Shown here: positions 1 through 64,000 of the stretch, one piece after another
How the letters are laid out: every line of letters starts with the position of its first letter
Position numbering within the stretch: position 1 is the first letter of the stretch
Origin: Pseudothermotoga thermarum DSM 5069
GTDB taxonomy: Bacteria; Thermotogota; Thermotogae; Thermotogales; DSM-5069
Assembly: GCF_000217815.1 (NCBI RefSeq)
Contig: NC_015707.1
Coordinates: 1,352,014-1,416,013, forward strand
DNA length: 64,000 bases
Reading direction: 5' to 3'
Translations under genes and position numbers: made by a program
Notes under the pieces: model-generated
Database searches by the model: none
Told to the model about the DNA's origin: nothing
Seen by the model: only the letters and a program-made list of their open reading frames with translations

Positions 1-39
1 AAAAGGTTGTTTCACTTTTATTCAGAAGGGGGAACATGA
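1..39 (+). CDS. 3' end of an upstream gene (partial)
   Basis: Frame 1 reads KRLFHFYSEGGT and stops with TGA at 37-39, overlapping the galT ATG as ATGA. Such a 4-nt overlap suggests translational coupling to a preceding operon gene. In relatives an alpha-galactosidase gene often precedes galT, so this could be its C-terminus, but 12 residues cannot show it. Confidence 0.3.
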   Translation, partial: KRLFHFYSEGGT

Positions 40-1028
40 TGCAAGAGCTTCGTTACAATCCACTCACAGACGAATGGATCATAGTTTCTGCTGAAACTCA
101 AAAAAGGCCAGTTCAACCAAGCCAGCAAAGTTGTCCTATATGCATTGGAGGCGCCGAGTTGCCGCAGCAGTACGATTTGGTAAGTTTTGACAACAAATTC
201 CCAGCCCTTTTGAGAGAACCACCGGAAGTTGTTCAGGACGATTTTTTCCAAAAAGAAAGATCTTACGGTGTATGCGAAGTTGTTGTATACACATCCGACC
301 ACAACACCGCATTACCTGGCATGCCACTTAAGCAAATTGAAAAATTGGTCGAAATGTGGGTTGATAGAACAATCGATCTGTCAAAGTACGATTTTGTAAA
401 ATACATATTCATTTTCGAAAATCGCGGTAAGGAAGTTGGAGCAAGCTTACCACATCCCCACGGACAGCTTTACGCTTTTCCGTTCATCCCAAAGAGAATA
501 GAGACAAAACTGATGGCAATGAAAAAGTGGTACAAAGAAAAAGGAAGCTGTGTGATCTGCGATGTTGTAAAGCAAGAGTTGATGAAAAAAGAAAGAATCG
601 TTTGTCAAACGAAGCACTTTTTGGCGGTCGTACCATTCTACGCACGTTTTCCATTTGAGGTTCACATATATCCAAAAAGGCATGTAAGCTACATAACACA
701 GCTTTCAGGTGAAGAAAGATCGGATTTTGCAAAGATTTTGAAGTTGGTTACATCAAAGTACGATGCTTTGTACCAAGAGGAATTCCCCTACATGATGATG
801 TTCTTTCAAGCACCTGTTAACGTACCTATAAACGAAGAGATCTTTCATTTCCATGTTGAATTTAACCCACCAAAACGCGATAAAGATAAAATAAAATGGA
901 TGGCAAGTGTTGAAACTGGCACTTGGACTTTCATAAATCCGGTTGTACCGGAACAGGCTGCCAAAATGCTTAGAGAAGCCAAGGTGGAGGGAGAAGAATG
1001 CCAAAGTTCAGAGCGCCTGGAAGAGTGA
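36..1028 (+). CDS. galT: galactose-1-phosphate uridylyltransferase
   Basis: Cytoplasmic Leloir-pathway enzyme that moves the UMP group from UDP-glucose to galactose 1-phosphate. The 330-residue protein shows the HIT-superfamily active site PHPHGQ at about residues 139-144, whose second His is the uridylylated nucleophile. It also has two Cys pairs, CPIC (33-36) and CVIC (172-175), consistent with metal binding, and a second-half FHFH at about 270-273. ATG 36 follows AGAAGGGGG at good spacing. The gene overlaps galK by 31 bp, so the two are co-transcribed and probably translationally coupled. Length is normal for bacterial GalT. No epimerase gene is next to it in this window. Confidence 0.96.
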   Translation: MMQELRYNPLTDEWIIVSAETQKRPVQPSQQSCPICIGGAELPQQYDLVSFDNKFPALLREPPEVVQDDFFQKERSYGVCEVVVYTSDHNTALPGMPLKQIEKLVEMWVDRTIDLSKYDFVKYIFIFENRGKEVGASLPHPHGQLYAFPFIPKRIETKLMAMKKWYKEKGSCVICDVVKQELMKKERIVCQTKHFLAVVPFYARFPFEVHIYPKRHVSYITQLSGEERSDFAKILKLVTSKYDALYQEEFPYMMMFFQAPVNVPINEEIFHFHVEFNPPKRDKDKIKWMASVETGTWTFINPVVPEQAAKMLREAKVEGEECQSSERLEE

Positions 1029-2053
1029 ACATAATAGGTGAGCACACCGACTACAACGATGGGTTCGTTTTACCGTTTGCCATTGACAAATACGTTGAGG
1101 TGGATATTCAACCGAGCGACAGGTTTGAATTTCACTCAGATACCTTCAACGAAACAGTTGTACTTGAAAGACACCAAAAACTTGGCAAGTGGACCGATTA
1201 TCCAATGGGAGTGATATGGGCAATAGAACAAATGGGCTTTAAGGTCGAGCCAGTGAAAATTCATATCAGTTCAACGCTGCCGATCGGTTCTGGCTTATCA
1301 AGCTCCGCAGCTTTGGAAATCTCAGTAGCCTATGGTTTAAGAGAAATATTCAAACTACCGATCGATGGCAAACAGCTTGTCGAAATAGGCGTTAAAGCCG
1401 AAAGAGAATTTGTGGGCGTTCGCTGCGGTGTCATGGACCAATTTACTGCAGTTTTTGGGAAAAAAGACTACGCCCTTTTGTTAGACACTATGACTCTGTC
1501 CTTTGAATACGTTCCTTTGAACCTTGGAGATTACGAGTTTGTGCTCATCGATACTCAAGTTAAGCATGAGCTATCATCTTCAGAGTATAACAAAAGAAGG
1601 GCAGAATGTGAACAAGCCTTAAAGGTTATAAGCAAAAAATCCTTTAGAGAAGTTAAACCGGAAGACCTTGAGATACTTGATCCAATTTTGAAAAAACGTG
1701 CCAAGCATGTCATTGATGAAAATGCTCGCGTACTTAAAGCAGTTAAAGCGTTGAGAGAAAATCGCTTTTACTTACTTGGAGAATTGCTTTACGAATCTCA
1801 CACAAGTTTACGGGATTTGTATGAAGTATCCTGTGATGAACTTGATTTCATAGTTGGATTTCTGAAAGGCAAGCTTGGCATCTTGGGTGCAAGGATGGTT
1901 GGGGGAGGTTTTGGGGGCAGTGTCTTGGTCCTTGCCAGAAAAAATATAATCGAATGGATATTCCCAGAGCTTGATGAACATTATTTCAAAACATTTGGAA
2001 AACATCCAAAGCTTATAAAGGTGCAGAGCGACGATGGAATGAAAGCTTTGTGA
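998..2053 (+). CDS. galK: galactokinase
   Basis: Phosphorylates alpha-D-galactose at C1 with ATP, feeding GalT. GHMP-kinase family, 351 residues. The galactokinase signature GRVNIIGEHTDYNDG lies at residues 8-22, the ATP-binding loop PIGSGLSSSAA at about 95-105, and the C-terminal motif 3 GGGFGGS near residue 304. ATG 998 has GGAGGGAG upstream inside the end of galT. The N-terminus is short, starting almost at the signature motif, as is usual for Thermotogales galactokinases. It is the last gene of the gal unit; the next gene has its own leader. Confidence 0.96.
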   Translation: MPKFRAPGRVNIIGEHTDYNDGFVLPFAIDKYVEVDIQPSDRFEFHSDTFNETVVLERHQKLGKWTDYPMGVIWAIEQMGFKVEPVKIHISSTLPIGSGLSSSAALEISVAYGLREIFKLPIDGKQLVEIGVKAEREFVGVRCGVMDQFTAVFGKKDYALLLDTMTLSFEYVPLNLGDYEFVLIDTQVKHELSSSEYNKRRAECEQALKVISKKSFREVKPEDLEILDPILKKRAKHVIDENARVLKAVKALRENRFYLLGELLYESHTSLRDLYEVSCDELDFIVGFLKGKLGILGARMVGGGFGGSVLVLARKNIIEWIFPELDEHYFKTFGKHPKLIKVQSDDGMKAL

Positions 2054-2096
2054 TAGAAACCTAGTGAATAATGCAGCAATTTAATAATTTCTTCTT

Positions 2097-2102
2097 TATA
2101 AT
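2097..2102 (+). promoter_or_regulatory. candidate -10 box for the chemoreceptor gene
   Basis: TATAAT lies 28 bp before the ATG of the chemoreceptor gene, in the 76-bp gap after galK. No convincing -35 box sits 17 bp upstream. Confidence 0.4.
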
Positions 2103-2129
2103 GAAATTTTTTCAAAAGGGGGTTTAACT

Positions 2130-4016
2130 ATGAGTATTCGAGCAAAAATTATCTTAATTATCATACTTGTAATAGCAGGATTCATTGTGAGCTTCATCTT
2201 TGTTTATAGAACATCGACTTTGATGATAACCCGTTCCATAGTCCAAGGAGCACAAAGCAGCACCCAAGCTCTTGCACAGTATGCATCTGAAAAGTTGTCA
2301 AAAATGGTTGAGTTAACTGAGCTTTCAGCAAATTATCTTGGTGCGTCTTATGGAGATGCTTTCTTAATTGCCATGAATTTTAGAAAAACTCTTGCAAAAT
2401 ATCCTGAAACTATCCATTCTGGCTTTGCAGCAACCTATTTTAATAAAGCAACAGGTTATGTGAGTCAGGAGACAGAAAGAACTCAAAAAGTCGACTACTC
2501 GTTGTACGAAGGTTATGTAGAACGTGCAAGAGCAGGTGATCTAAGCACTTATCTTGAGTTAACCTATCAAGATTCAGTTCCTGTTCTAAGAATTGTCACA
2601 CCAATTTTTGCATGGGATACAGTGATGGGAATTTTAGGAATGAACTTGAATTTGAGCGATAATGGGGAGTTGTGGAAAACACTGGTTGAGAAAAGTAAAA
2701 TTGGAACAAAAGGGTATGTCGCCCTGGTGGATTCTGAAGGTAATGTGATACTTCATAAGGATATGAAGAATTTTGGCAAAAAAGCCAGCGAGATTGCAGA
2801 GCTTTCAAAACCATTTCAAGCGATGAAGGATTCGAAAGTTAACTATTTGGAATACAACGAGTCAGGACAGCAAAAACTGGCAATTTGGTCAAAGGTACCG
2901 GGGTTTGATTATTATGTCTTCTCCATAGCTGATATGCAAGAATTGCTGGTAGAGAGAAATATCTTGGCAAGAAACACCATAATAATTTATGTGATAATGG
3001 CCGGCGTGGTTCTAATGCTGCTTTCTTTCACAACGCTCCCACTTGTGAAAAGAATACGCGAAGATGCAACAAAGGTAGTCAACTTCGGCACTGGAGATCT
3101 GACGACGGTTTTCGAAAAGAAGGGCAAAGACGAACTTTCTCACATGGAGGAAGCTCTAAATCAAGCGACGCAATCTTTGAAACAGATCATAAACAGCATA
3201 ATTGAGAGTTCGAACAGCCTTGCAGGAATTGCAAAAACATTTGATCTTTTGATAGACGAAAATCGAAGTGCTTCGCAGAACGCGCAAAAAGCCTTTCAGA
3301 GCATTTTGGAAGCTGCAAACAGAATTTCTGAATCCACGCGAATTGTCATGGAACAAGTTGATCAGGTTGCAAACGGCGCAGCAGGAACAGCGAAAGCCAT
3401 GGAAGAACTCGCAGTTCAGTCTAAGGAAGTCAGTGCTGCGGCAAATGAGGGAACCAAAACCGTGGAAATCATTGCCAAGAATATTCAGCAGCTGAAACAG
3501 TTCACAGAGGAACAAGCCAGGAGCTTGAAGGAATTGCTTGAATCCACGAACGTGATTGGAAACGTTGTGAATACAATCGAATCTATAGCTGAGCAGACCA
3601 ACTTGCTTGCACTCAACGCAGCTATAGAAGCAGCAAGAGCTGGTGAAGCAGGACGTGGTTTTGCAGTGGTCGCAGATGAAATAAGAAAACTTGCTGAGCA
3701 GACGCAGGATGCCACAAAGAACATATCCAAAATACTCGGTTCTCTTAGAGATAGTGTAGCAAATGTTGAAAGCGAGTCTCAGGAAGTCTTCAAAGTTGTC
3801 GATGAGATGTTTGAAAATCGAAGGTTAATCACCGCTCAGTTTGAATCTATCATGTCAAAAGTTCAAGCTATGAGTTCTCGAGTCGAAGATTCTGCTGCGA
3901 TAGCACAAGAACAAGGAGCATCAGCCGAAGAGATGGCAGCAGCTATGAAACATCTCACAGATTCCGTTGAAGGGATGATCAAGGACCTATCCAATGTTCA
4001 ACATCTAATCGATTAG
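2130..4016 (+). CDS. methyl-accepting chemotaxis protein, ends at an in-frame TAG
   Basis: Membrane chemoreceptor that controls CheA through CheW. An N-terminal TM helix (about 7-29) is followed by a Cache-like extracellular sensor (about 35-275), a second TM helix (about 283-305), HAMP, and the cytoplasmic coiled-coil signalling domain. The hairpin tip is recognisable as [20 protein letters not shown] followed by [18 protein letters not shown]. The 628-residue frame stops at TAG 4014-4016. The same frame then stays open for 31 more codons (4017-4109, ending TAA 4110-4112). These encode an amphipathic tail finishing SSMVAKFKT, which is how this receptor class normally ends. The TAG is therefore a recent nonsense change, a sequence error or a readthrough site. 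The core signalling tip is intact. Confidence 0.93.
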
Positions 4017-4137
4017 CAAGCAAGGCAAGCACAAAAACTTGAAGAAATCAGCCACGAATTGACAAGTCTGTCTCAGACGCTTTCATCGATGGTTGCGAAA
4101 TTTAAGACATAACTTGGGAATAATGTTTTTCATCAGA

Positions 4138-4164
4138 GCCGCATCCATGCGATGCGGCTTTTTT
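4138..4164 (+). terminator. Rho-independent terminator of the chemoreceptor gene
   Basis: GCCGCATC, a 5-nt loop, GATGCGGC and six T form a perfect 8-bp stem 26 bp beyond the TAA that would end the extended receptor frame. Confidence 0.9.
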
Positions 4165-4193
4165 GTGGTAAACTTTCCTTAGGAGGTTCAATC

Positions 4194-5657
4194 TTGAAAA
4201 CGTTCAGAATTCTGATTCTCATAGCTGTCGTTGTTATATTTCTCTACGCCTGTGCAGCTCTTACTACAAGCAGGGTATATTTTGAAAGTGATCTTACATG
4301 TGTTATAGGAAGGATGAACTATCTAACATTCACGTTCAAGGATGAATTTGGTAATCCCATCGCTAACCAACCAGCACAGTTAACACTCATGGGAAAAACA
4401 TATATTGCAACAACAGATGACTATGGAAGAGCTACTTTTTCGATCCTTGCCACAAAGAATTTTGAAGGAACACACACAGCGACTGCAAGTTTGGTTTACA
4501 ATCCTTCGATTTCAATAAGTGTAACTCTTTCTTTTGTAAGACCAAACTGGCTTGTTCTAATTTGGTTCGGTGCGGATAACGATTTGGATGACTATGCTTT
4601 AAGTGATTTGCAAGAACTTGAAACTGTCGGTTATAATCAAAATTTCTCTGCAGTTGTTATGCTTGACAGACCTATAGGCAAACAGGATGGAACGTATGTT
4701 CTTTCCTCCAACGGCAGCCGTGTTCTGATCGATCCATACACCGATCCTTACGATGGAATTGACTCAGGTTCAGGAGATTTTTTGGAAGAATGGCTTACAA
4801 AACAACTGAAAAACTTCGTTGCAAATAGATATGCATTGATAATATGGAACCATGGAAATGCTTGGATTGACGATGGAAAAGAACAATTCAAGCCCAAAGC
4901 CATATCCTATGATGGTCCGCAAAACAACGCTCTTACCACATCCGAACTTGCCGATGCAATCAGAAATGCCTTGTCAAAAGTCGGATTACAAAAGTTAGAT
5001 GTCCTTGGCTTTGACGCTTGTTTGATGGGATCTTTTGAGGTGCTTTATGAGGTAAAAGATCTTGCAAAATACGCTGTGGCATCGAGCTTTAGTGAACCAG
5101 CTTATGGGTGGGATTACACGTTCCTTGGAGGAATTTCATCATCGACCGACAGTTTTGAATTCAGTAAAAGAATCGTGGATTTTTACCGAGAATTCGCCAA
5201 AAGGAGAAGTGATTACCAAACGTATGTAGGCATAGGTTTGAGTCTGGCAGTTTACGATCTTGAAAAAGCGGACGATTTGAATAATGTCTTGAACAATCTA
5301 GCTGCTGCCTTGATGAATCATACCGGAGTTGTAAGGGATTTGAACTACTCAAATGTGGTAACTTACGTTGACAATTTGCTTTTTGACATGAAGCAACTAT
5401 GTGAAACTTGGAGTGATAATTTCAATGATCTGGAGATAAAAGCAAAAATAAACAGTGTCATAGAGAAAATCGAGAATTTTGTGGTCTATTACTACGCAGA
5501 AAAAAAGGTCGACAATTCAGTAAGACAGATTTACCATCCATTGAGCATCTTTTTCACAACGAATCCAACACTTTTTTCAAAATATCAAACCGACTACATG
5601 GCTTTAAGTTTCTCACAAAGTAACTGGTTCAACTTGATAGCAAGCCTTTGCAACTAA
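4194..5657 (+). CDS. clostripain-like (peptidase C11) lipoprotein
   Basis: Probable exported cysteine peptidase of the clostripain/gingipain-like C11 family, about 487 residues. From TTG 4194 the N-terminus is a signal peptide ending in lipobox LYAC (Cys about 20), so a lipid-anchored protein is expected. An Ig-like domain (about 35-125) precedes the catalytic domain, which begins WLVLIWFGADNDLDDYA. The catalytic His is in IIWNHGNAW and the Cys in LGFDACLMGSFE. I chose TTG because AGGAGG at 4181-4186 is spaced for it; the in-frame ATG 4152 lies inside the preceding terminator hairpin. The substrate is unknown. It overlaps the convergent regulator gene by 4 bp. Confidence 0.85.
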   Translation: MKTFRILILIAVVVIFLYACAALTTSRVYFESDLTCVIGRMNYLTFTFKDEFGNPIANQPAQLTLMGKTYIATTDDYGRATFSILATKNFEGTHTATASLVYNPSISISVTLSFVRPNWLVLIWFGADNDLDDYALSDLQELETVGYNQNFSAVVMLDRPIGKQDGTYVLSSNGSRVLIDPYTDPYDGIDSGSGDFLEEWLTKQLKNFVANRYALIIWNHGNAWIDDGKEQFKPKAISYDGPQNNALTTSELADAIRNALSKVGLQKLDVLGFDACLMGSFEVLYEVKDLAKYAVASSFSEPAYGWDYTFLGGISSSTDSFEFSKRIVDFYREFAKRRSDYQTYVGIGLSLAVYDLEKADDLNNVLNNLAAALMNHTGVVRDLNYSNVVTYVDNLLFDMKQLCETWSDNFNDLEIKAKINSVIEKIENFVVYYYAEKKVDNSVRQIYHPLSIFFTTNPTLFSKYQTDYMALSFSQSNWFNLIASLCN

Positions 5658-6340
5658 ACTTCAAAACTCTCATAAACTATGTCCTCAACTTTTTCAAGGT
5701 CTTGTATCTTTATCGTTCTGCCGTGAAAATCTATTATTCCCTCATCACGCATTCTGATCAGTTCTCTTGAAAGAGAAGGTCTATGCACTCCAAACAACTC
5801 AGCAAGATCTTCCTTGGAAGATGGTAATTCAATAGTCAAACTTTTTGTCTTCTTGTACTGCTCCAAAAGGTAATTGCATATTCTTTGCCTTAGATTCATG
5901 AGCGTAGATTCTTTCAAACGCTTGTTCATCATCAAAATCCTGTCAGAAAGGATTCGAAGATAATTTCTCAATATTCTTTCGTTGTTACGTATAAGCTTTG
6001 TTATCGCACTTTTATCGAAGAACAAGATGAAACTTTTTTCCCTTGCGACAACTGTAGCTGGAATGTGAGAATGAGATGAGAACAAAACGGCTTCACCGAT
6101 TGTATCACCTTGACTTAAAGTGGTTATTTTGTACTGTTTTCCAGAAATGGAAACGTGAACAACGTCAACCGATCCTTCCACTATCAAACCTATGAAAAGA
6201 AGTTCTTCGCCTTCGTGAAAAATCGTTTCACCTTCATGAAAGGTTTTTTGTATGAAGGAAACCTTCTTAAGCTCTTCGAATATCTCTTTTTCATTTAGAC
6301 CGTTGAAGAGTTTTGAACAGATCAATTTGGAGAAGTTCAA
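5654..6340 (-). CDS. Crp/Fnr-family regulator, probable HcpR
   Basis: Cyclic-nucleotide-binding-like sensor domain (about 20-130), dimerisation helix, and a C-terminal winged helix whose recognition region reads EDLAELFGVHRPSLSRELIRM. There is no FNR-type Cys cluster at the N-terminus. The 228-residue length fits the family from TTG 6340, which has GAGGGAGGG upstream; an open frame reaches 6433 but would run across the divergent promoter. It sits head-to-head with the ferredoxin-hcp operon, with a 6-2-6 palindrome between them. In clostridia, sulfate reducers and Thermotogales the Crp/Fnr member next to hcp is HcpR, a nitrosative-stress sensor. That assignment is inferred from context. Confidence 0.85.
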   Translation of the reverse strand: MNFSKLICSKLFNGLNEKEIFEELKKVSFIQKTFHEGETIFHEGEELLFIGLIVEGSVDVVHVSISGKQYKITTLSQGDTIGEAVLFSSHSHIPATVVAREKSFILFFDKSAITKLIRNNERILRNYLRILSDRILMMNKRLKESTLMNLRQRICNYLLEQYKKTKSLTIELPSSKEDLAELFGVHRPSLSRELIRMRDEGIIDFHGRTIKIQDLEKVEDIVYESFEV

Positions 6341-6404
6341 ACGAATTGCCCTCCCTCTGTGATTAGTATATCCAAATATATACCAATTTATCAATAGTTT
6401 TTTT

Positions 6405-6418
6405 GTAACATCTGTTAC
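6405..6418. promoter_or_regulatory. palindromic Crp/Fnr-type operator between hcpR and hcp
   Basis: GTAACA-TC-TGTTAC is a perfect 6-2-6 inverted repeat in the divergent intergenic region. A TATTCT at 6441-6446 would put its centre near -41.5 of an hcp-operon transcript, the usual activator position; that start point is inferred. Confidence 0.7.
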
Positions 6419-6465
6419 CGAAAAATCTTTCAACTTTGACTATTCTCAGAATGGAGGTGCAAGGA

Positions 6466-7188
6466 ATGAAAAGAAAAATCGTAAGGATTGATGAAGAAAA
6501 ATGCAACGGTTGCGGGCTTTGTGTTACCGCATGCCATGAAGGAGCGATTCAGATGATCAACGGCAAGGCAAAACTTGTGAACGAAGATTACTGCGATGGA
6601 CTTGGAGCTTGTCTTCCGGTTTGTCCAACAGGAGCCATAGAAATAATTGAAGTCGAGCGAAATACAAATACGATACATCATGAACATGAAACACACGTTG
6701 AAAGCAATTCACAGCAACTGCTTCCGTGTGGTTGTCCCGGTTCAATGGAGCAGACTATTCAAAGAACATCGGTTGAGCATCGTCAAGATCTTGAACAACA
6801 AGAACATCCGCATGTTGAATCTCAATTAACCAACTGGCCAATACAGTTCAAGCTAATCAATCCCTACGCAAAGTTTTTGCAAGATTCTCATCTTCTCATC
6901 GCAGCAGATTGTGTTGCCTATGCTTATGCAAATCTTCACCAAGAGTTCATAAAAGGAAGAAAAACGATAATAGGTTGTCCAAAGCTTGACGAACTTGATC
7001 TTTACTACGAGAAGTTCTTGGAAATCTTAAAAAACAACACGATAAAAAGCATCACAGTTCTCAAAATGGAAGTTCCATGTTGCAACGGCATAGCAATGAT
7101 GGTCAAGCAGGCTATGCTCGAGGCAAAAACGATAGTTCCATATTCTGAGATAACAATCTCCATAGACGGCAAGATAATTCAAGATTAA
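6466..7188 (+). CDS. 4Fe-4S ferredoxin-type protein of the hcp operon
   Basis: Likely electron carrier or maturation partner for the hybrid-cluster protein. The first 60 residues are a two-cluster ferredoxin: [15 protein letters not shown] and later [14 protein letters not shown] linker with CGCPG follows, then a C-terminal domain (about 130-240) with further cysteines (IGCPK, VPCCNG) that commonly accompanies Hcp. ATG 6466 is preferred because GGAGG at 6453-6457 is correctly spaced; the open frame extends to 6436. It is 13 bp upstream of hcp and should be co-transcribed under the regulator. About 240 residues. Confidence 0.85.
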
Positions 7189-7201
7189 AGGAGGTATGAG
7201 C

Positions 7202-8836
7202 ATGTCGATGTTCTGCTACCAGTGTCAAGAAGCTCTCAACAATGTAGCTTGTTCGTTGAAAGCCGGAGTATGTGGCAAGACGGATGAAACAGCAAAACTT
7301 CAAGATGTTTTGGTTTACGTGACAAAAGCCATCGCTTGGTTAAACAAACTGGCAAGAGAACAAAAGATCAACGAGGAAAAAACAAACAAGTTCTTGCTTG
7401 AAAGCCTTTTTTCAACTGTTACCAACGTAAACTTTGATCCACACTATTTTGTCGGAAAAATCAAGGAAGGTTTAACCATTCGAGATTCCCTAAAATCAAA
7501 ACTGAAAGTTGAAGCGAAAGAGTTTGCAGACTTTTTGACTTGGACCGGCCAAAGTAAAGAGGATTTCTTGAAAAAAGCAGAAGAAGTTGGAATCTTGTCT
7601 GAACCAAACGAGGATATTCGATCTTTAAAGGAACTTATAACCTACGGAATCAAAGGTATGGCGGCTTATGCCTATCATGCTTACGTTCTTGGTTTTAAAG
7701 ATGAAGAGATATACAAATTTATGGAAGAAGCTTTATCCCAAACCCTTCGAAAAGACATAACGACTGACGAATTGATCTCCTTGGTCATGGAAACAGGTAA
7801 ATACGCAGTTAAAACCATGGAATTACTCGATAAAGCAAATACTTCAAGATATGGCAATCCACAGATGACCAAAGTGAACATCGGTGTTAGAAATAGACCT
7901 GGCATTTTGGTTTCAGGTCACGATTTGAGAGATTTGGAAATGCTTTTGGAACAATCGAAAGATGCTGGCATCGACGTCTACACGCACGGTGAAATGCTTC
8001 CTGCGCATTATTATCCTTTCTTCAAAAAATACCCACACTTTGTTGGAAACTACGGCAATTCTTGGTGGAAACAAAGCGAAGAATTTGAAAAGTTCAACGG
8101 ACCAATTTTGATGACCACCAACTGCTTGGTTCCGCCGAAAGACAGCTATAAAGACAGATTGTACACCACCAACATGGTCGCTTTCCCAGGGGTAAAGCAC
8201 ATCCCTGAAAAAGAAGACGGCACGAAAGATTTTTCATTGATCATAGAACATGCCAAAAGATGTCCCCCGCCAACACCCATCGAAGAAGGATTCATAATTG
8301 GTGGTTTTGCTCACAATCAAGCTCTGGCGCTTGCCGACAAAATCGTTGAAGCAGTCAAAACCGGGGCAATCAAGAAATTCGTTGTCATGGCAGGTTGTGA
8401 TGGAAGATTTCCTGTAAGAAAGTATTACACCGAATTCGCAAAGGCTTTGCCAAAAGACACGGTTATTCTTACCGCAGGTTGTGCAAAGTATAGGTACAAC
8501 AAATTGAACCTTGGAGATATCAACGGAATACCGAGGGTGCTTGATGCAGGTCAGTGCAACGATTCGTACTCGCTGGCTTTGATTGCACTCAAGTTAAAGG
8601 AGATATTTAATCTGAAGGATATAAACGAACTTCCAATAGTGTACAACATCGCTTGGTATGAACAAAAAGCTGTAACGGTTCTTCTTGCTTTGCTGTATCT
8701 TGGTGTTAAGAACATCCACCTTGGACCAACCCTACCTGCCTTTTTGTCGAAAAATGTTGCAAAGCTTTTGGTAGAAAAATTCAACATTGGAACAATTTCA
8801 ACCGTAGAGCAAGACATAAAAAGTTGGATAGGTTAA
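7202..8836 (+). CDS. hcp: hydroxylamine reductase / hybrid-cluster protein
   Basis: Hcp carries a [4Fe-4S] and a hybrid Fe-S-O cluster, reduces hydroxylamine in vitro and acts in NO/nitrosative stress as an NO reductase or S-nitrosylase. The N-terminal motif FCYQCQEA, then [13 protein letters not shown], supplies the cubane Cys ligands. Hybrid-cluster regions are visible as [10 protein letters not shown]...[25 protein letters not shown] and [10 protein letters not shown]. About 544 residues, family-typical. ATG 7202 fits AGGAGG at 7189-7194; ATG 7196 is too close to it. It ends the operon at a strong terminator. Confidence 0.96.
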
Positions 8837-8841
8837 AAAAC

Positions 8842-8869
8842 AGCCGGGGACCAATGCCCCGGCTTTTTT
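8842..8869 (+). terminator. Rho-independent terminator of hcp
   Basis: AGCCGGGG, a 7-nt loop, CCCCGGCT and a T run, starting 5 bp after the hcp stop codon. Confidence 0.93.
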
Positions 8870-8871
8870 AA

Positions 8872-9045
8872 CGTGACCTCCTCCCATTCCTTTTAAGGAA
8901 TGGGCTTTTTGCTTCATCGCATTTTCCTGCTCCACAGGCGTTACTTCCAGCCGGTCCGACCCTAGGGCTTGATTCAGCTTCAAGCCAAAACAACTATACC
9001 AAACAATCGCAGCCATTCATCACAATCCCTTGAAAGGGATGTGCT
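8872..9045 (-). mobile_element. internally deleted IS200/IS605-type element with tnpB 3' relic
   Basis: Two subterminal palindromes flank about 120 bp. CCCATTCCTT-TT-AAGGAATGGG (8883-8904) resembles an IS605 right-end hairpin, and ATCCCTT-GA-AAGGGAT (9025-9040) could be the left-end hairpin. Between them the minus strand encodes a peptide with EVTPVEQENAMKQKAHSL, which resembles the variable C-terminal tail of TnpB/OrfB transposases. No transposase domain remains, so this would be a non-autonomous, MITE-like derivative. Its outer limits are approximate. It lies between the hcp terminator and the next promoter. Confidence 0.55.
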
Positions 9046-9068
9046 TTCTGGCTAAATTTCTGTAAGTC

Positions 9069-9098
9069 TTGACATACCTTTCATGGATTTGTTAAGAT
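9069..9098 (+). promoter_or_regulatory. promoter of the flavoprotein/FGGY kinase operon
   Basis: A consensus TTGACA (9069-9074) is followed after 18 bp by TAAGAT (9093-9098). It is the only good promoter between the hcp terminator and the operon. Confidence 0.55.
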
Positions 9099-9101
9099 AA
9101 T

Positions 9102-9115
9102 GATGTACGTACATC
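9102..9115. promoter_or_regulatory. palindromic operator, candidate GntR site
   Basis: GATGTACGTACATC is a perfect 14-bp palindrome just downstream of the -10 box, covering the expected transcription start. HutC-type GntR repressors often recognise GTnTAC/GTAC-cored palindromes. The GntR gene at the end of this operon is the obvious ligand; this is inference. Confidence 0.55.
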
Positions 9116-9136
9116 CTATTGTCAGAAGGTGATGGG

Positions 9137-10852
9137 ATGAAACTTTTTGAATTTGAGAAACTCGTTAAAAGCAAAATAGGGGTGAAAGTTCATCTTTCTG
9201 AAAAAAACGGAGCGATAGTTTTAGAAGGCAGAACAAAAAAATGGGAGCAGGTTGTAAAAGCAGGAAAACTTGCCACAAAACTTGGTTACAGAGGTGTTGT
9301 GAACCTTTTGGAATGTGAGGAAGTAGGTAAGGAAACGATAATCAAACCAAATTTTCGTGACAATGAATTGGAAGGCGTAAAGGTCGATGTTCTAATAATA
9401 GGTGCAGGTGTAGTTGGATGCAGCATAGCAAGAGAGCTTTCAAGGTACAAATTAAACATCTTGGTGGTTGATAAAGAACCAGATGTAGCTTTCCATCAAA
9501 GTTCAAGAAATGCCGGTATGATCCATCCTCCGATTGCTCCAAAACCTGGCACTAAAAAGGCTTTTTACAACTCTTTGGGAATAAGAATGATCCCCCAACT
9601 TGCCAAGGAACTAGATTTTCCGTACGTTCAAAACGGCTTGATCATCCTTTTCAAAAATCCGCTGTATCTGATGCTGGTGGGCTTTTTAAACAACAGGGCT
9701 CGAAAAAATGGTATAGATGTCTTTAAAATTTTGTCGAAATCGTCCGTGAAAAAGTTGGAACCAAATTTGATCGATCAGTTTTCATGGGGTTATTTCTTAC
9801 CGCAAGCAGGCATAGTTGATCCTTTCAAAATGACCTTGGCGTTGGCTGAGAACGCTGTTCAAAATGGCGTCAAGTTTAGCTTCAACACTTTTGTTGAAGG
9901 AATGGAGATAGAAGATGATCGAATTGTCTGTGTGCTTACAAACCGTGGAAGAATTTTTCCAAAGTTGGTGATAAACGCAGCCGGACTTTGGGCAGATTAT
10001 GTGGCAAGCTTGGCAAATGATCAGTTTTTCACAATTCATCCAAGAAAAGGTGAAATGGCAATAGTAGACAAGAAAAAGGGATTTCTCGTTAAATCTACCG
10101 TTTCAATGGTTTCAATAACTCAAGCTGCTTCTGTCACAAAAGGTGGTGGAGTGATCCCAACCGTTCATGGCAACATACTGTTAGGACCCACTGCGCAAGA
10201 GGTTCCACACAAGGAAGATTACAGCACAAGCGAGCAAGGACTTCAGTCTCTGCTTAAAAAACACGCTAAGCTTGTCAATAATTTAAGCGAAAAGGACATT
10301 ATCACTTACTTTGCTGGAAACAGGGCTGCGACATACGAGGAAGATTTCATCGTAGAAAAATCAATTAAAATCCAAAATCTCATTCACGTAGCGGGTATTC
10401 AATCTCCTGGACTTACAAGTGCTCCTGCGATAGCCGTTGATGTTGCGAAAATGTCCGTTGAAGTTTTGTCAAAGTTCATGAAAGTTGTCGAAAACGAAAA
10501 ATTTTGCCCGGTTCGTAAAACCGATCCCGATTTCAGCAAACTTTCTTTGATTGAAAAACAAAAAATCATCGAGAAAAATCCAAGCTATGGTTTGGTCATT
10601 TGTCGTTGCGAGCAGGTAACTAAAGGACAAATTGAGCAAGCTTTGCAATCGTTAATACCTGCTTCCACTTTGGATGGAATAAAGTGGAGAACGAGAGCCG
10701 GAATGGGAAGGTGCCAAGGTGGCTTTTGTACACCGCAAATACTTTGGATATTGGCTGAAAAAGGTTTTGATTTGACGAAGTTCACAAAGAAAGGAAGAGA
10801 TTCTTACATTTTGCTTGAACCAACAAGGGGAGATTTCGATGGTGGAATTTGA
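9137..10852 (+). CDS. FAD-dependent oxidoreductase, glycerol-3-phosphate dehydrogenase-like
   Basis: Flavoprotein of the DAO/GlpA group, about 571 residues. Residues 80-480 are the FAD domain with the Rossmann motif VLIIGAGVVGCSIARELS and an FxSSRNAGM segment. The C-terminus is a BFD-like [2Fe-2S] domain: CRCEQVT, then CQGGFC near residue 533. Unusually, residues 1-65 form an N-terminal extension that looks like a BON-type alpha/beta module. ATG 9137 follows AGAAGGTG; an open frame reaches TTG 9119. It is the first gene of a five-gene operon. By family it would oxidise glycerol 3-phosphate or a related polyol phosphate and pass electrons via the [2Fe-2S] domain. The real substrate is not evident. 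Confidence 0.82.
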   Translation: MKLFEFEKLVKSKIGVKVHLSEKNGAIVLEGRTKKWEQVVKAGKLATKLGYRGVVNLLECEEVGKETIIKPNFRDNELEGVKVDVLIIGAGVVGCSIARELSRYKLNILVVDKEPDVAFHQSSRNAGMIHPPIAPKPGTKKAFYNSLGIRMIPQLAKELDFPYVQNGLIILFKNPLYLMLVGFLNNRARKNGIDVFKILSKSSVKKLEPNLIDQFSWGYFLPQAGIVDPFKMTLALAENAVQNGVKFSFNTFVEGMEIEDDRIVCVLTNRGRIFPKLVINAAGLWADYVASLANDQFFTIHPRKGEMAIVDKKKGFLVKSTVSMVSITQAASVTKGGGVIPTVHGNILLGPTAQEVPHKEDYSTSEQGLQSLLKKHAKLVNNLSEKDIITYFAGNRAATYEEDFIVEKSIKIQNLIHVAGIQSPGLTSAPAIAVDVAKMSVEVLSKFMKVVENEKFCPVRKTDPDFSKLSLIEKQKIIEKNPSYGLVICRCEQVTKGQIEQALQSLIPASTLDGIKWRTRAGMGRCQGGFCTPQILWILAEKGFDLTKFTKKGRDSYILLEPTRGDFDGGI

Positions 10853-12515
10853 CGTCGTTGTGCTTGGCTCTGGACCAGGTGGATTGGCAGCGGCAATTGA
10901 AGCCAGTAAAACTGGCGCAAGGGTACTATTGATCGAGCGCGAAAGACAACTTGGAGGCATATTAAAGCAGTGCATTCACGAAGGATTCGGATTGGTTGAA
11001 TTTAAAGAAAAGCTTACAGGTACAGAATACGCTGCGAAGTTTTTGAAAATGCTCAAAAATTTTCCTGTCGAGGTTTTGACGCAAAGTTTTGTAACTCAAA
11101 TCGAAAAAGTTAAAAATCGCTTTTTTATCACCATTCAAAATCAAAATGGTGTTTTTCAAATTTCAAGCAAATCGATGGTATTTTCCACAGGCTGCCGTGA
11201 AAGAACTTCAAGACAAATATTTGTGCACGGCGATAGACCCAGCGGCATTTTTACAGCTGGAACCGTTCAGTACTACGTCAACATCATGGGGTATTTGCCA
11301 ACAAAAAAGTGTGTCATCCTTGGAAGTGGGGATGTTGGATTGATAATGGCAAGACGTTTGACAATAGAAGGGGCAAAAGTTGAAGGAGTTTATGAGATAA
11401 AATCCGAATCATCTGGTTTGATCAGAAACATAGTACAATGTCTTGACGCTTTTCAAATACCGCTTTACTTACGTCACACAGTTAAAAGGGTTTTTGGAAA
11501 AGACAGGTTAGAAGCTGTGGAAATTGTTGAAGTCGATGAACAAGGTCGGCCGATTCCAAACAGTGAGAAAATCGTGCAATGTGATGCATTGATAATTGCC
11601 GCAGGCTTGATACCAGAAAACGACCTTTTGGAACAATTGGGGGTTTTGATAGATCAACGTACCAAAGGACCGTTTGTCGATCAAAATTGCATGACTTTAC
11701 TGGACGGAGTTTTTGCATGTGGTAACAACGTTTTTGTGAGTGATCAGGTTGATTTTGTGACACAACTTGGCAAAGTTGCAGGAAGATCGGCAGGACTTTA
11801 CGCCTTAGGGCTTTTTGAAAGAAAAAGTTTAATACCCGTCGAACACGACGAATTTTTCGCGTTTGCAGTACCACAGTTTGTCGATCCATCCAGCAGGAAA
11901 GTTAGAATTTATTTTAGATCCAGTAAAACTTTGAGAAATGTCAAAATAAAGGTGATAGGGACGAAAGAACCGGTCGAAAAAAGTTTTGCGTTCTTAAGAC
12001 CCCAGCAGACGGAATATTTTGACCTAGAAATCAACGAAGATGTAAAACATTTAACGTTGAAAATCACAGAATTTGAAGAGGAAAAACAGGTGAAAGAAGG
12101 ATCAAGGAAAATCATATGTAGCGTTTGTCCAAAAGGTTGTGAAGTTTTGGTGATGAAAGAAGGCCACGATTACAAATTGGAAGGATATAAATGTCAACGG
12201 GGGTACGATTTTGTTTTGAAAAATCTGTTTGATCCACACCAAGTTTTGTGCACAACTGTTAGGACAATTTACAGTGAACAACCGCTTTTACCTGTGAAAA
12301 CGGATAGACCAGTTACAGTCAAAGACTTTCAAGGGATAATGGAAGTGGTTAGGAAAATCGTGGTGAAAAATAAAGTTGACGTCGGAGAGGTTATATGTGA
12401 AAACATTGCCGGAACTGGTGCAAATCTTGTCTCAACTTACTTTTTGGATTTGGGAGGCGGGGGATATGGGGAAAGAAACTGTATTAGCCATCGACTGTGG
12501 AACTCAAAGTCTTAG
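10839..12515 (+). CDS. NAD(P)/FAD oxidoreductase fused to DUF1667
   Basis: Residues 1-400 form a pyridine-nucleotide-disulphide-type flavoprotein: FAD motif VVLGSGPGGLAAAIEAS at the N-terminus and a second nucleotide-binding motif CVILGSGDVGLIMARRL near residue 160. The C-terminal 125 residues are a DUF1667 domain with CSVCPKGCEV and a following CQRGYDF cysteine. In Thermotoga-type glp operons these are usually separate adjacent genes, so this is a fusion. It likely acts with the preceding flavoprotein, linking it to NAD(P)H or another carrier. ATG 10839 is preceded by AAGGGGAG and overlaps the upstream gene by 14 bp, arguing for one complex. About 558 residues. Confidence 0.82.
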   Translation: MVEFDVVVLGSGPGGLAAAIEASKTGARVLLIERERQLGGILKQCIHEGFGLVEFKEKLTGTEYAAKFLKMLKNFPVEVLTQSFVTQIEKVKNRFFITIQNQNGVFQISSKSMVFSTGCRERTSRQIFVHGDRPSGIFTAGTVQYYVNIMGYLPTKKCVILGSGDVGLIMARRLTIEGAKVEGVYEIKSESSGLIRNIVQCLDAFQIPLYLRHTVKRVFGKDRLEAVEIVEVDEQGRPIPNSEKIVQCDALIIAAGLIPENDLLEQLGVLIDQRTKGPFVDQNCMTLLDGVFACGNNVFVSDQVDFVTQLGKVAGRSAGLYALGLFERKSLIPVEHDEFFAFAVPQFVDPSSRKVRIYFRSSKTLRNVKIKVIGTKEPVEKSFAFLRPQQTEYFDLEINEDVKHLTLKITEFEEEKQVKEGSRKIICSVCPKGCEVLVMKEGHDYKLEGYKCQRGYDFVLKNLFDPHQVLCTTVRTIYSEQPLLPVKTDRPVTVKDFQGIMEVVRKIVVKNKVDVGEVICENIAGTGANLVSTYFLDLGGGGYGERNCISHRLWNSKS

Positions 12516-14025
12516 GGTGATGCTTTTCGACTCAAACGGTAGATTGGTTGATCTTCACAAACACACCTACGCGGAACCTTACTTTTCCCCAAAACCAGGA
12601 TGGGCAGAGCAGGATCTATCGGTTTACGTCAAAGCTTTGCAAGAAGGTTGCAAGGTAGTAAGTGAAAGATCACCTCAAGCTTGGAAAAACGTTCAAGCGG
12701 TTGTAGTTACCACTCAAAGGGACACTTGCGTTTGTGTTGACAAAGAGGGAAATCCTTTAAGACCAGCCATACTTTGGTTAGATCAAAGAATGGCAAGGTA
12801 TGATGCAAAACTTCCTTGGTATTACCAACTTGGATTCAAAATCGTCGGTATGGACAAGGCAGCGAAGATTTCTTTCAAAAAATGCAAAGCCAACTGGTTG
12901 AGACAGAACGAACCAGAAATTTGGAAAAAGACAGAGAAATTTCTTTTGCTTTCCGGATGGTTTCATTACCTTTTGACAAAAAAGTACGTTGACAGCATTG
13001 CAAACCAAATCGGACACATTCCTTTCGATTACAAAAGACACACTTGGGCAGATCCAAGAGATTTTCATTCCTATCTTTTTCCAATAGAAAGGGAAAAACT
13101 GCCAGAACTTGTTCAACCCGGAACGATTTTTGGCAACATAACAAAGGAGGCATCAAACTTAACGGGAATAAAAGAAGGTACACCGGTTGTGGCAGCTGGT
13201 TCTGACAAAGGATGCGAAACTTTGGCGGCAGGTTGTCTTGAAGAATCAATGGGCTGTGCTAGCCTTGGAACAACTTTAACCATTCAGATCACAACCAAAA
13301 GGTACATGGAACCTATAAAATTCATGCCACCGTATCCAGCAGTTGTACCAAAACACTACAACCCAGAAGTTGAAATTTTCAGAGGCTTTTGGATGATCAC
13401 TTGGTTTAAAAAAGAGTTTGCGCTTTACGAAGAAGCTTTGGCTCAAAAAAATGGTCTTTCAACCGAAGATCTTCTTGAGCATCAAGCAATTTTGCAAACT
13501 TGTCCTGGTTCTGTTGGGCTAATAGTTCAACCCTACTGGGGAGCAGGTTTGAAAATGCCAGAGGCAAGGGGAGCAATTATAGGCTTTGGTCAAATGCACA
13601 ACAAAGCGTACTTGTACAGGGCAATAATAGAAGGTCTATCGTACGCCTTGAGGGATGGAATAGAAAAGATCGAAAAGGTATCAAAAGTGAAGATGAAAAA
13701 AATCGTCGTCACAGGCGGGGCATCAAAATCGGAATTTGTCTGCCAAACGATTGCTGATGTCACTGGAAGGCAGGTTTTAAGAATGGAAACGCAGGAAGCA
13801 GCAGGTCTTGGAGCTTCAATGGTTGGTTTTTATGGCTTAAGGTATTTCTCAATTTTCGAAGAAGCAGTGAAAAACATGAGCAGGTACGAAAAAGCCTTTG
13901 AACCCAACCTGGAGAATACAAAGGTCTACCAAGAGCTTTACGAAAAAGTCTACAAAGCTTTGTATCCAAAACTTCGTCCGCTTTATAAAAGACTTCAAAG
14001 AATAACAGGCTATCCAGAGTGCTGA
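12466..14025 (+). CDS. FGGY-family carbohydrate kinase
   Basis: ATP-dependent sugar or polyol kinase, about 519 residues. It has the N-terminal phosphate motif LAIDCGTQSLRVMLFD, the conserved GWAEQDLSVY, the central GSDKGCETLAAG and the C-terminal adenosine motif VVTGGASKS. It resembles xylulokinase-type members more than GlpK, but no residue set fixes the substrate. ATG 12466 follows GGAGGCGGGGG and overlaps the upstream gene by 50 bp; a longer open frame starting 12376 would be embedded in that gene. Lying between two flavoenzymes and an AGPS-like oxidase, it probably makes the phosphorylated substrate they oxidise. Confidence 0.85.
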   Translation: MGKETVLAIDCGTQSLRVMLFDSNGRLVDLHKHTYAEPYFSPKPGWAEQDLSVYVKALQEGCKVVSERSPQAWKNVQAVVVTTQRDTCVCVDKEGNPLRPAILWLDQRMARYDAKLPWYYQLGFKIVGMDKAAKISFKKCKANWLRQNEPEIWKKTEKFLLLSGWFHYLLTKKYVDSIANQIGHIPFDYKRHTWADPRDFHSYLFPIEREKLPELVQPGTIFGNITKEASNLTGIKEGTPVVAAGSDKGCETLAAGCLEESMGCASLGTTLTIQITTKRYMEPIKFMPPYPAVVPKHYNPEVEIFRGFWMITWFKKEFALYEEALAQKNGLSTEDLLEHQAILQTCPGSVGLIVQPYWGAGLKMPEARGAIIGFGQMHNKAYLYRAIIEGLSYALRDGIEKIEKVSKVKMKKIVVTGGASKSEFVCQTIADVTGRQVLRMETQEAAGLGASMVGFYGLRYFSIFEEAVKNMSRYEKAFEPNLENTKVYQELYEKVYKALYPKLRPLYKRLQRITGYPEC

Positions 14026-14038
14026 GGAGGGGACCATC

Positions 14039-15733
14039 ATGGGGTTTGTTCCAAAATGGGTTGAACAAGTTGCACCACCTGACTCGTACAGAGCAATTTT
14101 CAAGTGGGGTGATCCGAGCTTTTTCAAACATCCAAACGAAAGGTTATATGCGCTTTTGAAAAAAGCTTTGAACTTGATGGATGAAGATTTCTTGCAGCCT
14201 GTTGACCTTGGATTTGAAAAGGTTGAGGTGAATATACCTATAAAGCTTTCAAAAAACCAACTTGAAAAACTCAAACAAATTGTGGGAGAGGAGAATGTAA
14301 AAACAGATGACTTTTCACGCGTTAAAGCAAGCTACGGCAAAACGGCTTATGATATTTTAAGACTTCGGAAGAAGATAATAGAAAACCTTCCAGATGCAGT
14401 TGTTTACCCGCGAAACGAAAGAGACGTAGTTGAACTTGTGAAATATTGCAACGAGGAGAAGATACCAATATATCCACGTGGGGGAGGTTCAACAGTTACA
14501 CGTGGCACAGAGTGTGTGAAAGGTGGTATATGTGTTGATTTCACAAAACATATGAACAAAATCATCTCCGTAAATGAGGTGAACCACACCGTTACGGTGG
14601 AACCTGGAATATACGGACCTGAGCTTGAAGAAAAGTTGAACAACGCTCCTAAATACTTTGGCACAAAGCACAGATATACCTGTGGTCATCTGCCACAATC
14701 GTTCGAGTATTCAACGGTTGGCGGTTGGGTTGTGACAAGAGGAGCAGGGCAAAATTCAACGTACTACGGCAAAATAGAAGATCTAGTTGTCTGCCAAAAG
14801 TATATAACTCCCATAGGAGAAATAGTAACCAAGCCGTATCCACGTGCAGCACTTGGTCCATCGATCGACCAAATTTTCATAGGAAGCGAAGGTGCTTACG
14901 GTCTTTTGGTATCAGTTACGCTGAAAATCTTCAGGTACATGCCAGAAAACGATCAAAGGTTTAGCTTCATCTTTCCAAGTTTTGAGAAAGCTTTAAACGC
15001 ATGCAGAGAGATAATGCAAGGTCAATTTGGCTTCCCAGCGGTGATGCGTCTTTCAGATCCTGAGGAAACCGATGTTGCAATGAAATTGTACGGTGTGGAA
15101 GGAACTATCATAGACAAATTGATTCGAATGAAAGGTTATAAGCCGATGGAACGTTGCTTACTTTTGGGTTTAGCGCAAGGTGAAAAGGATTTTGCAAAAA
15201 ACATCAAAAGGAAAATAATGAAGATTGCAAAAGATTTTGGTGGAATGTACACCACAGGTTATGTCACAAAAGCTTGGGAAAAGGGTAGGTTTACCGATCC
15301 ATACATCAGAGATGATCTAATGGACTTTGGAATAGTCATAGATACGCTTGAGTGTGCCGTAGCTTGGGATCAAGTTGAATATGTTTGGAAAACGGTTAGA
15401 AGTTTTTGCAAACAAAGGCCAAACACGATTGTCATGAGCCATTGTTCTCACTTTTATCCACAGGGTACTAACTTGTATTTCATTTTCGTTGGGAAATTCA
15501 AGGACATACAGGAATTTGTTGAGTACCAAAGCGGAATAATTGATAGTATAGTAAAATCAGGAGCGGCGTTGAGCCATCACCACGGTATAGGAAAACTGTT
15601 TGCACCATGGTTTGAAGAGTGTATTGGAACAAATCAACTTAACGTTATGAAATGCTTGAAAAAGTACTTCGATCCTAACAACATAATGAACCCTGGAGGA
15701 ACGTTGGGGTTGGATTTAGAGGTGAAAAAGTAA
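14039..15733 (+). CDS. FAD-linked oxidase, alkylglycerone-phosphate synthase-like
   Basis: A 564-residue flavoprotein of the PCMH/VAO superfamily. The FAD-binding domain has YPRNERDVVELVKYC and IPIYPRGGGSTVTRG (about 120-160). The motif GHLPQSFEYSTVGGWVVTRGAGQ matches the AGPS subfamily, as does the C-terminal SHHHGIGKL, whose His residues are catalytic in eukaryotic AGPS. AGPS makes alkyl-ether lipids, and Thermotogales do contain ether lipids, but the surrounding kinase and dehydrogenases suggest polyol-phosphate oxidation. Both remain open. GAGGAGGGG precedes ATG 14039, 13 bp after the kinase. Confidence 0.8.
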   Translation: MGFVPKWVEQVAPPDSYRAIFKWGDPSFFKHPNERLYALLKKALNLMDEDFLQPVDLGFEKVEVNIPIKLSKNQLEKLKQIVGEENVKTDDFSRVKASYGKTAYDILRLRKKIIENLPDAVVYPRNERDVVELVKYCNEEKIPIYPRGGGSTVTRGTECVKGGICVDFTKHMNKIISVNEVNHTVTVEPGIYGPELEEKLNNAPKYFGTKHRYTCGHLPQSFEYSTVGGWVVTRGAGQNSTYYGKIEDLVVCQKYITPIGEIVTKPYPRAALGPSIDQIFIGSEGAYGLLVSVTLKIFRYMPENDQRFSFIFPSFEKALNACREIMQGQFGFPAVMRLSDPEETDVAMKLYGVEGTIIDKLIRMKGYKPMERCLLLGLAQGEKDFAKNIKRKIMKIAKDFGGMYTTGYVTKAWEKGRFTDPYIRDDLMDFGIVIDTLECAVAWDQVEYVWKTVRSFCKQRPNTIVMSHCSHFYPQGTNLYFIFVGKFKDIQEFVEYQSGIIDSIVKSGAALSHHHGIGKLFAPWFEECIGTNQLNVMKCLKKYFDPNNIMNPGGTLGLDLEVKK

Positions 15734-16447
15734 ATGCTTGATAGAAACAGCCCTATTCCGCTTTACGTGCAACTCAGAGAGTTGATAAAAGAAAAGATTT
15801 TGAAAGGTGAATGGAAAGAGGGAGAAAAGATACCTGGAGAATACGATCTGATGGAGCAATATCAAGTGAGTAGAGCAACGGTTAGAGAAGCCATTGAAGG
15901 ACTCATCAAAGAAGGGTTGCTTGTTCGCAAGCATGGGTATGGAACTTTCGTGAGAAAACTAAGACCTTCCCTGGGCTTTGAACCCCTGATAAGCCTTTCC
16001 TATGCACTTGAGACTTTTGGGATGGTTTCGCACAACGTTGTTTTGGAATGCGGTTTTATTTCTCCAAACCAAGAACTGTTAAAACAGGCAAAATGGAAAG
16101 ATCTTGAAAAAGTTTATTTTGTGAAAAGATTGAGGTTTGTGGACGATATTCCCATAGCAGTGGAAAGTTCTTATTTTTTACCTGAAATTGGTCAGTTACT
16201 TTATCACAGAAATCTTCAAGGCTCCATAGCAAAGATACTCATCGAGGAAGTTCAACTTGAAGTCAAAAAAGTCGAACAGGTTCTTTTGCCAAGATTGGCA
16301 ACAGATGAAGAAAGGAAATTGATGAATTTACCTACCACAACACAAGTTATCGAGATGCAAAGATGGATTTATGCTGAGGGGTTTAACAAAGTGGTTTATT
16401 ATCTCAATCTTTCGATGCGCGACGATTTATCCCAGCTTAAAAGATGA
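15734..16447 (+). CDS. GntR-family (HutC/UTRA) transcriptional regulator
   Basis: 237 residues. N-terminal winged helix typical of GntR (PIPLYVQLRELIKEKILKGE; GEYDLMEQYQVSRATVREAI; KHGYGTFV) and a C-terminal UTRA ligand-binding domain (about 85-230). The ATG directly follows the stop of the AGPS-like gene (TAAATG), so it is the last gene of the operon and probably its repressor, responding to a pathway sugar phosphate. The perfect palindrome at 9102-9115 in the operon promoter is the candidate operator. Confidence 0.9.
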   Translation: MLDRNSPIPLYVQLRELIKEKILKGEWKEGEKIPGEYDLMEQYQVSRATVREAIEGLIKEGLLVRKHGYGTFVRKLRPSLGFEPLISLSYALETFGMVSHNVVLECGFISPNQELLKQAKWKDLEKVYFVKRLRFVDDIPIAVESSYFLPEIGQLLYHRNLQGSIAKILIEEVQLEVKKVEQVLLPRLATDEERKLMNLPTTTQVIEMQRWIYAEGFNKVVYYLNLSMRDDLSQLKR

Positions 16448-16504
16448 ACGCTATTTTAAAGCGCATGACTGTATTGGGTATTTCATTAATATATCTTTGT
16501 CATA

Positions 16505-16513
16505 TGGTATAAT
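16505..16513 (+). promoter_or_regulatory. extended -10 promoter for the SIS-domain gene
   Basis: TGGTATAAT is a consensus extended -10 element 35 bp upstream of the SIS-gene ATG. No clear -35 is seen. Confidence 0.5.
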
Positions 16514-16548
16514 CTTTTAGAAAGTCTTAAATTTTGGGGTGAAGAAAC

Positions 16549-17580
16549 ATGCATCACATGTACAGCGAAATACAAGAGCAATCACAAGTTTTAAAAACTT
16601 GCTATGAAGCGAACTTGGAAGTGTTAGAAAAAGTTGCAAAAGGCATCTTTGAGAGGGGTATAGAATTCATCGTCTTTGTGGCGCGCGGCTCTTCAGACAA
16701 CGCAGCCACATTCGGAAAGTACGCCATTGAAATTTTCGCCGGGATACCGGTATCCCTCGCCGCACCATCAGTTGCTTCAATATACGCCAGAAAGCTTAAA
16801 CTTGATAAAGCATGTGTGATCGCCGTTTCTCAATCTGGGATGTCCGAAGATGTTTGCAGCTTTTTCGAGATGGCAAAAGAATGCGGGGCACTTTGCGTTT
16901 CTTTGACAAACAATCCTCAATCTAGGCTGGCTAAAGTTGCTGATTTTTCAATTTACATGAACGTTGGCGTGGAAAAGGCCGTTGCCGCCACAAAAACTTT
17001 TTCGGCAGAGCTTTTACTGCTTGGAATGCTTGCATGTTTGCTTTCCAAATCCGATGAAGAGTTGAAAAAACTGCAACAGGTTGAAAACGTGGTGAAAGAA
17101 GCTTTGGACAAAGAAAACGAGATAAAACTTTTCGTTGAAAGGTTCAGGTACATGAACGAATGTTTTGTACTTGGACGTGGTTTGACTTATCCTATAGCGC
17201 TTGAATTTGCTTTGAAGATACAGGAAACTAGTTACGTCAGGGCAAAGGGTTTTTCAACGTCTGATTTCATGCATGGGCCAATAGCGATGATAAATTCTGA
17301 AATACCCGTGTTTTTGCTTGGCATAAACGATGAAACAAGGGAAGATCTTTTGCAAACTGCCGCTAAATTGAACGAGCAAAAAATAGACGTCTACTCTTTC
17401 TGTGATATTCCAGAAATGAAAGACTTTGTCAAGAAGAATGTAGAGTTCAGCTCAAATGGACTTTCAAGAATACTGAGTTTAACTGTTTTGATACAGCTTT
17501 TCTCTTACTATCTTTGCATTTTAAAAGGGTACAATCCAGACAATCCAAGGATTATAAAAAAGGTTACTGTGACAAAGTGA
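16549..17580 (+). CDS. SIS-domain sugar-phosphate isomerase/deaminase (GlmS-like, no glutaminase)
   Basis: 343 residues forming two SIS domains homologous to the isomerase half of GlmS. Phosphosugar-binding motifs are ARGSSDNAATFGKY, AVSQSGMSEDV and AATKTFSAELLLL. The C-terminal GlmS-like segment is KIQETSYVRAKGFSTSDFMHGP. The glutamine amidotransferase domain is absent. Proteins of this form in Thermotogales and archaea act as glucosamine-6-phosphate deaminases (NagB-II type); AgaS and FrlB relatives use other amino sugars, so the substrate is open. GGGGTGAAG precedes the ATG. It has its own promoter after the GntR gene. Confidence 0.82.
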   Translation: MHHMYSEIQEQSQVLKTCYEANLEVLEKVAKGIFERGIEFIVFVARGSSDNAATFGKYAIEIFAGIPVSLAAPSVASIYARKLKLDKACVIAVSQSGMSEDVCSFFEMAKECGALCVSLTNNPQSRLAKVADFSIYMNVGVEKAVAATKTFSAELLLLGMLACLLSKSDEELKKLQQVENVVKEALDKENEIKLFVERFRYMNECFVLGRGLTYPIALEFALKIQETSYVRAKGFSTSDFMHGPIAMINSEIPVFLLGINDETREDLLQTAAKLNEQKIDVYSFCDIPEMKDFVKKNVEFSSNGLSRILSLTVLIQLFSYYLCILKGYNPDNPRIIKKVTVTK

Positions 17581-17582
17581 GT

Positions 17583-18821
17583 TCAACCTGAAACAATCTT
17601 TTTGACCTTCTCAAGGATTTCCTTTGGATTTCTACCGAAAACTCTTATCATTGCCTCTTTTCCATACCAACCATCGTCCCATATTACATCCGGCATTCTT
17701 CCAAGTTTTTCAACGGCAAGCTTTATCATGAACTCCATTGAACCTTCATCCTTTTTCATCAATTCCTCCGATTCAAGTGATCGATCGTACTTGAAAACAA
17801 GGTACCCTTGTTTTATTGCGTTTTCAACATACTCTTTTTTGAACTTTATATTCGTTGCGCATTTGATGTGAGGAAAGAACTTTTTCGCCGTCAAAACCAT
17901 CCTAGCAGTGTGAGATTTATCTTTAAAGCAGGCTTTGGAAACCACAACGGCTTTTCCAAGACACATCCTTATTCTTCCAGGAAATTTCGCAACTTCTTCT
18001 TCGGTTTTTGACCAATCGAGCGCAAAAGATACATTTTGACCTACTTCAGGGACAGTCAGAGGACCGAGCATGAGAAATTCTTCCAAAAGTTCGTCCAATT
18101 GTTCCAATATATCGTATTTTTGCCATTCTCTGGCCAAAAGCTCACTTGCGACGTATTTTAAGTTTTTTGATCTTTCCAATATCTTTCTCACCAATGCTGC
18201 AGCAGCAATGATGGCTTCTTTTGGTTCATACCCTAAATCCAAAAAACCAGCAAAAGCCGATGAAAAGCAACATCCTGTTCCGTGGAACTTGCCTTCAACT
18301 TTTTCTTCAACAAATTTTTCTCCGTTGTATTCGATGATGATTTTTTCTTCTTTTCTGTGTCCACCAGTTATAATTATCTTTTCCATCATATTCTTTAAAA
18401 AACTTTTATTACACTCGACGAGACGATCGTATTCTTCAGAGTTCATCAAAAGGTAATCTGCAAAGCCTAAGTATGGTAAGACTTCTTGTGGTTTGAAAAA
18501 TTCAAATCCAGAACTTGACTTTAAAATTACATTCCAAACAATTTTTGCATTTGGATATTTTCTTCTCAAAAGTTCAACAAAAGTTGGTTGACACAACCCC
18601 ACTTTCACAACTCTGGGTGTTGGAAGAACATCAAGCTCAAGACAAATATCTTCAACAGGTCGTGGTTTTATTTGAAAAACTTTTTCTGCATTTTGAACGG
18701 TTTCAACTGCAACCACAGCGCAAGTTTGAACTCCAAGAAGTGAAAGTGTTTTTATATCTTGCAAAATCCCTGCGCCTGCAGAAGGATCAAAACCAGCCAC
18801 CACAAGAACCACAGTTTCCAC
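17583..18821 (-). CDS. thiD: bifunctional HMP(-P) kinase / thiamine-phosphate synthase (ThiD-ThiN)
   Basis: Residues 1-225 are a ribokinase-fold ThiD: AGFDPSAGAGILQDIK at the start and GKFHGTGCCFSSAFAG as the anion hole/ATP site. Residues 235-412 are a ThiN domain (RMCLGKAVVVSKACFKDKS; PDVIWDDGWYGKEAMIRVFG), the alternative thiamine-phosphate synthase of archaea and Thermotogales that replaces ThiE. One polypeptide would thus phosphorylate HMP twice and join it to the thiazole phosphate. It is the last gene of the TPP-riboswitch operon, 9 bp after the TIM-barrel gene. No ThiE is visible. Confidence 0.93.
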   Translation of the reverse strand: METVVLVVAGFDPSAGAGILQDIKTLSLLGVQTCAVVAVETVQNAEKVFQIKPRPVEDICLELDVLPTPRVVKVGLCQPTFVELLRRKYPNAKIVWNVILKSSSGFEFFKPQEVLPYLGFADYLLMNSEEYDRLVECNKSFLKNMMEKIIITGGHRKEEKIIIEYNGEKFVEEKVEGKFHGTGCCFSSAFAGFLDLGYEPKEAIIAAAALVRKILERSKNLKYVASELLAREWQKYDILEQLDELLEEFLMLGPLTVPEVGQNVSFALDWSKTEEEVAKFPGRIRMCLGKAVVVSKACFKDKSHTARMVLTAKKFFPHIKCATNIKFKKEYVENAIKQGYLVFKYDRSLESEELMKKDEGSMEFMIKLAVEKLGRMPDVIWDDGWYGKEAMIRVFGRNPKEILEKVKKIVSG

Positions 18822-18830
18822 CCCTTCAAC

Positions 18831-19595
18831 TTAAAGTTCTTCGAGGTATTTTAAAAGATTTTCAAAGCCTTCAAGACATTCGGGTGATGGTTCTAAAACA
18901 AAATCTGCATCTATATCCCTTATGTATTCAAGTAACTGAAGAAATTTCTTTTCATTTTTCCACGCTTTATGATGACATTTTTCGTACTCAATCAAGTCTG
19001 CATAGTAAATGTGAAATTCCGAAATAAAAGGTTTCAAGCTTTCCACAAACTCAACAGGGTCTAAGCCGTAGATCTGTGAATCTATCAGAAGATGACCTAT
19101 GTCGACACAAATAGTTAAATTTGTCCTTTCCAAAAAATCTTTGTAGTCATTTGAAGTGTGAAAACAATCGTTGCAGTAAACGTTTTCGATCCTAATTTGT
19201 ATTCCATTTGTTTTTAGACACGCTATTTCTTGAACGATATCTTCGTATATATCTAGCCAACTTTCGCTTTGTTTTGCACTTGGAAAATGCAAAATAACGT
19301 AATCGGCTCCAAGACTTTTCGCAAGTTCTATGCATTTTTGATTTTTCTTCAAAGTATCATGTCTTAAAGTTGGATTCAAACTAGTCGGCTGTGGATGAAC
19401 TTGGCAGTATCTAAAAACAAAAGGTGCATGAACGCCAAAAGAAGCCTTTCTTTCTTTTAGAAAGCGCATTACTTTTTCAACATCTTTTTGTTTGAAAAAA
19501 GTGAGTTCATAATGAGAAAACCATGGTAATTGATCTATTTTACCAACATCAGCTCTTATTATGCTGGTCGACAAGCCTTTCCGCATTCTCGACAT
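18831..19595 (-). CDS. sugar-phosphate isomerase/epimerase-like TIM-barrel protein in the thiamine operon
   Basis: 254 residues of the xylose isomerase-like/AP endonuclease 2 TIM-barrel fold. Metal-ligand positions are visible as [36 protein letters not shown] and FVLEPSPE. It starts 47 bp inside thiC and ends 9 bp before thiDN, so it is co-transcribed under the TPP riboswitch. No known thiamine step uses this family. It might salvage a sugar fragment or act in precursor supply; that is speculation. Confidence 0.78.
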
Positions 19596-20865
19596 ACTCC
19601 TTTGTTATTTTTATCGCGCAGAATGGTCCACACATCGAACAACCTTCTTCATCGTATCTTCTGGTTTCCCACTTTTTTCTTGCAACATCGCCAGCTATGG
19701 CGTATTTGAACATACTTTCCCAATCAAAGTTTGCTCTTGCGCTTGCCATTTTTTCTTCAAGCATAAGTGCTTTTTTGTTACCCTTTGCCACATCAGCTAT
19801 CGTTGCCGCTATCTTTGAGGCTATCACTCCTTCTTTTACATCTTCCACATCTGGCAGGCATAAATGCTCAGCCGGTGTAACGTAACAAAGAAAATCCGTA
19901 CCATAATACGCGGCCAAGGCTCCCCCTATACTTGCTACAAGATGGTCATAACCAACTCCCCTATCGGTCGGCAAGGGACCTAGGAGAAAAATTGGTCTTC
20001 CTTTCGTGATTTTCTTCATCAATTTCACGTTCATTTCAATCTCGTTCAACGGCACATGCCCGGGTCCTTCTATCATTACTTGAACACCTGCTTCGTTCGC
20101 ACGCTCGGCAAGCTCAGCCAAAACGAAAAGCTCTGAAAATTGCAGCGTATCAGAGGCATCCAAAACAGCACCAGGACGTAGTCCATCTCCAAGACTTAAA
20201 GTTACATCGTATTCTTTTGCTATTTCCAAAATTTCGTCAAAATGTGTGTAAAGAGGATTTTCCTTCTCGTTGGCAATCATCCATCCTGCGATGATCGAAC
20301 CTCCACGGCTCACGATTTTCATAATTCTTTTGCTGTTTTTGATCAAATTCAAAGTTCTCATAGTGATGCCAGCATGAATCGTCATAAAATCGATGCCAGT
20401 TTCGGCATGTTCTTTTATCAAATCGATGAAATCTTTTTCGGAAAAATCTATAACCTTTTTTCCTAGTTGCACACTCTTAACAGCTGTATCGTATATTGGG
20501 ACGCTTCCAACGGGAACTGGGGAATTTTCCAAAATTATCTCTCTGCACCTTTTGATATCTCCACCCGTTGATAGCACCATGACTGTGTCTGTTCCATAGT
20601 GCAAAGCAACTTGCAATTTTCTCAATTCTTCGTCAATGTTCGAATAAACGATAGATGTACCGATGTTCGCGTTAACTTTCACGGAAAAACCTTCGCCGAT
20701 TATGACAGGTCTAGTTAGGCTTTTGTGGTTTTTGTTTCTCGGTATAACCGCCTTACCTTGAGCTATTTTTTCAATCACAGTTTCAAGGTTTACCATTTCT
20801 TGCTCTGCAACATAAAGCATTTCAGAAGTTGGCTTTCCAAGTCTTGCTGCTTCAAGTTGCGTCAT
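19549..20865 (-). CDS. thiC: phosphomethylpyrimidine synthase
   Basis: Radical-SAM enzyme converting aminoimidazole ribotide to HMP phosphate. The 438-residue protein is the short ThiC form without the long N-terminal domain of enterobacteria. The C-terminal cluster motif CSMCGPFCA (about 410-418) binds the [4Fe-4S] that cleaves SAM. Other conserved segments are [35 protein letters not shown] and [14 protein letters not shown]. It overlaps thi4 by 4 bp (stop/start) upstream and the TIM-barrel gene by 47 bp downstream. Confidence 0.96.
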
Positions 20866-21668
20866 TTTAAGACCACCTCTTTCTTCAACAATCCTATCAC
20901 CATATCGGCTGCTTTTAATCCAGAAAGTATCATCCCACCGAAAATTGGTCCCATCCGCGGTCCTCCACCGACACTTACAGCTGCCATGCCGATCACTATC
21001 AAACCTGGATAAATCTCATGGGTGTTTTGCACAACGAATTTTTCACCATTCTCCGCATCCATTGGAAATTCGTACTCCACAACACCACAGCTACAAAGGT
21101 TTTCTGTATTACCTTTAACGCTGTTCAAAATTCCTCTTTTCGTCAAAAGTCTCACAAGGTTGGCTGGATGACCAGTTCCATCAACCACGTACTTTGCCTT
21201 AACGGTGATTGGATCAACGTGCAATTTTTCCTTTATGGTTGGCATCCAGTTTATAACCACGCCGCACACAACTCTGTCTCTCATCGCAAGATCTTCAACG
21301 AACACGTTGTTGAAAACAATTGCGCCTTTTTTCGTGGCAGCGTATATTAAACCGGATGCAAAGTGCACGGCATCGGCCACAAGAAAGCCATCGCGCTTGA
21401 CGTAGTTTATCCCAAGTTCGTCAAGAAAATCGGCCAATTCCTCTTCAAGAACCACCTCGTTGAACATCATTCCTCCGCCCCATATTCCTCCTCCTGGTGC
21501 GTTTTTTGCCTCAAAAATTGCCACCTTTAAACCTTCGCTGGCAAGTTTGTAAGCCATCGCAAGCCCACTTGGTCCCGCACCGGCTATAGCCACATCCAAA
21601 TCAAGACATTGCGATAACTTCTTATAAAAGGCGTCAAGAATCAGTTTGGAAATCACGATGTCTTTCAC
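20862..21668 (-). CDS. thi4: Thi4-family thiazole synthase
   Basis: Makes the thiazole half of thiamine from NAD+ and glycine. About 268 residues with FAD/NAD Rossmann motif [20 protein letters not shown], then [14 protein letters not shown] and the C-terminal [16 protein letters not shown], all Thi4 signatures. The segment where suicidal eukaryotic Thi4 has its sulphur-donor Cys (after TGH) reads [14 protein letters not shown] with no Cys. This fits the catalytic, sulfide-dependent type of anaerobes and archaea. GTG 21668 is preferred: GGAGG at 21677-21681 is 8 bp away, whereas GTG 21677 overlaps it. First gene after the riboswitch. Confidence 0.92.
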
Positions 21669-21682
21669 TTTACCCACCTCCG

Positions 21683-21711
21683 AAAAAAAATCCCTCCTGA
21701 CGGAGGGATTT
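21683..21711 (-). terminator. riboswitch-controlled terminator before thi4
   Basis: On the minus strand AAATCCCTCC, loop GTCA, GGAGGGATTT and a U run form a perfect 10-bp stem between the TPP aptamer and thi4. Its 5' arm can alternatively pair with an identical GGAGGGATTT in the aptamer. Confidence 0.9.
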
Positions 21712-21724
21712 TATTTTTTTCTCT

Positions 21725-21832
21725 CACTCTTTCCCAAATCCCTCCGCCGGCATTACCCGGATCAGGTTCAAGGGGTCGAGGGTTACACCCTCCTCTCAGC
21801 GGATAACATCCGCTCCCCCTTGGGAAAGAGTG
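21725..21832 (-). ncRNA. TPP riboswitch (THI element)
   Basis: Reading the minus strand, the conserved THI-box features appear in order: CTGAGAGG, then ACCCTCGACCCCTTGAACC, then TGATCCGGGTAATGCCGGCG. The outer helix is unusually long: TTGGGAAAGAG (5' side) and CTCTTTCCCAA close it with 13 bp in all. It controls the thi4-thiC-TIM barrel-thiDN operon through the adjacent terminator. Confidence 0.97.
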
Positions 21833-21930
21833 AAAAACCAAATTGAGGTTATTTGGTTTTTCTAGTTATCATTGTACACGATTAACGGTATCTTGTAAAT
21901 GATAGAATCATTTTGGAGGCTAGTTTTTTC

Positions 21931-24549
21931 ATGTTGAAAACGATTCTCAAGATTGCTTTTCGAAACTTTAAGGCTCACTTTAAAACCGCTTTTGTGCTGA
22001 TTTTGGGGATATCTATTCCTTCTATGCTCATTGTGGGAGGACTTTCCATAAACGATAGCATAAAAAATTGGGTAGTATCGAGTTTTTCAAAAAACTTTGG
22101 ACCTGCCGATGCCTATGTTGAAAATAGAAGAAATAACATCTTTATGAAATTTAGCTTGGACGAACAAATTGTGAGTTCGATAGCATCCCACGAAAAAGTC
22201 AAAAAGATTTTACCTGTGTCTGAAACCGTTGGACGAATTATGTACGAAGATAAGAGCGCAGATTGCTTAATAATAGGAGTCTATCCAGAAGATTTGAAAA
22301 ATTTTGTGGATAAGCAGTTGGATCTTTTCTCCGGTGAAGTAATCATTTCACGATCTTTGGCAAATCTTTTGAAGATTTCCCTTGGTGTTGAAGTAGTTGT
22401 GAACGTTGGAGCTGGAGAAAAGAAATTTACGGTAACACATATAGGTGAAGATGGCTTTTTAAACTTTCGTGGCGAAAATCTTCACTACTTGGGAACGATT
22501 TTTGTACACATCGATGATTTCGCAGGCCCTGGTGGTTTTCCAACGAGAATCTATTTGAACTTGAATGGAAAACTTGAAGAACACTCAACGATCGTCGAAG
22601 ACCTTCGTAAAATTTCAAATGTTAGAGCTGTTGCGATGAAATTTCAACTGTTAAATTCACCAGCAAACAGAGCTTTAGGATATGTAACCATAGCTTTCAG
22701 TGGCTTTTCGATTCTAGCTTCCTTCATCCTTGTGTATCTTTTTGCAAAAAGTTTTGCCGAAGAAAGAAGTTCAACGATGGTTATCCTAAGAACTTTGGGC
22801 ATGAAAACCATTCACATAATGGCAGCTTTTTTCATCGAAGGATTAGCATATCTTTTAGTTGCAGGAATTTTCGGTGGATTTTTTGGAATACTTTTGGCAA
22901 GGTATTTGCTTGAAAAGTTCATAGAAACCGTTAAAATTTTGAACGTAAGCTTTGTGCCTTCTTTCGAAGGATTTTCACTCCATGTAACGTTTCCAACTGT
23001 TTTACTTGGTATCTTTGCCGGCTTGGTTGTTCCCATGTTGATATTTCTTAGAAAAATCTGGCAAATCACCAACAAGCCACCTGTTCAAATGTTTGAAGTT
23101 CAGGTGGAAAATTTGCAAAGTTTGACTTTTAAAAAAGCTATTCGAATGGTTGGATTAAGCCTTATATGCTTGGGAATTTTGACGATTCTGTTTATCGGTA
23201 AATTTCAAATTTTCGGAATACTTTCGCTGGCAGTAGGATTGACATTGATCTTCTTAAATCCAATTGTGAGTTTGTTGATTGGTGTTTTTCTAACTTGTTT
23301 GATCAGCTATCTTCCACCAAGTCAAAACGTTGGAGGATGGGAAATATTGCAAAGAGGAGCGGCTTTCTACATTTCAGCTTGGCTGATCTTTGCCTACGCG
23401 ATTTTTCTTGCAAGGAGATTTTTATCGAAGTTCGTTGGCAAAGCTTCTGTTTCAAGTTTTATAGCACTTTCGTATGTTGAAAGAAACTGGAAAAATTCGT
23501 TCATAATCGCTTCCATGTTCAGCTTGATAGTATTCGTCATGACTTTGGTGATAACTGTCCATTCAAATGTTCAAAGATTTGTAAAACAAAGGATGGAAAA
23601 TGGGCTTTTTGGATACGATTTCATCGTGATCAGGAATCCTTTGAAGCTCATCTTTTCAAAAAGCGAAATAGAAATCTGCAATGGTATTTTGAGTTACTCA
23701 AGAGTTTACGTTGCCGAATTTGAAAACGATTTGATAGTCTTTGTCGATGAAAACTTTCTTAAACAAGCTTTGGTACCATTTGAAACGGATCCTAGGTGGC
23801 GTGAAAAACTTCTTGAACCGGGCAAAGCAATTGTCGGTTATTTGCAGAAAAACGATCTACCAACGGGAAAAACCGTTTCTGGAAGGGTAAGATCCCCATT
23901 TAGAATAGGAGGAACTTCTTCGGTTGAACTCGAAGTGGTAGATGTTTTTGACATGAGGCAGCTTTTGGTTCCAACAAAGTACGTTGCTTCCACAAAAAGT
24001 CTTCCAAAGGAAGTTCGTCCCATACCGGTTTTACTTGCAAAGATCGATCCAGAAAATGTTTCGCAGATCAAAAGCTTTTACAGCAAACTATTCGATTTTC
24101 CAATTCACGTAAAAGAAGAGTTGAACAAGCTTTTTTCTGGAATAGATCTTTTGGTTCAAACTGCCGTTGTTTTGTTGTACTTTGGCTTGATCAGTGGCTT
24201 TAGTGCAATTGCCTTCCATTCTTTGAGAAGCGTTGTTGTAAGAAGGCGTTTAACAGGTACTTTGATGGCTGTGGGAATGTCGAGCTACAACATCAGCTTG
24301 GCATTTATTTTGGAAAACATAGTCATAGCTTCTATTGGTATTCTGGTTGGAAGTTTTGCAGGATACTTCGAATCAAGAAATGTTTTAAGGTTGATCTTTG
24401 AACTTTTCGGTTCTGGTGAATTTTCATTCCCGCTGAAAAACTTTGTTTTGCTCATCATCGCAATATACACTTTCATGATAATAGCCGTATCTTTACCGGT
24501 TGTCTTGACGAAGAAAAGTCCAGCCGAAGCTTTGAGAGCACCTGACTAA
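21931..24549 (+). CDS. ABC transporter permease, FtsX/MacB-like
   Basis: A large inner-membrane permease of about 872 residues with two FtsX domains. One TM helix near the N-terminus (AFVLILGISIPSMLIVGGLS) is followed by a large extracytoplasmic region (about 45-255). Several TM helices follow (255-560), then a second extracytoplasmic region and three terminal TM helices. The pattern matches LolC/E- and MacB-type transporters that move lipids, lipoproteins or peptides rather than nutrients. ATG 21931 is 11 bp after GGAGG. Its ATPase partner follows after 14 bp. Confidence 0.85.
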   Translation: MLKTILKIAFRNFKAHFKTAFVLILGISIPSMLIVGGLSINDSIKNWVVSSFSKNFGPADAYVENRRNNIFMKFSLDEQIVSSIASHEKVKKILPVSETVGRIMYEDKSADCLIIGVYPEDLKNFVDKQLDLFSGEVIISRSLANLLKISLGVEVVVNVGAGEKKFTVTHIGEDGFLNFRGENLHYLGTIFVHIDDFAGPGGFPTRIYLNLNGKLEEHSTIVEDLRKISNVRAVAMKFQLLNSPANRALGYVTIAFSGFSILASFILVYLFAKSFAEERSSTMVILRTLGMKTIHIMAAFFIEGLAYLLVAGIFGGFFGILLARYLLEKFIETVKILNVSFVPSFEGFSLHVTFPTVLLGIFAGLVVPMLIFLRKIWQITNKPPVQMFEVQVENLQSLTFKKAIRMVGLSLICLGILTILFIGKFQIFGILSLAVGLTLIFLNPIVSLLIGVFLTCLISYLPPSQNVGGWEILQRGAAFYISAWLIFAYAIFLARRFLSKFVGKASVSSFIALSYVERNWKNSFIIASMFSLIVFVMTLVITVHSNVQRFVKQRMENGLFGYDFIVIRNPLKLIFSKSEIEICNGILSYSRVYVAEFENDLIVFVDENFLKQALVPFETDPRWREKLLEPGKAIVGYLQKNDLPTGKTVSGRVRSPFRIGGTSSVELEVVDVFDMRQLLVPTKYVASTKSLPKEVRPIPVLLAKIDPENVSQIKSFYSKLFDFPIHVKEELNKLFSGIDLLVQTAVVLLYFGLISGFSAIAFHSLRSVVVRRRLTGTLMAVGMSSYNISLAFILENIVIASIGILVGSFAGYFESRNVLRLIFELFGSGEFSFPLKNFVLLIIAIYTFMIIAVSLPVVLTKKSPAEALRAPD

Positions 24550-24563
24550 TCCTAGGAGGTAAA

Positions 24564-25265
24564 ATGATGATAATAGTGAAAAATCTTTGGAAAGTATACG
24601 GCAAAGGTGAAAAGAGGATCGAAGCGCTCAGAGGAATAAATTTAACCATAGAAAAAGGAGAATTTGTAACCATACTTGGTCCATCTGGTTCAGGTAAAAC
24701 AACCTTGTTAAACTGTCTTTCAGGAATAGATTCACCAACAGAGGGAGAGATTTTCTTTGACGGTGTGGCTTTTCACCTTTTGAACGAAGAGCAAAAAACA
24801 AAGTTCAGAGCAGAAAACATGGGTTTTGTCTTTCAATTTTTCAACCTGATACCTGTTCTAACTGTTCTTGAAAATGTTGAGCTACCTTTGAGAATACTTG
24901 GATTAAAAGGGCGTAAGGTAACTGAAAAAGTTGTGGAAATGCTAAAAAAGGTTGGGTTGGCTGGAAAAGAAGATAAGTTTCCTTCACAACTTTCTGGTGG
25001 AGAGCAACAGAGGGTTGCCATCGCAAGAGCTTTGGTTCACAATCCAAAGATAGTCTGGGCAGATGAACCGACGGGAAACCTTGATTCTGAAACTGGTGCG
25101 ATGATCATCAATTTGCTTGAAAGAATGCGTGCAGAGAATGGAACAACCTTGGTCGTAGTCACCCACGACGAGAAGATTGCGCAGCGAGCTGATAGAATCT
25201 TGCTGGTCAGAGATGGGAGAATCATCAAGGAACTCTCTGGATCAAACACCGTAGTCGAAATGTAG
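24564..25265 (+). CDS. ABC transporter ATP-binding protein, LolD/MacB-like
   Basis: 233-residue ATPase with Walker A GPSGSGKTTLL (about 37-47), Q-loop FVFQFFNLIP, signature LSGGEQQRVAIARAL and Walker B IVWADEPTGNLDSET, then the H-loop VVTHD. The GNLDS form of Walker B is typical of LolD/MacB/FtsE exporters. It pairs with the preceding FtsX-like permease. Two ATGs are adjacent (24564, 24567); GGAGG spacing slightly favours the second. Confidence 0.93.
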   Translation: MMIIVKNLWKVYGKGEKRIEALRGINLTIEKGEFVTILGPSGSGKTTLLNCLSGIDSPTEGEIFFDGVAFHLLNEEQKTKFRAENMGFVFQFFNLIPVLTVLENVELPLRILGLKGRKVTEKVVEMLKKVGLAGKEDKFPSQLSGGEQQRVAIARALVHNPKIVWADEPTGNLDSETGAMIINLLERMRAENGTTLVVVTHDEKIAQRADRILLVRDGRIIKELSGSNTVVEM

Positions 25266-25274
25266 GTGTCTTGG

Positions 25275-26537
25275 ATGGTTAAATGCAACATCTGGTGGAT
25301 CAGAAGGGATATGAGAATTGAAGATAACCGGGTGTTGATCCATGCTGCAGAGGATGGAAATGCAGTTTTTCCATTTTACTTGTTTGATCCGTCCGAGTTT
25401 ACAGGTGAGGGACAAGAGAAAAAGGTCAATTTCATCTTCCGCCAACTTGTTAATCTCAACAGAGAGCTTGCCAAATTTGGAACGGCGATAACAATATGCT
25501 ACGGAAAAGCAAAAGATGTTTTTGGTTGGTTGAAAACACAGTTTCCCGAAGCAAAAGTCTTCACCTGCGTGGAACTTGGTCATTCTGCTTGTCAAGCTGT
25601 TAAGGAGGCTGAAAAATTTCTCCCCGTTGTAGAGGTTTCGGAAGGTTATCTCCTAAGTTTCGACAAAATACGTTCCAAGAAAGGAAAGATTCTCACAACC
25701 TTCTTTCACTTCAAAAATGCCGCTTACAAAGAGCTTGAAAAATTAGAAGCTATTTACCAAGAAAAACCAAAAGTAGAATGGCTTTCCGTATCTATGCCAT
25801 GTGTGTACAAAATTGGTGAAGAAAAAGCTGAGAAACTTGATTTTTCGCTTAGTTCTCTTGGTTTTGAAGAGATAGAACTTGTTCACGAAGGAGCTGTGAA
25901 GTCGGCTGAGGAGCTATTGGAAAGATTCGAAAAGATTTTGCCAGAATACGAAAAGTTGAGAGACTTTCCTGCTGTAAACGGCACCTCCTTACTCAGTGCT
26001 CATCTGCGTTATGGAACAATTTCGATCAGAAAGGTTTTCAGGTGGGTGATGAACAGGCCAAATTCAGCAAAATTCATCGATGAACTTCTTTGGAGAGAGT
26101 TTTTTAGTTACCTTTTTTATCACTTTCCGGAAAGTGAGTTTCAAGATCTTAGAAAAGACTATAACAGACGATGGTTGAAACCATCGGCTGAGGATTGGAA
26201 AAGGGTGTTGAACGCACAGATCGGCATACCTATAATCGACGCTGGATTGAAACAACTCTATTTGGAAGGTTTTGTCCACAACCGAGTTAGAATGATAATC
26301 GCAAGTTATTTCACCAAAGATTTTGGGTGGGATTGGAGAATAGGAGAAAGATTGTTTGCCCAACACTTGATCGATTATGATCCAGCCTTGAACGTTGGCA
26401 ACTGGCAGTGGAACGCTGGTGTAGGTGTTGATCCAAGATCAAAATACAGAAGGTTCAACCCGTTTCTTCAAGCTGAAAAGTTCGATCCGGAGAACCACTA
26501 TATTTCGAAATATCTTGAAAGGAGCGATTCCAAATGA
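25275..26537 (+). CDS. phr: deoxyribodipyrimidine photo-lyase family protein
   Basis: Light-driven repair of cyclobutane pyrimidine dimers using FADH-. About 420 residues. The N-terminal alpha/beta antenna domain begins NIWWIRRDMRIEDN. The FAD domain shows LSAHLRYGTIS, ELLWREFFSYLFYHFP, VHNRVRMIIASYF, WDWRIGERLFAQHL and DPALNVGNWQWNAGVG, including the Trp positions of the electron-transfer chain. The protein stops soon after the conserved FDPENHYISKYL, lacking roughly the last 35 residues of the E. coli enzyme. ATG 25275 uses the AGGTG overlapping the previous stop. It is unexpected in an anaerobic thermophile, but the motifs look intact. Confidence 0.9.
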   Translation: MVKCNIWWIRRDMRIEDNRVLIHAAEDGNAVFPFYLFDPSEFTGEGQEKKVNFIFRQLVNLNRELAKFGTAITICYGKAKDVFGWLKTQFPEAKVFTCVELGHSACQAVKEAEKFLPVVEVSEGYLLSFDKIRSKKGKILTTFFHFKNAAYKELEKLEAIYQEKPKVEWLSVSMPCVYKIGEEKAEKLDFSLSSLGFEEIELVHEGAVKSAEELLERFEKILPEYEKLRDFPAVNGTSLLSAHLRYGTISIRKVFRWVMNRPNSAKFIDELLWREFFSYLFYHFPESEFQDLRKDYNRRWLKPSAEDWKRVLNAQIGIPIIDAGLKQLYLEGFVHNRVRMIIASYFTKDFGWDWRIGERLFAQHLIDYDPALNVGNWQWNAGVGVDPRSKYRRFNPFLQAEKFDPENHYISKYLERSDSK

Positions 26538-27514
26538 TAAGCCTGAAAGATGTCAAGGCAGCTCGAGAGAGGATATCCAAATACGTACACAAAACGCCGA
26601 TTCTGACATCCAAAACACTTGATTCAATCTCTGGCAATCAAGCTTTTTTGAAGTGTGAGAATTTTCAAAAAACCGGTTCCTTCAAGTTCAGAGGTGCTAT
26701 GAATTTTTTACTTTCAATGTGCCCAGACGAACGAAAAAAAGGAGTTGTCACAGGTTCATCAGGAAACCACGGTCAGGCTTTGGCTTGCGCAGGTAAACTT
26801 TTAGAAGTTGACGTCACGGTGGTTGTACCAGAAGACGCTTCTCCTGCAAAACTCGCAGCAATAGAAGGCTACGGTGCAAAGATCGAAAAATTTGGCAGAA
26901 CTTCTACAGAAAGGTTGAGTAGAGCCTTTGAAATTTCCAAGGAAACGGGAAAAGTTTTTGTTCCTGCGTTTGACCATCCATGGATAATGGTGGGGCAAGG
27001 AACCATAGGTTTGGAGATTTTGGAAGACCTTGGACACGTTGATGCGATACTTGTTCCCTGCGGAGGTTGCGGTTTGATATCCGGTATTGCCGTTGCCGTA
27101 AAGGAACAAATGAAAAACGTGAAGATCTACGGCGTTGAACCCGAGCAGAGCAACAGTACTTATCTTTCATTCAAGGCTGGACACATTGTTGAGCTGAAAG
27201 ATATAAACACAATAGCTGATGGACTTAGAACCGCTTCCCCTGGGAGAATAACCTTCGAAGTCGTTAAGAAATACGTGGATGATGTTCTTCTTGTAAGCGA
27301 AGAACAAATTAAAGCAGCGATGGTTTTTCTCTTGGAAAGGATGAAAATCTTGGTGGAACCGTCCGGAGCAGTCACAGTTGCCGCGTTGCTTTTCCACAAA
27401 ATCTTACCAAGAAACAAAAGAGTCGTGGCAATTCTTTCCGGTGGAAATGTGGATTTGTTATCACTGTGTAGTTGGGTGAAAGAAGTTAAGCAGCAACAAA
27501 AAGAATTTTGGTGA
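26534..27514 (+). CDS. PLP-dependent threonine/serine dehydratase
   Basis: Fold-type II PLP enzyme, 326 residues. The Schiff-base Lys is in KTGSFKFRGAMNF (about residue 51), the phosphate loop is GGCGLISG (about 178-185), and SSGNHGQALA is the substrate-binding loop. There is no C-terminal ACT domain, so it resembles catabolic threonine dehydratase (TdcB), serine racemase or threo-3-hydroxyaspartate ammonia-lyase rather than biosynthetic IlvA. It overlaps the photolyase stop by 4 bp and has GAAAGGAG upstream. It ends before a bidirectional terminator. Confidence 0.88.
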   Translation: MISLKDVKAARERISKYVHKTPILTSKTLDSISGNQAFLKCENFQKTGSFKFRGAMNFLLSMCPDERKKGVVTGSSGNHGQALACAGKLLEVDVTVVVPEDASPAKLAAIEGYGAKIEKFGRTSTERLSRAFEISKETGKVFVPAFDHPWIMVGQGTIGLEILEDLGHVDAILVPCGGCGLISGIAVAVKEQMKNVKIYGVEPEQSNSTYLSFKAGHIVELKDINTIADGLRTASPGRITFEVVKKYVDDVLLVSEEQIKAAMVFLLERMKILVEPSGAVTVAALLFHKILPRNKRVVAILSGGNVDLLSLCSWVKEVKQQQKEFW

Positions 27515-27555
27515 ATATCATTGGACTTCTTAGTTGTGGCAAAAGTAAATTAATG

Positions 27556-27612
27556 AAACAAAGCCATCCAGTTTTGTCGAAACAAGATTTTCAACTGGAT
27601 GGCTTTGTTTTT
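27556..27612. terminator. bidirectional terminator between convergent genes
   Basis: An 18-bp perfect stem, AAACAAAGCCATCCAGTT paired with AACTGGATGGCTTTGTTT, is flanked by A and T tracts. It serves both the dehydratase (+) and the chemoreceptor fragment (-). Confidence 0.88.
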
Positions 27613-27633
27613 GAGTGCTTATCATAATGAATA

Positions 27634-28537
27634 TCAAATCTTGTATTTGGAAGCCAATTGCTCCAAGTCAGAGACAATTTGATTGAGTGCTTCTGTGATA
27701 TTCAACAAGCTTTTCGTTTCATTGGTTTGCTGTTCTACTGCTGTTGAAACTCTCGAAAAATCTGCTTTCAAAGTCTCGACGTTGCGAACTATTTTATCCG
27801 TGGCGGCAGCTATCTCTTGAACTGCTCCGCTTTGCTCTTCACTTGTCGCAGCCAAATCGTTTGTTAAAGAAGAAAACTTATCTATTTCTTTTACCATTTC
27901 GCTTATATCTTGCACCGCTTCTTCCATGATCTTTACAACATTTCCAAGTTCTTGAGTGACATAACCCCCGCCTTTGGCAACTGCATCTGTCAACTCCATG
28001 ATATTTTTCAGAGTTTCTGAAATGGCTTGTGTTGACCTTTTGCTTTCCTCAGCAAGTTTTCTTATTTCGTCCGCAACAACTGCAAATCCACGTCCTGCTT
28101 CTCCAGCTCTTGCTGCTTCTATTGCCGCGTTGAGAGCCAAAAGGTTTGTTTGTTCAGCTATGCTAGATATCGTGTTTGTAATCACTTCTATTTGCTGGGA
28201 CATTTGAACAAGTTTCTCCATAATTGCCATGGCTTGTTTGCCTGTTGTAGACAGCAAATTCACGTTGCTTGCAAGGTTTTGAATTGAGGAAGACGCTTTC
28301 TGACCTTTCTGTTTCAGCTTTTCCACGCTTTCTGCAAGTTTTGCAGCATTTTTGGCAACGTTTTCAGCTCCTGACGAAATCTCTTCTACCCCACTGTTAA
28401 CCTCGCTTATAGACTCTGAAATCTCACCTATTAGCTTGGTCGTTTCTTCTGCCAGTTGATTCACATCCTGAGACAAACTTGTGGCTTTCTGCACATTTTC
28501 AACAAGTTTATTTGAAAAATCCGTTGCACTATCTTGG
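27634..28537 (-). pseudogene. C-terminal half of an IS-split chemoreceptor
   Basis: Encodes the cytoplasmic signalling half of a methyl-accepting chemotaxis protein, including [20 protein letters not shown] and [19 protein letters not shown]. It lacks sensor, TM and HAMP segments, which lie beyond the insertion sequence at 28542-29261. A GTG at 28494 could start a 286-residue soluble fragment, but no good ribosome site precedes it. Joining this part to the N-terminal half after removing the IS and one ACCT copy restores one continuous frame. Confidence 0.93.
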
Positions 28538-28541
28538 ACCT

Positions 28542-29261
28542 GTCAACTTAAGAAGGAAAACTGCACTAATAGAAGAAATGGAAATAGCCACTTCACTATG
28601 TCCTCATCCCTCCTCTTGTACCATAACCTGCTTATGTTAAAACGCCTCAGCCTGTACCTTTTTATCCCTATCACGCTCTCAACAAGACTCCTCTCCCCAA
28701 ACCTCTCATGCTCGTGTTCCCAATATCCCATATTCTCTTCGCTCGCTTCCCAGTACCATGGCCCTTTGTCCGTTATTATCCTCAACTTACCTGTCACTCT
28801 CTTCTTCACCATCTTCATCACCAAGCTCGCTTTGTCCTTCTCTCGCGTTTTGCTGACCAACGCATAGATCACTTTCTTCCTCTTAACCTCAAACGCTATC
28901 CATACATACCAGCAGTAACCGTTTATGTTCACCTTCATCTCGTCTACAGCTACTACTGCATTGCCTTCTATCTTCTCAGCAAATATCTCTTCTTTCATTC
29001 TTGCCCACCATTTCCTCAAGGCTTCATGACTGACTCCAATTATGGCTGCTGCCTTCCTTAATGCAAGTCCATAAAAGTACAAAACCAATGCAGATACTTT
29101 CGCCTCATGTGGAACTCTTTGTCTTTGAAAAAGGTTTGGTATAATTTGGTATAGGTACTCGGTGATATTTGTTGTTGTAACTTTCATCTTTACGGGAACC
29201 TCCTTTCGGTGAGAAGAGTTGGTTCCCGTTTATTTTATCGTATTTCCCGGCTTAAGTTGAC
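28542..29261 (-). mobile_element. 720-bp insertion sequence interrupting a chemoreceptor gene
   Basis: The ends carry an 11-bp perfect inverted repeat, GTCAACTTAAG at 28542-28552 and CTTAAGTTGAC at 29251-29261. Outside them is the direct repeat ACCT (28538-28541 and 29262-29265), a 4-bp target duplication. One transposase gene fills the element and its stop codon lies within the left repeat. The transposase looks IS6-like, but that family usually makes 8-bp duplications, so family placement is tentative. Confidence 0.93.
28543..29187 (-). CDS. DDE transposase, IS6-like
   Basis: 214 residues. The N-terminal helix-turn-helix reads LALRKAAAIIGVSHEALRKWW. A DDE catalytic core follows, with acidic residues in VVAVDEMKVNINGYCWYVW, RIITDKGPWYWE and SLVESVIG. 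The GPWY after the second Asp recalls archaeal ISPfu-type IS6 transposases. AAGGAGG precedes ATG 29187. The frame is intact over the whole element, so the copy may still be active. Confidence 0.87.
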   Translation of the reverse strand: MKVTTTNITEYLYQIIPNLFQRQRVPHEAKVSALVLYFYGLALRKAAAIIGVSHEALRKWWARMKEEIFAEKIEGNAVVAVDEMKVNINGYCWYVWIAFEVKRKKVIYALVSKTREKDKASLVMKMVKKRVTGKLRIITDKGPWYWEASEENMGYWEHEHERFGERSLVESVIGIKRYRLRRFNISRLWYKRRDEDIVKWLFPFLLLVQFSFLS

Positions 29262-30340
29262 ACCTCCTCTTTCAAATTAACGATTTTTGCTATGCTATTT
29301 CTTAAATTTTCAACAAGCAGGATAAGGACTTTTGAGAGCTGTCCAGTTTCATCTCTGCTTTTTACTTCGAATTTACCGGTAAGATCACCCGAAGCAATTT
29401 GTTTTGAGAATTCCGTCAAATCAAGTATGGGTTTTGTGATGACCCTTCCAAATAGAAAACCTATTACAATACTTACTAAGACTGCTACGGCTGTTGTAAG
29501 AACACTCTTTTTCAACGATGCAATAAAGGGGGCGTTGAGCTCAGATTCAAATATTCCAGCGCAAAGCATCCATTCGGCGCTCTCAACAGGTGCCATTGCA
29601 ACCAATCTTTTTATCTTTTCAAAAACGTATGAAACGTACGAAACAGATTTTTTGGCTATTTGCTCTTCAATTGGTTTCAAAGCAGGATCCAACTCTGAAA
29701 GCTTTTTTGAAACGTATTCTTCCTTTGGATGTGCAACAATTTTCCCTGTAAAATCGCTGATATAAGCATATCCTGTTTGTCCATATTTAACCGAAGAAAC
29801 AAAATCCTGCAAAAGTTTTTGTGGCATCACCGCGCCGAAAACACCTTCTGCTACTCCTTCGTAAGAATAAACTGGAACGGCAAAGACTATTGATTTAACT
29901 CCTTCCCAGTTGATTCCTGTAGCCACAAAATAGGATCTACCTTCGTTAATAATTGCATTGAAAAACCCCATTTGAGACAGATCTATTTCCTTGTCCTTCA
30001 AGGTGTAGGCTTTACCCTCGAAATTTGCAAAAAACCAATCCACAAATCCCAGTGGCTCAAGTTGATCTATCTTCGCTTTCAATGTCATCGTGACAAAACT
30101 TTTTTCAAAGAGCATGAGAAAAGTCTGAAAATCTGCCGAAATAGTGCTCAGAGTAGCAAGCCTACTTTTTATCCAATTATCAACTATTAACGATTCTTTT
30201 TCAGCTTTTTGCTTCAAGCTGTTTACAGCGGAATTCAACGATAGATTTCTGATTTCAAGAAGGTTGACAACAGTTAGCACTGCTGCGGTGAGAACAACCA
30301 AAAGCAAAACCAAACTTATCACTTTAAACCGAATTCCCAC
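29252..30340 (-). pseudogene. N-terminal half of an IS-split chemoreceptor
   Basis: From GTG 30340 (AGGAGG 8 bp upstream) this part encodes a TM helix (about 5-27), a Cache-type extracellular sensor (about 30-270), a second TM helix and HAMP (about 285-345). The coding frame enters the insertion sequence and stops two codons inside it. The undisturbed gene would have been about 660 residues. As it stands it gives a membrane sensor stub without a signalling domain. An upstream in-frame ATG at 30373 overlaps the ribosome site region and is less likely. Confidence 0.93.
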
Positions 30341-30433
30341 ACACTCAACCTCCTTTTGAGAACATTTCTTCATTTCGTTTTCATTGTATCATAAAGTAGT
30401 AGTTAAAAATAGTATAAAGCAGGAGGTGAAAAG

Positions 30434-31789
30434 ATGCTGGAAAATAACCATGTTGAGAAACCACAAAAAACACATGAAGAACTGTCAAACAAAGCCAAAG
30501 CTTTTCACTCAATTTACAAAGGCAAAGTGCAAATCGCACCAAAAGTTCCAATTTTATCCTACGAAGACTTTGCCGTTTGGTACACACCAGGTGTGGCAAA
30601 AGTTTGTCAAGAAATAGCTAAAGACAAATCAAGGGTGTATGACTACACCAACAGAGAAAACACCATAGCTGTGATAAGCGATGGAACAAGGATATTGGGG
30701 CTTGGAGATATTGGACCTGAGGCAGGCTTACCTGTGATAGAAGGCAAGGCTTTGCTTTTTAAGTATCTAGGTGGAGTGGACGCCATACCACTTTGTATAG
30801 GTACGAAAAAACTAGAGGAGATCGTAATGTTTTGTAAATGGATTTCCCCATCTGTTGCAGGGATAAACTTGGAAGACATTGAAAGTCCAAAGTGTTTTTT
30901 GCTTCTTGAAAGACTGCAGGAAGAACTTTCCATACCGGTTTTTCACGACGATCAGCAAGGTACCGCAACCGTTACACTTGCCGGTTTGATAAACGCCTTA
31001 CGAATAGTAGGTAAAGATCTATACAACGTGAGAATAGCATTGATCGGCGCAGGAAGTGCAAACTACGCATTTGCAAAATTGCTTGAAAAAGTTGGAGTAG
31101 ATATGTCCAATGTGATTGTATGCGACGTAAAAGGAATAATAAATAAAGAACGGTTGAACGAATTTGCTGAACCGTTGAAAACCATGTGGTCAAAAACCAA
31201 TGGAAAGAATATTTCTGGAGGTATACCGGAAGCACTCAAAGGTGCAGATGTTTGCGTTGCATATTCAAAAAGCGGTCCAGGTATTATTTTAAAAGATTGG
31301 ATTAAACTCATGAACAAAGACGCAATCGTTTTTGCTGGAGCAAACCCTGTTCCAGAGATATGGCCATGGGAAGCAAAGGAAGCTGGAGCAAGAATAGTGG
31401 CAACTGGAAGAAGCGACTTTCCAAATCAAGTTAACAACTCACTTGGTTTCCCAGCGATCTTCCGTGGGGTATTGGATGTAAGGGCAACGAAGATAACCGA
31501 CGAGATGTGCATTGCAGCTGCGCAGGCTATCGCAGACTATGCTTACAGAAAAGGGATCCACGAGGAATACATTGTCCCTACGATGGAGGAAAAAGAGGTT
31601 TTCATAGAAGAAGCGTTTGCAGTTGCAAAGAAAGCAATAGAACAAGGTATTGCGCAAAACCCCTTGCCCGATGAAGAGCTTCTCAAGAGAATAAGGGAAA
31701 AAGTAGAACAGGGAAGAATGATCAACGAAGCGCTGATTAAGGGAGGAATAATCAAATTACCGCAGTTGGAGGGATATCATGAGAAATAA
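30434..31789 (+). CDS. malic enzyme (malate dehydrogenase, decarboxylating)
   Basis: Converts malate to pyruvate and CO2 with NAD(P)+. 451 residues, the compact bacterial form without a phosphotransacetylase domain. Catalytic Tyr in FAVWYTPGVAKV, metal/substrate site in VFHDDQQGTATVTLAG, and Rossmann motif IALIGAGSANYAFA, which departs from the usual GAGAAG. AGGAGGTG precedes the ATG. It overlaps the following larA-like gene by 11 bp, so the two are one operon. Confidence 0.93.
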   Translation: MLENNHVEKPQKTHEELSNKAKAFHSIYKGKVQIAPKVPILSYEDFAVWYTPGVAKVCQEIAKDKSRVYDYTNRENTIAVISDGTRILGLGDIGPEAGLPVIEGKALLFKYLGGVDAIPLCIGTKKLEEIVMFCKWISPSVAGINLEDIESPKCFLLLERLQEELSIPVFHDDQQGTATVTLAGLINALRIVGKDLYNVRIALIGAGSANYAFAKLLEKVGVDMSNVIVCDVKGIINKERLNEFAEPLKTMWSKTNGKNISGGIPEALKGADVCVAYSKSGPGIILKDWIKLMNKDAIVFAGANPVPEIWPWEAKEAGARIVATGRSDFPNQVNNSLGFPAIFRGVLDVRATKITDEMCIAAAQAIADYAYRKGIHEEYIVPTMEEKEVFIEEAFAVAKKAIEQGIAQNPLPDEELLKRIREKVEQGRMINEALIKGGIIKLPQLEGYHEK

Positions 31790-33041
31790 TGAAATTGAAT
31801 TGAAGTACGGTGAGAAAGTGATAAAACTTCAAATCCCTCAAAATTTAAAATGTGATGTTTTGTTTCCAAATGAAGAATCTTCCGGTGTTGTAGATCCTTT
31901 CGCCGAAGTACTTGAAAGTTTGAAAAATCCCATATCAAGCCCTACACTTAAAGAGTTGTTGCAAAAGCATCGCCCAAGAAAAATAACCATCCTTGTCAGC
32001 GATATAACAAGACCGTCACCTTCGCATATTCTTGTTCCACCCATTTTGGAAGAAATCACAAAAGCAGGCTTTACACTGGATAAAGTGAAAATCGTTTTTG
32101 CATTGGGATTTCACAGAAAGATGACAACCGAGGAAATGCAAAAGGCCGTTGGAAAAGAAGTTTACGAAAAAGTGGAGTGTTTAAACCATGATATTTCAAA
32201 CTGTGTTTACATTGGAACGACAAAAAGAGGAACACCCGTTGAAATCTTCAAAACAGTTTTTGAATCGGATTTCATAATCGCCACAGGAAATTTGGAACTT
32301 CATTGGTTTGCAGGCTACAGTGGAGGAAACAAAGCGCTGCTTCCAGGGGTGTGCAGCAAAAGAACCATAGAAGCCAACCATTCAATGATGCTTTTAGACG
32401 GTGCGACTGCCGGAAGAATAGAAGGAAATCCTGTTAGGGAAGATATAGATGAAGCTGGAAAAATGGCTGGAGTAAAGTTCATTGTAAACGCGGTTTTGAA
32501 CAGCAAAAAAGAAATCGTCAAAGTCGTTGCTGGAGATCCAGTTGCAGCCCATAGGGAAGGAACGAAGCACATAGATAAGATGTACAAAGTCCCCATAAAG
32601 AAAAAATACGACATAGTTGTGGCTTCATGCGGTGGATATCCAAAGGATATAAACTTATACCAGGCTCAAAAGGGACTTGATAACGCTTTTCAAGCTGTGA
32701 AACCTGGAGGAATAATAATACTTGTTGCCGAGTGTAGGGAAGGTTTCGGAGAAAAAACTTTTGAAGAGTGGATGAGAAAAGCCAAAACCATCGATGAACC
32801 CTTGCAGTGGATAAAGGAAAACTTCGTGCTTGGTGGGCACAAAGCCGTTGGATTTTGCAGGGTTTTGAAAAAAGCAGAAATCTTTCTTTGCTCAAAAATG
32901 GATCCAAAGGTTGTCAGTGATATTTTCATGCAACCTTTTGACTCCGTCGACGAAGCTTTAAAAGCAGCTTTGAAGAAAAAAGGTGTAGATGCAGATATTT
33001 TAATCATGCCATATGCGAATTCAACCTTGCCGTGTGAGTGA
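31779..33041 (+). CDS. larA: LarA-type nickel-pincer hydroxyacid racemase
   Basis: 420-residue DUF2088/LarA family protein; characterised members carry the nickel-pincer nucleotide and racemise lactate, malate, phenyllactate and other 2-hydroxyacids. SDITRPSP and ALGFHRKMTTEE at the N-terminal domain and HWFAGYSGGNKALLPGV carry the expected cofactor-linking Lys and active-site His. The malic-enzyme neighbour makes malate a reasonable substrate; the glycerate kinase downstream points to glycerate as another. Cofactor-making LarB/C/E genes are not in this window. GGAGGG precedes ATG 31779. Confidence 0.87.
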   Translation: MRNNEIELKYGEKVIKLQIPQNLKCDVLFPNEESSGVVDPFAEVLESLKNPISSPTLKELLQKHRPRKITILVSDITRPSPSHILVPPILEEITKAGFTLDKVKIVFALGFHRKMTTEEMQKAVGKEVYEKVECLNHDISNCVYIGTTKRGTPVEIFKTVFESDFIIATGNLELHWFAGYSGGNKALLPGVCSKRTIEANHSMMLLDGATAGRIEGNPVREDIDEAGKMAGVKFIVNAVLNSKKEIVKVVAGDPVAAHREGTKHIDKMYKVPIKKKYDIVVASCGGYPKDINLYQAQKGLDNAFQAVKPGGIIILVAECREGFGEKTFEEWMRKAKTIDEPLQWIKENFVLGGHKAVGFCRVLKKAEIFLCSKMDPKVVSDIFMQPFDSVDEALKAALKKKGVDADILIMPYANSTLPCE

Positions 33042-33059
33042 TTGAAAAGCTTGTCAATG

Positions 33060-33085
33060 ACCGCCTGTGTCAAACAGGCGGTTTT
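33060..33085 (+). terminator. terminator after the malic enzyme-larA operon
   Basis: ACCGCCTG, a 7-nt loop, CAGGCGGT and a short T run, 18 bp after the stop. Confidence 0.8.
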
Positions 33086-33121
33086 CTGTTGGTACAATAA
33101 GATTTGTGAGGAGGTGCAGCA

Positions 33122-34375
33122 ATGTCAAAACACAATCTGGTAAAAGACGCATTGCAGATTATCCAAAAAACCATCGAATCTGTTCTTCCTGACAACGCAG
33201 TAAAAGATCAACTTTCCAAACTTAACCTGGACGGAAAATTTTTTGTCCTTGCGATTGGCAAGGCTGCCTGGAGGATGGCAAAAGCTGCTTCTGAGATTCT
33301 TAAAGATAAAATTATAAAAGGTGTTGTGATAACAAAGTATAATCACAGCTTGGGTGAAATAGAAAACTTTGAAATTTACGAAGCGGGCCATCCCGTACCA
33401 GACGAAAACTCTTTGAAAGCGACCGATAGAGCTTTGCAGTTGATTTCAAAACTCGATGAAACTGTTCAGATACTGTTTTTAATCTCTGGCGGTGGATCAA
33501 GTCTTTTTGAAAAGTTGAAGGAAGGTATAACTCTTGCTCAGCTTCAGCAAATTACAAAAGATCTTCTCGCTTGTGGAGCGAATATTACTGAGATAAACGC
33601 GATAAGAAAGCGTTTGTCACTTGTCAAGGGAGGAAAATTTGCGGAATTTGTTTACCCAAGAAAAATTATAGCTTTAGTGTTGTCAGATGTTCTTCAGGAT
33701 AGGCTTGATAGCATAGCCTCTGGTCCAGCTTATCCTGATTTAACAACCACTCAAGAGGTTCTTCAAATTGTCGAGCGCTACAACTTAAGATTAGATGAAC
33801 CCCTCAAAAGATATTTGCTTGAGGAAACACCCAAAGTTGTCACAAATGCCGAACATTACATTATAGGAAGTGTCAAAACTGCTTGTGAAACCGCGGAAAG
33901 CGTCGCAAAATCTCTTGGTTACAATACGGTTATATTGACAACTACTTTGAACTGCGAAGCAAAAGAAGCTGGAAGGTTTCTTGCAAGTATTGCAAAAGAA
34001 ATACTTATCTTCGATAGACCAATTAGAAAACCTGCTGCGATAATACTTGGTGGGGAAACTGTTGTGCATGTAAAGGGAACTGGGAAAGGTGGAAGAAATC
34101 AAGAGCTTGCATTGTCTGCTGCGATTGAAATAGCAGGCTTAAAGTCGGTAGTAATAGCTTCTGTTGGAACAGATGGAACCGATGGGCCAACTGATGCTGC
34201 AGGTGGGATAGTGGACGGACAAACTGTTTTAAAGATTAAGGAAGCAGGGTTAGATCCCATTAAACTGTTGGATAACAACGATTCATATCGCGCGCTTGAT
34301 CTTGCAAATTGTCTATTGAAGATAGGGCCAACTGGCACGAACGTCAACGACCTTGTGCTTGCTTTGATAGCTTAG
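33122..34375 (+). CDS. gck: glycerate 2-kinase (MOFRL family)
   Basis: Phosphorylates D-glycerate to 2-phosphoglycerate with ATP. 417 residues of the GckA/TtuD family: N-terminal domain with VLAIGKAAWRMAKAA and LISGGGSSLF, and a C-terminal MOFRL domain with GKGGRNQELAL and VGTDGTDGPTDAAGG. A close homologue is the characterised Thermotoga maritima enzyme. TACAAT at 33093-33098 may be its -10; GAGGAGG precedes the ATG. It could serve serine degradation or sugar-acid breakdown with the nearby GntP permease. Confidence 0.93.
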   Translation: MSKHNLVKDALQIIQKTIESVLPDNAVKDQLSKLNLDGKFFVLAIGKAAWRMAKAASEILKDKIIKGVVITKYNHSLGEIENFEIYEAGHPVPDENSLKATDRALQLISKLDETVQILFLISGGGSSLFEKLKEGITLAQLQQITKDLLACGANITEINAIRKRLSLVKGGKFAEFVYPRKIIALVLSDVLQDRLDSIASGPAYPDLTTTQEVLQIVERYNLRLDEPLKRYLLEETPKVVTNAEHYIIGSVKTACETAESVAKSLGYNTVILTTTLNCEAKEAGRFLASIAKEILIFDRPIRKPAAIILGGETVVHVKGTGKGGRNQELALSAAIEIAGLKSVVIASVGTDGTDGPTDAAGGIVDGQTVLKIKEAGLDPIKLLDNNDSYRALDLANCLLKIGPTGTNVNDLVLALIA

Positions 34376-34403
34376 AGTAAAAGTCCGGCAAATGTTAAAA
34401 AGT

Positions 34404-34430
34404 TTGAGAATGACCATTTTGATGTATAAT
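34404..34430 (+). promoter_or_regulatory. promoter of the pectate lyase gene
   Basis: TTGAGA (34404-34409) and TATAAT (34425-34430) with a 15-bp spacer, 63 bp before the ATG. Confidence 0.5.
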
Positions 34431-34493
34431 TTTGGTGGAAAATGGAAAATGAAATTAACTATAGGTAAACAAGAAAAGTGAGGGGGTGAAAGT

Positions 34494-37400
34494 ATGAAAC
34501 AGTCATTTCTTTTGGTCTTATTTATCTTAGCAGCCTCACTATTACTTGCATCGGTCAAAGAATTGGTGATTTCTGAACTTGAAAGTCAGACGCTGAATTC
34601 TTCTATCCATTTTGGTGAATTTCTCATCACAGCTACTTTTGACAAGACGGTGGTCATAGAACCTCACAGCAAGATTGCTTCAGATGGTACAGCTTTCACA
34701 AAGCGATTGAAGCTTGGTGGAGCTGGAACTGCAGAGTATCGTTCAATTCATTTTAAAGTCGATGGACCAGCAACAGTTATCGTATATTTGATTAGTTCTA
34801 GCAGTAGCGAAGATAGAAAACTTGATCTGTACAAAGTTGACGGAACACTTGTTGCATCGGTACCTGCCCTTGGCCAGACCTTGGAGAAGCAAGTTTTTGA
34901 AATAACTGAAGCTGGTACTTATTATCTCGCCTCACCCAAAGGTGGAGTAAACATTTATTACATCAGGGTGGAAGAGAAAATTCTGCCGAAGGAACTTGTG
35001 ATTTCTGAGCTTGAAAGTCAAAAGATAACATCACCTGTTCGATTTGGACCATTCCTCATAACAGCCACAGCAGATAAACCAGTGGACATTGAACCTCATA
35101 GCAAAGTAGCTTCAGATGGTACAACTTTTACAAAGCGCTTAAAGCTCAATGGAGCCGGAACAGCTGAATATCGATCGATTCATTTTTCGGTTAATCGTGC
35201 CGCTACCGTGATAGTTTATCTGATCAGCTCAAGCAGCTCCGAAGATAGACAACTTAATTTGTACAAATTAGATGGTACACTCGTTGGATCAGTTCCAGCA
35301 CTTGGGAAGTCTATTGAGAAACAGATTTTCAAGATAACAGAACCAGGCGATTATTACCTTGCCTCTCCAAGAGCTGGTGTGAATATCTATTACATTAGAA
35401 TTGAAGAAGAAGGTTCTGAGGCGGTGCAAAAACCAAGACCAGCTTGGGATCAAGTTCCAACACCGAAGATTGTTTCTGTGAAAGTTGATGAAAATGATCC
35501 CAATGTAATTATCATCACCTTTGAGGTTGTCACCGGTTTTGAAGGTGCAGATTTAGCTACTATTGAGATTTTGGATGAGCAATTGAACAAACTAGATGAA
35601 ATTCTTGTCGGAAGTTCCAAGGAGAGAATCAGACAGGTTAGTTATTCACCAAAAAGGTCAGGGACATATCATTTCAAAGTTGTTGCTCGACGAACCGACG
35701 AAGAGCTGAGTAAAGATTCTGAAATTCAGAAATTTTCCTTTCTTTTGCCGTTAAGTGCCCCAAAAGTTGAGGCTTACACAAGAAAAAATAACTCTTTATT
35801 GGTTGAGTGGAGCGAAGTTAAGGAAGCAGAAAAATACATCGTTGAATTCAAAAGAGCAGACGAGGATTCTTTCAAATTGGTTGCGGATAACTTGACAACC
35901 ACCTTTTGCACAATAACTGACCTTATACCAAACGTTGAATATGACATAAAAGTTACAGCGGTCAGAGGAGAACAAGCGGTAAGTGGGTATTTAAGAAAGA
36001 AAGTTGCTGAAACTGAGGAAAGAAAATGGAAATTCATAAGGTTTGGTCAAACAACCTATGACGATACCAACAGAATTGAATTTCTAGAAGATGGTTCCAT
36101 AAGGCTCCACGCATGTATCTATGATCCGAACACTTTGCAAATAGTGAAAAAGGGGGGAAAATTCACAGACTTTTTCGATGGGATTTCATTCTATTATACT
36201 GAAGTCAATCCATACGAGGAAAACTTTGTCCTCACTGCAACGTTCCATGTTGATTACATAAACCCAACTCCAGATGGCCAAGAAGGTTTTGGAATCATCA
36301 TCAGAGACTCTCTTGGGGTTCATGGAAGTACGGATCTTTTCATGACAAATTCCGCTGGAATCATTTGTGGAAGGATGAGAAGAGTTTTGCCTGATGGAAC
36401 AACTCAAGTTATAAGGCCTGCTATGGGAACAAGATTTGTTTATGGTTTAACGCCTGAGCACATTGAGAAAAACATCACCACAGGAGCAACTGTTGTATAC
36501 AACGCTTTTGATTGGACACCTGGAAAAGTTGTAAAACAAGGAGACACATATACTTTGACGTTGAAGAAGACCAACACTGGTTATCACGCTATCTTGAACA
36601 ACGATCCATCTACTGAAATAATCATGTACGATAATGGTTGGAAAAAATTAACCGTTCTGGATCCCGAAAAAATCTACGTTGGATTTGCAGCAGCAAGAGG
36701 AACGGTTGTGACGATTACAAACATTTCTTTCACGACATCCGATCCCAAGACCGATCCACCTGCGGAGCCTGAACCGCTTCAGGCAGTTGAACCTGTTTAC
36801 AGAGTTTTGTCTCCATCGACCTCTGGTTTAGAGAACTACAAGTTTGTTTTCTTCGCAAATGCCGATGGAAAACTTTCCATCTTTGATGAATTTGGAACAA
36901 AGATTGTTGATGGTCTCAAAGTAACAGCCAACATCGAGACGGATTACCAAATCAAATTGAAAGAGGGAATCAACAAATTCAAAATCTTGTTTACTCCTGA
37001 ACCAAATTACAGAACAAAAAGTGGCGAATCACTGTCAAGCTATGAAACAAAATCTATGGAATTTCAGGTCGAGTACAGATATTTCGCCAATGAGGTGTTG
37101 TACGTGTCACCAACTGGTTCTCCAGATGGGAAGGGCACTTTGGAATCACCAATCGATATCCACACAGCTGTGAATTTCGCAAGGCCAGGGCAAACCATAG
37201 TTCTCGAGCCAGGTGTTTACAAGATGAGACAACCTTTGGTAATTCATCGTGGTATCGATGGTGAACCAGATAAACCCATTGTGATGAAAGTTGCCGGGGA
37301 TCAGCGTGCGATCTTGGATTTCAAAGGAGCAGGTGCTGGGCCACTTTCATCGGCGTTTGCAATCCTTGCCAACCATTGGCACATAAAGAACCTGGATGTT

Positions 37401-38267
37401 TGCAACAGCGACGGGAATGTCAAAGGAATCAACATTGCCGGTCATCATAACATCCTTGAGAGAGTGAATGCCTATAATAATGGAGATACTGGAATACAAA
37501 TATCCGGTTTCTCGGCAGATCCATTTGAAAAATGGCCTACGTACAATCTAATACTGAGTTGCATGTCCTACAACAACTGCGACCCTGGTGCAAACAACGC
37601 GGATGGTTTTGCGGCAAAGATAACCGTTGGACCAGGAAATGTTTTCAGAAACTGTATAGCCTTCAACAACGTCGACGATGGATGGGACCTTTATTCAAAA
37701 GTTGAAACAGGTCCAATAGGTGTGGTCGTAATCGAAAACTGCGTGGCTTACAACAACGGTATAACCTTTGAAGGAAGAACCGGGGAAGGAAACGGCTTCA
37801 AACTTGGTGGAGAGGGTATACCAGTGAAACATGTTCTTGCCAACAGCATTGCATACAACAACCTTGGTAGTGGTATCACGAGCAACAGCAACCCCGCAAC
37901 GATAGTTATGAATACCACCTCTGCGTTCAACAAGAAAAGCAACTATGCGCTGTATGGTCGATCCAACGTTGAAAGAACCTTTGAGGTTAAGGGTATAATA
38001 TCGTTCAAGCCTGGGGCAGCAGATATAGTTGAGCTTGCAAGCCTTTTGGAAGATCCAACAAATTACTTCAATGGCAGGAACATCAACGGAGAGATCGTGT
38101 CTGAAGATTGGTTTGAAAGTGTTGACATTACCATAACACCGACGATCGACGAACATGGTTATATTGACATGAAAGGTTTGTTCGTCCTCACAAACAAAGC
38201 ACCTTGTGGGGTGGGGGCTGTTCTTCCAAGTTTCTCTATAGGATGTATCACCTGTCCTACAATGTGA
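34494..38267 (+). CDS. secreted multidomain pectate lyase (PL9)
   Basis: 1257 residues with an N-terminal signal peptide (LLVLFILAASLLLA). Two tandem copies of an about 140-residue beta-rich module (about 21-160, 161-305), probably carbohydrate-binding, are followed by FN3-like domains (about 320-505) and a beta-sandwich domain (about 510-755). The C-terminal parallel beta-helix (about 860-1200) opens YVSPTGSPDGKGTLESP and carries NADGFAAKITVGPG, matching the PL9 Lys/Ca2+ site, then NNVDDGWDLYSK. By family it cleaves polygalacturonate by beta-elimination. No S-layer or lipid anchor is visible. GAGGGGGTG precedes the ATG. Likely monocistronic. Confidence 0.87.
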   Translation: MKQSFLLVLFILAASLLLASVKELVISELESQTLNSSIHFGEFLITATFDKTVVIEPHSKIASDGTAFTKRLKLGGAGTAEYRSIHFKVDGPATVIVYLISSSSSEDRKLDLYKVDGTLVASVPALGQTLEKQVFEITEAGTYYLASPKGGVNIYYIRVEEKILPKELVISELESQKITSPVRFGPFLITATADKPVDIEPHSKVASDGTTFTKRLKLNGAGTAEYRSIHFSVNRAATVIVYLISSSSSEDRQLNLYKLDGTLVGSVPALGKSIEKQIFKITEPGDYYLASPRAGVNIYYIRIEEEGSEAVQKPRPAWDQVPTPKIVSVKVDENDPNVIIITFEVVTGFEGADLATIEILDEQLNKLDEILVGSSKERIRQVSYSPKRSGTYHFKVVARRTDEELSKDSEIQKFSFLLPLSAPKVEAYTRKNNSLLVEWSEVKEAEKYIVEFKRADEDSFKLVADNLTTTFCTITDLIPNVEYDIKVTAVRGEQAVSGYLRKKVAETEERKWKFIRFGQTTYDDTNRIEFLEDGSIRLHACIYDPNTLQIVKKGGKFTDFFDGISFYYTEVNPYEENFVLTATFHVDYINPTPDGQEGFGIIIRDSLGVHGSTDLFMTNSAGIICGRMRRVLPDGTTQVIRPAMGTRFVYGLTPEHIEKNITTGATVVYNAFDWTPGKVVKQGDTYTLTLKKTNTGYHAILNNDPSTEIIMYDNGWKKLTVLDPEKIYVGFAAARGTVVTITNISFTTSDPKTDPPAEPEPLQAVEPVYRVLSPSTSGLENYKFVFFANADGKLSIFDEFGTKIVDGLKVTANIETDYQIKLKEGINKFKILFTPEPNYRTKSGESLSSYETKSMEFQVEYRYFANEVLYVSPTGSPDGKGTLESPIDIHTAVNFARPGQTIVLEPGVYKMRQPLVIHRGIDGEPDKPIVMKVAGDQRAILDFKGAGAGPLSSAFAILANHWHIKNLDVCNSDGNVKGINIAGHHNILERVNAYNNGDTGIQISGFSADPFEKWPTYNLILSCMSYNNCDPGANNADGFAAKITVGPGNVFRNCIAFNNVDDGWDLYSKVETGPIGVVVIENCVAYNNGITFEGRTGEGNGFKLGGEGIPVKHVLANSIAYNNLGSGITSNSNPATIVMNTTSAFNKKSNYALYGRSNVERTFEVKGIISFKPGAADIVELASLLEDPTNYFNGRNINGEIVSEDWFESVDITITPTIDEHGYIDMKGLFVLTNKAPCGVGAVLPSFSIGCITCPTM
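34554..35405 (+). repeat. tandem duplication coding for two N-terminal modules of the pectate lyase
   Basis: Two about 425-bp units (34554-34980, 34981-35405) encode near-parallel modules, each starting KELVISELESQ and containing GTAEYRSIHF and YLISSSSSEDR. Similarity is visible at the DNA level, so the duplication is fairly recent or kept by conversion. Confidence 0.85.
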
Positions 38268-38289
38268 AATAGCTTTTCTTAAGTATTTG

Positions 38290-38313
38290 AGCGCACCGTA
38301 CGGTGCGCTTTTT
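38290..38313 (+). terminator. terminator of the pectate lyase gene
   Basis: AGCGCACC-GTAC-GGTGCGCT followed by T5. Confidence 0.9.
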
Positions 38314-38404
38314 GGCTTTTAAGTATCGATTCTCTCACTTTTGTCGCTTGTATTTGAGCTGTTCATAAGGTATGGAGTTATCTATTCTTATTTGGCTAAG
38401 AATG

Positions 38405-38433
38405 TTTCACGAAAATCGTTCTCTTGGTATAAT
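38405..38433 (+). promoter_or_regulatory. promoter of the GntP permease gene
   Basis: TTTCAC (38405-38410), 17-bp spacer and TATAAT (38428-38433) preceded by TGG as an extended -10. Confidence 0.65.
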
Positions 38434-38471
38434 AAATTTGATCCAAATCATTCTAACAGGGGGTGAGTAGG

Positions 38472-39812
38472 GTGGTTTGGCCAACGGTTTTGCTGGTGCT
38501 GAGTATTTTGTTCATAGTTGTATCCACAGTAAGATGGAGACTGCACCCGTTTCTTGCGCTGATCTTCGCAGGATTTCTTTTTGGTATTCTCTCTGGCATG
38601 AAACTTGGCGATGTAGTTAGTGCAATCACTGGTGGGTTTGGCGGAACAGTCAGTTCCATAGGTATCGTCATAGTGGCTGGAACGATCATTGGTGTTTTCT
38701 TGGAAAAATCTGCAGGCGCGTTCACGATGGCTGAAAGCGTTCTCAAAGTGACCGGCAAGAAAAACGTGCCACTTGCAATGTCAATCATAGGATACATCGT
38801 GTCTATCCCCGTTTTCTGTGATTCGGGTTTTGTCATTCTTCAACCTCTCAACAAAGCCTTGACTAAGCGAGCAGGATTGAGCCTTTCGACAACTGCAATA
38901 GCTCTCAGCTTGGGTTTATATGCAACACACACGATGGTTCCACCAACACCAGGTCCAATAGCCGCCGCAGGGAACCTTGGTGCGGACCTTGGCTTGGTAA
39001 TCCTTGTTGGGTTGATCGTTGCAATTCCAGCTATGATAACTGGCTGGATCTTCTCAGTCAAATATGCCTCGAAGATATACATCGATCCGCAGCCAGAGCT
39101 GACCGAAGAAGAAATAGCCCAAAGGATGAAGGAAGCCCCAAAAGCGTCGGCTGCTTTCATGCCAATAGTTGTTCCGCTTGTACTTATAGTCCTTAAGTCG
39201 ATTTCAGATTTTCCAACAAAACCTTTTGGTGATGGTGCGTTTAGACAGCTTGTCGGTTTCCTTGGAAATCCTGTTACAGCATTGATCATAGGTGTTTTGA
39301 TTGCTTTTGCTTTACCCAAGAAGCTGACGAAAGATATGGTTTCGATGAACGGTTGGGTTGGGCAGGCTGTTTTGAGCGCAGGTGTAATCATACTCATAAC
39401 GGCTGCTGGTGGGGCATTTGGAAGGGTATTACAAAATTCTGGAGTTGCAAAAATCATAGGTGAACAACTTGCGAAAGCAAACCTTGGAATTTGGCTTCCA
39501 TTCATAATTGCAGCTGCCATTAAGACAGCCCAAGGTTCTTCCACAGTCTCTTTGATAACGACTTCCGCACTTATGGCTCCCTTGCTGGAACCTTTGGGAT
39601 TCACATCCGCAATTGCCAAAGCTTTGGTAACAGTTGCCATAGGCGCTGGTTCGATGGTTGTTTCGCATGCCAATGATAGCTACTTCTGGGTTGTTACGCA
39701 ATTCTCGAATATGGACGTGAAGGCAGGATACAAATTACAGACGTTTGGAACATTTGTTCAAGGCATTGCATCGGCTTTCGTCATTTGGATAATAAGCATC
39801 TTTGTCCTTTAA
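38472..39812 (+). CDS. GntP-family gluconate/sugar-acid:H+ symporter
   Basis: About 446-residue polytopic membrane protein with 12-14 TM helices. Conserved GntP segments include RWRLHPFLALIFAGFLFG, IPVFCDSGFVIL, HTMVPPTPGPIAAA and AAAIKTAQGSSTVSLI. Family substrates are gluconate, 2-keto-3-deoxygluconate-like acids and glycerate. Its place between a pectate lyase and a sugar ABC operon, close to glycerate 2-kinase, suggests uptake of a pectin- or sugar-derived acid. GTG 38472 is chosen because AGGGGGTGAG is correctly placed for it; GTG 38463 lies inside that ribosome site. Confidence 0.9.
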   Translation: MVWPTVLLVLSILFIVVSTVRWRLHPFLALIFAGFLFGILSGMKLGDVVSAITGGFGGTVSSIGIVIVAGTIIGVFLEKSAGAFTMAESVLKVTGKKNVPLAMSIIGYIVSIPVFCDSGFVILQPLNKALTKRAGLSLSTTAIALSLGLYATHTMVPPTPGPIAAAGNLGADLGLVILVGLIVAIPAMITGWIFSVKYASKIYIDPQPELTEEEIAQRMKEAPKASAAFMPIVVPLVLIVLKSISDFPTKPFGDGAFRQLVGFLGNPVTALIIGVLIAFALPKKLTKDMVSMNGWVGQAVLSAGVIILITAAGGAFGRVLQNSGVAKIIGEQLAKANLGIWLPFIIAAAIKTAQGSSTVSLITTSALMAPLLEPLGFTSAIAKALVTVAIGAGSMVVSHANDSYFWVVTQFSNMDVKAGYKLQTFGTFVQGIASAFVIWIISIFVL

Positions 39813-39843
39813 TCGTTAGTTTAGCTGCTTGAATAACCTCAGT

Positions 39844-39868
39844 GGGGAGCGGCTTGCTCCCCGTTTTT
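39844..39868 (+). terminator. terminator of the GntP permease gene
   Basis: GGGGAGC-GGCTT-GCTCCCC, G, then T5. Confidence 0.9.
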
Positions 39869-39995
39869 CATTTGTATCAATGTTAACTTCGCAAAAAATA
39901 TTTAGCAACAGCGAGATAGAAAAAGATTGGATAAGAACAAGAAGGTTTTTCAGCGTAGATTGGTTCTTTTTGGGATTTTTAAAGATTAACTGGAC

Positions 39996-40024
39996 TTGAC
40001 AATGGTATGTTAACAAGGTAACAT
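39996..40024 (+). promoter_or_regulatory. promoter of the sugar ABC transporter operon
   Basis: Consensus TTGACA (39996-40001), 17-bp spacer, TAACAT (40019-40024). A LacI-type operator lies directly downstream. Confidence 0.75.
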
Positions 40025-40030
40025 TTACAC

Positions 40031-40044
40031 CGGTAACGTTACCG
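40031..40044. promoter_or_regulatory. LacI-family operator
   Basis: CGGTAACGTTACCG is a perfect 14-bp palindrome with the central CpG typical of LacI/PurR operators. It begins 7 bp after the -10 box, where a bound repressor would block initiation. The LacI-type gene at the end of the operon is the likely ligand. Confidence 0.82.
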
Positions 40045-40071
40045 AAAATTTTTCCAAGGGGGTGTTTCAGG

Positions 40072-41298
40072 ATGAGGAAATTTTTAATCCTCCTTTTAAC
40101 CATCCTCGCAATCGTACTCTTTGCCAAGGAAAGAATCGTTGTAAACAGCTATATGTCAGATCCGGCTCCACGTGCAGCTCTTGCAGAACTTGTAAAGATG
40201 TTCGAAGAAAAGTATCCTCAGTACGAAGTTGTTGTGAACACCTTTGCACATGAAGATTTCAAGGTCCTGCTCAGAACGTGGCTGGCTTCTCCGAAGGGAA
40301 CAGCAGATGTTGTAACTTGGTTTGCTGGAGAACGAATGAGGTACTTTGCAGAAATGGGTCTGCTCTATCCTGTAGATGAGGTCTTCGAAGGCTCCAGCTG
40401 GTCAGATTACTTCCCAGAATCGTTCAAGAGCACTTGTTCTTACAAAGATAAGATTTACTTCATCCCTCAAAGCTGGTACTGGTGGGGTGTGTACTACCGC
40501 AAGTCCATTTTTGAAAAATACGGAATTAAAGCGCCAAAGACATGGGATGAATTTCTCGCAGTTTGTGAAACTCTCAAATCAAAAGGCATCACGCCAATAG
40601 CCATAGGAACGAAATTCCCATGGACGGCAGCCGGTTGGTTTGACATTTTGAACCTCAGAATCAACGGACTTGATTTCCACATCGATTTAACGGCTGGTAA
40701 AGTTCCATACAACGATCCGAGAATTAAGAAAGTGTTCGAGTATTGGAGACAAATAATCGACAAAGGTTACTATCTTGCTAACCATTCTGCATACGAATGG
40801 CAGGAAGCAGCAACGTTCCTCTTCAGAGGAGAAGCAGCAATGTATTACATGGGACAGTTCATCAAAGATGTTGCGCCAGCTGAAGTGAAAGATGACCTAG
40901 ACTTCTTCAGATTCCCGACCATTGATCCATCTGTTGGGTTGTACGAAGAAACACCAATTGACGGTTTCATGATACCAGCAAATGCTCCGAACAAAAAAGG
41001 AGCCATTGAATTTCTCAAGTTCATAGCTTCCAAAGAAGCACAAGAAAAATTTGCCAAAGACCTCGGAAGGTTGGCTGCCAACGTTCACGTTGCACCGCCA
41101 GATGAACATGCCAAGAAAGGTTTGCAAATGATCCTTGAATCACATGGTGTTGCACAATTCTACGATAGAGACACCAATCCGGAAATGGCTGAAGTCGGTA
41201 TGAATGCAATGATAGAATTCATGTTGAATCCTGGAAAAATTTCCTCAATCCTTGATAGACTTGAATCCGAAAGAAAGAGAATCTACGGAGTAAAGTAA
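40072..41298 (+). CDS. sugar ABC transporter substrate-binding protein
   Basis: 408-residue family-1 extracellular solute-binding protein. The signal peptide (FLILLLTILAIVLFAKE) has no lipobox Cys, as in many Thermotogales binding proteins. The body has RIVVNSYMSDPAPRAALAEL, the hinge region WYWWGVYYRK and the TFLFRGEAAMYYMG segment. The many aromatic residues near 120-135 suit a sugar ligand; which one is not visible. First gene of the transporter operon; a hairpin separates it from the permeases, which usually lets this gene be over-expressed. Confidence 0.93.
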   Translation: MRKFLILLLTILAIVLFAKERIVVNSYMSDPAPRAALAELVKMFEEKYPQYEVVVNTFAHEDFKVLLRTWLASPKGTADVVTWFAGERMRYFAEMGLLYPVDEVFEGSSWSDYFPESFKSTCSYKDKIYFIPQSWYWWGVYYRKSIFEKYGIKAPKTWDEFLAVCETLKSKGITPIAIGTKFPWTAAGWFDILNLRINGLDFHIDLTAGKVPYNDPRIKKVFEYWRQIIDKGYYLANHSAYEWQEAATFLFRGEAAMYYMGQFIKDVAPAEVKDDLDFFRFPTIDPSVGLYEETPIDGFMIPANAPNKKGAIEFLKFIASKEAQEKFAKDLGRLAANVHVAPPDEHAKKGLQMILESHGVAQFYDRDTNPEMAEVGMNAMIEFMLNPGKISSILDRLESERKRIYGVK

Positions 41299-41309
41299 AC
41301 CAATAAACT

Positions 41310-41331
41310 CCCGTGGGCGTGTGCCCACGGG
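41310..41331 (+). terminator. intra-operon hairpin between binding protein and permeases
   Basis: CCCGTGGGC-GTGT-GCCCACGGG is a 9-bp GC-rich stem without a strong T run, suited to partial attenuation or protection of the 5' mRNA segment. Confidence 0.72.
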
Positions 41332-41350
41332 GTGTTTTGGAGGTTTGCAC

Positions 41351-42217
41351 ATGAAAAAGTTAACCCCTTATCTGTACCTTTCTGTGCCTCTTGCGATGTA
41401 CTTTGTTTGGGTTATATTTCCAATCTTTCAAACAATCTATGTGAGCTTCACAAGATGGGATGGAATGACACGCAAGGTCTTTGTTGGTTTGGAAAATTTT
41501 CGAAGGCTTTTTTCAGACAGATACTTTCTTCTTTCGCTTTCTAACAACATAAAATGGATGATAGGTTTTGTACTTCTTTCTGTTCCAATTGGCTTACTTT
41601 TTGCAATGCTCATGGATCAAAAGTATCCCGGTCAAAGAGTTTTCAAATCTCTCGTTTATCTTCCAATGGCTCTTTCTTTTGTTGTCATCGGTCAAATCTG
41701 GTCTTGGATTTTGGAACCACGTTCAGGTGTTTTGAATGTCTTTTTGAGGGCAGTGGGATTAGGTTCTTTTGCAAAAGCTTGGCTTAGCGATCCTCAAGTT
41801 GTAACTTATGCTTTGATCTTGGCAGCTTTGTGGCGTCAAATACCATACGCGATGATCTTGTTTTTGGCTGGACTACAGAACGTGTCTAAGGAACTAGTGG
41901 AAGCCGCAGTAGTAGATGGTGCGAACAGCTTTCAAAGATTTTGGTACGTTATCCTCCCACAACTTCGCCCAGCCATGGTTATAGCCATAACTGTGAACAT
42001 AATAGATTCCCTGAGGGCTTTCGATATAGTGTTTGTCATGACACGCGGCGGACCGTTCTACTCTTCAAGCGTTATGGCTAATTACATGTACATTCATGCA
42101 TTCCACAACTACAGGATGGGATACGGCGCAGCGATCGCGGTGATTCAATTCTTGATTACCCTTGGCTTCATCTTGCTGTACCTTTACAACGTGCTGAAAA
42201 GGGAGGAACGCGAATGA
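41351..42217 (+). CDS. sugar ABC transporter permease (MalF-like)
   Basis: 288 residues with six predicted TM helices. The EAA loop that contacts the ATPase is EAAVVDGANSFQRFWYVILP (about 190-210). ATG 41351 is 6 nt after GGAGG; the upstream in-frame extension to 41321 runs through the hairpin. It overlaps the next permease by 4 bp. No ATPase gene is present in the operon, so a shared MsmK/MalK-type ATPase encoded elsewhere is expected. Confidence 0.93.
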   Translation: MKKLTPYLYLSVPLAMYFVWVIFPIFQTIYVSFTRWDGMTRKVFVGLENFRRLFSDRYFLLSLSNNIKWMIGFVLLSVPIGLLFAMLMDQKYPGQRVFKSLVYLPMALSFVVIGQIWSWILEPRSGVLNVFLRAVGLGSFAKAWLSDPQVVTYALILAALWRQIPYAMILFLAGLQNVSKELVEAAVVDGANSFQRFWYVILPQLRPAMVIAITVNIIDSLRAFDIVFVMTRGGPFYSSSVMANYMYIHAFHNYRMGYGAAIAVIQFLITLGFILLYLYNVLKREERE

Positions 42218-43044
42218 AAAGAAAACTCAAAGCACTCATTTATTATTTACTTTGCAGTGTAATTGTTGTCGTTTGGATGGTTCCATTTGTTGTTGCAATT
42301 TTTACCTCGTTTAAAACGATGGACGAAATATTCATGTTGCGAAACTTTTGGTCACCCCCAAGAAACTGGACTTTTTCAAACTTTGTGGTGGCATGGCGTG
42401 AAGGTAGAATGAGCATTTACTTTAAGAATACTTTTATAGTAACGGCTGTATCAGTCGCGGGAACTTTATTTCTATCGAGTTTAGCTGCTTTCGCACTTGC
42501 GTGGTACAACTTTAAATTTAGAAACTTGATATTGATCATATTCGTAGCTGGTATGTTGATCCCGTTTCAAATGCTCTTGATACCGGTTTACAGGTTTTCG
42601 GTTGTCACGGGGTTGTACGATACACTTACAGGAGTTATACTGTTCCATATAGCTTTTCAACTTGGATTTTGTACATTTTTCTTAAGAAATTTCATGGTAA
42701 CTATTCCTTCAAGCTTGTTCGAAGCTGCGACGATAGATGGTGCAAGCTCTTTTGTCATTTACAGTAAAATAATCATGCCGTTGATTAAACCGGCTTTGGC
42801 AGCCCTTGCAATTTTAGAATTCACTTGGATTTGGAACGATTATCTTTGGTCTCTCATACTGCTTCAAAGCGATGCAAAAAAGGTTGTCACAATAGGTCTA
42901 ACAACACTTCAAGGTCAGTGGATTTCAAGTTGGAATATAATAGCCGCAGGTGCGCTGATAGCAGCGACTGTTCCAGTAACAGTTTTCCTCATTTTCCAAA
43001 AATACTTCATAAAAGGATTAACGATGGGGAGTATAAAAGGATGA
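42214..43044 (+). CDS. sugar ABC transporter permease (MalG-like)
   Basis: 276 residues with six predicted TM helices. EAA loop: FEAATIDGASSFVIYSKIIM (about 170-190). The ATGA overlap with the MalF-like gene implies coupled translation and a heterodimeric channel. The regulator gene follows after 15 bp. Confidence 0.93.
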   Translation: MKRKLKALIYYLLCSVIVVVWMVPFVVAIFTSFKTMDEIFMLRNFWSPPRNWTFSNFVVAWREGRMSIYFKNTFIVTAVSVAGTLFLSSLAAFALAWYNFKFRNLILIIFVAGMLIPFQMLLIPVYRFSVVTGLYDTLTGVILFHIAFQLGFCTFFLRNFMVTIPSSLFEAATIDGASSFVIYSKIIMPLIKPALAALAILEFTWIWNDYLWSLILLQSDAKKVVTIGLTTLQGQWISSWNIIAAGALIAATVPVTVFLIFQKYFIKGLTMGSIKG

Positions 43045-43059
43045 AAGGAGGATTGAAAG

Positions 43060-44046
43060 TTGAAAAAATTTGTCACAATCAGTGATGTGGCTAAAGAAGC
43101 AGGTGTGTCTATCAATACAGTTTCACGAGTTTTGAACAACAAACCAGACGTGAGTCCTGAAACCAGGAAAAAAGTTCTCGAGGCTGCAAAAAAGTTGGGA
43201 TACATCAAAAACGCAACTGCTTCATGCTTTAGACGAAGCGTTTCTAAAACTATTGGCGTGGTGTTTGAAGACAGCTCAAACCCTTTTTACACGGAAGTTT
43301 TCAAGGGAATAGAAATGAGAGCAAGAGGATATGGATACCAGGTTATCTTAATGAACACCGAAAGGGATTACGTGAATGAGCTCAAGGCTGTGGATACTCT
43401 CTTGGAAAAACGGGTGGATGGAATAATAATTTCACCCACACAATTTGCCCAAGAAGATATCGAAAAACTGCTGAAGCTAAACTTTCCTTTCGTGATACTT
43501 GGTGTGCATTTTGAAGGTCTTAACGTTGATGAAGTTTATTCTGACGATGTAAAAGGTGGCTATCTTGCGACAAAACACCTTCTTGAAAAAGGCCGACGGA
43601 AAATTCTCATGCTTAACGCTTACATGTACAAGTCCGTCGCAAGAATGAGGTATGAAGGATATTTGAAAGCTCATAAAGAATTTGGCATTGAACCTTTTGA
43701 AATGGTTGAAATAGAAGAAGGATATGAATCTGCATTCAACAAAATAATGGAACTTTCCAACCTTGATTACGATGCCATATTTTGTTTCAACGACGTTTTT
43801 GCCATAGCATGTTTAAAAGCCTTAAAGGCTCTTAAAAGAAACGTACCAGAAGATGTAGCAATAGTTGGTTACGACGATATTTCATATGCCTCGTTTGTCC
43901 AACCTTCTTTAACCACAGTTAGGATAGACAAACACATAGAAGGAATGATCGCATTCGACTTGCTTTACGAAAAAATCACCGAACAGCGTTCTTCGCCAAA
44001 ACAAATCGTGCTCGACGTTGAACTGATCGTTAGGGAAAGTACTTGA
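43060..44046 (+). CDS. LacI-family transcriptional regulator
   Basis: 328 residues. The N-terminal LacI helix-turn-helix TISDVAKEAGVSINTVSRVL is followed by the hinge helix region (ATASCFRRSVSKTIGVVF) and a periplasmic-binding-protein-like effector domain. It is the last gene of the sugar ABC operon, so it probably represses it through CGGTAACGTTACCG at 40031-40044 and is induced by the transported sugar. TTG 43060 is the start: AGGAGG at 43047-43052 is 7 bp upstream and it begins MKKFVTISD. Confidence 0.93.
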   Translation: MKKFVTISDVAKEAGVSINTVSRVLNNKPDVSPETRKKVLEAAKKLGYIKNATASCFRRSVSKTIGVVFEDSSNPFYTEVFKGIEMRARGYGYQVILMNTERDYVNELKAVDTLLEKRVDGIIISPTQFAQEDIEKLLKLNFPFVILGVHFEGLNVDEVYSDDVKGGYLATKHLLEKGRRKILMLNAYMYKSVARMRYEGYLKAHKEFGIEPFEMVEIEEGYESAFNKIMELSNLDYDAIFCFNDVFAIACLKALKALKRNVPEDVAIVGYDDISYASFVQPSLTTVRIDKHIEGMIAFDLLYEKITEQRSSPKQIVLDVELIVREST

Positions 44047-44960
44047 TCCGCATTGAAAACGGATTTTACATCTTATAAAAAACTCTTGTCATTGTTCATA
44101 ACTATTTTCAGCAAAAATGATTTTTTCACTTTATATAACAAATCTTGGTAATAATTAGTAGATACGATTTTTATTGGCGATTATTTTTTTTCATTGTTCA
44201 GCTCATTATTAATCACAAAATGCATTTATAAATACGTTTCGGATTTTCATTTATCAAACTCGAAAAGGCTGACTCTTCAAATATCAATCTTGCTTAAAGC
44301 CTTGTCCGAGGTTATTTCAATCTAGCAGACTTCAAATGCATGTGCCGTTGTTGCAAGCCTATAAGTAATAAGATCCCTCTACAAGTTTTCCCGCGTAGTT
44401 TGCCGTTGGTGACAATCAATGAATGCAATATAATGTCTCTTATATTGCACGCCCCACAGCGACATCCAACAATGGCTTACGAGACTCCATGAAAACAAAT
44501 GCATATGCAGCGAATCTGCGTTGTGTTTAAGCTTATTAACAAGCTACTGTTTTTGGCGCACGCCTTATTTTGGCTTATAAACCCTGTCGAAAGTGTTAGT
44601 ACCCATTAAGATACCCTTAGACCATTTTGAAGGGGGGTATAGGGGAAATAAAGAGGTGCACGGTAAGCAGTGTAGTTATATGTTTTGTGATATTAATCGT
44701 GCTTATAGACTAATAACGTTTCGTTGTAGATATTATAAATCATCACTAATATTAAAAAGCTATGTAGATAAGATACCACCAACAGAAGTAACAAAAATTA
44801 TTGCAAAATCCACCAAAGCTGGTTAATGAAAGTCAAAATAGATAACAGAAATCCAATTTACTTATCATGTATGAATACTAAAATGGTTGCGATGTGTTAC
44901 TCATATAAACTGCTCTATTGATGGTAAAACTCGACCTAACTCCAATCTTCCGGTCTAATC
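44047..44960. other. gene-poor, AT-rich interval
   Basis: About 0.9 kb without a supportable gene. The longest frame (44593-44826, +, 77 codons) lacks a good ribosome site and resembles nothing I know. One clear structure is TGCAATATAA-TGTCTC-TTATATTGCA (44424-44449), a 10-bp perfect stem with a 6-nt loop and no T run. The interval separates the metabolic half of the window from the decaying accessory zone. Confidence 0.6.
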
Positions 44961-44965
44961 AAACA

Positions 44966-45003
44966 AAAATGGCGGGGTATGTAGAACAGCCTCCAACCCC
45001 GCC
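44966..45003 (-). terminator. terminator of the 45061-46110 gene
   Basis: On the minus strand GGCGGGG and CCCCGCC form a stem around a 19-nt loop and are followed by ATTTTTG. Confidence 0.72.
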
Positions 45004-45060
45004 TTGAATTTAAAAGTATCTCAACTTATCAGGGAATATTACTCACAAAAGTTTCATCAA

Positions 45061-46110
45061 TCAGATTTTTATCTTAGCTATGTATACTTTGCATTCATAT
45101 TTTAAGGTCACTATTCCAGCAACAATGATTGTTTCGTTTCCTTCTAAAACAAAAGAAGAAAGGTAAAGCTGAGCAGAATCTCGCTGGAGTATTACGTCCT
45201 TAATCTGATTGCCCTGGGAATCCAACTTCAGTATCAAGTTGTCTCCCACAACCACGAACTCTCCATTAGAAAGTGATTCTATGTCAAAGAATGAAAACCA
45301 ACAGTTATAATACTTTATCCAAACTATTTCCCATGAGTTACTGTTGACTTTGATTACCTTATTTCCACCTGCTAAAACATAGTTACCGTCAACTGTTTGC
45401 TTTATCACAAAAAAGGAATCCGCTTCCAATTCGTAAACTTCAATCTGCTTAATTTCGCCGTTGCTATTAAGTTCCACTAGTGCAAGTCTTCGGTTGTACT
45501 CTTCTTCAACATAAGCACCTACAAGAATATAGCTGTCAAATGCTGTCTTAATCATAGACGAAGGTTGTATAGGCTCATTGTAATTCTTTTCCCATACAGT
45601 GTTGCCTTGTTCATCTATTTTCAAAACACAAAGTGTTTGAGTGTGCACCTGATCTTCGTATTTATCCTTATAACCAGCTATTATGTATCCTTAATCGTGC
45701 GCTTTTGTTATAGCACCTGGTCCTGAAAGATTAAGTTCATACATTCTTTCAAATAGCTTGTTTCCATTGCTATCGAGTTTCATAGCTATAAGCACGTAAT
45801 CAAAGTTTTCTTTGCTCGTACCACCTCCGAAAATTATGTATTTGCCGTCATCTGTTTCTATTGCTTTGGCATCAACCATAGTCTCGGCAATGGCCATTTC
45901 CGAAGAACAGGTCTTGCTCCAGATGATTTCTCCAGTTGAGTTAATCTTTACGACATAAAAATCACTTGAATAACCTCCTGGACTCGAAAAACCGCTTACC
46001 AAATAATTTCCATCTTTGGTTTTTAAGATTGACCGACCTCCTTGAAACCGCCCTTCATCTCCGATAATCAATTCCCAACGACGTTTGATGGCATATAAGT
46101 AAAATTCCAA
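45061..46110 (-). pseudogene. beta-propeller (PQQ-like/delta-60-type repeat) protein, broken
   Basis: Successive units with W-x-K-T, KTKDGNYLVSGF, TDDGKYIIFGGG and QTVDGNYVLAGG show a secreted propeller protein like the intact lipoprotein at 52595-53881. Two lesions are visible. An in-frame TAA at 45691-45693 replaces a Gly codon in what should read AHDGGYIIAGY; the same frame continues intact to 45061. The 5' end, with signal peptide and ribosome site, is missing: the frame begins inside the 3' end of the neighbouring lipoprotein gene, which it overlaps by 43 bp. The downstream part could restart near 45648. Confidence 0.82.
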
Positions 46111-47756
46111 CTCATGAATCGATTTGATTTAAGTTCAAATGCAAAATTACCCAAACCATAATATGCTCCGTGGATTCCTCTCTCTAACTTCACAATACCC
46201 GTGGTTCCTTGTTGCAAAGGTGGCAACTTATAGTAAAAGTACTCATTATCATATTGATCGAAAGCTCTGTACCGACCACTTTCAAATGTCTCACCATTGC
46301 TTAGCGTAAGAGTGAGACCTGCAAAAATGAATCCATCACCCGAGAGCCAATTCTTAAATGGTCCTAATTTGTCTGGATTTTTCCACCGCCACTTGAACGC
46401 ACAATCAATATCTTCTTGGTATAAGACTATTTCTCCTTGATTCAAGCGTTCTTCCCATCCATCGATAAACTCCCATTCGTTATCTGGATCGATTAATTCA
46501 ATATCATCCGGTAGTTTTACCTCACCTTTACTGAAGAGAAAACTGTATACGTCATCATGGTGCCCAATTCCCAGTAAATATCTTTTACCTTCGCTATCTG
46601 GATTGTTGTTGACGACAACCAGTTGAATTCTCGTGCCAGGTGTAACAGGTATTCCAGATGAAATCAGTTCTTGTCTTCCGCCTTTTGGAATGCTAAACGC
46701 GAAAGCAGCGTTTTCGTTTGGATATATTAGTCGAACCCCAACATGCGTTGGTGTATCACCAAACATGTTTTCGATTCTTGCCCAATCGATTACTATGTTA
46801 AGCATAAACAAATCTGCATTTTCTGTGAAGAGAATCATCCATCTGGTTGGACTAACGCCTAATACACGCTCAGGATTGGCATCTGGAAGGTAAAACCACG
46901 GATAACCACGAGAAACATCCTGCGCCAAACCAAAGTCAGGACCGTATATCGTTATACCAAAGCTTACCTCCAATTGTGTGCTGTTTTTTTGCTTTGGTAT
47001 CTTAAAATAGTAAGATTGCTGATCTTGCCCCCATGGCAGTGAAAATCGAACGTTATTAAGATAATAATCGGCCCTTACTATAATCCGACTTGCCCCATTA
47101 TATCGTGATCCAGAAGCTCCCGCAAAAAGACCCAAACTGATCCCATCTTTCCACTTCCACCTAACATCGATGTCTTGATTTGCTGGTAGTACAACATCTT
47201 TTTGTACTAATTTTGTCTTCCAAGGTTCCAAGAACTCCCATATATCCATTGTGCTTTGCAAAGTGATGTCTTCAAGTTTCATTTCTGTTATAGCCCCTTG
47301 AATTGCAACTGGATCACGGTATCCAACGGCTAAAACATAATTGTTTCTCCAATCGTTTGGATCCATGCTTACAACAACAACTTGCAGAAAAGCAGTTTGT
47401 GTAACAGGCACGTTCAAAGTTATGATGCCCTGCGTTTGTCCTTCAACTCTTTCAGTACCTTGAGCAAAGTAATCGTACGAACCATCTGCTTTCGGATAAA
47501 CAAGCCGAACACCAACGTGCGTCGGTGTCAACCCGCTTCCTGACTCACCAGATTTGACAAAAGTACCACCAAGAGTTCTGTCAAGGTATTCCCAGTCAAC
47601 CACGAATCGAAACTCGCTCTTTGTGATCGAAGAGTTATCCCCACCGTTGCCTGGAGGGACACTACCAGATACTCCTGGATCTGCACATCCAGCCAGTGTT
47701 AAAAGCAACACCCCGACAAGAACCGTTGCTAACCTTAGCAGTTGCTTAACTGACAC
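46068..47756 (-). CDS. lipoprotein with two copies of an unknown about 250-residue module
   Basis: 562 residues. The signal peptide ends in lipobox LTLAGC, followed by a Gly/Ser/Pro-rich linker. The body is an internal duplication. Each copy starts with a (V/I)VDW(E/A) strand, then PTHVGVRL(V/I)YP, a VPVT or IPVTPGT strand, Q(V)VVV with NP or DP, and a Trp-rich end with W(E)F(L/I)(E/D)(P/G)W and (V/F)(R/K)W(K/R)WK. I do not recognise the family. GTG 47756 follows AGGGGGTGAG. It probably sits on the cell surface; its neighbours are also secreted proteins. Confidence 0.75.
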   Translation of the reverse strand: MSVKQLLRLATVLVGVLLLTLAGCADPGVSGSVPPGNGGDNSSITKSEFRFVVDWEYLDRTLGGTFVKSGESGSGLTPTHVGVRLVYPKADGSYDYFAQGTERVEGQTQGIITLNVPVTQTAFLQVVVVSMDPNDWRNNYVLAVGYRDPVAIQGAITEMKLEDITLQSTMDIWEFLEPWKTKLVQKDVVLPANQDIDVRWKWKDGISLGLFAGASGSRYNGASRIIVRADYYLNNVRFSLPWGQDQQSYYFKIPKQKNSTQLEVSFGITIYGPDFGLAQDVSRGYPWFYLPDANPERVLGVSPTRWMILFTENADLFMLNIVIDWARIENMFGDTPTHVGVRLIYPNENAAFAFSIPKGGRQELISSGIPVTPGTRIQLVVVNNNPDSEGKRYLLGIGHHDDVYSFLFSKGEVKLPDDIELIDPDNEWEFIDGWEERLNQGEIVLYQEDIDCAFKWRWKNPDKLGPFKNWLSGDGFIFAGLTLTLSNGETFESGRYRAFDQYDNEYFYYKLPPLQQGTTGIVKLERGIHGAYYGLGNFAFELKSNRFMSWNFTYMPSNVVGN

Positions 47757-48102
47757 AGCTACTCACCCCCTGCTACGTGATTGTCTTGACAGTCACGCTG
47801 TAACTGACATCGTGCAAATTGAAACTGGTGCCCACAAATATTGCAGTTCGACTTCAACAGTTGGGAAACAGAGTTCAGAGAATTTCAATTATCATTATAT
47901 CAAACATATATACAATTTGAACAAATACATGTGTAGTAGTTTTTGTTTTAACGGTAGCAAATAATAAATTTAGTCCCAGCTTTATCTTGACCTTATGTTA
48001 GTTTTAAGTTCACGGTACCGCGACTCAGTCTTTAAATTTATCTTGATTCGAAATAAATAAACTTCTTCTCAATAAGAATTCACCTGTGAACTGGGAGGAA
48101 GC
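47757..48102. other. intergenic region between divergent secreted-protein genes
   Basis: 346 bp, AT-rich. It must hold the promoter of the minus-strand lipoprotein and of the decayed plus-strand copy. I see no clear -35/-10 pair or other structure. Confidence 0.5.
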
Positions 48103-48560
48103 GTGAGGATAAGTGCCTTGAATGATCTACTGAGCAGAAGATTAGTTGCTGCTATAGTGATTATCCTGTTTCTGATCCTTGCCATATGTCCGATCCGACT
48201 AATGGCACAGGGAGAAGATGAAGGAGCTTTGACAATCTTTTTGAAGCCAATAGAACGAGTGGTCGTTCCTCTTGGAATGCGATTGACAAAGTATTCGTTC
48301 CTGAAATTGTTGCACGAATCATCTGTGGATTCGTCGTGTGAATATGGGACAAAAGTCAACGAGTGTTAATCAAAGAAGAAATTGTACGACCAGCGTATCG
48401 CTTAACGACGTTTTGCAGTGAGTCAGAGATGATTCTCCACAAAATCTTACAATGATCCAGTTGGTTGCGCGGCTAACAAACCCCGAAAAAGTATACGTAT
48501 GGCAGTTTCTTAAACTCCTGCTATCCATACAGCAATTTGTGGTACAAAAGTGCCAAAATG
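48103..48560 (+). pseudogene. decayed copy of the neighbouring secreted protein gene
   Basis: From GTG 48103 (GGGAGG upstream) the product starts with a signal peptide ending RLMAQGEDEGALTI, almost the same as RLMAQGEDEGILTV in the intact gene at 48634-49275. After about 50 codons the frame is lost, yet DNA similarity continues: TTCGTTCCTGAAATTGTTGC against the intact copy's TCGTCCCTGAATTTTGTGC, then ATATGGGACA and GTCAAC segments. It contains stops and small indels, so it is a tandem paralogue in decay. The 3' limit is approximate. Confidence 0.8.
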
Positions 48561-48633
48561 CATTAAGGACGGTCAAAAATTACAGGAAACATCACACTTG
48601 ACTATCATCCTCAGGTAGAAAGGAGGTGTGAAA

Positions 48634-49275
48634 ATGAACAGGTCAAATAGCCGACTCTGCAAAAAGTTAATTGCCACTACAACGATTATCATATTTTTGT
48701 TCATTGTCACAAGTCCGACCCGACTAATGGCACAAGGAGAAGATGAAGGAATTCTGACAGTCTCTTTAGAAGCCAAAAGAATCAGCGGTGGCTCTGTTTC
48801 CGATGCCATCGAGAAAGCAATCGTCCCTGAATTTTGTGCACGACTTATCTGGGGATTTGATGTAGAGATATGGGACAGTAGTCAACAAAAGTTGATCAAA
48901 AGTGAGACTGTACCAGCTGTATATGTTCCAGCGAAGGACTACTATGGCTACGAGATGATCTCTCCGCAAAGTTTCACAATAAGTCAGCTTGTTGCGGGAC
49001 AAACGTACCATGTTAGAGTCTTCCCACTTTGCGTCTATGTTTCGCCCAATTTGGTTGACAAATACGGAAGAAAGTATACATATGGAATAGTTGGTTCGCA
49101 CATTTATTTTCGCTACATGGACAGTACAGAATGGCAGCCAGTCCGTGAACTTCCACAAGGCTATGACATAAGCAACCCCGGATATTTCCTCTGCCATGTT
49201 ATCTACTGGGAAGGAGACATTCAAGCCACAAAGCGAGGTAAAGGTGCAGGAAGCATCCACGGCACCGCATGGTAA
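48634..49275 (+). CDS. secreted protein of unknown function
   Basis: 213 residues. The signal peptide (IATTTIIIFLFIVTSP) ends before LMAQGEDEG; no lipobox. The mature part is beta-rich, with LIWGFDVEIWDSS, PQSFTISQLVAGQTYHVRVF and HIYFRYMDSTEWQPV. I recognise no family. ATG 48634 is 7 bp after AGGAGG. A decayed paralogue lies directly upstream in the same orientation, so the locus arose by tandem duplication. Confidence 0.7.
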   Translation: MNRSNSRLCKKLIATTTIIIFLFIVTSPTRLMAQGEDEGILTVSLEAKRISGGSVSDAIEKAIVPEFCARLIWGFDVEIWDSSQQKLIKSETVPAVYVPAKDYYGYEMISPQSFTISQLVAGQTYHVRVFPLCVYVSPNLVDKYGRKYTYGIVGSHIYFRYMDSTEWQPVRELPQGYDISNPGYFLCHVIYWEGDIQATKRGKGAGSIHGTAW

Positions 49276-49331
49276 TGCGAAAAAGTATGAACTTCGTGTA
49301 CACAATCATTGAAGAAAGGGGACGAGATTGA

Positions 49332-49493
49332 GTGGAGGTACAGGTTTTAATAGAAAACGCCGTCTTTGTGAGAAATCTTGTGGCAGAACATGGGCTATCT
49401 CTTCTCCTCAAAAAAGAGGATAAGGAAATACTGCTGGATACAGGTCAGAGCGAGAATTTCATAGTAAATTGCGCTCTTAGAGACTTAGGGTGA
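49332..49493 (+). pseudogene. 5' fragment of an MBL-fold hydrolase gene
   Basis: 53 codons from GTG 49332 read VLIENAVFVRNLVAEHGLSL and EILLDTGQSENF, the N-terminus of the metallo-beta-lactamase-fold family often annotated as dihydropterin-ribofuranosylaminobenzene phosphate synthase-like. The metal-binding HxHxDH region and all that follows are missing. The stop TGA is the first three bases of the IS3-family element. Confidence 0.78.
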
Positions 49494-50188
49494 ATTTTGT
49501 GTCTGGGAAAGGGTTGAAAGGGTATCCTTTCAGCTTTATTAGTTCTGTCTCATTACTTCCTTACTTTCTTCCTCTTTGATTCTAACAAAAGCCCGTTCTC
49601 CTTCATTACCCTGTATACCCTCTTTTTGTTTATCTTCCAGCCTCTTCTCCTCAGCATCGCCCATATCCTTCTGTAGCCAAAGCTCGGATGCTTCCCCTTC
49701 AACAATAGTATCTCTCCTATTACATCCCCATCATCCCTTTTCCGTTTGTATCCTCGCTTTTTGTAATAATATCCACTCCTGCTCATCCCCAAATATTTCA
49801 TTGCTTCACTTATGCTAAAACCTTGCTCTATTAGCTGCCTTGCTATTTGCCTCCATTCTGTGTGACAGTCTTTTTTTAATGTCTCTATCACTATGGCTTG
49901 CTTGCCTATGATCTGCTCAAGTTCTTGGATCTTCTTCTCAAGTTGCTGAACTTGGTTGGTATTCTCTGGGCTTTCCAATGCACTTCTACCAGCTTCCAAA
50001 AACCTGTCTCTCCATTTGTAATACTGTGCTTGGCTAATCCCATATTCCTTACATATCGCGGCAACCGTTTTGTTGCCTTTAAGTCCTGTGAGAACAATTA
50101 CCATCTTCTCTTCTGCTGAAAACCTGCTTTTTTTCATACCATTGCCTCCCTATTCTTAGTTTATACTTTCCTGCTGTCTAAATATTCA
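49491..50188 (-). mobile_element. IS3-family element, internally deleted
   Basis: Imperfect inverted ends: TGAATTTTGTGTCTGGGAAA at 49491 and, on the minus strand from 50188, TGAATATTTAGACAGCAGGA. GGG lies directly outside both ends, consistent with the 3-bp target duplication of IS3 elements. At 698 bp it is about half the usual IS3 length because the transposase has lost its rve catalytic core. Confidence 0.78.
49553..50137 (-). CDS. truncated IS3-family transposase
   Basis: 194 residues. The OrfA-type helix-turn-helix (TVAAICKEYGISQAQYYKWR) and leucine-zipper coiled coil (VQQLEKKIQELEQIIGKQ) are followed, in one frame, by the start of OrfB with its HTH_21 region (HPSFGYRRIWAMLRRRGWKI). It ends at ESKRKKVRK, just before the rve integrase domain, so no DDE residues are present and it cannot be catalytic. 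It might still bind the ends. Confidence 0.87.
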   Translation of the reverse strand: MKKSRFSAEEKMVIVLTGLKGNKTVAAICKEYGISQAQYYKWRDRFLEAGRSALESPENTNQVQQLEKKIQELEQIIGKQAIVIETLKKDCHTEWRQIARQLIEQGFSISEAMKYLGMSRSGYYYKKRGYKRKRDDGDVIGEILLLKGKHPSFGYRRIWAMLRRRGWKINKKRVYRVMKENGLLLESKRKKVRK

Positions 50189-50272
50189 GGGAGGCAATAT
50201 ATCTTTCTCTGCGCAATCTTTTGCATTCTTTGAATGAGTTTCAAATCTTAGAATGATGTCAACTATTCTCAT
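50186..50272 (-). pseudogene. 5' fragment of a HEPN-like gene, partner of the MNT gene
   Basis: ATG 50272 overlaps the MNT stop as ATGA. It encodes MRIVDIILRFETHSKNAKDC and eight more residues before a stop supplied by the end of the IS3-family element. This start resembles HEPN-domain proteins, which usually follow MNT nucleotidyltransferases as toxin partners. The catalytic part (RxxxxH in HEPN toxins) is gone. Confidence 0.6.
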
Positions 50273-50649
50273 GCCAGAACCTTCCTTTTTATCCTTTCGT
50301 ACATATCAGACATTTCTATGTATTCTCTGAACACCATCCGTTTTATCTCAAGAAGTTTTTTCTCATCCCTGCAAAAAATCTCTTTTCCATGCTTGAAAAC
50401 CTCAAACTGGATGTGTAAGGGGAGTCGATGGAAAAGCACAACATCAAAATTCGGCGAATACATACTCCCAATCTCACCTTCTATATATTTGTCTGGATTT
50501 CTCACAACAACTGCTATATCTATATCAGAGATTTCCTTTGCTGTTCCTTTTGCATAGGAACCAAAAAGGATGATGGCTATAACTTCTGGAAAACCCTTAA
50601 TTTTCTCTATCACGGTATTAAAACAATCTGGATCTCTGACTTTCATCAT
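50269..50649 (-). CDS. MNT-type nucleotidyltransferase (MntA-like antitoxin)
   Basis: 126 residues of the minimal nucleotidyltransferase family. The catalytic motif is ILFGSYAKGTAKEISDIDIAVV (G-S-x-A-x-G...S-D-x-D), with a third acidic residue near FDVVLF. In complete systems MntA inactivates the HEPN toxin HepT by adding AMP. Here the partner gene downstream is cut off by an IS3-family element, so this antitoxin is probably orphaned. GGAGG precedes the ATG. IS3 relics lie on both sides. Confidence 0.85.
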   Translation of the reverse strand: MMKVRDPDCFNTVIEKIKGFPEVIAIILFGSYAKGTAKEISDIDIAVVVRNPDKYIEGEIGSMYSPNFDVVLFHRLPLHIQFEVFKHGKEIFCRDEKKLLEIKRMVFREYIEMSDMYERIKRKVLA

Positions 50650-50659
50650 GCCTCCTCGC

Positions 50660-50845
50660 CTCCATTCTCGTCTGCTTCAGAAGAGGTGGCGGATGCTTGG
50701 GTGACGGTGGCGGGGTGGAACTGGTTCGGTTTGCTCGGCTTTATTTGCTCCGTTCCACCCCTCCTTGCTTTCCTTCGCTTCAATTCTAACAAAAGCCCGT
50801 TCCTGTATACCCTCTTCGAGAGTTCGGATAATACGCTTCCACGCC
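50660..50845 (-). mobile_element. second IS3 transposase relic
   Basis: On the minus strand the reading KRVYRNGLLLELKRRKARR continues GTEQIKPSKPNQF. It matches the place where the transposase at 49553-50137 stops (KKRVYRVMKENGLLLESKRK), with four codons deleted, and goes on into the region that copy has lost. ATTCTAACAAAAGCCCGTTC (50778-50797) is shared exactly with 49580-49599. A 10-bp inverted repeat, GGGGTGGAAC/GTTCCACCCC (50712-50721, 50752-50761), lies within it. Confidence 0.7.
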
Positions 50846-50958
50846 AGGTGTTATTCCTTCGTTAAAGTTCTTTCTACGTACAACCAAACCAATTCAAGCA
50901 GTCTTCACTCTATTTGACAGCACGACAACCCATGTAGACGGATCATACAGATCAAATC

Positions 50959-51912
50959 TTAATCACCAATTGCGTACAATTCTCCATCGCTGGATCCCAC
51001 GTAAATTGTGCCATCTGAACTTATTGCTGGAGACGACCACACCTCACCACCTGTTTTGTACTTCCATTTCAACGTTCCGTTACTGTTCAAAGCGTAGATG
51101 TATTCATCCCTTGCTCCTACATAAACCGTACCGTCTTTGCTTATCGCCGGTGATGATGGCACCAAATCATCAGTTTGAAACCTCCATTTCAACGTACCAT
51201 CGGGATTCAAAGCGTAGATATATCCATCATACGATCCAACATAAATCGTGCCGTCTGCGTCTATCGCCGGAGATGATCGTACCCATCCACCGGTTGGATA
51301 GCTCCATTTCAATGTTCCATCAGGATTCAGAGCGTATAAGCATCCATCGTACGATCCAACGTAAATCGTGCCATCCTGCCCTATCCCTGGAGACGATCGC
51401 ACCGCTTCACCAGTCTTAAACTTCCATTTCAACGTCCCATTTGGATTTAACGCATAGATATTTCTATCCCATGATCCAACATAAATCGTACCGTCTGAAC
51501 CTATCGCTGGGCTTGACTGCACATTGTCACCAGTTTTATACCTCCACTTGAATGTTCCATCGGGGTTCAGCGCGTATATGTTTCCACCATCCGATCCCAC
51601 GTAAATCATGCCGTCTTTGCCTATCGCTGGGGATGATAACACCCTTCCGGCAGTTTTATACTTCCATTTCAATGTTCCATCGGGATTCAAAGCATAGATG
51701 TATCCATCCGCTGACCCACGTAAATTGTGCCGTCCGAGCCTATAGCTGGAGACGAGATCACACGATCATCAGTTTCAAATCTCCACTTCAACGTTCCATT
51801 CGGATCTAAAGCATAGACATTTTTATCCCACGACCCAACGTAGATCGTGCCATCTGAACCTATCACTGGAGATGATTCCACGCTTCCACCGGTTTTGTAC
51901 ATCCACTTCAAC
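50959..51912 (-). repeat. eight tandem 120-bp coding repeats
   Basis: Each unit codes one propeller blade of exactly 40 residues, apart from the missing base in unit 2. Unit-to-unit DNA identity is high by eye, which would favour slippage or unequal exchange. Confidence 0.85.
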
Positions 51913-52067
51913 GTTGGTGTTTGTGGTCCTGAATATGGGCTTCTTCCTGTGTTCTGTGCATCTCCCCTGAATTTTGGCCAAGGGCTGTTTGCAAGACTTG
52001 ATGCCACACAACTTACCGCAAGCCATAAACATAGCGCAAACAGCAAAACAAACACTGACCTTTTCAT
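50959..52067 (-). pseudogene. eight-bladed PQQ-like beta-propeller lipoprotein with a 1-nt frameshift
   Basis: A signal peptide with lipobox-like AVSC is followed by a linker and eight 40-residue repeats of the form TLKWxYKTGxxVxSSPAI, then DGTIYVGSxDGxIYALNPDG. The frame breaks in repeat 2: GTGGGTCAGCGGATGGATAC should be GTGGGTTCAGCGG to keep VGSADGYIYAL, so one base is missing near 51714-51715. Upstream (51687-52067) and downstream (50959-51690) parts are otherwise intact. Either the gene is newly broken or the sequence has an error. An eight-bladed surface or periplasmic propeller is the expected fold; ligand unknown. Confidence 0.88.
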
Positions 52068-52117
52068 GCATAATCCCCCCTATCAAACAGATGTATTGTG
52101 GTTTTATTCCAACTCAC

Positions 52118-52378
52118 CTAAGAGACATAGATCCCTGTCGCTTTTCTACTAATACTAACATCATTTTCCAGGACATTTAAGATAATTAGCATCGCTTGTC
52201 TTAACGGTGAACCTGGATCAACGGTAAGTATTCCGCCATATGTTTCTTCCCTAAGGATATGTAGAGAAATCGGCGGAAGGGTTCCAATGAATCCCCACTC
52301 AGAGTATTGGCTTGCCATCAGGCAACAACCAACGTCAGAATTGCCACTGATTTCATAGTTAGCCACATTTATTCTAGT
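52118..52378 (-). pseudogene. remnant of a small secreted-protein gene
   Basis: On the minus strand an ATG near 52354 starts MKSVAILTLVVA, which looks like a signal peptide but stops at once. The neighbouring frame then stays open to 52118 and reads MASQYSEWGFIGTLPPISLH. Joining the two needs a 1-nt shift at TTGCCTGATGG. The family is not recognised. The rest of the interval to 52594 shows nothing I can support. Confidence 0.35.
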
Positions 52379-52594
52379 AATTCTCCGTTAGAATTTGCCA
52401 GCCAGTACACGATGTATATGTTGTCCTTACCTTTTCTTCACGCATGCTATACTTATGCCCGTCCACATTTCTCTCGAGCACAAGTCTGCAAAAACCGCAA
52501 AAGATGAGAAATTAAGATATGAGAACGTGTGCTTTGAATTACTAAGCATTCCTGAAAAAGGACTTTAAACCGTATGATTGATTAAAAGATCAAC

Positions 52595-53881
52595 CTAAAA
52601 GACAACCTTCGCTACGTATGCTTGCCTCCTTGAAAGTGGGTTTCCAATATCTTCAGTAGTGTATCCAACCACTACTATCGTATCGCCTTCTAATATACAA
52701 GTTCCAAAAACCCGGTCTCTTCTGAGATATCGATCTATCTCTTTGCCAGTCGAATCTATCTTCAGCAGACCACTTTTTGTCATCCGGCCTTCTGAATCAT
52801 AGGTGTATATTGTTAGAACGAAGTACCCACGGGGAATTTGCTTTATATCGTAAACTTGTGTATTCGGATAAGTCCGTTTCCACATAATTTCCTGCGTGTA
52901 TTTGTCGATTTTGACTATCTCGGTTCCCTCTTCATTGCCCGTTATTAGGATGTAGTTGCCATCGTGAGATTCTACAATTCTTGCAAAACTATCCGCATAT
53001 TCCTCGTATCCCTTATCCCAAATTTTTTCTCCGTTAGTGTCAATTTTTAAAACAAACAGTTCTTCAACTATTTCTGGTACTTCTGGAATAAAACCCGGGA
53101 TAAGGATTATTTCACCAACTAAACGTATTCTCCAGCCTGTTACCACATATCCTCCATCAGAAGTCTGCGTAATTGAATACGGGTAACCTTCATAATAATC
53201 CTTTAAGCATATTGCACCATCAGGTATAATCCCATTAATCGTCGGGTAGCACACATCATAATCCTCTAAACCACCGTAAGTTTTCTCCCAAAGTATTTCC
53301 CCATTTCCATTCACCTTAGCTATGTGAATAACTTCAGCCCGTCCTTCGAGATCATATTCCGGCAGATTAACTTGAATCTGCTTACACCCAGTCGTCACTA
53401 CTCCGCCATTATGCGCTTTAGTAGCCCACCACGCATATCCACTTGTAAATATCGGAAGAGGCTTTTCGAATACTTTATCCCCGTTTTTATCAAATTTGAA
53501 AAGTATTGATTGATCAGTGTTGTAGTAATCATATTCGAAAGACAACCGTCTGTCCAGGATCAAAAATCCCCCGTCACTTGTTTCAACTGCAAATTTACCT
53601 AATCCATCTGTTTCCAAAATTCTTCTCCATACTAATTCACCGTTCGGTCTTAGTTTCGTAGCAGAAGTTTTAAGCGGACCCGCATAACTGAGAACGATGT
53701 AATTTCCATCCGTTGTTTTTATTATTACCCAAGCAAGCTCATCCTCATCAGCTAACGTTCTTTCCCAGATAATTTCAAAAGGAGTTTGACTCTGAGTTCC
53801 GATTGATTCCGTGCTGGTGCAGCTAATAAGTATTAGGATTACCACAACTGCGACAAAAGCTGTGATCGCTCTTGCTCTTAT
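52595..53881 (-). CDS. beta-propeller lipoprotein, apparently starting at ATA
   Basis: About 428 residues. A hydrophobic signal ending in lipobox-like LISC leads into repeats with TTDGNYIVLS, ETSDGGFLIL, QTSDGGYVVTGW and ESHDGNYILITG, each followed by a (V/I)DxxG(E/K)xxW(x)(K/R)(T) turn. This is a PQQ-like/delta-60 type surface propeller. The only standard start, GTG 53845, cuts the signal peptide and has no ribosome site. AGGGAGG is spaced 7 bp before an in-frame ATA at 53881, giving (I)RARAITAFVAVVVILILIS. The start codon may thus be mutated from ATG. Confidence 0.75.
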   Translation of the reverse strand: MRARAITAFVAVVVILILISCTSTESIGTQSQTPFEIIWERTLADEDELAWVIIKTTDGNYIVLSYAGPLKTSATKLRPNGELVWRRILETDGLGKFAVETSDGGFLILDRRLSFEYDYYNTDQSILFKFDKNGDKVFEKPLPIFTSGYAWWATKAHNGGVVTTGCKQIQVNLPEYDLEGRAEVIHIAKVNGNGEILWEKTYGGLEDYDVCYPTINGIIPDGAICLKDYYEGYPYSITQTSDGGYVVTGWRIRLVGEIILIPGFIPEVPEIVEELFVLKIDTNGEKIWDKGYEEYADSFARIVESHDGNYILITGNEEGTEIVKIDKYTQEIMWKRTYPNTQVYDIKQIPRGYFVLTIYTYDSEGRMTKSGLLKIDSTGKEIDRYLRRDRVFGTCILEGDTIVVVGYTTEDIGNPLSRRQAYVAKVVF

Positions 53882-53917
53882 TACCTATCCTCCCTGCCTT
53901 TAGTTGTTCAATAGGCC

Positions 53918-56494
53918 TCAATCGAGTTCTTTTTCCTCGATTTCGATTTTTCCTTGCCTCAGAGCCTCTTCTACTTTGTCTTCGTATTCCGTGGATTCAA
54001 TGCTTCCGCCACTCATTTTGATTTCGACCCTGATGTCATGCTTATTGAATCTTTTTGCCAAGAGGAGAACGATTCGCACTATCTCAGACAAATTCTCTTT
54101 TGGTACCCTTAGCTTCAGTTTCACATTTTTGTATTCATGAATCCCAGTTTTTGGTGAACTGTAAGCTTCTTTTTCATCAACTGGCTCGAGGATTTGCTGT
54201 GCAGATTTCACAGGTTCATACTGATCCTCTGGAAAGTAGGCAGGTTCTACCTTTGCTTCCTCACGTTTCTTCAAGCACAGTTTTTCTGAAAGTATGATTT
54301 CGCCATCGACAAGCTCCACTTTTGCTTCTTCTTTAAAATACAAGCACTCCGGTTCGCCCTCCTTCAGGTAACCCAAGCCAAACAGGCCGCTTTTAACACC
54401 TTGTGCTATGCTCTTGATGAAAGCCTCTTTTGACAATACTCGCATTTCTCCCGGCGTTCTCAGAAAAGTTTCGTAGAGCGTTCTCGTTTCCAGATACTCT
54501 TTGTCTTCGGGGAAATACTTGCTCTTGATCACAAGAGGGGAGATCTGCTCAACAATTTCACCTTCTTCGTCTTTTAGTCGTCTATATATCTCAGAAGTCA
54601 ATGCTGTTTCACTGTAGGCTGGAATTCCTAAATCTATCGTTCTGAAAACATTCCTCCCAGGAACGAACAGCTTCCGATAGTACCTTCTTAGCTCTTCGTA
54701 GACTTTGTTCTTCGCATTTCTGATTTTGTTTTCCAATTCCTGCCTTTGATTCTCTGTTAAAGAAATCCGTTTGTCCGAGGCTACAAGTTCTTGAGCAATA
54801 AGTCTTCGCAGGAATCTGTGAAAGCCGTCTTTGCTTGTTTCATCCGTACAGAGGAAAAACAATGTGTTGCGATATGTTCGAAACCCTTCCCCGTATTTTT
54901 CCATAAACTCCATCTCAGGTTCGGCTTTACTTAGTATGACGAGTTTGAATCTCTCGTCGTCCGGAATGTCTTTATGAGACTGCGGCCATATGTAGACTTT
55001 GAATTTCGATTCCCTGTCTTTGGCTATAGAGTCCTCTATGATTTCTCGCTCTTTATGGATAATTTCTTGCTCCGATACATTTTCCTCGCGCATGAGGAGT
55101 ATTCTGTTCAAATTGGGTTGATTCGTGAAGTACAACCCCTCGTCGGACAGGTAAAACTCTTGTCTTTTCAATTCCATGACGATTGTGTCCACGATTGAAC
55201 TTGGTATATCCTTCGGATACACGGTGCTTATCTTAATTTCTCGCATCGTTGTTCCTTTCTCCGTTCCACCGGAATGCGAGTACATGAAAATTGTTGTGCC
55301 AACAACGGTTCCAAGTTTGAAAGGCCTGAATGTGGATTGTATTTCCCTGTCTACCTTTGAGGCACCGGAATCTGTTGAAGTTATGTCTTGAGAAATGATA
55401 CTGTCCCATTCTTCGCCGATGTGTTTTATCAATTCTCTTCTTATTTCATCGTTCCTCAAGTTGAAGTCGCCAAGTCTGATGAACGGCAGTCTATCATTCA
55501 GAAGATCGTGTACAACCAAGGAAAGCAATCTCAACACTCCCCTTGTTCTCTGAAAAGAGGGAAATGACCCCCATCTTTTGTACAGCACATCTACAACTTC
55601 GGGCTTAAACGGATAGCTTCTGATAAACCTTTCCCTGTAACTTATGGCTTCTTCGCCGTCTAAAAGTCCTTCTACTTTTGCGTATTCAACGAATTGATCC
55701 ACAATTTCTTTTACCTTAGCTTCATCGACAGATTCAAAGAGTCTTTTTCTTATTACGTGCCCTATCTCTTCTTCACCAACGGGAGCATGGATTTTCTCGG
55801 TTCTGCCGGTTACCTTTTGCAACTGCTGAAGGAATCTCTCCGCATTTTCGCTGTAGTGATCAGGTGCGCTCGACGGTAACGTCAGCACCAAGAGGGCTTC
55901 TCCCACCGCAGATACTGCTCCTGTTAACTCTTGCATGAAGGCAAGTGTCTGAGCTGCCAGGTTGGAGTCTCCAACCTTAACCGCCTCAGCTTTTGTAACG
56001 TACTCCAGGACCTCGTCCATCAGTATAAGAACAGGCGAATTCTCAGCAAGAATCCTTAACAGTTTGTCCTTGCCAGGAGCGTTATCTCCACTTGTGATTT
56101 CCACTTTCCCCGTAAGCTGCCTTTCTATTTCTTCCCACAACCGTATTTCCTTCGGGTCAAAAGCGGTGCCGTCCAGCACAACAGTTTTAGCGCCCCACTC
56201 TTGAGCCTTGTGGTAAAGTGCTATCAGCGTGTGCGTTTTACCCCCTCCGAAGGGAGTTTGGAGTTGAATCACAGAATCTCCACTTTTCCCTTTCAATCGA
56301 TTCTCGGCTATTGAGAATATCCTCCTTAGGTTCTCCGTCTCATATGTTCTCTTGAAAAACAGATCCCTGTCCTGATACTCAATGGGTGCTTTTTTAATGA
56401 GCACCTGCCATAAGTCAGCTGCGAAAACATCCATCGTAAGCTTTCCTTTGATTATGTCCTCATGGGGTCTTGCCACCAAAGTAAACGCCATCAT
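53918..56494 (-). CDS. DUF499 AAA+ ATPase of an Hma-type defence operon
   Basis: 858 residues. Walker A is [14 protein letters not shown] (about 79-92), the characteristic DUF499 form, and Walker B is [11 protein letters not shown] (about 155-165). The C-terminal half is helical with charged stretches ([20 protein letters not shown]) and ends in a small beta domain and an acidic tail. DUF499 ATPases occur almost only beside DUF1156 methylases and helicases in defence loci; their job is presumed to be remodelling or gating of the complex. ATG 56494 overlaps the methylase stop by 4 bp; AGGGAGG lies upstream. Third gene of the operon. Confidence 0.88.
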
Positions 56495-59178
56495 GCGAAC
56501 AACCTCCCTTGACCCCCGCCTTTTATTTCCTCGATCAAACTGTCTTTGCCCGTTAAGAAACCATCAAGAAGCCTTTTCTCCTTGCTCTCATTCCCCAGAG
56601 TTTCTGAGATGGCTTGAGCCACTTTGTAAAAGACGTCCTTGGTACCGTATCCAGTTTCGGCAAGAACTTTCTTCATCTCATCCTTTCTTCCCTCTTTCCA
56701 GCAAATGAGAACCCTGTGCAAAACATCGATCAATTCCGATGAATTCTCCAACTCTTCAAGCTTTCTTTCATGCGGTCCAAGCACCTCTATAAATTCTTTC
56801 ACCTTTCGGATGAACCCTTTGTTCCACTCTTTTTCGATATCAATTCCCGTAGACTGGGCAAGTTTTCTCGCATCGTCAAACTCTACCTTTGATTCTCCAT
56901 AGGTCCATCGCCACAAGATGTAAAACCGCGTGAGTGCGGAAAGCTCCGAAGCTATCCCATTGTGTAAAATCTGCTTAACTGCGTAATCTGTAACCACTTC
57001 TCTAACATATTCAAGTAATCTGCTTGTTGCTATCTCGTTTCCTTCAAAGTCCATCACTTTTTTGTACCTTCCAAAAATTTCGATCGAAGCGCCTATGGCT
57101 GAGATGAAAAAGTCCGCACCACTCACTCCCTCTTGCCATAACCTTTCCAACTTTTCGGATAAATAGTCTTTTATTTCCTGCTTCAACTCGCTGAACCATC
57201 CAATGTCTTTTCTCTCGATTTTCCTGCACACAAGGTAGATGGACGATGCCAAGGCAGCAGATTCCTTTGCTCTCAATCTTGCCTTCATCTCCGTATCAAT
57301 AGGCCACGAAGCCGTTACCACAAGTTCCGAATCCAAAAGAGAATTGATCAAAGTTTCCCACCCAGAGGTCGATTTGTGACCGTAAACAATCGTCACTATG
57401 CCGTTCGGTTTCAGAACACGGTACATTTCTTGGAAGGCTTTTTTGAGCATTTCCTCAAAATATTTCTTTCCTGCCTCCAAACCTCCATGAGTGTGAGAGT
57501 AAGCTACTATTTCCTTTGCCTTTGGCGTCAAAGGTGTTACAAACAATTCTGGATACAGATCTCCGATACTTCTTTTGAGCCATACGTAGAAAAAGTCGGA
57601 AATATAAGAATAAGGAACGTTGTCATAATACGGCGGATCCGTGAAAACTGCGTCGAAGTAGTTGTCAGGATAAGGAAGAGACGTGGCGGAGGACTGCATA
57701 GTTGTAGCATAATTAGAACCAACTTTTGAAACTTCTTCAATCACTCGTTTAACTTGGTTCAGCATACTTTCAAAGGTTCCAGCTAATATAGGGGAAAATA
57801 AATTCAATTCAGCATAATCCCAAGACATTGGTAACGCTTGTCGAGCAAAGGTGTTTGGAATGAATTCCCACTGTGGATGCCATCTGCATAAATTACTTGC
57901 AAAATCAGAGGTTCTGCTTACTCCCAAAGCCAAATAACTTACCACAGCCTTTGCGTAGTCTTTGTCGTACCCTTCTTCAAGCATCCTTTTATACGCAAGT
58001 CTGACTTTCTCCACAAAGGTGATCAAAGCCAGTTTTTGCCGAGAGTTGAAAAGATCTCCCCATTTTGCCATTCCATATCTTTGAACCCTAAATCCCAGAG
58101 TTTCTTTTGGTGGTAGCTCTTCATCCGGCACAGGATCGAGCAACCACTCGTCCATCAGTTTTTCCCTTTTTTCCCGCAGGTATTTTTCCGCTTCCTGGTA
58201 AGTTTCCAGATCTTTCCTGGTAGCAATTCTGTATTTCTTACCGCTCTTTGAATTCAAAACTATTGCCACCATTTTCTGTCCCGCTTTGCCCTGCTGAAAA
58301 AGCTTTCTCGTCGTTTTATCGTCTATCACAGAACCGCACACCGGGCATACCACAACGGCTCTTGAAACGGTTCCTTTTTCCGGATCAAAACCCTTCGGCA
58401 TTTGTTCGTATCCATCTCCAACTATCTTAAACTTGACCTCTTTTCCTTCCACATAAGGATACAGTGAAACCTTTTTCCTATCTTTCTTTGCAAGCCAGTA
58501 TTGACGCATTAGCGGAATTTCCGCGTTGCAGGCTGGATTTTGGCATGGAACGGTTCTCGACCAAATGTATCCCACAGGAATTTCACCGTTTTCATCCTTT
58601 GGATAAAACTGTCCGATTTCTTTTTCGGCTTCTTTTAACACCCAGTTTCCCCACTTTTTAACGTCCTCAACAAGAAGATTTGCTTGAGCATCTATTTCTG
58701 CCAAACCTACCTTGTTTTTTACTTTCACGATTTTTCCATATTTTTGAGGATATTCGAGCGTGCATTTCAAAATTAGAACAGCAACTGGATTGTATTCCGC
58801 AGCGTGGGTTTCACAGCCAAGTCTCAGGGCTTCCAGTGGTATCGATCCTCCTCCTGAAAATGGATCCAAAACTCTTGGAGGTCTTCCCCCGTTGGCGTTT
58901 AAAATGTCTCTTCTTGCTTTTTCAATGATGCTGGGATTTAACGAATTTTCCCATTTTGAAAGTTCTATTATGAACTGCCTTGTCTTATCCCACTGGATTG
59001 GGTCGTCCGCTGCAGGAATTAAAGCTGCGTACGCAGTTGCCCTTGAGCTTGCCAGAGGTCTTCTTGCCCACCAGATATGCAAGGTTGAAATATGCCCGTG
59101 TCTTATGTTTTTTTCCTTGGCGGATATTTCGCTGATTTCTTTGACTGGAAAGCTATTTTCTATAAATCTTTCTTCCAT
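56491..59178 (-). CDS. DUF1156 DNA N6-adenine methyltransferase of an Hma-type defence operon
   Basis: 895 residues from ATG 59178, which has GGAGG upstream; an open frame continues to 59364 inside the helicase gene but lacks a ribosome site. The DUF1156 N-terminus reads [23 protein letters not shown] motif I is [19 protein letters not shown] and the catalytic motif is [13 protein letters not shown], in the order of N6A enzymes. Cys pairs ([14 protein letters not shown]) suggest an inserted zinc ribbon. It probably marks host DNA so that the helicase/ATPase partners spare it. It overlaps the helicase by 19 bp and the ATPase by 4 bp. Confidence 0.9.
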
Positions 59179-62100
59179 TTCAGTACCTCCATCCTTTTTC
59201 TTTTCCATTCCTCTGGGTTGATTATGTACCTGACAACCTCGACTTTCTCTATTGCTTTGAGATTTTCTGCTGGATTGTTTATAATGTAAAGTTCTGGATT
59301 GTTTTCGGCGTTTGTCACAACATACAACCAATACTTTTCCCTGAGCATCCTGGCTTTGATCCATTCATTCGGGGTTAAGATGATTTCTCCGTCCTTTGCC
59401 CTCGCCTTTACTTCGATGTATCTGATTTCTTCCTTCCCTCTTGAGCGTATATCAAAGCCCAGGTTTTCCCTGGAGACATCCTCTGGTACCCTTCCTTGGT
59501 CCCTCTCGTATTCCATGGCTATCTGCATTCCTATTTTTTCAATCTCTTCGTTTTCCGCCATTTCCCCTACCTGCGGAATAACCCTCACAACAGTCAGGAG
59601 CTCTGGCGTTGAAATTGTCAGGCTTTGCTCTTCCTTTATCTCTTTTTCAAGATCCTCTTTAGCTTTTTCATACCTGCTTTTTTGCTCTTTTTTCCTGTCT
59701 ATTGCGGGTTTTACCTTTTCCCCTCTTTCTTCTCTTTCGTAAAGTTCGGCAAGATCTGCATCAAGCTCAAGTATAAGGTATTCAAGAGATTGAACTCCGT
59801 ATTTTTCTTTGATTTTTGCTTGCCGCTCCCTTTCTTTTCTTATCTCTTCTTTATACTTCTCTACGGCTTCTATCACAAAAGGCAGAAGATCGCTATCTTT
59901 TATTTCCATCGATTCGGCGGGTTCTTCAGATGGCGCCAAATCCCAGAGAACAGAAGGATCGATTTCTCTCTTCTCTTTGCCATTATCGTAGACTGCAATG
60001 ATTTTTCTTCCCGCGATTTCACCTTTTCCGTCTCTGATCTCTCCTATGTAAAACCAAATGAACCCGTCGTACGTTCCGGATGGGTCTGTGAAAACGGCAC
60101 CTTTTTTAACGTTTTCGACGAAATTTTCCATAACCCATTCAATCAAAGCTTCAAAAAGTGGATGACCAAAGGATACAAATTCCGAATCCGAGCTTTTAGA
60201 GGCTTTTTCTTTGTCGAAGGTTATCTTTTTATAGCTGCTTACTAACGGTCCAAATCTGTTTTTGAAGTCAACGTCGTTTGCAATCATTTTTATCTCGGCA
60301 GGTATTGACTCGACAGCTATGAATCCATCCTTGGTCTCCCTGAATTTACCACCAGATCTTTCGAACGCTTTTTTGAAAAACCTTTCCAAATATTCAGGTA
60401 TAAGTCTGCATTCTTCCGCTTTTTCAAACATCTCCTTGATCTTGGAATAATCTATAAATTTAGTTGCGAGAGATTCTCCGAGGACTTGCTTGATTTTTGA
60501 AATGTACTCTTGATCCACTCTTATGTCTATTTGGCTCAGGATCTCGTCCATGGTTTTTGCCTGAGTAACAGCATCAACAATTAGTTGATAAAATTCTCTG
60601 TCCGAATAGATATGACCGACAACATCAAAGACTTTGTCGCTTCCAAGCTTGTTCTTGATTTCTTCAAGTTTTTCCAAAAGCTTTGTTAGAATTTCCCCTT
60701 CTTTGGTGTCCTCTGCAACAAGGTTGAAAATGTAAACGTCTCTCGTCTGACCATATCGATGAATCCTTCCCATCCTTTGTTCCAATCGTGTTGGATTCCA
60801 TGGAATGTCGTAGTTGATCATTAAATGGCAAAATTGAAGGTTAATTCCTTCTCCGGCAGCTTCAGTTGCAACCATCACTTCTGTCTCATTCTTGAAAATC
60901 TTCTCGGCTTCTATTCTATCTTGTAGTTGCATCGACCCGTGAATGAAGTTGACTTTATAGCCCCAACTCCGAATCTTGCTTACAAGGTAGTCTAAAGTGT
61001 CCTTTGATTCAGTGAAGATGAGAATCTTAGGTTCACCGTTCATTTCTCTTATCTTCTTGAAACCTTCTTCTATGGCTTTCTTGAGTTCCAGAAGCTTTAC
61101 CTCAGATTCCTCATTTATGATTTCCTTAACCATGTCGATCAAACCATCTATCGTTTTGATTTCTTCTTTCAGTTCTTCGGCACTTTGCGCAAATGTCAGG
61201 GTTTCCCATTCTTCTTCTTTCTTCCACCTGTCTTGTTCCTCAAGTTCTTCAAGATCTTCGAGTGTCTCGTAGTCTATGGAAGGTTCTTTTTCTCTCTCCT
61301 TGCCTCCTTTTAGAATTTCTTCAAGCCTACTCTTTCTTCTTCTTAGTGACTGCAGAAGTGCATAGTTACTCGACGCCATTCTTCTTTGAAGAATCAAAAG
61401 TGCGAACGCCACATTTCGCTTCTTGGTGTTTGCCAAGGATTTGTTGTACTGTTCAACCACATACCGTGAAACGGCGTTGTAAAGCATCTTTTCCTTCTCG
61501 GACAGCCTAAATTTGATGGTTTGCGTAAATCTTCTCGTGAAGATAGGTCTACCTTGAAAGTCTCGCAGATCTTCTTTCAATCTTCTTATGAACAGAGGAT
61601 TATCCTTGTTTTCAAGGGATTTCTCCACCAATTCGGAAGTTGCAAAGAATCCCGGATAAAGTAAGTCCAAAAATAACCTGAAGTTGTCTGGATCTCCTTT
61701 ATGGGGTGTTGCTGTAAGAAATAGAAGATGATTTGACGTTTTCGAAAGAATCTCTCCCAGCTTGTACCGCTGGGTTTTTTCGGTTTTGTTCTCCCCATAA
61801 GAGTAAGCAGCCATTTTGTGGGCTTCGTCCACCACAACCAGGTCCCAATGAACGGAACTTAGGGACGGTAAAATATCATCTTGCTTCGCAAAATCCAGAG
61901 AGGAAATCACTTGATCGTTTACTTCCCAGGGATTCTCTCCGTAGTGACTATCAAAAGTGTGCCTATCTAAGACTATGAACTTCTCGTTGAATTTGTCACT
62001 CAGTTCCCTTCTCCATTGGTCCTTTAAATGACCCGGTACAACAATTAGTATTCGAGAAGCCAGTTTTCTGAGCTTCAGTTCTTTGATTATCAAACCTGCC

Positions 62101-62492
62101 ATCACTGTTTTGCCCGCTCCAGGGTCATCCGCTATCAAAAATCTTATTCGAGGTTGCTTTAACGCGTATCCGTAAACAGCTTCTATCTGAAAGGGCAAAG
62201 GATCGATTTTGGAGACGTTCATCGCCAAAAAGGGGTCAAACAAAGAAGCATACTTAAATCGGATAGCTTCAACGAAGAGAAAGACATCCTGAGCTGAAGA
62301 AGAAAAATCTATCATCTGGTTTACAATCTGTAATTTCTCGATATCTCTCTTTCTCAACAACTGATCGATGTGCCGTTTCGTATACAAGGTGGAGCCAACG
62401 ATTCTTACGTGATCTCCTATTATGTCCACTTTTTCTATCTTAACTGGTTCGTTCCAATAATCGCCTTTCACAACTTCTCCACCGTTTAGCAT
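59160..62492 (-). CDS. SNF2-type helicase with C-terminal DUF3883 domain, Hma-type defence operon
   Basis: About 1110 residues. Superfamily 2 motifs: [39 protein letters not shown], then [31 protein letters not shown] and [13 protein letters not shown] charged coiled-coil region (about 880-990) leads to a C-terminal DUF3883 domain (about 1020-1090) with GFDIRSRG and [12 protein letters not shown], a D...ExK pattern like PD-(D/E)XK nucleases. ATG 62492 is chosen: GGGGGAG is 5 bp away, too near for GTG 62498. First gene of the operon. Confidence 0.9.
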
Positions 62493-62528
62493 TACCACTC
62501 CCCCCGCTATAGTCCCGGCGTCTTTTTA

Positions 62529-62594
62529 GCGATTCCAAGGAGTTATACACCAAGTGAAAGGTCTCGTTAAGATGGGGCACAATCGCAACTCCTT
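62529..62594 (-). promoter_or_regulatory. crossed inverted repeats in the leader of the defence operon
   Basis: In the transcript AAGGAGTT-GCGATT is followed 36 nt later by AACTCCTT-GG-AATCGC. Each half is complementary to its partner, but the order makes the two stems cross, so they would compete or form a pseudoknot. The function is unknown. Confidence 0.35.
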
Positions 62595-62619
62595 CACCCC
62601 CACGTGTCATTTCAATTGT

Positions 62620-62625
62620 ATTATA
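62620..62625 (-). promoter_or_regulatory. candidate -10 of the helicase-methylase-ATPase operon
   Basis: TATAAT on the minus strand, 128 bp before the helicase ATG, gives a leader of about 120 nt. No strong -35 is seen. Confidence 0.45.
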
Positions 62626-62639
62626 ACCTGATTAACAAA

Positions 62640-62946
62640 TAATACGAAAGGCACAAGCTTAGTCTTTATAGAATTCAAGCGTTGTCTTTTCGAGAATCGT
62701 TCCATTTTTGCCTACGATACGAAAGAAAGCTCGATTGTTAAATTTTTCCACAACGTATACTATATAGTGGACTGCAGTCTGAGGGAGTTGAGCTGGGGCA
62801 AGGTGCTCTGGTTGCTTATGGCGTGCTGTTTTTGTTGGGCAAGCTGTTATTTAATCCTTTTAGATCTTATCAATTGAATAATAGTTCCCTCGGATCGGTT
62901 AAGAGATAATTGTTTTGAAGAGGAAAATCAATATATGAAAGAGCCA
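62640..62946. other. interval with open-frame relics on both strands
   Basis: 307 bp without a complete gene. On the minus strand a 64-codon open stretch (62659-62850) without a usable start ends YVVEKFNNRAFFRIVGKNGT plus 13 residues. On the plus strand about 58 codons end LGQGALVAYGVLFLLGKLLF plus a short tail, like a membrane helix. Either may be a gene fragment. A plus-strand terminator follows at 62947. Confidence 0.4.
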
Positions 62947-62968
62947 GCGGGCAAAAGCCCGCTTTTTT
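62947..62968 (+). terminator. plus-strand terminator without an assigned gene
   Basis: GCGGGC-AAAA-GCCCGC-TTTTTT is oriented for plus-strand transcripts, but no plus-strand gene precedes it. On the minus strand, after ppa, the hairpin lacks a following T run. Confidence 0.75.
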
Positions 62969-62979
62969 GCTATCCTAAT

Positions 62980-63480
62980 TCAATCACAATCTTGCTTCAA
63001 TTGATATCTCTTTCGAGCCTGTTTGATGATCTCTATAGCCATACTCTTTGGTTTCCAACCTTCTATAACAACCTTCTTTCCTTCAAGTTCTTTGTAGATT
63101 GAGAAAAAGTGCTCGATTTCTTTTAACAAGTGAGGAGGAACGTCCTCAAGATCTTTTATGTGGTTCCAAAGTGGATCATTCTTGGGTACACAAAGCACCT
63201 TTTCGTCTGGTCCCTTTTCATCGCGCATGAGGAATAAACCCACAGGAATTGATTCAATTAAACAACCAGGAAAAGTCGGTTCCCAAACCAGCACCAAAGC
63301 ATCAAGCGGATCGCCGTCCAAAGCCAGCGTGTCTGTTATATAACCATAGTCACATGGATAATGCACCGATGAAAACAACATCCTGTCGAATCGTATGAGG
63401 TTGCGCTTTTTGTCGTATTCATATTTGTTTCTACTGCCTTTGGGAATTTCAATCAATACGTCAACAACAAGTTCGTCCAA
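62980..63480 (-). CDS. ppa: inorganic pyrophosphatase (family I)
   Basis: Hydrolyses pyrophosphate to phosphate, driving biosynthetic reactions. 166 residues with the family I features EIPKGSRNKYEYD, CDYGYITDT and the signature DGDPLDALVL, whose three Asp bind Mg2+, then KDLEDVPPHLL and WKPKSMA. Length is typical of bacterial family I enzymes. TTG 63480 follows GGAGGG at 63488-63493. It is divergent from the HIT gene. Confidence 0.95.
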   Translation of the reverse strand: MDELVVDVLIEIPKGSRNKYEYDKKRNLIRFDRMLFSSVHYPCDYGYITDTLALDGDPLDALVLVWEPTFPGCLIESIPVGLFLMRDEKGPDEKVLCVPKNDPLWNHIKDLEDVPPHLLKEIEHFFSIYKELEGKKVVIEGWKPKSMAIEIIKQARKRYQLKQDCD

Positions 63481-63553
63481 TGTTTATCCCTCCTTTTCAA
63501 GTAAGATGATAACCTATACAATAGAAAAACCAAACACGTTGGAGGTGTCGAAA

Positions 63554-63883
63554 ATGTGCGTTTTCTGCGAAATAATCCAAGGAAGACAATCAAGTGAAAA
63601 AGTTTATGAAGATGAAGATTTTATAGTGATCAAAGACATTAAGCCTGTTGCGCCGGTTCATCTTTTGCTGATCTATAAAAAACATGTTCCTACCATAAAC
63701 GATTTAACGAATGAGGATTTTCCAAAGTTGGTAAGGATGTTTGAGATAATTCAAAAGGTTACAAAAGATCAAGGTATTGAAAGCTATAGAATCGTTCAAA
63801 ACAACGGTAAAGACGCTGGACAAGAGATTTACCACATTCACTTTCACATAATAGGTGGTAGAAAGTTGAAGGGAATTGGGTGA
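63554..63883 (+). CDS. HIT-family (histidine triad) nucleotide-binding protein
   Basis: 109 residues, Hint branch: N-terminal CVFCEIIQG with the zinc-type Cys pair, DIKPVAPVHLLLIYKKH, and the triad IYHIHFHIIGG near the C-terminus (H-x-H-x-H). Members hydrolyse nucleoside phosphoramidates and act in nucleotide housekeeping. ATG 63554 follows GGAGGTG; the longer open frame to 63395 runs through the divergent ppa gene and is not coding. Confidence 0.95.
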   Translation: MCVFCEIIQGRQSSEKVYEDEDFIVIKDIKPVAPVHLLLIYKKHVPTINDLTNEDFPKLVRMFEIIQKVTKDQGIESYRIVQNNGKDAGQEIYHIHFHIIGGRKLKGIG

Positions 63884-63884
63884 G

Positions 63885-64000
63885 TTACAGGATTATCGTA
63901 GGACCACCCAACATGTGCTTGATGTTTTCCATTTCATTTTCTTCGATCACTATCAAATCAAGGGCGATAGGAATTCTGTCTGAGAAAAATGGATAAAAAA
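63885..64000 (-). CDS. 3' end of an unidentified gene (partial)
   Basis: The minus strand is open from the window edge to TAA 63885-63887 and reads FYPFFSDRIPIALDLIVIEE followed by NEMENIKHMLGGPTIIL. It starts outside the window. I do not recognise the family. It is convergent with the HIT gene, with only 1 bp between the two stop codons. Confidence 0.6.
   Translation of the reverse strand, partial: FYPFFSDRIPIALDLIVIEENEMENIKHMLGGPTIIL

Follow-up and report, generated by a model that had tools for sequence, protein, structure and literature searches.

A putative archaeal-type IS6-like insertion sequence interrupts a chemoreceptor gene of Pseudothermotoga thermarum and has sister copies with target duplications of differing length

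The type strain of Thermotoga thermarum, LA3/DSM 5069, is a motile thermophile (PMC4148951), and its genome is a single contig of 2,039,943 bp. Within the stretch of 64,000 nucleotides analysed here (the window; G+C about 40%), an open reading frame encoding a transposase lies between two others that encode the parts of a chemoreceptor, all on the minus strand. The upstream frame (29252-30373) contains the sensor (5′) half of the receptor gene (29272-30340), which comprises a membrane segment, a dCache domain and a HAMP domain (Pfam dCache_1, 4.6e-22; HAMP, 3.2e-8); its start codon, GTG at 30340, was chosen from homologs beginning MGIR. The downstream frame (27634-28494) belongs to the signalling (3′) half (27634-28531), which carries the MCPsignal domain (Pfam MCPsignal, 2.3e-41). 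The transposase gene (28543-29187) encodes a 214-aa protein with a DDE domain (Pfam DDE_Tnp_IS240, 1.3e-6, above the curated cut-off). No stop or frameshift was found in either receptor half, confirming a preliminary description of the locus as a chemoreceptor gene split by an insertion sequence (IS) with an intact transposase and otherwise free of lesions.

The sensor half is 53–56% and the signalling half 65–71% identical to homologs, and the homologs compared are all single genes of 656–694 codons. In domain order and length the interrupted receptor resembles other dCache-HAMP-MCPsignal chemoreceptors of the Thermotogota, such as L070 in genome G010 and a paralog elsewhere in the T. thermarum genome (L032; 53% identity to the sensor half and 71% to the signalling half), but these genes are intact whereas the receptor in the window carries the IS. 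Synteny of the locus with the best homolog, in G010, is not conserved, and strict orthology is therefore not claimed. Another chemoreceptor gene (L034; G000:C1, about 994658-996524, minus strand) is apparently frameshifted near its second membrane segment: the sensor part is out of frame with the HAMP/signalling part, and no IS separates the two; this appears to be either a mutation or a sequencing error.

The ends of the IS are shared by its other copies in the genome, the termini GGACCTGTCAACTTAAG...CTTAAGTTGACACCTCC being found at 25 of 25 left ends and 23 of 24 right ends. Ends of one type have GGACC before TGTCAACTTAAG in all 25 cases, and ends of the other have GGAGG in 23 of 24. The preliminary description had placed the IS at 28542-29261 (720 bp), between two copies of a 4-bp target duplication, ACCT. 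ACCT is indeed present at both places, but the similarity among the ends of the copies continues past the 720-bp core, so that ACCT belongs to the imperfect inverted repeats of the element, as part of termini conserved genome-wide, and is not a target duplication. The element thus spans 28536-29267 (732 bp, minus strand), and the true duplication is TCTT, with its left copy at 28532-28535 and its right copy at 29268-29271, immediately outside the conserved IS end. The length of 4 bp given earlier was right by coincidence only. Flanking repeats should be compared with other copies of an element before a target duplication is named. The TGA stop codon of the transposase gene falls within the terminal inverted repeat; its readthrough, across 28543-28494, would fuse the transposase and the signalling half.

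Removal of the IS and one TCTT rejoins the halves into a dCache-HAMP-MCPsignal gene in a single frame of 656 codons plus a stop, with the insertion point just after the HAMP domain. At the join the rebuilt frame reads ...VNLK followed directly by DSATDF..., and a multiple alignment is ungapped there in 10 of 10 homologs. When excision lengths of 0–14 were scored against three homologs, a length of 4 was best (1918, 1888 and 1401), and a length of 1 was the runner-up (1910, 1879 and 1394). Mispaired flanks match over at least 4 bp in 4 of 342 cases; a 4-bp match is weak by itself, and the case for the duplication at the receptor site depends on homology at the join. For the receptor, a duplication of 8 bp was ruled out, since the flanks do not agree over that length and the reading frame would be broken. 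Simple excision is predicted to give the empty-site junction ...CACTATCTTTCAAATT...; a scan of genome contigs for an empty site returned only a distant match in Robinsoniella, and the search of the genus covered only the T. thermarum genome.

At least 19 two-ended copies of the element are present in the genome, five of them full-length with an intact transposase. The receptor copy is identical over 732 of 732 bp to a copy near 1,108,785, about 270 kb away, and 99.9% identical to a copy near 1,930,719. The copies near 1,511,254 and 468,814 form a second identical pair, which matches the receptor copy at 99.0% identity. The transposase protein is identical in three copies and 98% identical in two more. 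This near-identity supports recent transposition, and, together with the rebuilt frame and the ungapped homologs, bears out the earlier proposal that the insertion in the receptor gene is recent. The further proposal that the element is active is supported indirectly, by the two pairs of copies that are identical although they occupy different sites. The other complete copies, of about 490–870 bp, have in common a 23-bp deletion, which disrupts the transposase frame, and unrelated sequence lies inside two of the deleted copies. Because some of these derivatives carry their own target duplications despite the broken frame, they were probably mobilized in trans by the intact transposase. Such deleted, non-autonomous derivatives occupy at least 13 loci (for example L058, L063, L041 and L013), several of them in recurring size classes.

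We conclude that, very probably, a hitherto intact chemoreceptor gene was recently hit by a 732-bp archaeal-type IS6-like element, which left a duplication of TCTT. The target DNA would have been cut with a stagger of four bases, the transposase would have attached the IS ends to it, and TCTT on either side of the IS would stem from repair. The insertion would inactivate the receptor, leaving a membrane sensor that lacks its signalling domain and, unlinked to it, a signalling fragment. A chemoreceptor sensor half without the signalling domain can make no contact with CheA/CheW, and the signalling half has no membrane anchor; receptor function was likely lost through the insertion.

Both halves are still open, and the signalling half follows the transposase TGA directly, in the same direction and frame, so that readthrough or reinitiation is conceivable. 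The halves might then still work as separate genes, the receptor being split or the signalling fragment soluble, and the IS acting as a spacer. We regard this as improbable: the homologs compared are without exception single genes, the sole start of the 3′ half is a GTG with no obvious Shine-Dalgarno sequence, and so little time has passed since the insertion that open frames do not imply selection. It is more doubtful still that TCTT matches by chance and that a small rearrangement accompanied the insertion. Adjacent deletion, for example, is a known outcome of IS6-type replicative transposition, and some IS copies in the genome have no detectable duplication, but at the receptor, once exactly four bases are excised, length and frame agree with those of the homologs with no gap. 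A 720-bp IS with an ACCT duplication in a receptor originally of 660 residues can practically be dismissed, since, although ACCT stands on both sides of the core and its excision does give the predicted in-frame protein of 660 aa, ACCT occupies the same place in other copies at unrelated sites and the excision adds four residues, EEVQ, that are found in 0 of 10 homologs and are missing from the 656-aa receptor.

The insertion with a TCTT duplication is one of several in which the duplicated length could be read. Eight of the 19 complete copies have exact duplications, of 4, 4, 5, 6, 7, 7, 8 and 9 bp, and a further duplication of 9 bp contains a single mismatch. The chance of an exact match of at least 4 bp, taken from the mispaired flanks, is about 1% per copy, and eight duplicated copies were reached in 0 of 20,000 shuffles. 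Lengths of 4, 6, 8 and 9 bp are independently supported by interrupted genes: the chemoreceptor gene (4 bp), an OppD-like ATPase gene that is ungapped at the join as compared with a solved relative (6 bp), a gene conserved at 84–89% across the family (8 bp) and a ROK-family gene (9 bp). The second 4-bp case, AAAT, is at the copy near 1108785 (L055) in an ABC-permease gene, whose full frame is not restored. Once four bases are excised there, the residues FLVPN match those of homologs exactly. The frame is lost some 15 bases beyond; alignment with homologs suggests that about 17 bases were deleted separately, about 15 bases from the insertion. As FLVPN is restored and the loss of frame can be ascribed to that deletion, AAAT is counted as 4 bp, with lower confidence.

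The element shares with bacterial IS6/IS26 members a single transposase gene over nearly the whole IS, a match to DDE_Tnp_IS240 (29 against a cut-off of 27, just above) and ends of the form GGnnnTG (GGACCTG and GGAGGTG). Unlike them, it scores well below the cut-off of the NCBIfam transpos_IS6 model (68.9 bits against 125) and lacks E-DH---K, the IS6/IS26 signature at the third catalytic residue (PMC6807381), where its sequence is SLVESVIGIKRYRLRRF. Its duplications, of 4–9 bp, are not fixed at the 8 bp that IS6 members are described as producing (PMC7986276).

In contrast, its 732 bp and 214-aa transposase fall within the ranges tabulated for the archaeal IS6-like group (IS of about 700–780 bp, transposases of about 211–233 aa; PMC6807381), and are close to the 735 bp of ISC735 and ISSis1 and to archaeal transposases of 214–215 aa. 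The ends of archaeal elements (ISC735, ISC774, ISSis1 and the ISH14/ISH17 type; PMC6807381) begin with GG and have TG at positions 6–7, as here. When a collection of plasmids was searched, 15 records matched, nearly all archaeal and mostly haloarchaeal, with a best identity of 35%; within that collection, the nearest relatives of the T. thermarum transposase are thus DDE transposases on archaeal plasmids, a match to one Roseomonas record being weaker. The third catalytic block, read directly from the sequence, is E--I---R-R here and E--F---K-R in the archaeal group, and W then F residues (KWLFPF) were read in the same way. The element also differs from that group in its bacterial host (Thermotogota) and in duplications that range from 4 to 9 bp within one element. 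Because size and ends fit the archaeal group, IS6 models score below cut-off and an 8-bp repeat is not the rule, it is filed, from sequence, as a putative archaeal-type IS6-like element outside IS6/IS26 in the bacterial sense. The archaeal IS6-like group should, according to the authors of PMC6807381, stand apart from IS6/IS26.

A search of 103 genomes of the phylum found close relatives outside T. thermarum in one genome only, as fragments (60% identity over 52 residues). That genome (G101) is of the same class and another family; its fragments of a related element (L099 and L106) have 60% and 56% transposase identity, and their ends share the TGTCAACTTAAG core. These fragments hint at horizontal spread.

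Disruption of a receptor gene by an IS is an ordinary event, and the variable duplication is mildly interesting. Literature searches turned up no paper that deals with the T. thermarum element, and none on duplications of varying length within its group. Duplications of 4–9 bp from a nearly identical IS, as against a constant 8 bp in IS6/IS26, suggest a flexible spacing of strand transfer, an explanation that we favour with some reserve; the variation in length is directly testable. A single complete genome with at least 19 two-ended copies and duplications of 4–9 bp bears on the place of archaeal-type elements in IS6/IS26 (PMC6807381). Flexible spacing, if true, would favour placing archaeal-type IS6-like elements in a family of their own that has a distinct mechanism.

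Follow-up and report, generated by a model that had tools for sequence, protein, structure and literature searches.

The window analysed here is a stretch of 64,000 nucleotides of Pseudothermotoga thermarum DSM 5069, whose genome is a single contig of 2,039,943 bases. Positions 53918–62492 contain three intact open reading frames on the minus strand, hmaA, hmaB and hmaC. The genes and their main elements are as follows:

59160..62492, minus strand: hmaA, Snf2 helicase with a C-terminal PD-(D/E)XK (NOV_C/DUF3883) nuclease, 1110 aa
59280..59543, minus strand: NOV_C/DUF3883 nuclease domain of HmaA, with D1014, E1027 and K1029 (Pfam NOV_C, 88 bits)
59160..59178, minus strand: hmaA/hmaB overlap, 19 bp, hmaA stop with hmaB start, read from the sequence
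56491..59178, minus strand: hmaB, DUF1156 DNA amino-methyltransferase, 895 aa
58336..58545, minus strand: zinc-ribbon part of HmaB, with C212, C217, C278 and C281, invariant in 23 homologues
57628..57639, minus strand: catalytic DPPY motif of HmaB, invariant in 23 homologues
56491..56494, minus strand: hmaB/hmaC overlap, 4 bp (ATGA), from ORF coordinates
53918..56494, minus strand: hmaC, DUF499 AAA+ ATPase without an N-terminal HEPN domain, 858 aa

The overlaps of 19 and 4 bp between three intact genes are those of the original prediction. The hmaA gene starts with ATG, an alternative GTG at 62498 being possible. ATG 59178 is the likely start of hmaB, rather than the mechanical ORF start at 59364, because homologues start at the equivalent place. 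A GGAGG site precedes the 19-bp overlap, and a promoter scan gave chance-level signals only. Neither a toxin nor any other gene is embedded in the trio. The adjoining genes encode a pyrophosphatase and β-propeller proteins, none of defence type, and the defence-island context consists of nothing beyond one toxin-antitoxin relic. The accessory zone full of IS relics that had been proposed was overstated, since what lies within 5 kb is a single IS3 fragment and a single MNT/HEPN relic. Elsewhere in the window (27634–30373), an IS240-type transposase fragment (28543–29187) lies between two chemotaxis-receptor pieces that resemble one interrupted gene.

All three proteins match the corresponding PADLOC models, HmaA with 668 bits (E 5.8e-201), HmaB with 479 bits (E 7.7e-144) and HmaC with 391 bits (E 2.8e-117). 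Combination, order and strand are also right for Hma, as predicted, and the three proteins do not fall into unrelated families. DUF1156 in HmaB (78 bits) and NOV_C/DUF3883 in HmaA both score above the Pfam cut-off, and HmaC matches DUF499 with 142 bits. HmaA additionally matches Pfam SNF2 and Helicase_C; the only Pfam hit of HmaC is a sub-threshold AAA_22. The catalytic motifs said to be intact are indeed invariant across 21 to 26 homologues: the helicase motifs and nuclease residues D1014, E1027 and K1029 of HmaA (26 sequences), the SAM motif DPF.GGG, DPPY and the four cysteines of HmaB (23 sequences), and the Walker A GGGKT and Walker B DE of HmaC (21 sequences). The C-terminal part of HmaC is the most divergent, with 18–30% identity.

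The structure model of HmaA (pLDDT 82) has an N-terminal β barrel (strands 7–57), and its best structural match in the PDB is RapA (1094 columns, E 4e-33). The HmaB model (pLDDT 86) retrieved generic methyltransferase folds only from the PDB (E 3e-3 or worse), and a PDB sequence search with HmaC retrieved no relatives.

Relationship to named systems

The window encodes an intact Hma operon, i.e., a Type-1 BREX-related (BR) system, and such operons had been catalogued before. The name Hma (helicase, methylase, ATPase) was given to the trio in 2021 by Payne et al. (PMC8565338); in 2026 Rakesh and Krishnan redefined it as the Type-1 BR system, which they report from 2446 taxa, and cited published phage-defence evidence for HmaA (PMC12839542). 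The original prediction was correct that Hma had been catalogued, and since the 2026 definition its mechanism is no longer unplaced. In gene content and gene order, the window trio matches Hma of 2021. The paper of that year calls HmaB an m5C methylase (PMC8565338), whereas the window protein has DPPY, a motif of amino-methylases (N6A or N4C).

Type-1 BR systems are defined by a RapA-like Snf2 helicase, a C-terminal PD-(D/E)XK nuclease, a zinc-ribbon amino-methylase and the absence of PglZ (PMC12839542). The window locus shares the tripartite organisation and the lack of PglZ, and its DUF1156 methylase contains one zinc ribbon, a four-cysteine zinc finger in the TRD insert, together with DPPY. 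The helicase layout of the type (N-terminal Tudor, Snf2 core, inactive REase and α+β) is covered by the whole-model match of HmaA to RapA, and the extra C-terminal PD-(D/E)XK nuclease is present with its active residues D1014, E1027 and K1029 retained. Genes for PglZ, iSTAND, HKD and DUF3780, which mark BR Types 2 and 3 (PMC12839542), are absent from the neighbourhood of the trio. Many Type-1 BR ATPases bear a HEPN RNase (PMC12839542); the window locus differs in having a HEPN-free ATPase variant and no embedded genes. The ATPase of the type is expected to end in an RRM; in HmaC, the C-terminal part is the least conserved.

Two other systems contain related proteins. HmaA scores 514 bits against the PADLOC DrmD model, indicating that the helicases of Hma and DISARM are related, but it is below the NCBIfam DrmD cut-off (394 of 610 bits). 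No drmA, drmB or drmC ORFs lie near the helicase and methylase genes and a DUF499 ATPase is present, so the locus is not a DISARM system. Type-3 BREX (BrxC, BrxXI, BrxHII, PglZ) has a homologous ATPase, methylase and helicase (PMC12839542). However, the window trio lacks PglZ and adjoining BrxA/BrxB-like genes, and HmaC is a DUF499 protein rather than BrxC (391 versus 23 bits), which places the locus outside BREX as well.

Distribution and possible mode of action

The distribution of the operon is patchy and non-syntenic. Of the 103 genomes of the phylum, 8 have a strong HmaB match, that of P. thermarum itself among them, and the operon neighbourhoods are unrelated among the relatives inspected; the operon is thus not core and syntenic. 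An empty-site comparison yielded no clean syntenic empty site, because only 3 of the 11 family genomes have the flanking pyrophosphatase. Outside the phylum, close homologues occur in Aminicenantes, Aquificota, a deltaproteobacterial MAG, Thermococcus, Geoglobus and others, making transfer across phyla evident.

Wherever all three genes occur together (69 loci), they follow the order A-B-C on one strand. In 24 of these loci neither intergenic gap exceeds 150 bp, which is also the case in the window; the remaining loci offer space for embedded genes. As far as the Payne et al. 2024 preprint is described in PMC12988326, its Hma-embedded defence candidates are additional genes, of defence or toxin-antitoxin type, inserted between the core genes of Hma, and several of the relatives examined here show this too. 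Relative to that description, the HmaB clade of the window has an embedding site also inside the methylase gene, making two genes. One genome (G029) has a Schlafen/AlbA_2 protein embedded between hmaA and hmaB (L026:6332–7699) and an MNT-HEPN pair between hmaB and hmaC (L026:10429–11072).

By analogy with restriction-modification and BREX, the intact Hma operon (Type-1 BR) probably works as a restriction-modification-like system, in which HmaB would mark, HmaC sense and HmaA cut. HmaB would methylate a base amino group in a short motif and so mark the host genome, the target base probably being adenine, at N6. The DPPY motif occurs in N4-cytosine methylases too. HmaC, the DUF499 AAA+ ATPase, would assemble on or sense unmarked incoming DNA and license HmaA, whose RapA-like Snf2 translocase would move along the unmarked DNA and whose C-terminal PD-(D/E)XK nuclease would cut it. 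On this analogy we infer the methylated base, self-marking, sensing by HmaC, DNA cleavage by HmaA and antivirus activity in the organism. This reading is favoured by the PADLOC and Pfam matches, the invariant catalytic residues, the gene overlaps and constant gene order, the patchy distribution with transfer across phyla, the RapA-like fold of HmaA, the published family definition and a virus HmaB described below. The ambiguity of DPPY, the m5C label of the 2021 paper (PMC8565338) and the non-defence neighbours count against it.

Alternatively, HmaC might sense infection or unmethylated DNA, upon which HmaA would attack host DNA or transcription and infected cells would die. Such abortive infection is suggested by the resemblance of HmaA to RapA, a Snf2 protein bound to RNA polymerase, by the HEPN RNase on many Type-1 BR ATPases (PMC12839542) and by toxin-antitoxin genes being common cargo in relatives. 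We consider it unlikely, as HmaC of the window has no HEPN domain, the trio has no embedded toxin, and a helicase with its own DNA-type nuclease next to a dedicated methylase fits restriction. The RapA-like helicase, and neighbours that are non-defence apart from one toxin-antitoxin relic, would also suit an epigenetic or transcription-recycling module without defensive function. This housekeeping role is highly improbable for a trio that is missing from most relatives, lies at differing places, is spread over bacterial and archaeal phyla and is accompanied by defence and toxin-antitoxin cargo in relatives.

An HmaB gene is also present in the 63-kb virus record IMGVR_UViG_3300013885_000001 (L143:8001–10619), which has terminase and portal genes. 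Its product is 59% identical to HmaB of the window, and the gene adjoins HsdM and HsdS genes. HmaA has no match in this 63-kb record, and HmaC none within the 18.6 kb examined. If methylation by HmaB protects, a virus HmaB without HmaA points to self-methylation as an anti-Hma strategy, with the proviso that the record may be a fragment. The whole trio is present in two other virus-classed contigs.

Split methylase genes in relatives

In a genome of the same family (G004), hmaB consists of two genes (L025:5513–8905). The first half (508 aa) contains DUF1156, the SAM motif and the zinc ribbon, and the second (410 aa) contains DPPY and the C-terminal part. Genes for MNT and a HepT-like HEPN protein lie between the halves, with ATGA overlaps at the junctions. 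This insert was also considered as an intein, which was rejected since MNT and HEPN are encoded in other frames with their own starts.

A break of hmaB at profile position 492–494 is found in ten genomes (G004, G103, G104, G113, G154, G159, G160, G162, G272 and G309). In G113, G154 and G159, contig ends keep the halves from lying on one readable stretch, and the split was read from a half ending or starting at the break. Further split genes are located at L187:5199–8500 (G272), L188:5562–9447 (G309), L063:2069–9575 (G103) and L152:281–5049 (G162). G309 has two HmaB genes (C1:758089–760773 and C1:1466561–1468072), one intact and one split.

The cargo within the split gene varies. It is MNT-HEPN in G004, G154 and G309, an MNT with a shortened partner in G272, a frameshifted MNT in G104, and coiled-coil genes on the reverse strand in G160 and G162. 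G103 has a DarT-macrodomain fusion, an ATPase and a three-gene module; this module (L063:6416–7931, L149:231–1708) is common to two Aquificota genomes (G103 and G113), inside split hmaB in both, and its L063 copies have no Pfam match.

The split falls just before motif IV, in a loop that the predicted structure of HmaB places between helix 469–484 and strand 492–495. It coincides with the end of the following feature of the window gene:

57703..57813, minus strand: most variable stretch of HmaB (residues 456–492), 26% identity versus 73% in residues 493–560

Breaks elsewhere in HmaB (L051, L053, L065 and L073) are without cargo and resemble frameshifts. No split HmaB was found in the Thermococcus group, where all nine strong matches are intact.

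The probable relic region downstream of the operon

Downstream of hmaC, the window contains four features that bear on this pattern:

50646..50726, minus strand: probable N-half tail relic of another HmaB, FHPATVTQASATSSEADENGGEEA*, with an ATGA overlap between its stop and the start of MNT
50269..50649, minus strand: orphan MNT nucleotidyltransferase (antitoxin type), Pfam Polbeta 67 bits
50186..50272, minus strand: truncated start of the MNT partner (HEPN), MRIVDIILRFETHSKNAKDCAE..., from translation and the homologous start in G272
49553..50137, minus strand: IS3-type transposase fragment, Pfam HTH_Tnp_1 and HTH_21

The orphan MNT, on the hmaC strand and 3.3 kb downstream of that gene, is by far nearest to the MNT within the split hmaB of G272 (L187), both by phmmer (E 5e-49) and by DNA alignment. 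The frame directly upstream of it ends PATVTQASATS-SEADENGGEEA and is coupled to MNT by ATGA as in G004. Scored with the HmaB profile, this peptide reaches 30.7 bits, whereas the best of ~53,000 background peptides over all blocks scores ~20; a second profile gives 28.2 bits, versus 11–18 in 20 shuffles. It breaks off ~10 residues beyond the break in relatives. As its sequence is not that of the intact HmaB in the window, the peptide would derive from another HmaB. The MNT partner is cut off after its first residues, at the IS3 relic, and the window contains no complete HEPN partner. Apart from the peptide, no further remnants of HmaA, HmaB or HmaC rise above background at 44–54 kb. That the HmaB-like peptide is part of a genomic repeat was considered and rejected, since the repeat copies elsewhere stop before the peptide. 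Based on the 12-residue match and the context, we regard this arrangement as the probable remains of a split-HmaB cassette.

Two further observations concern this region. An imperfect direct repeat (77%; window 50735–50802 and 49530–49598) flanks the MNT and IS3 relics, and the genome has a third, partial copy at another place. A PQQ-type β-propeller gene (50959–52067) is broken into two frames, 50959–51690 and 51687–52067.

The loop before motif IV may be a recurrent embedding site, with HmaB made as two co-expressed subunits flanking toxin-antitoxin genes (MNT-HEPN, DarTG-like), such that damage to the methylase operon would unbalance the toxin; the window would keep the relic of one such split-HmaB cassette beside an intact, unsplit operon. 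We give this proposal an even chance. The split genes could instead be decaying pseudogenes or assembly errors, given the frameshifts in some copies (MNT in L062, the HmaB C half in L147), the origin of several from MAG contigs, and a relic in the window that is broken too. Against this, the break point is identical in ten genomes, with four changes between split and unsplit states on the best tree (four to five on bootstrap trees, although strongly supported branches force only two). The second halves have their own start codons and all motifs, with ATGA coupling in G004, and both G004 and G272 are on single contigs (2.17 and 1.83 Mb). In the pairs tested, dN/dS is 0.35–0.46 for N halves and 0.07–0.18 for C halves, values that point to purifying selection on both. 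Decay or misassembly thus appears to be the less probable explanation, at perhaps one chance in several, than a two-subunit methylase.

The mechanism of Hma/Type-1 BR systems rests mostly on inference so far. The window operon is a compact, intact and probably heat-stable set without embedded genes, convenient for reconstitution. The locus itself adds little that is new; it is the split-methylase pattern of its clade that makes follow-up worthwhile. A split methylase with toxin-antitoxin cargo is not reported in the literature searched, the coverage of which was partial; the point not mentioned there is that the methylase of this clade has been repeatedly broken at one loop by toxin-antitoxin cargo, yet is retained under selection. 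If the halves work together, they would constitute a natural split methylase and offer a route to asking why toxins sit inside a self-marking gene.
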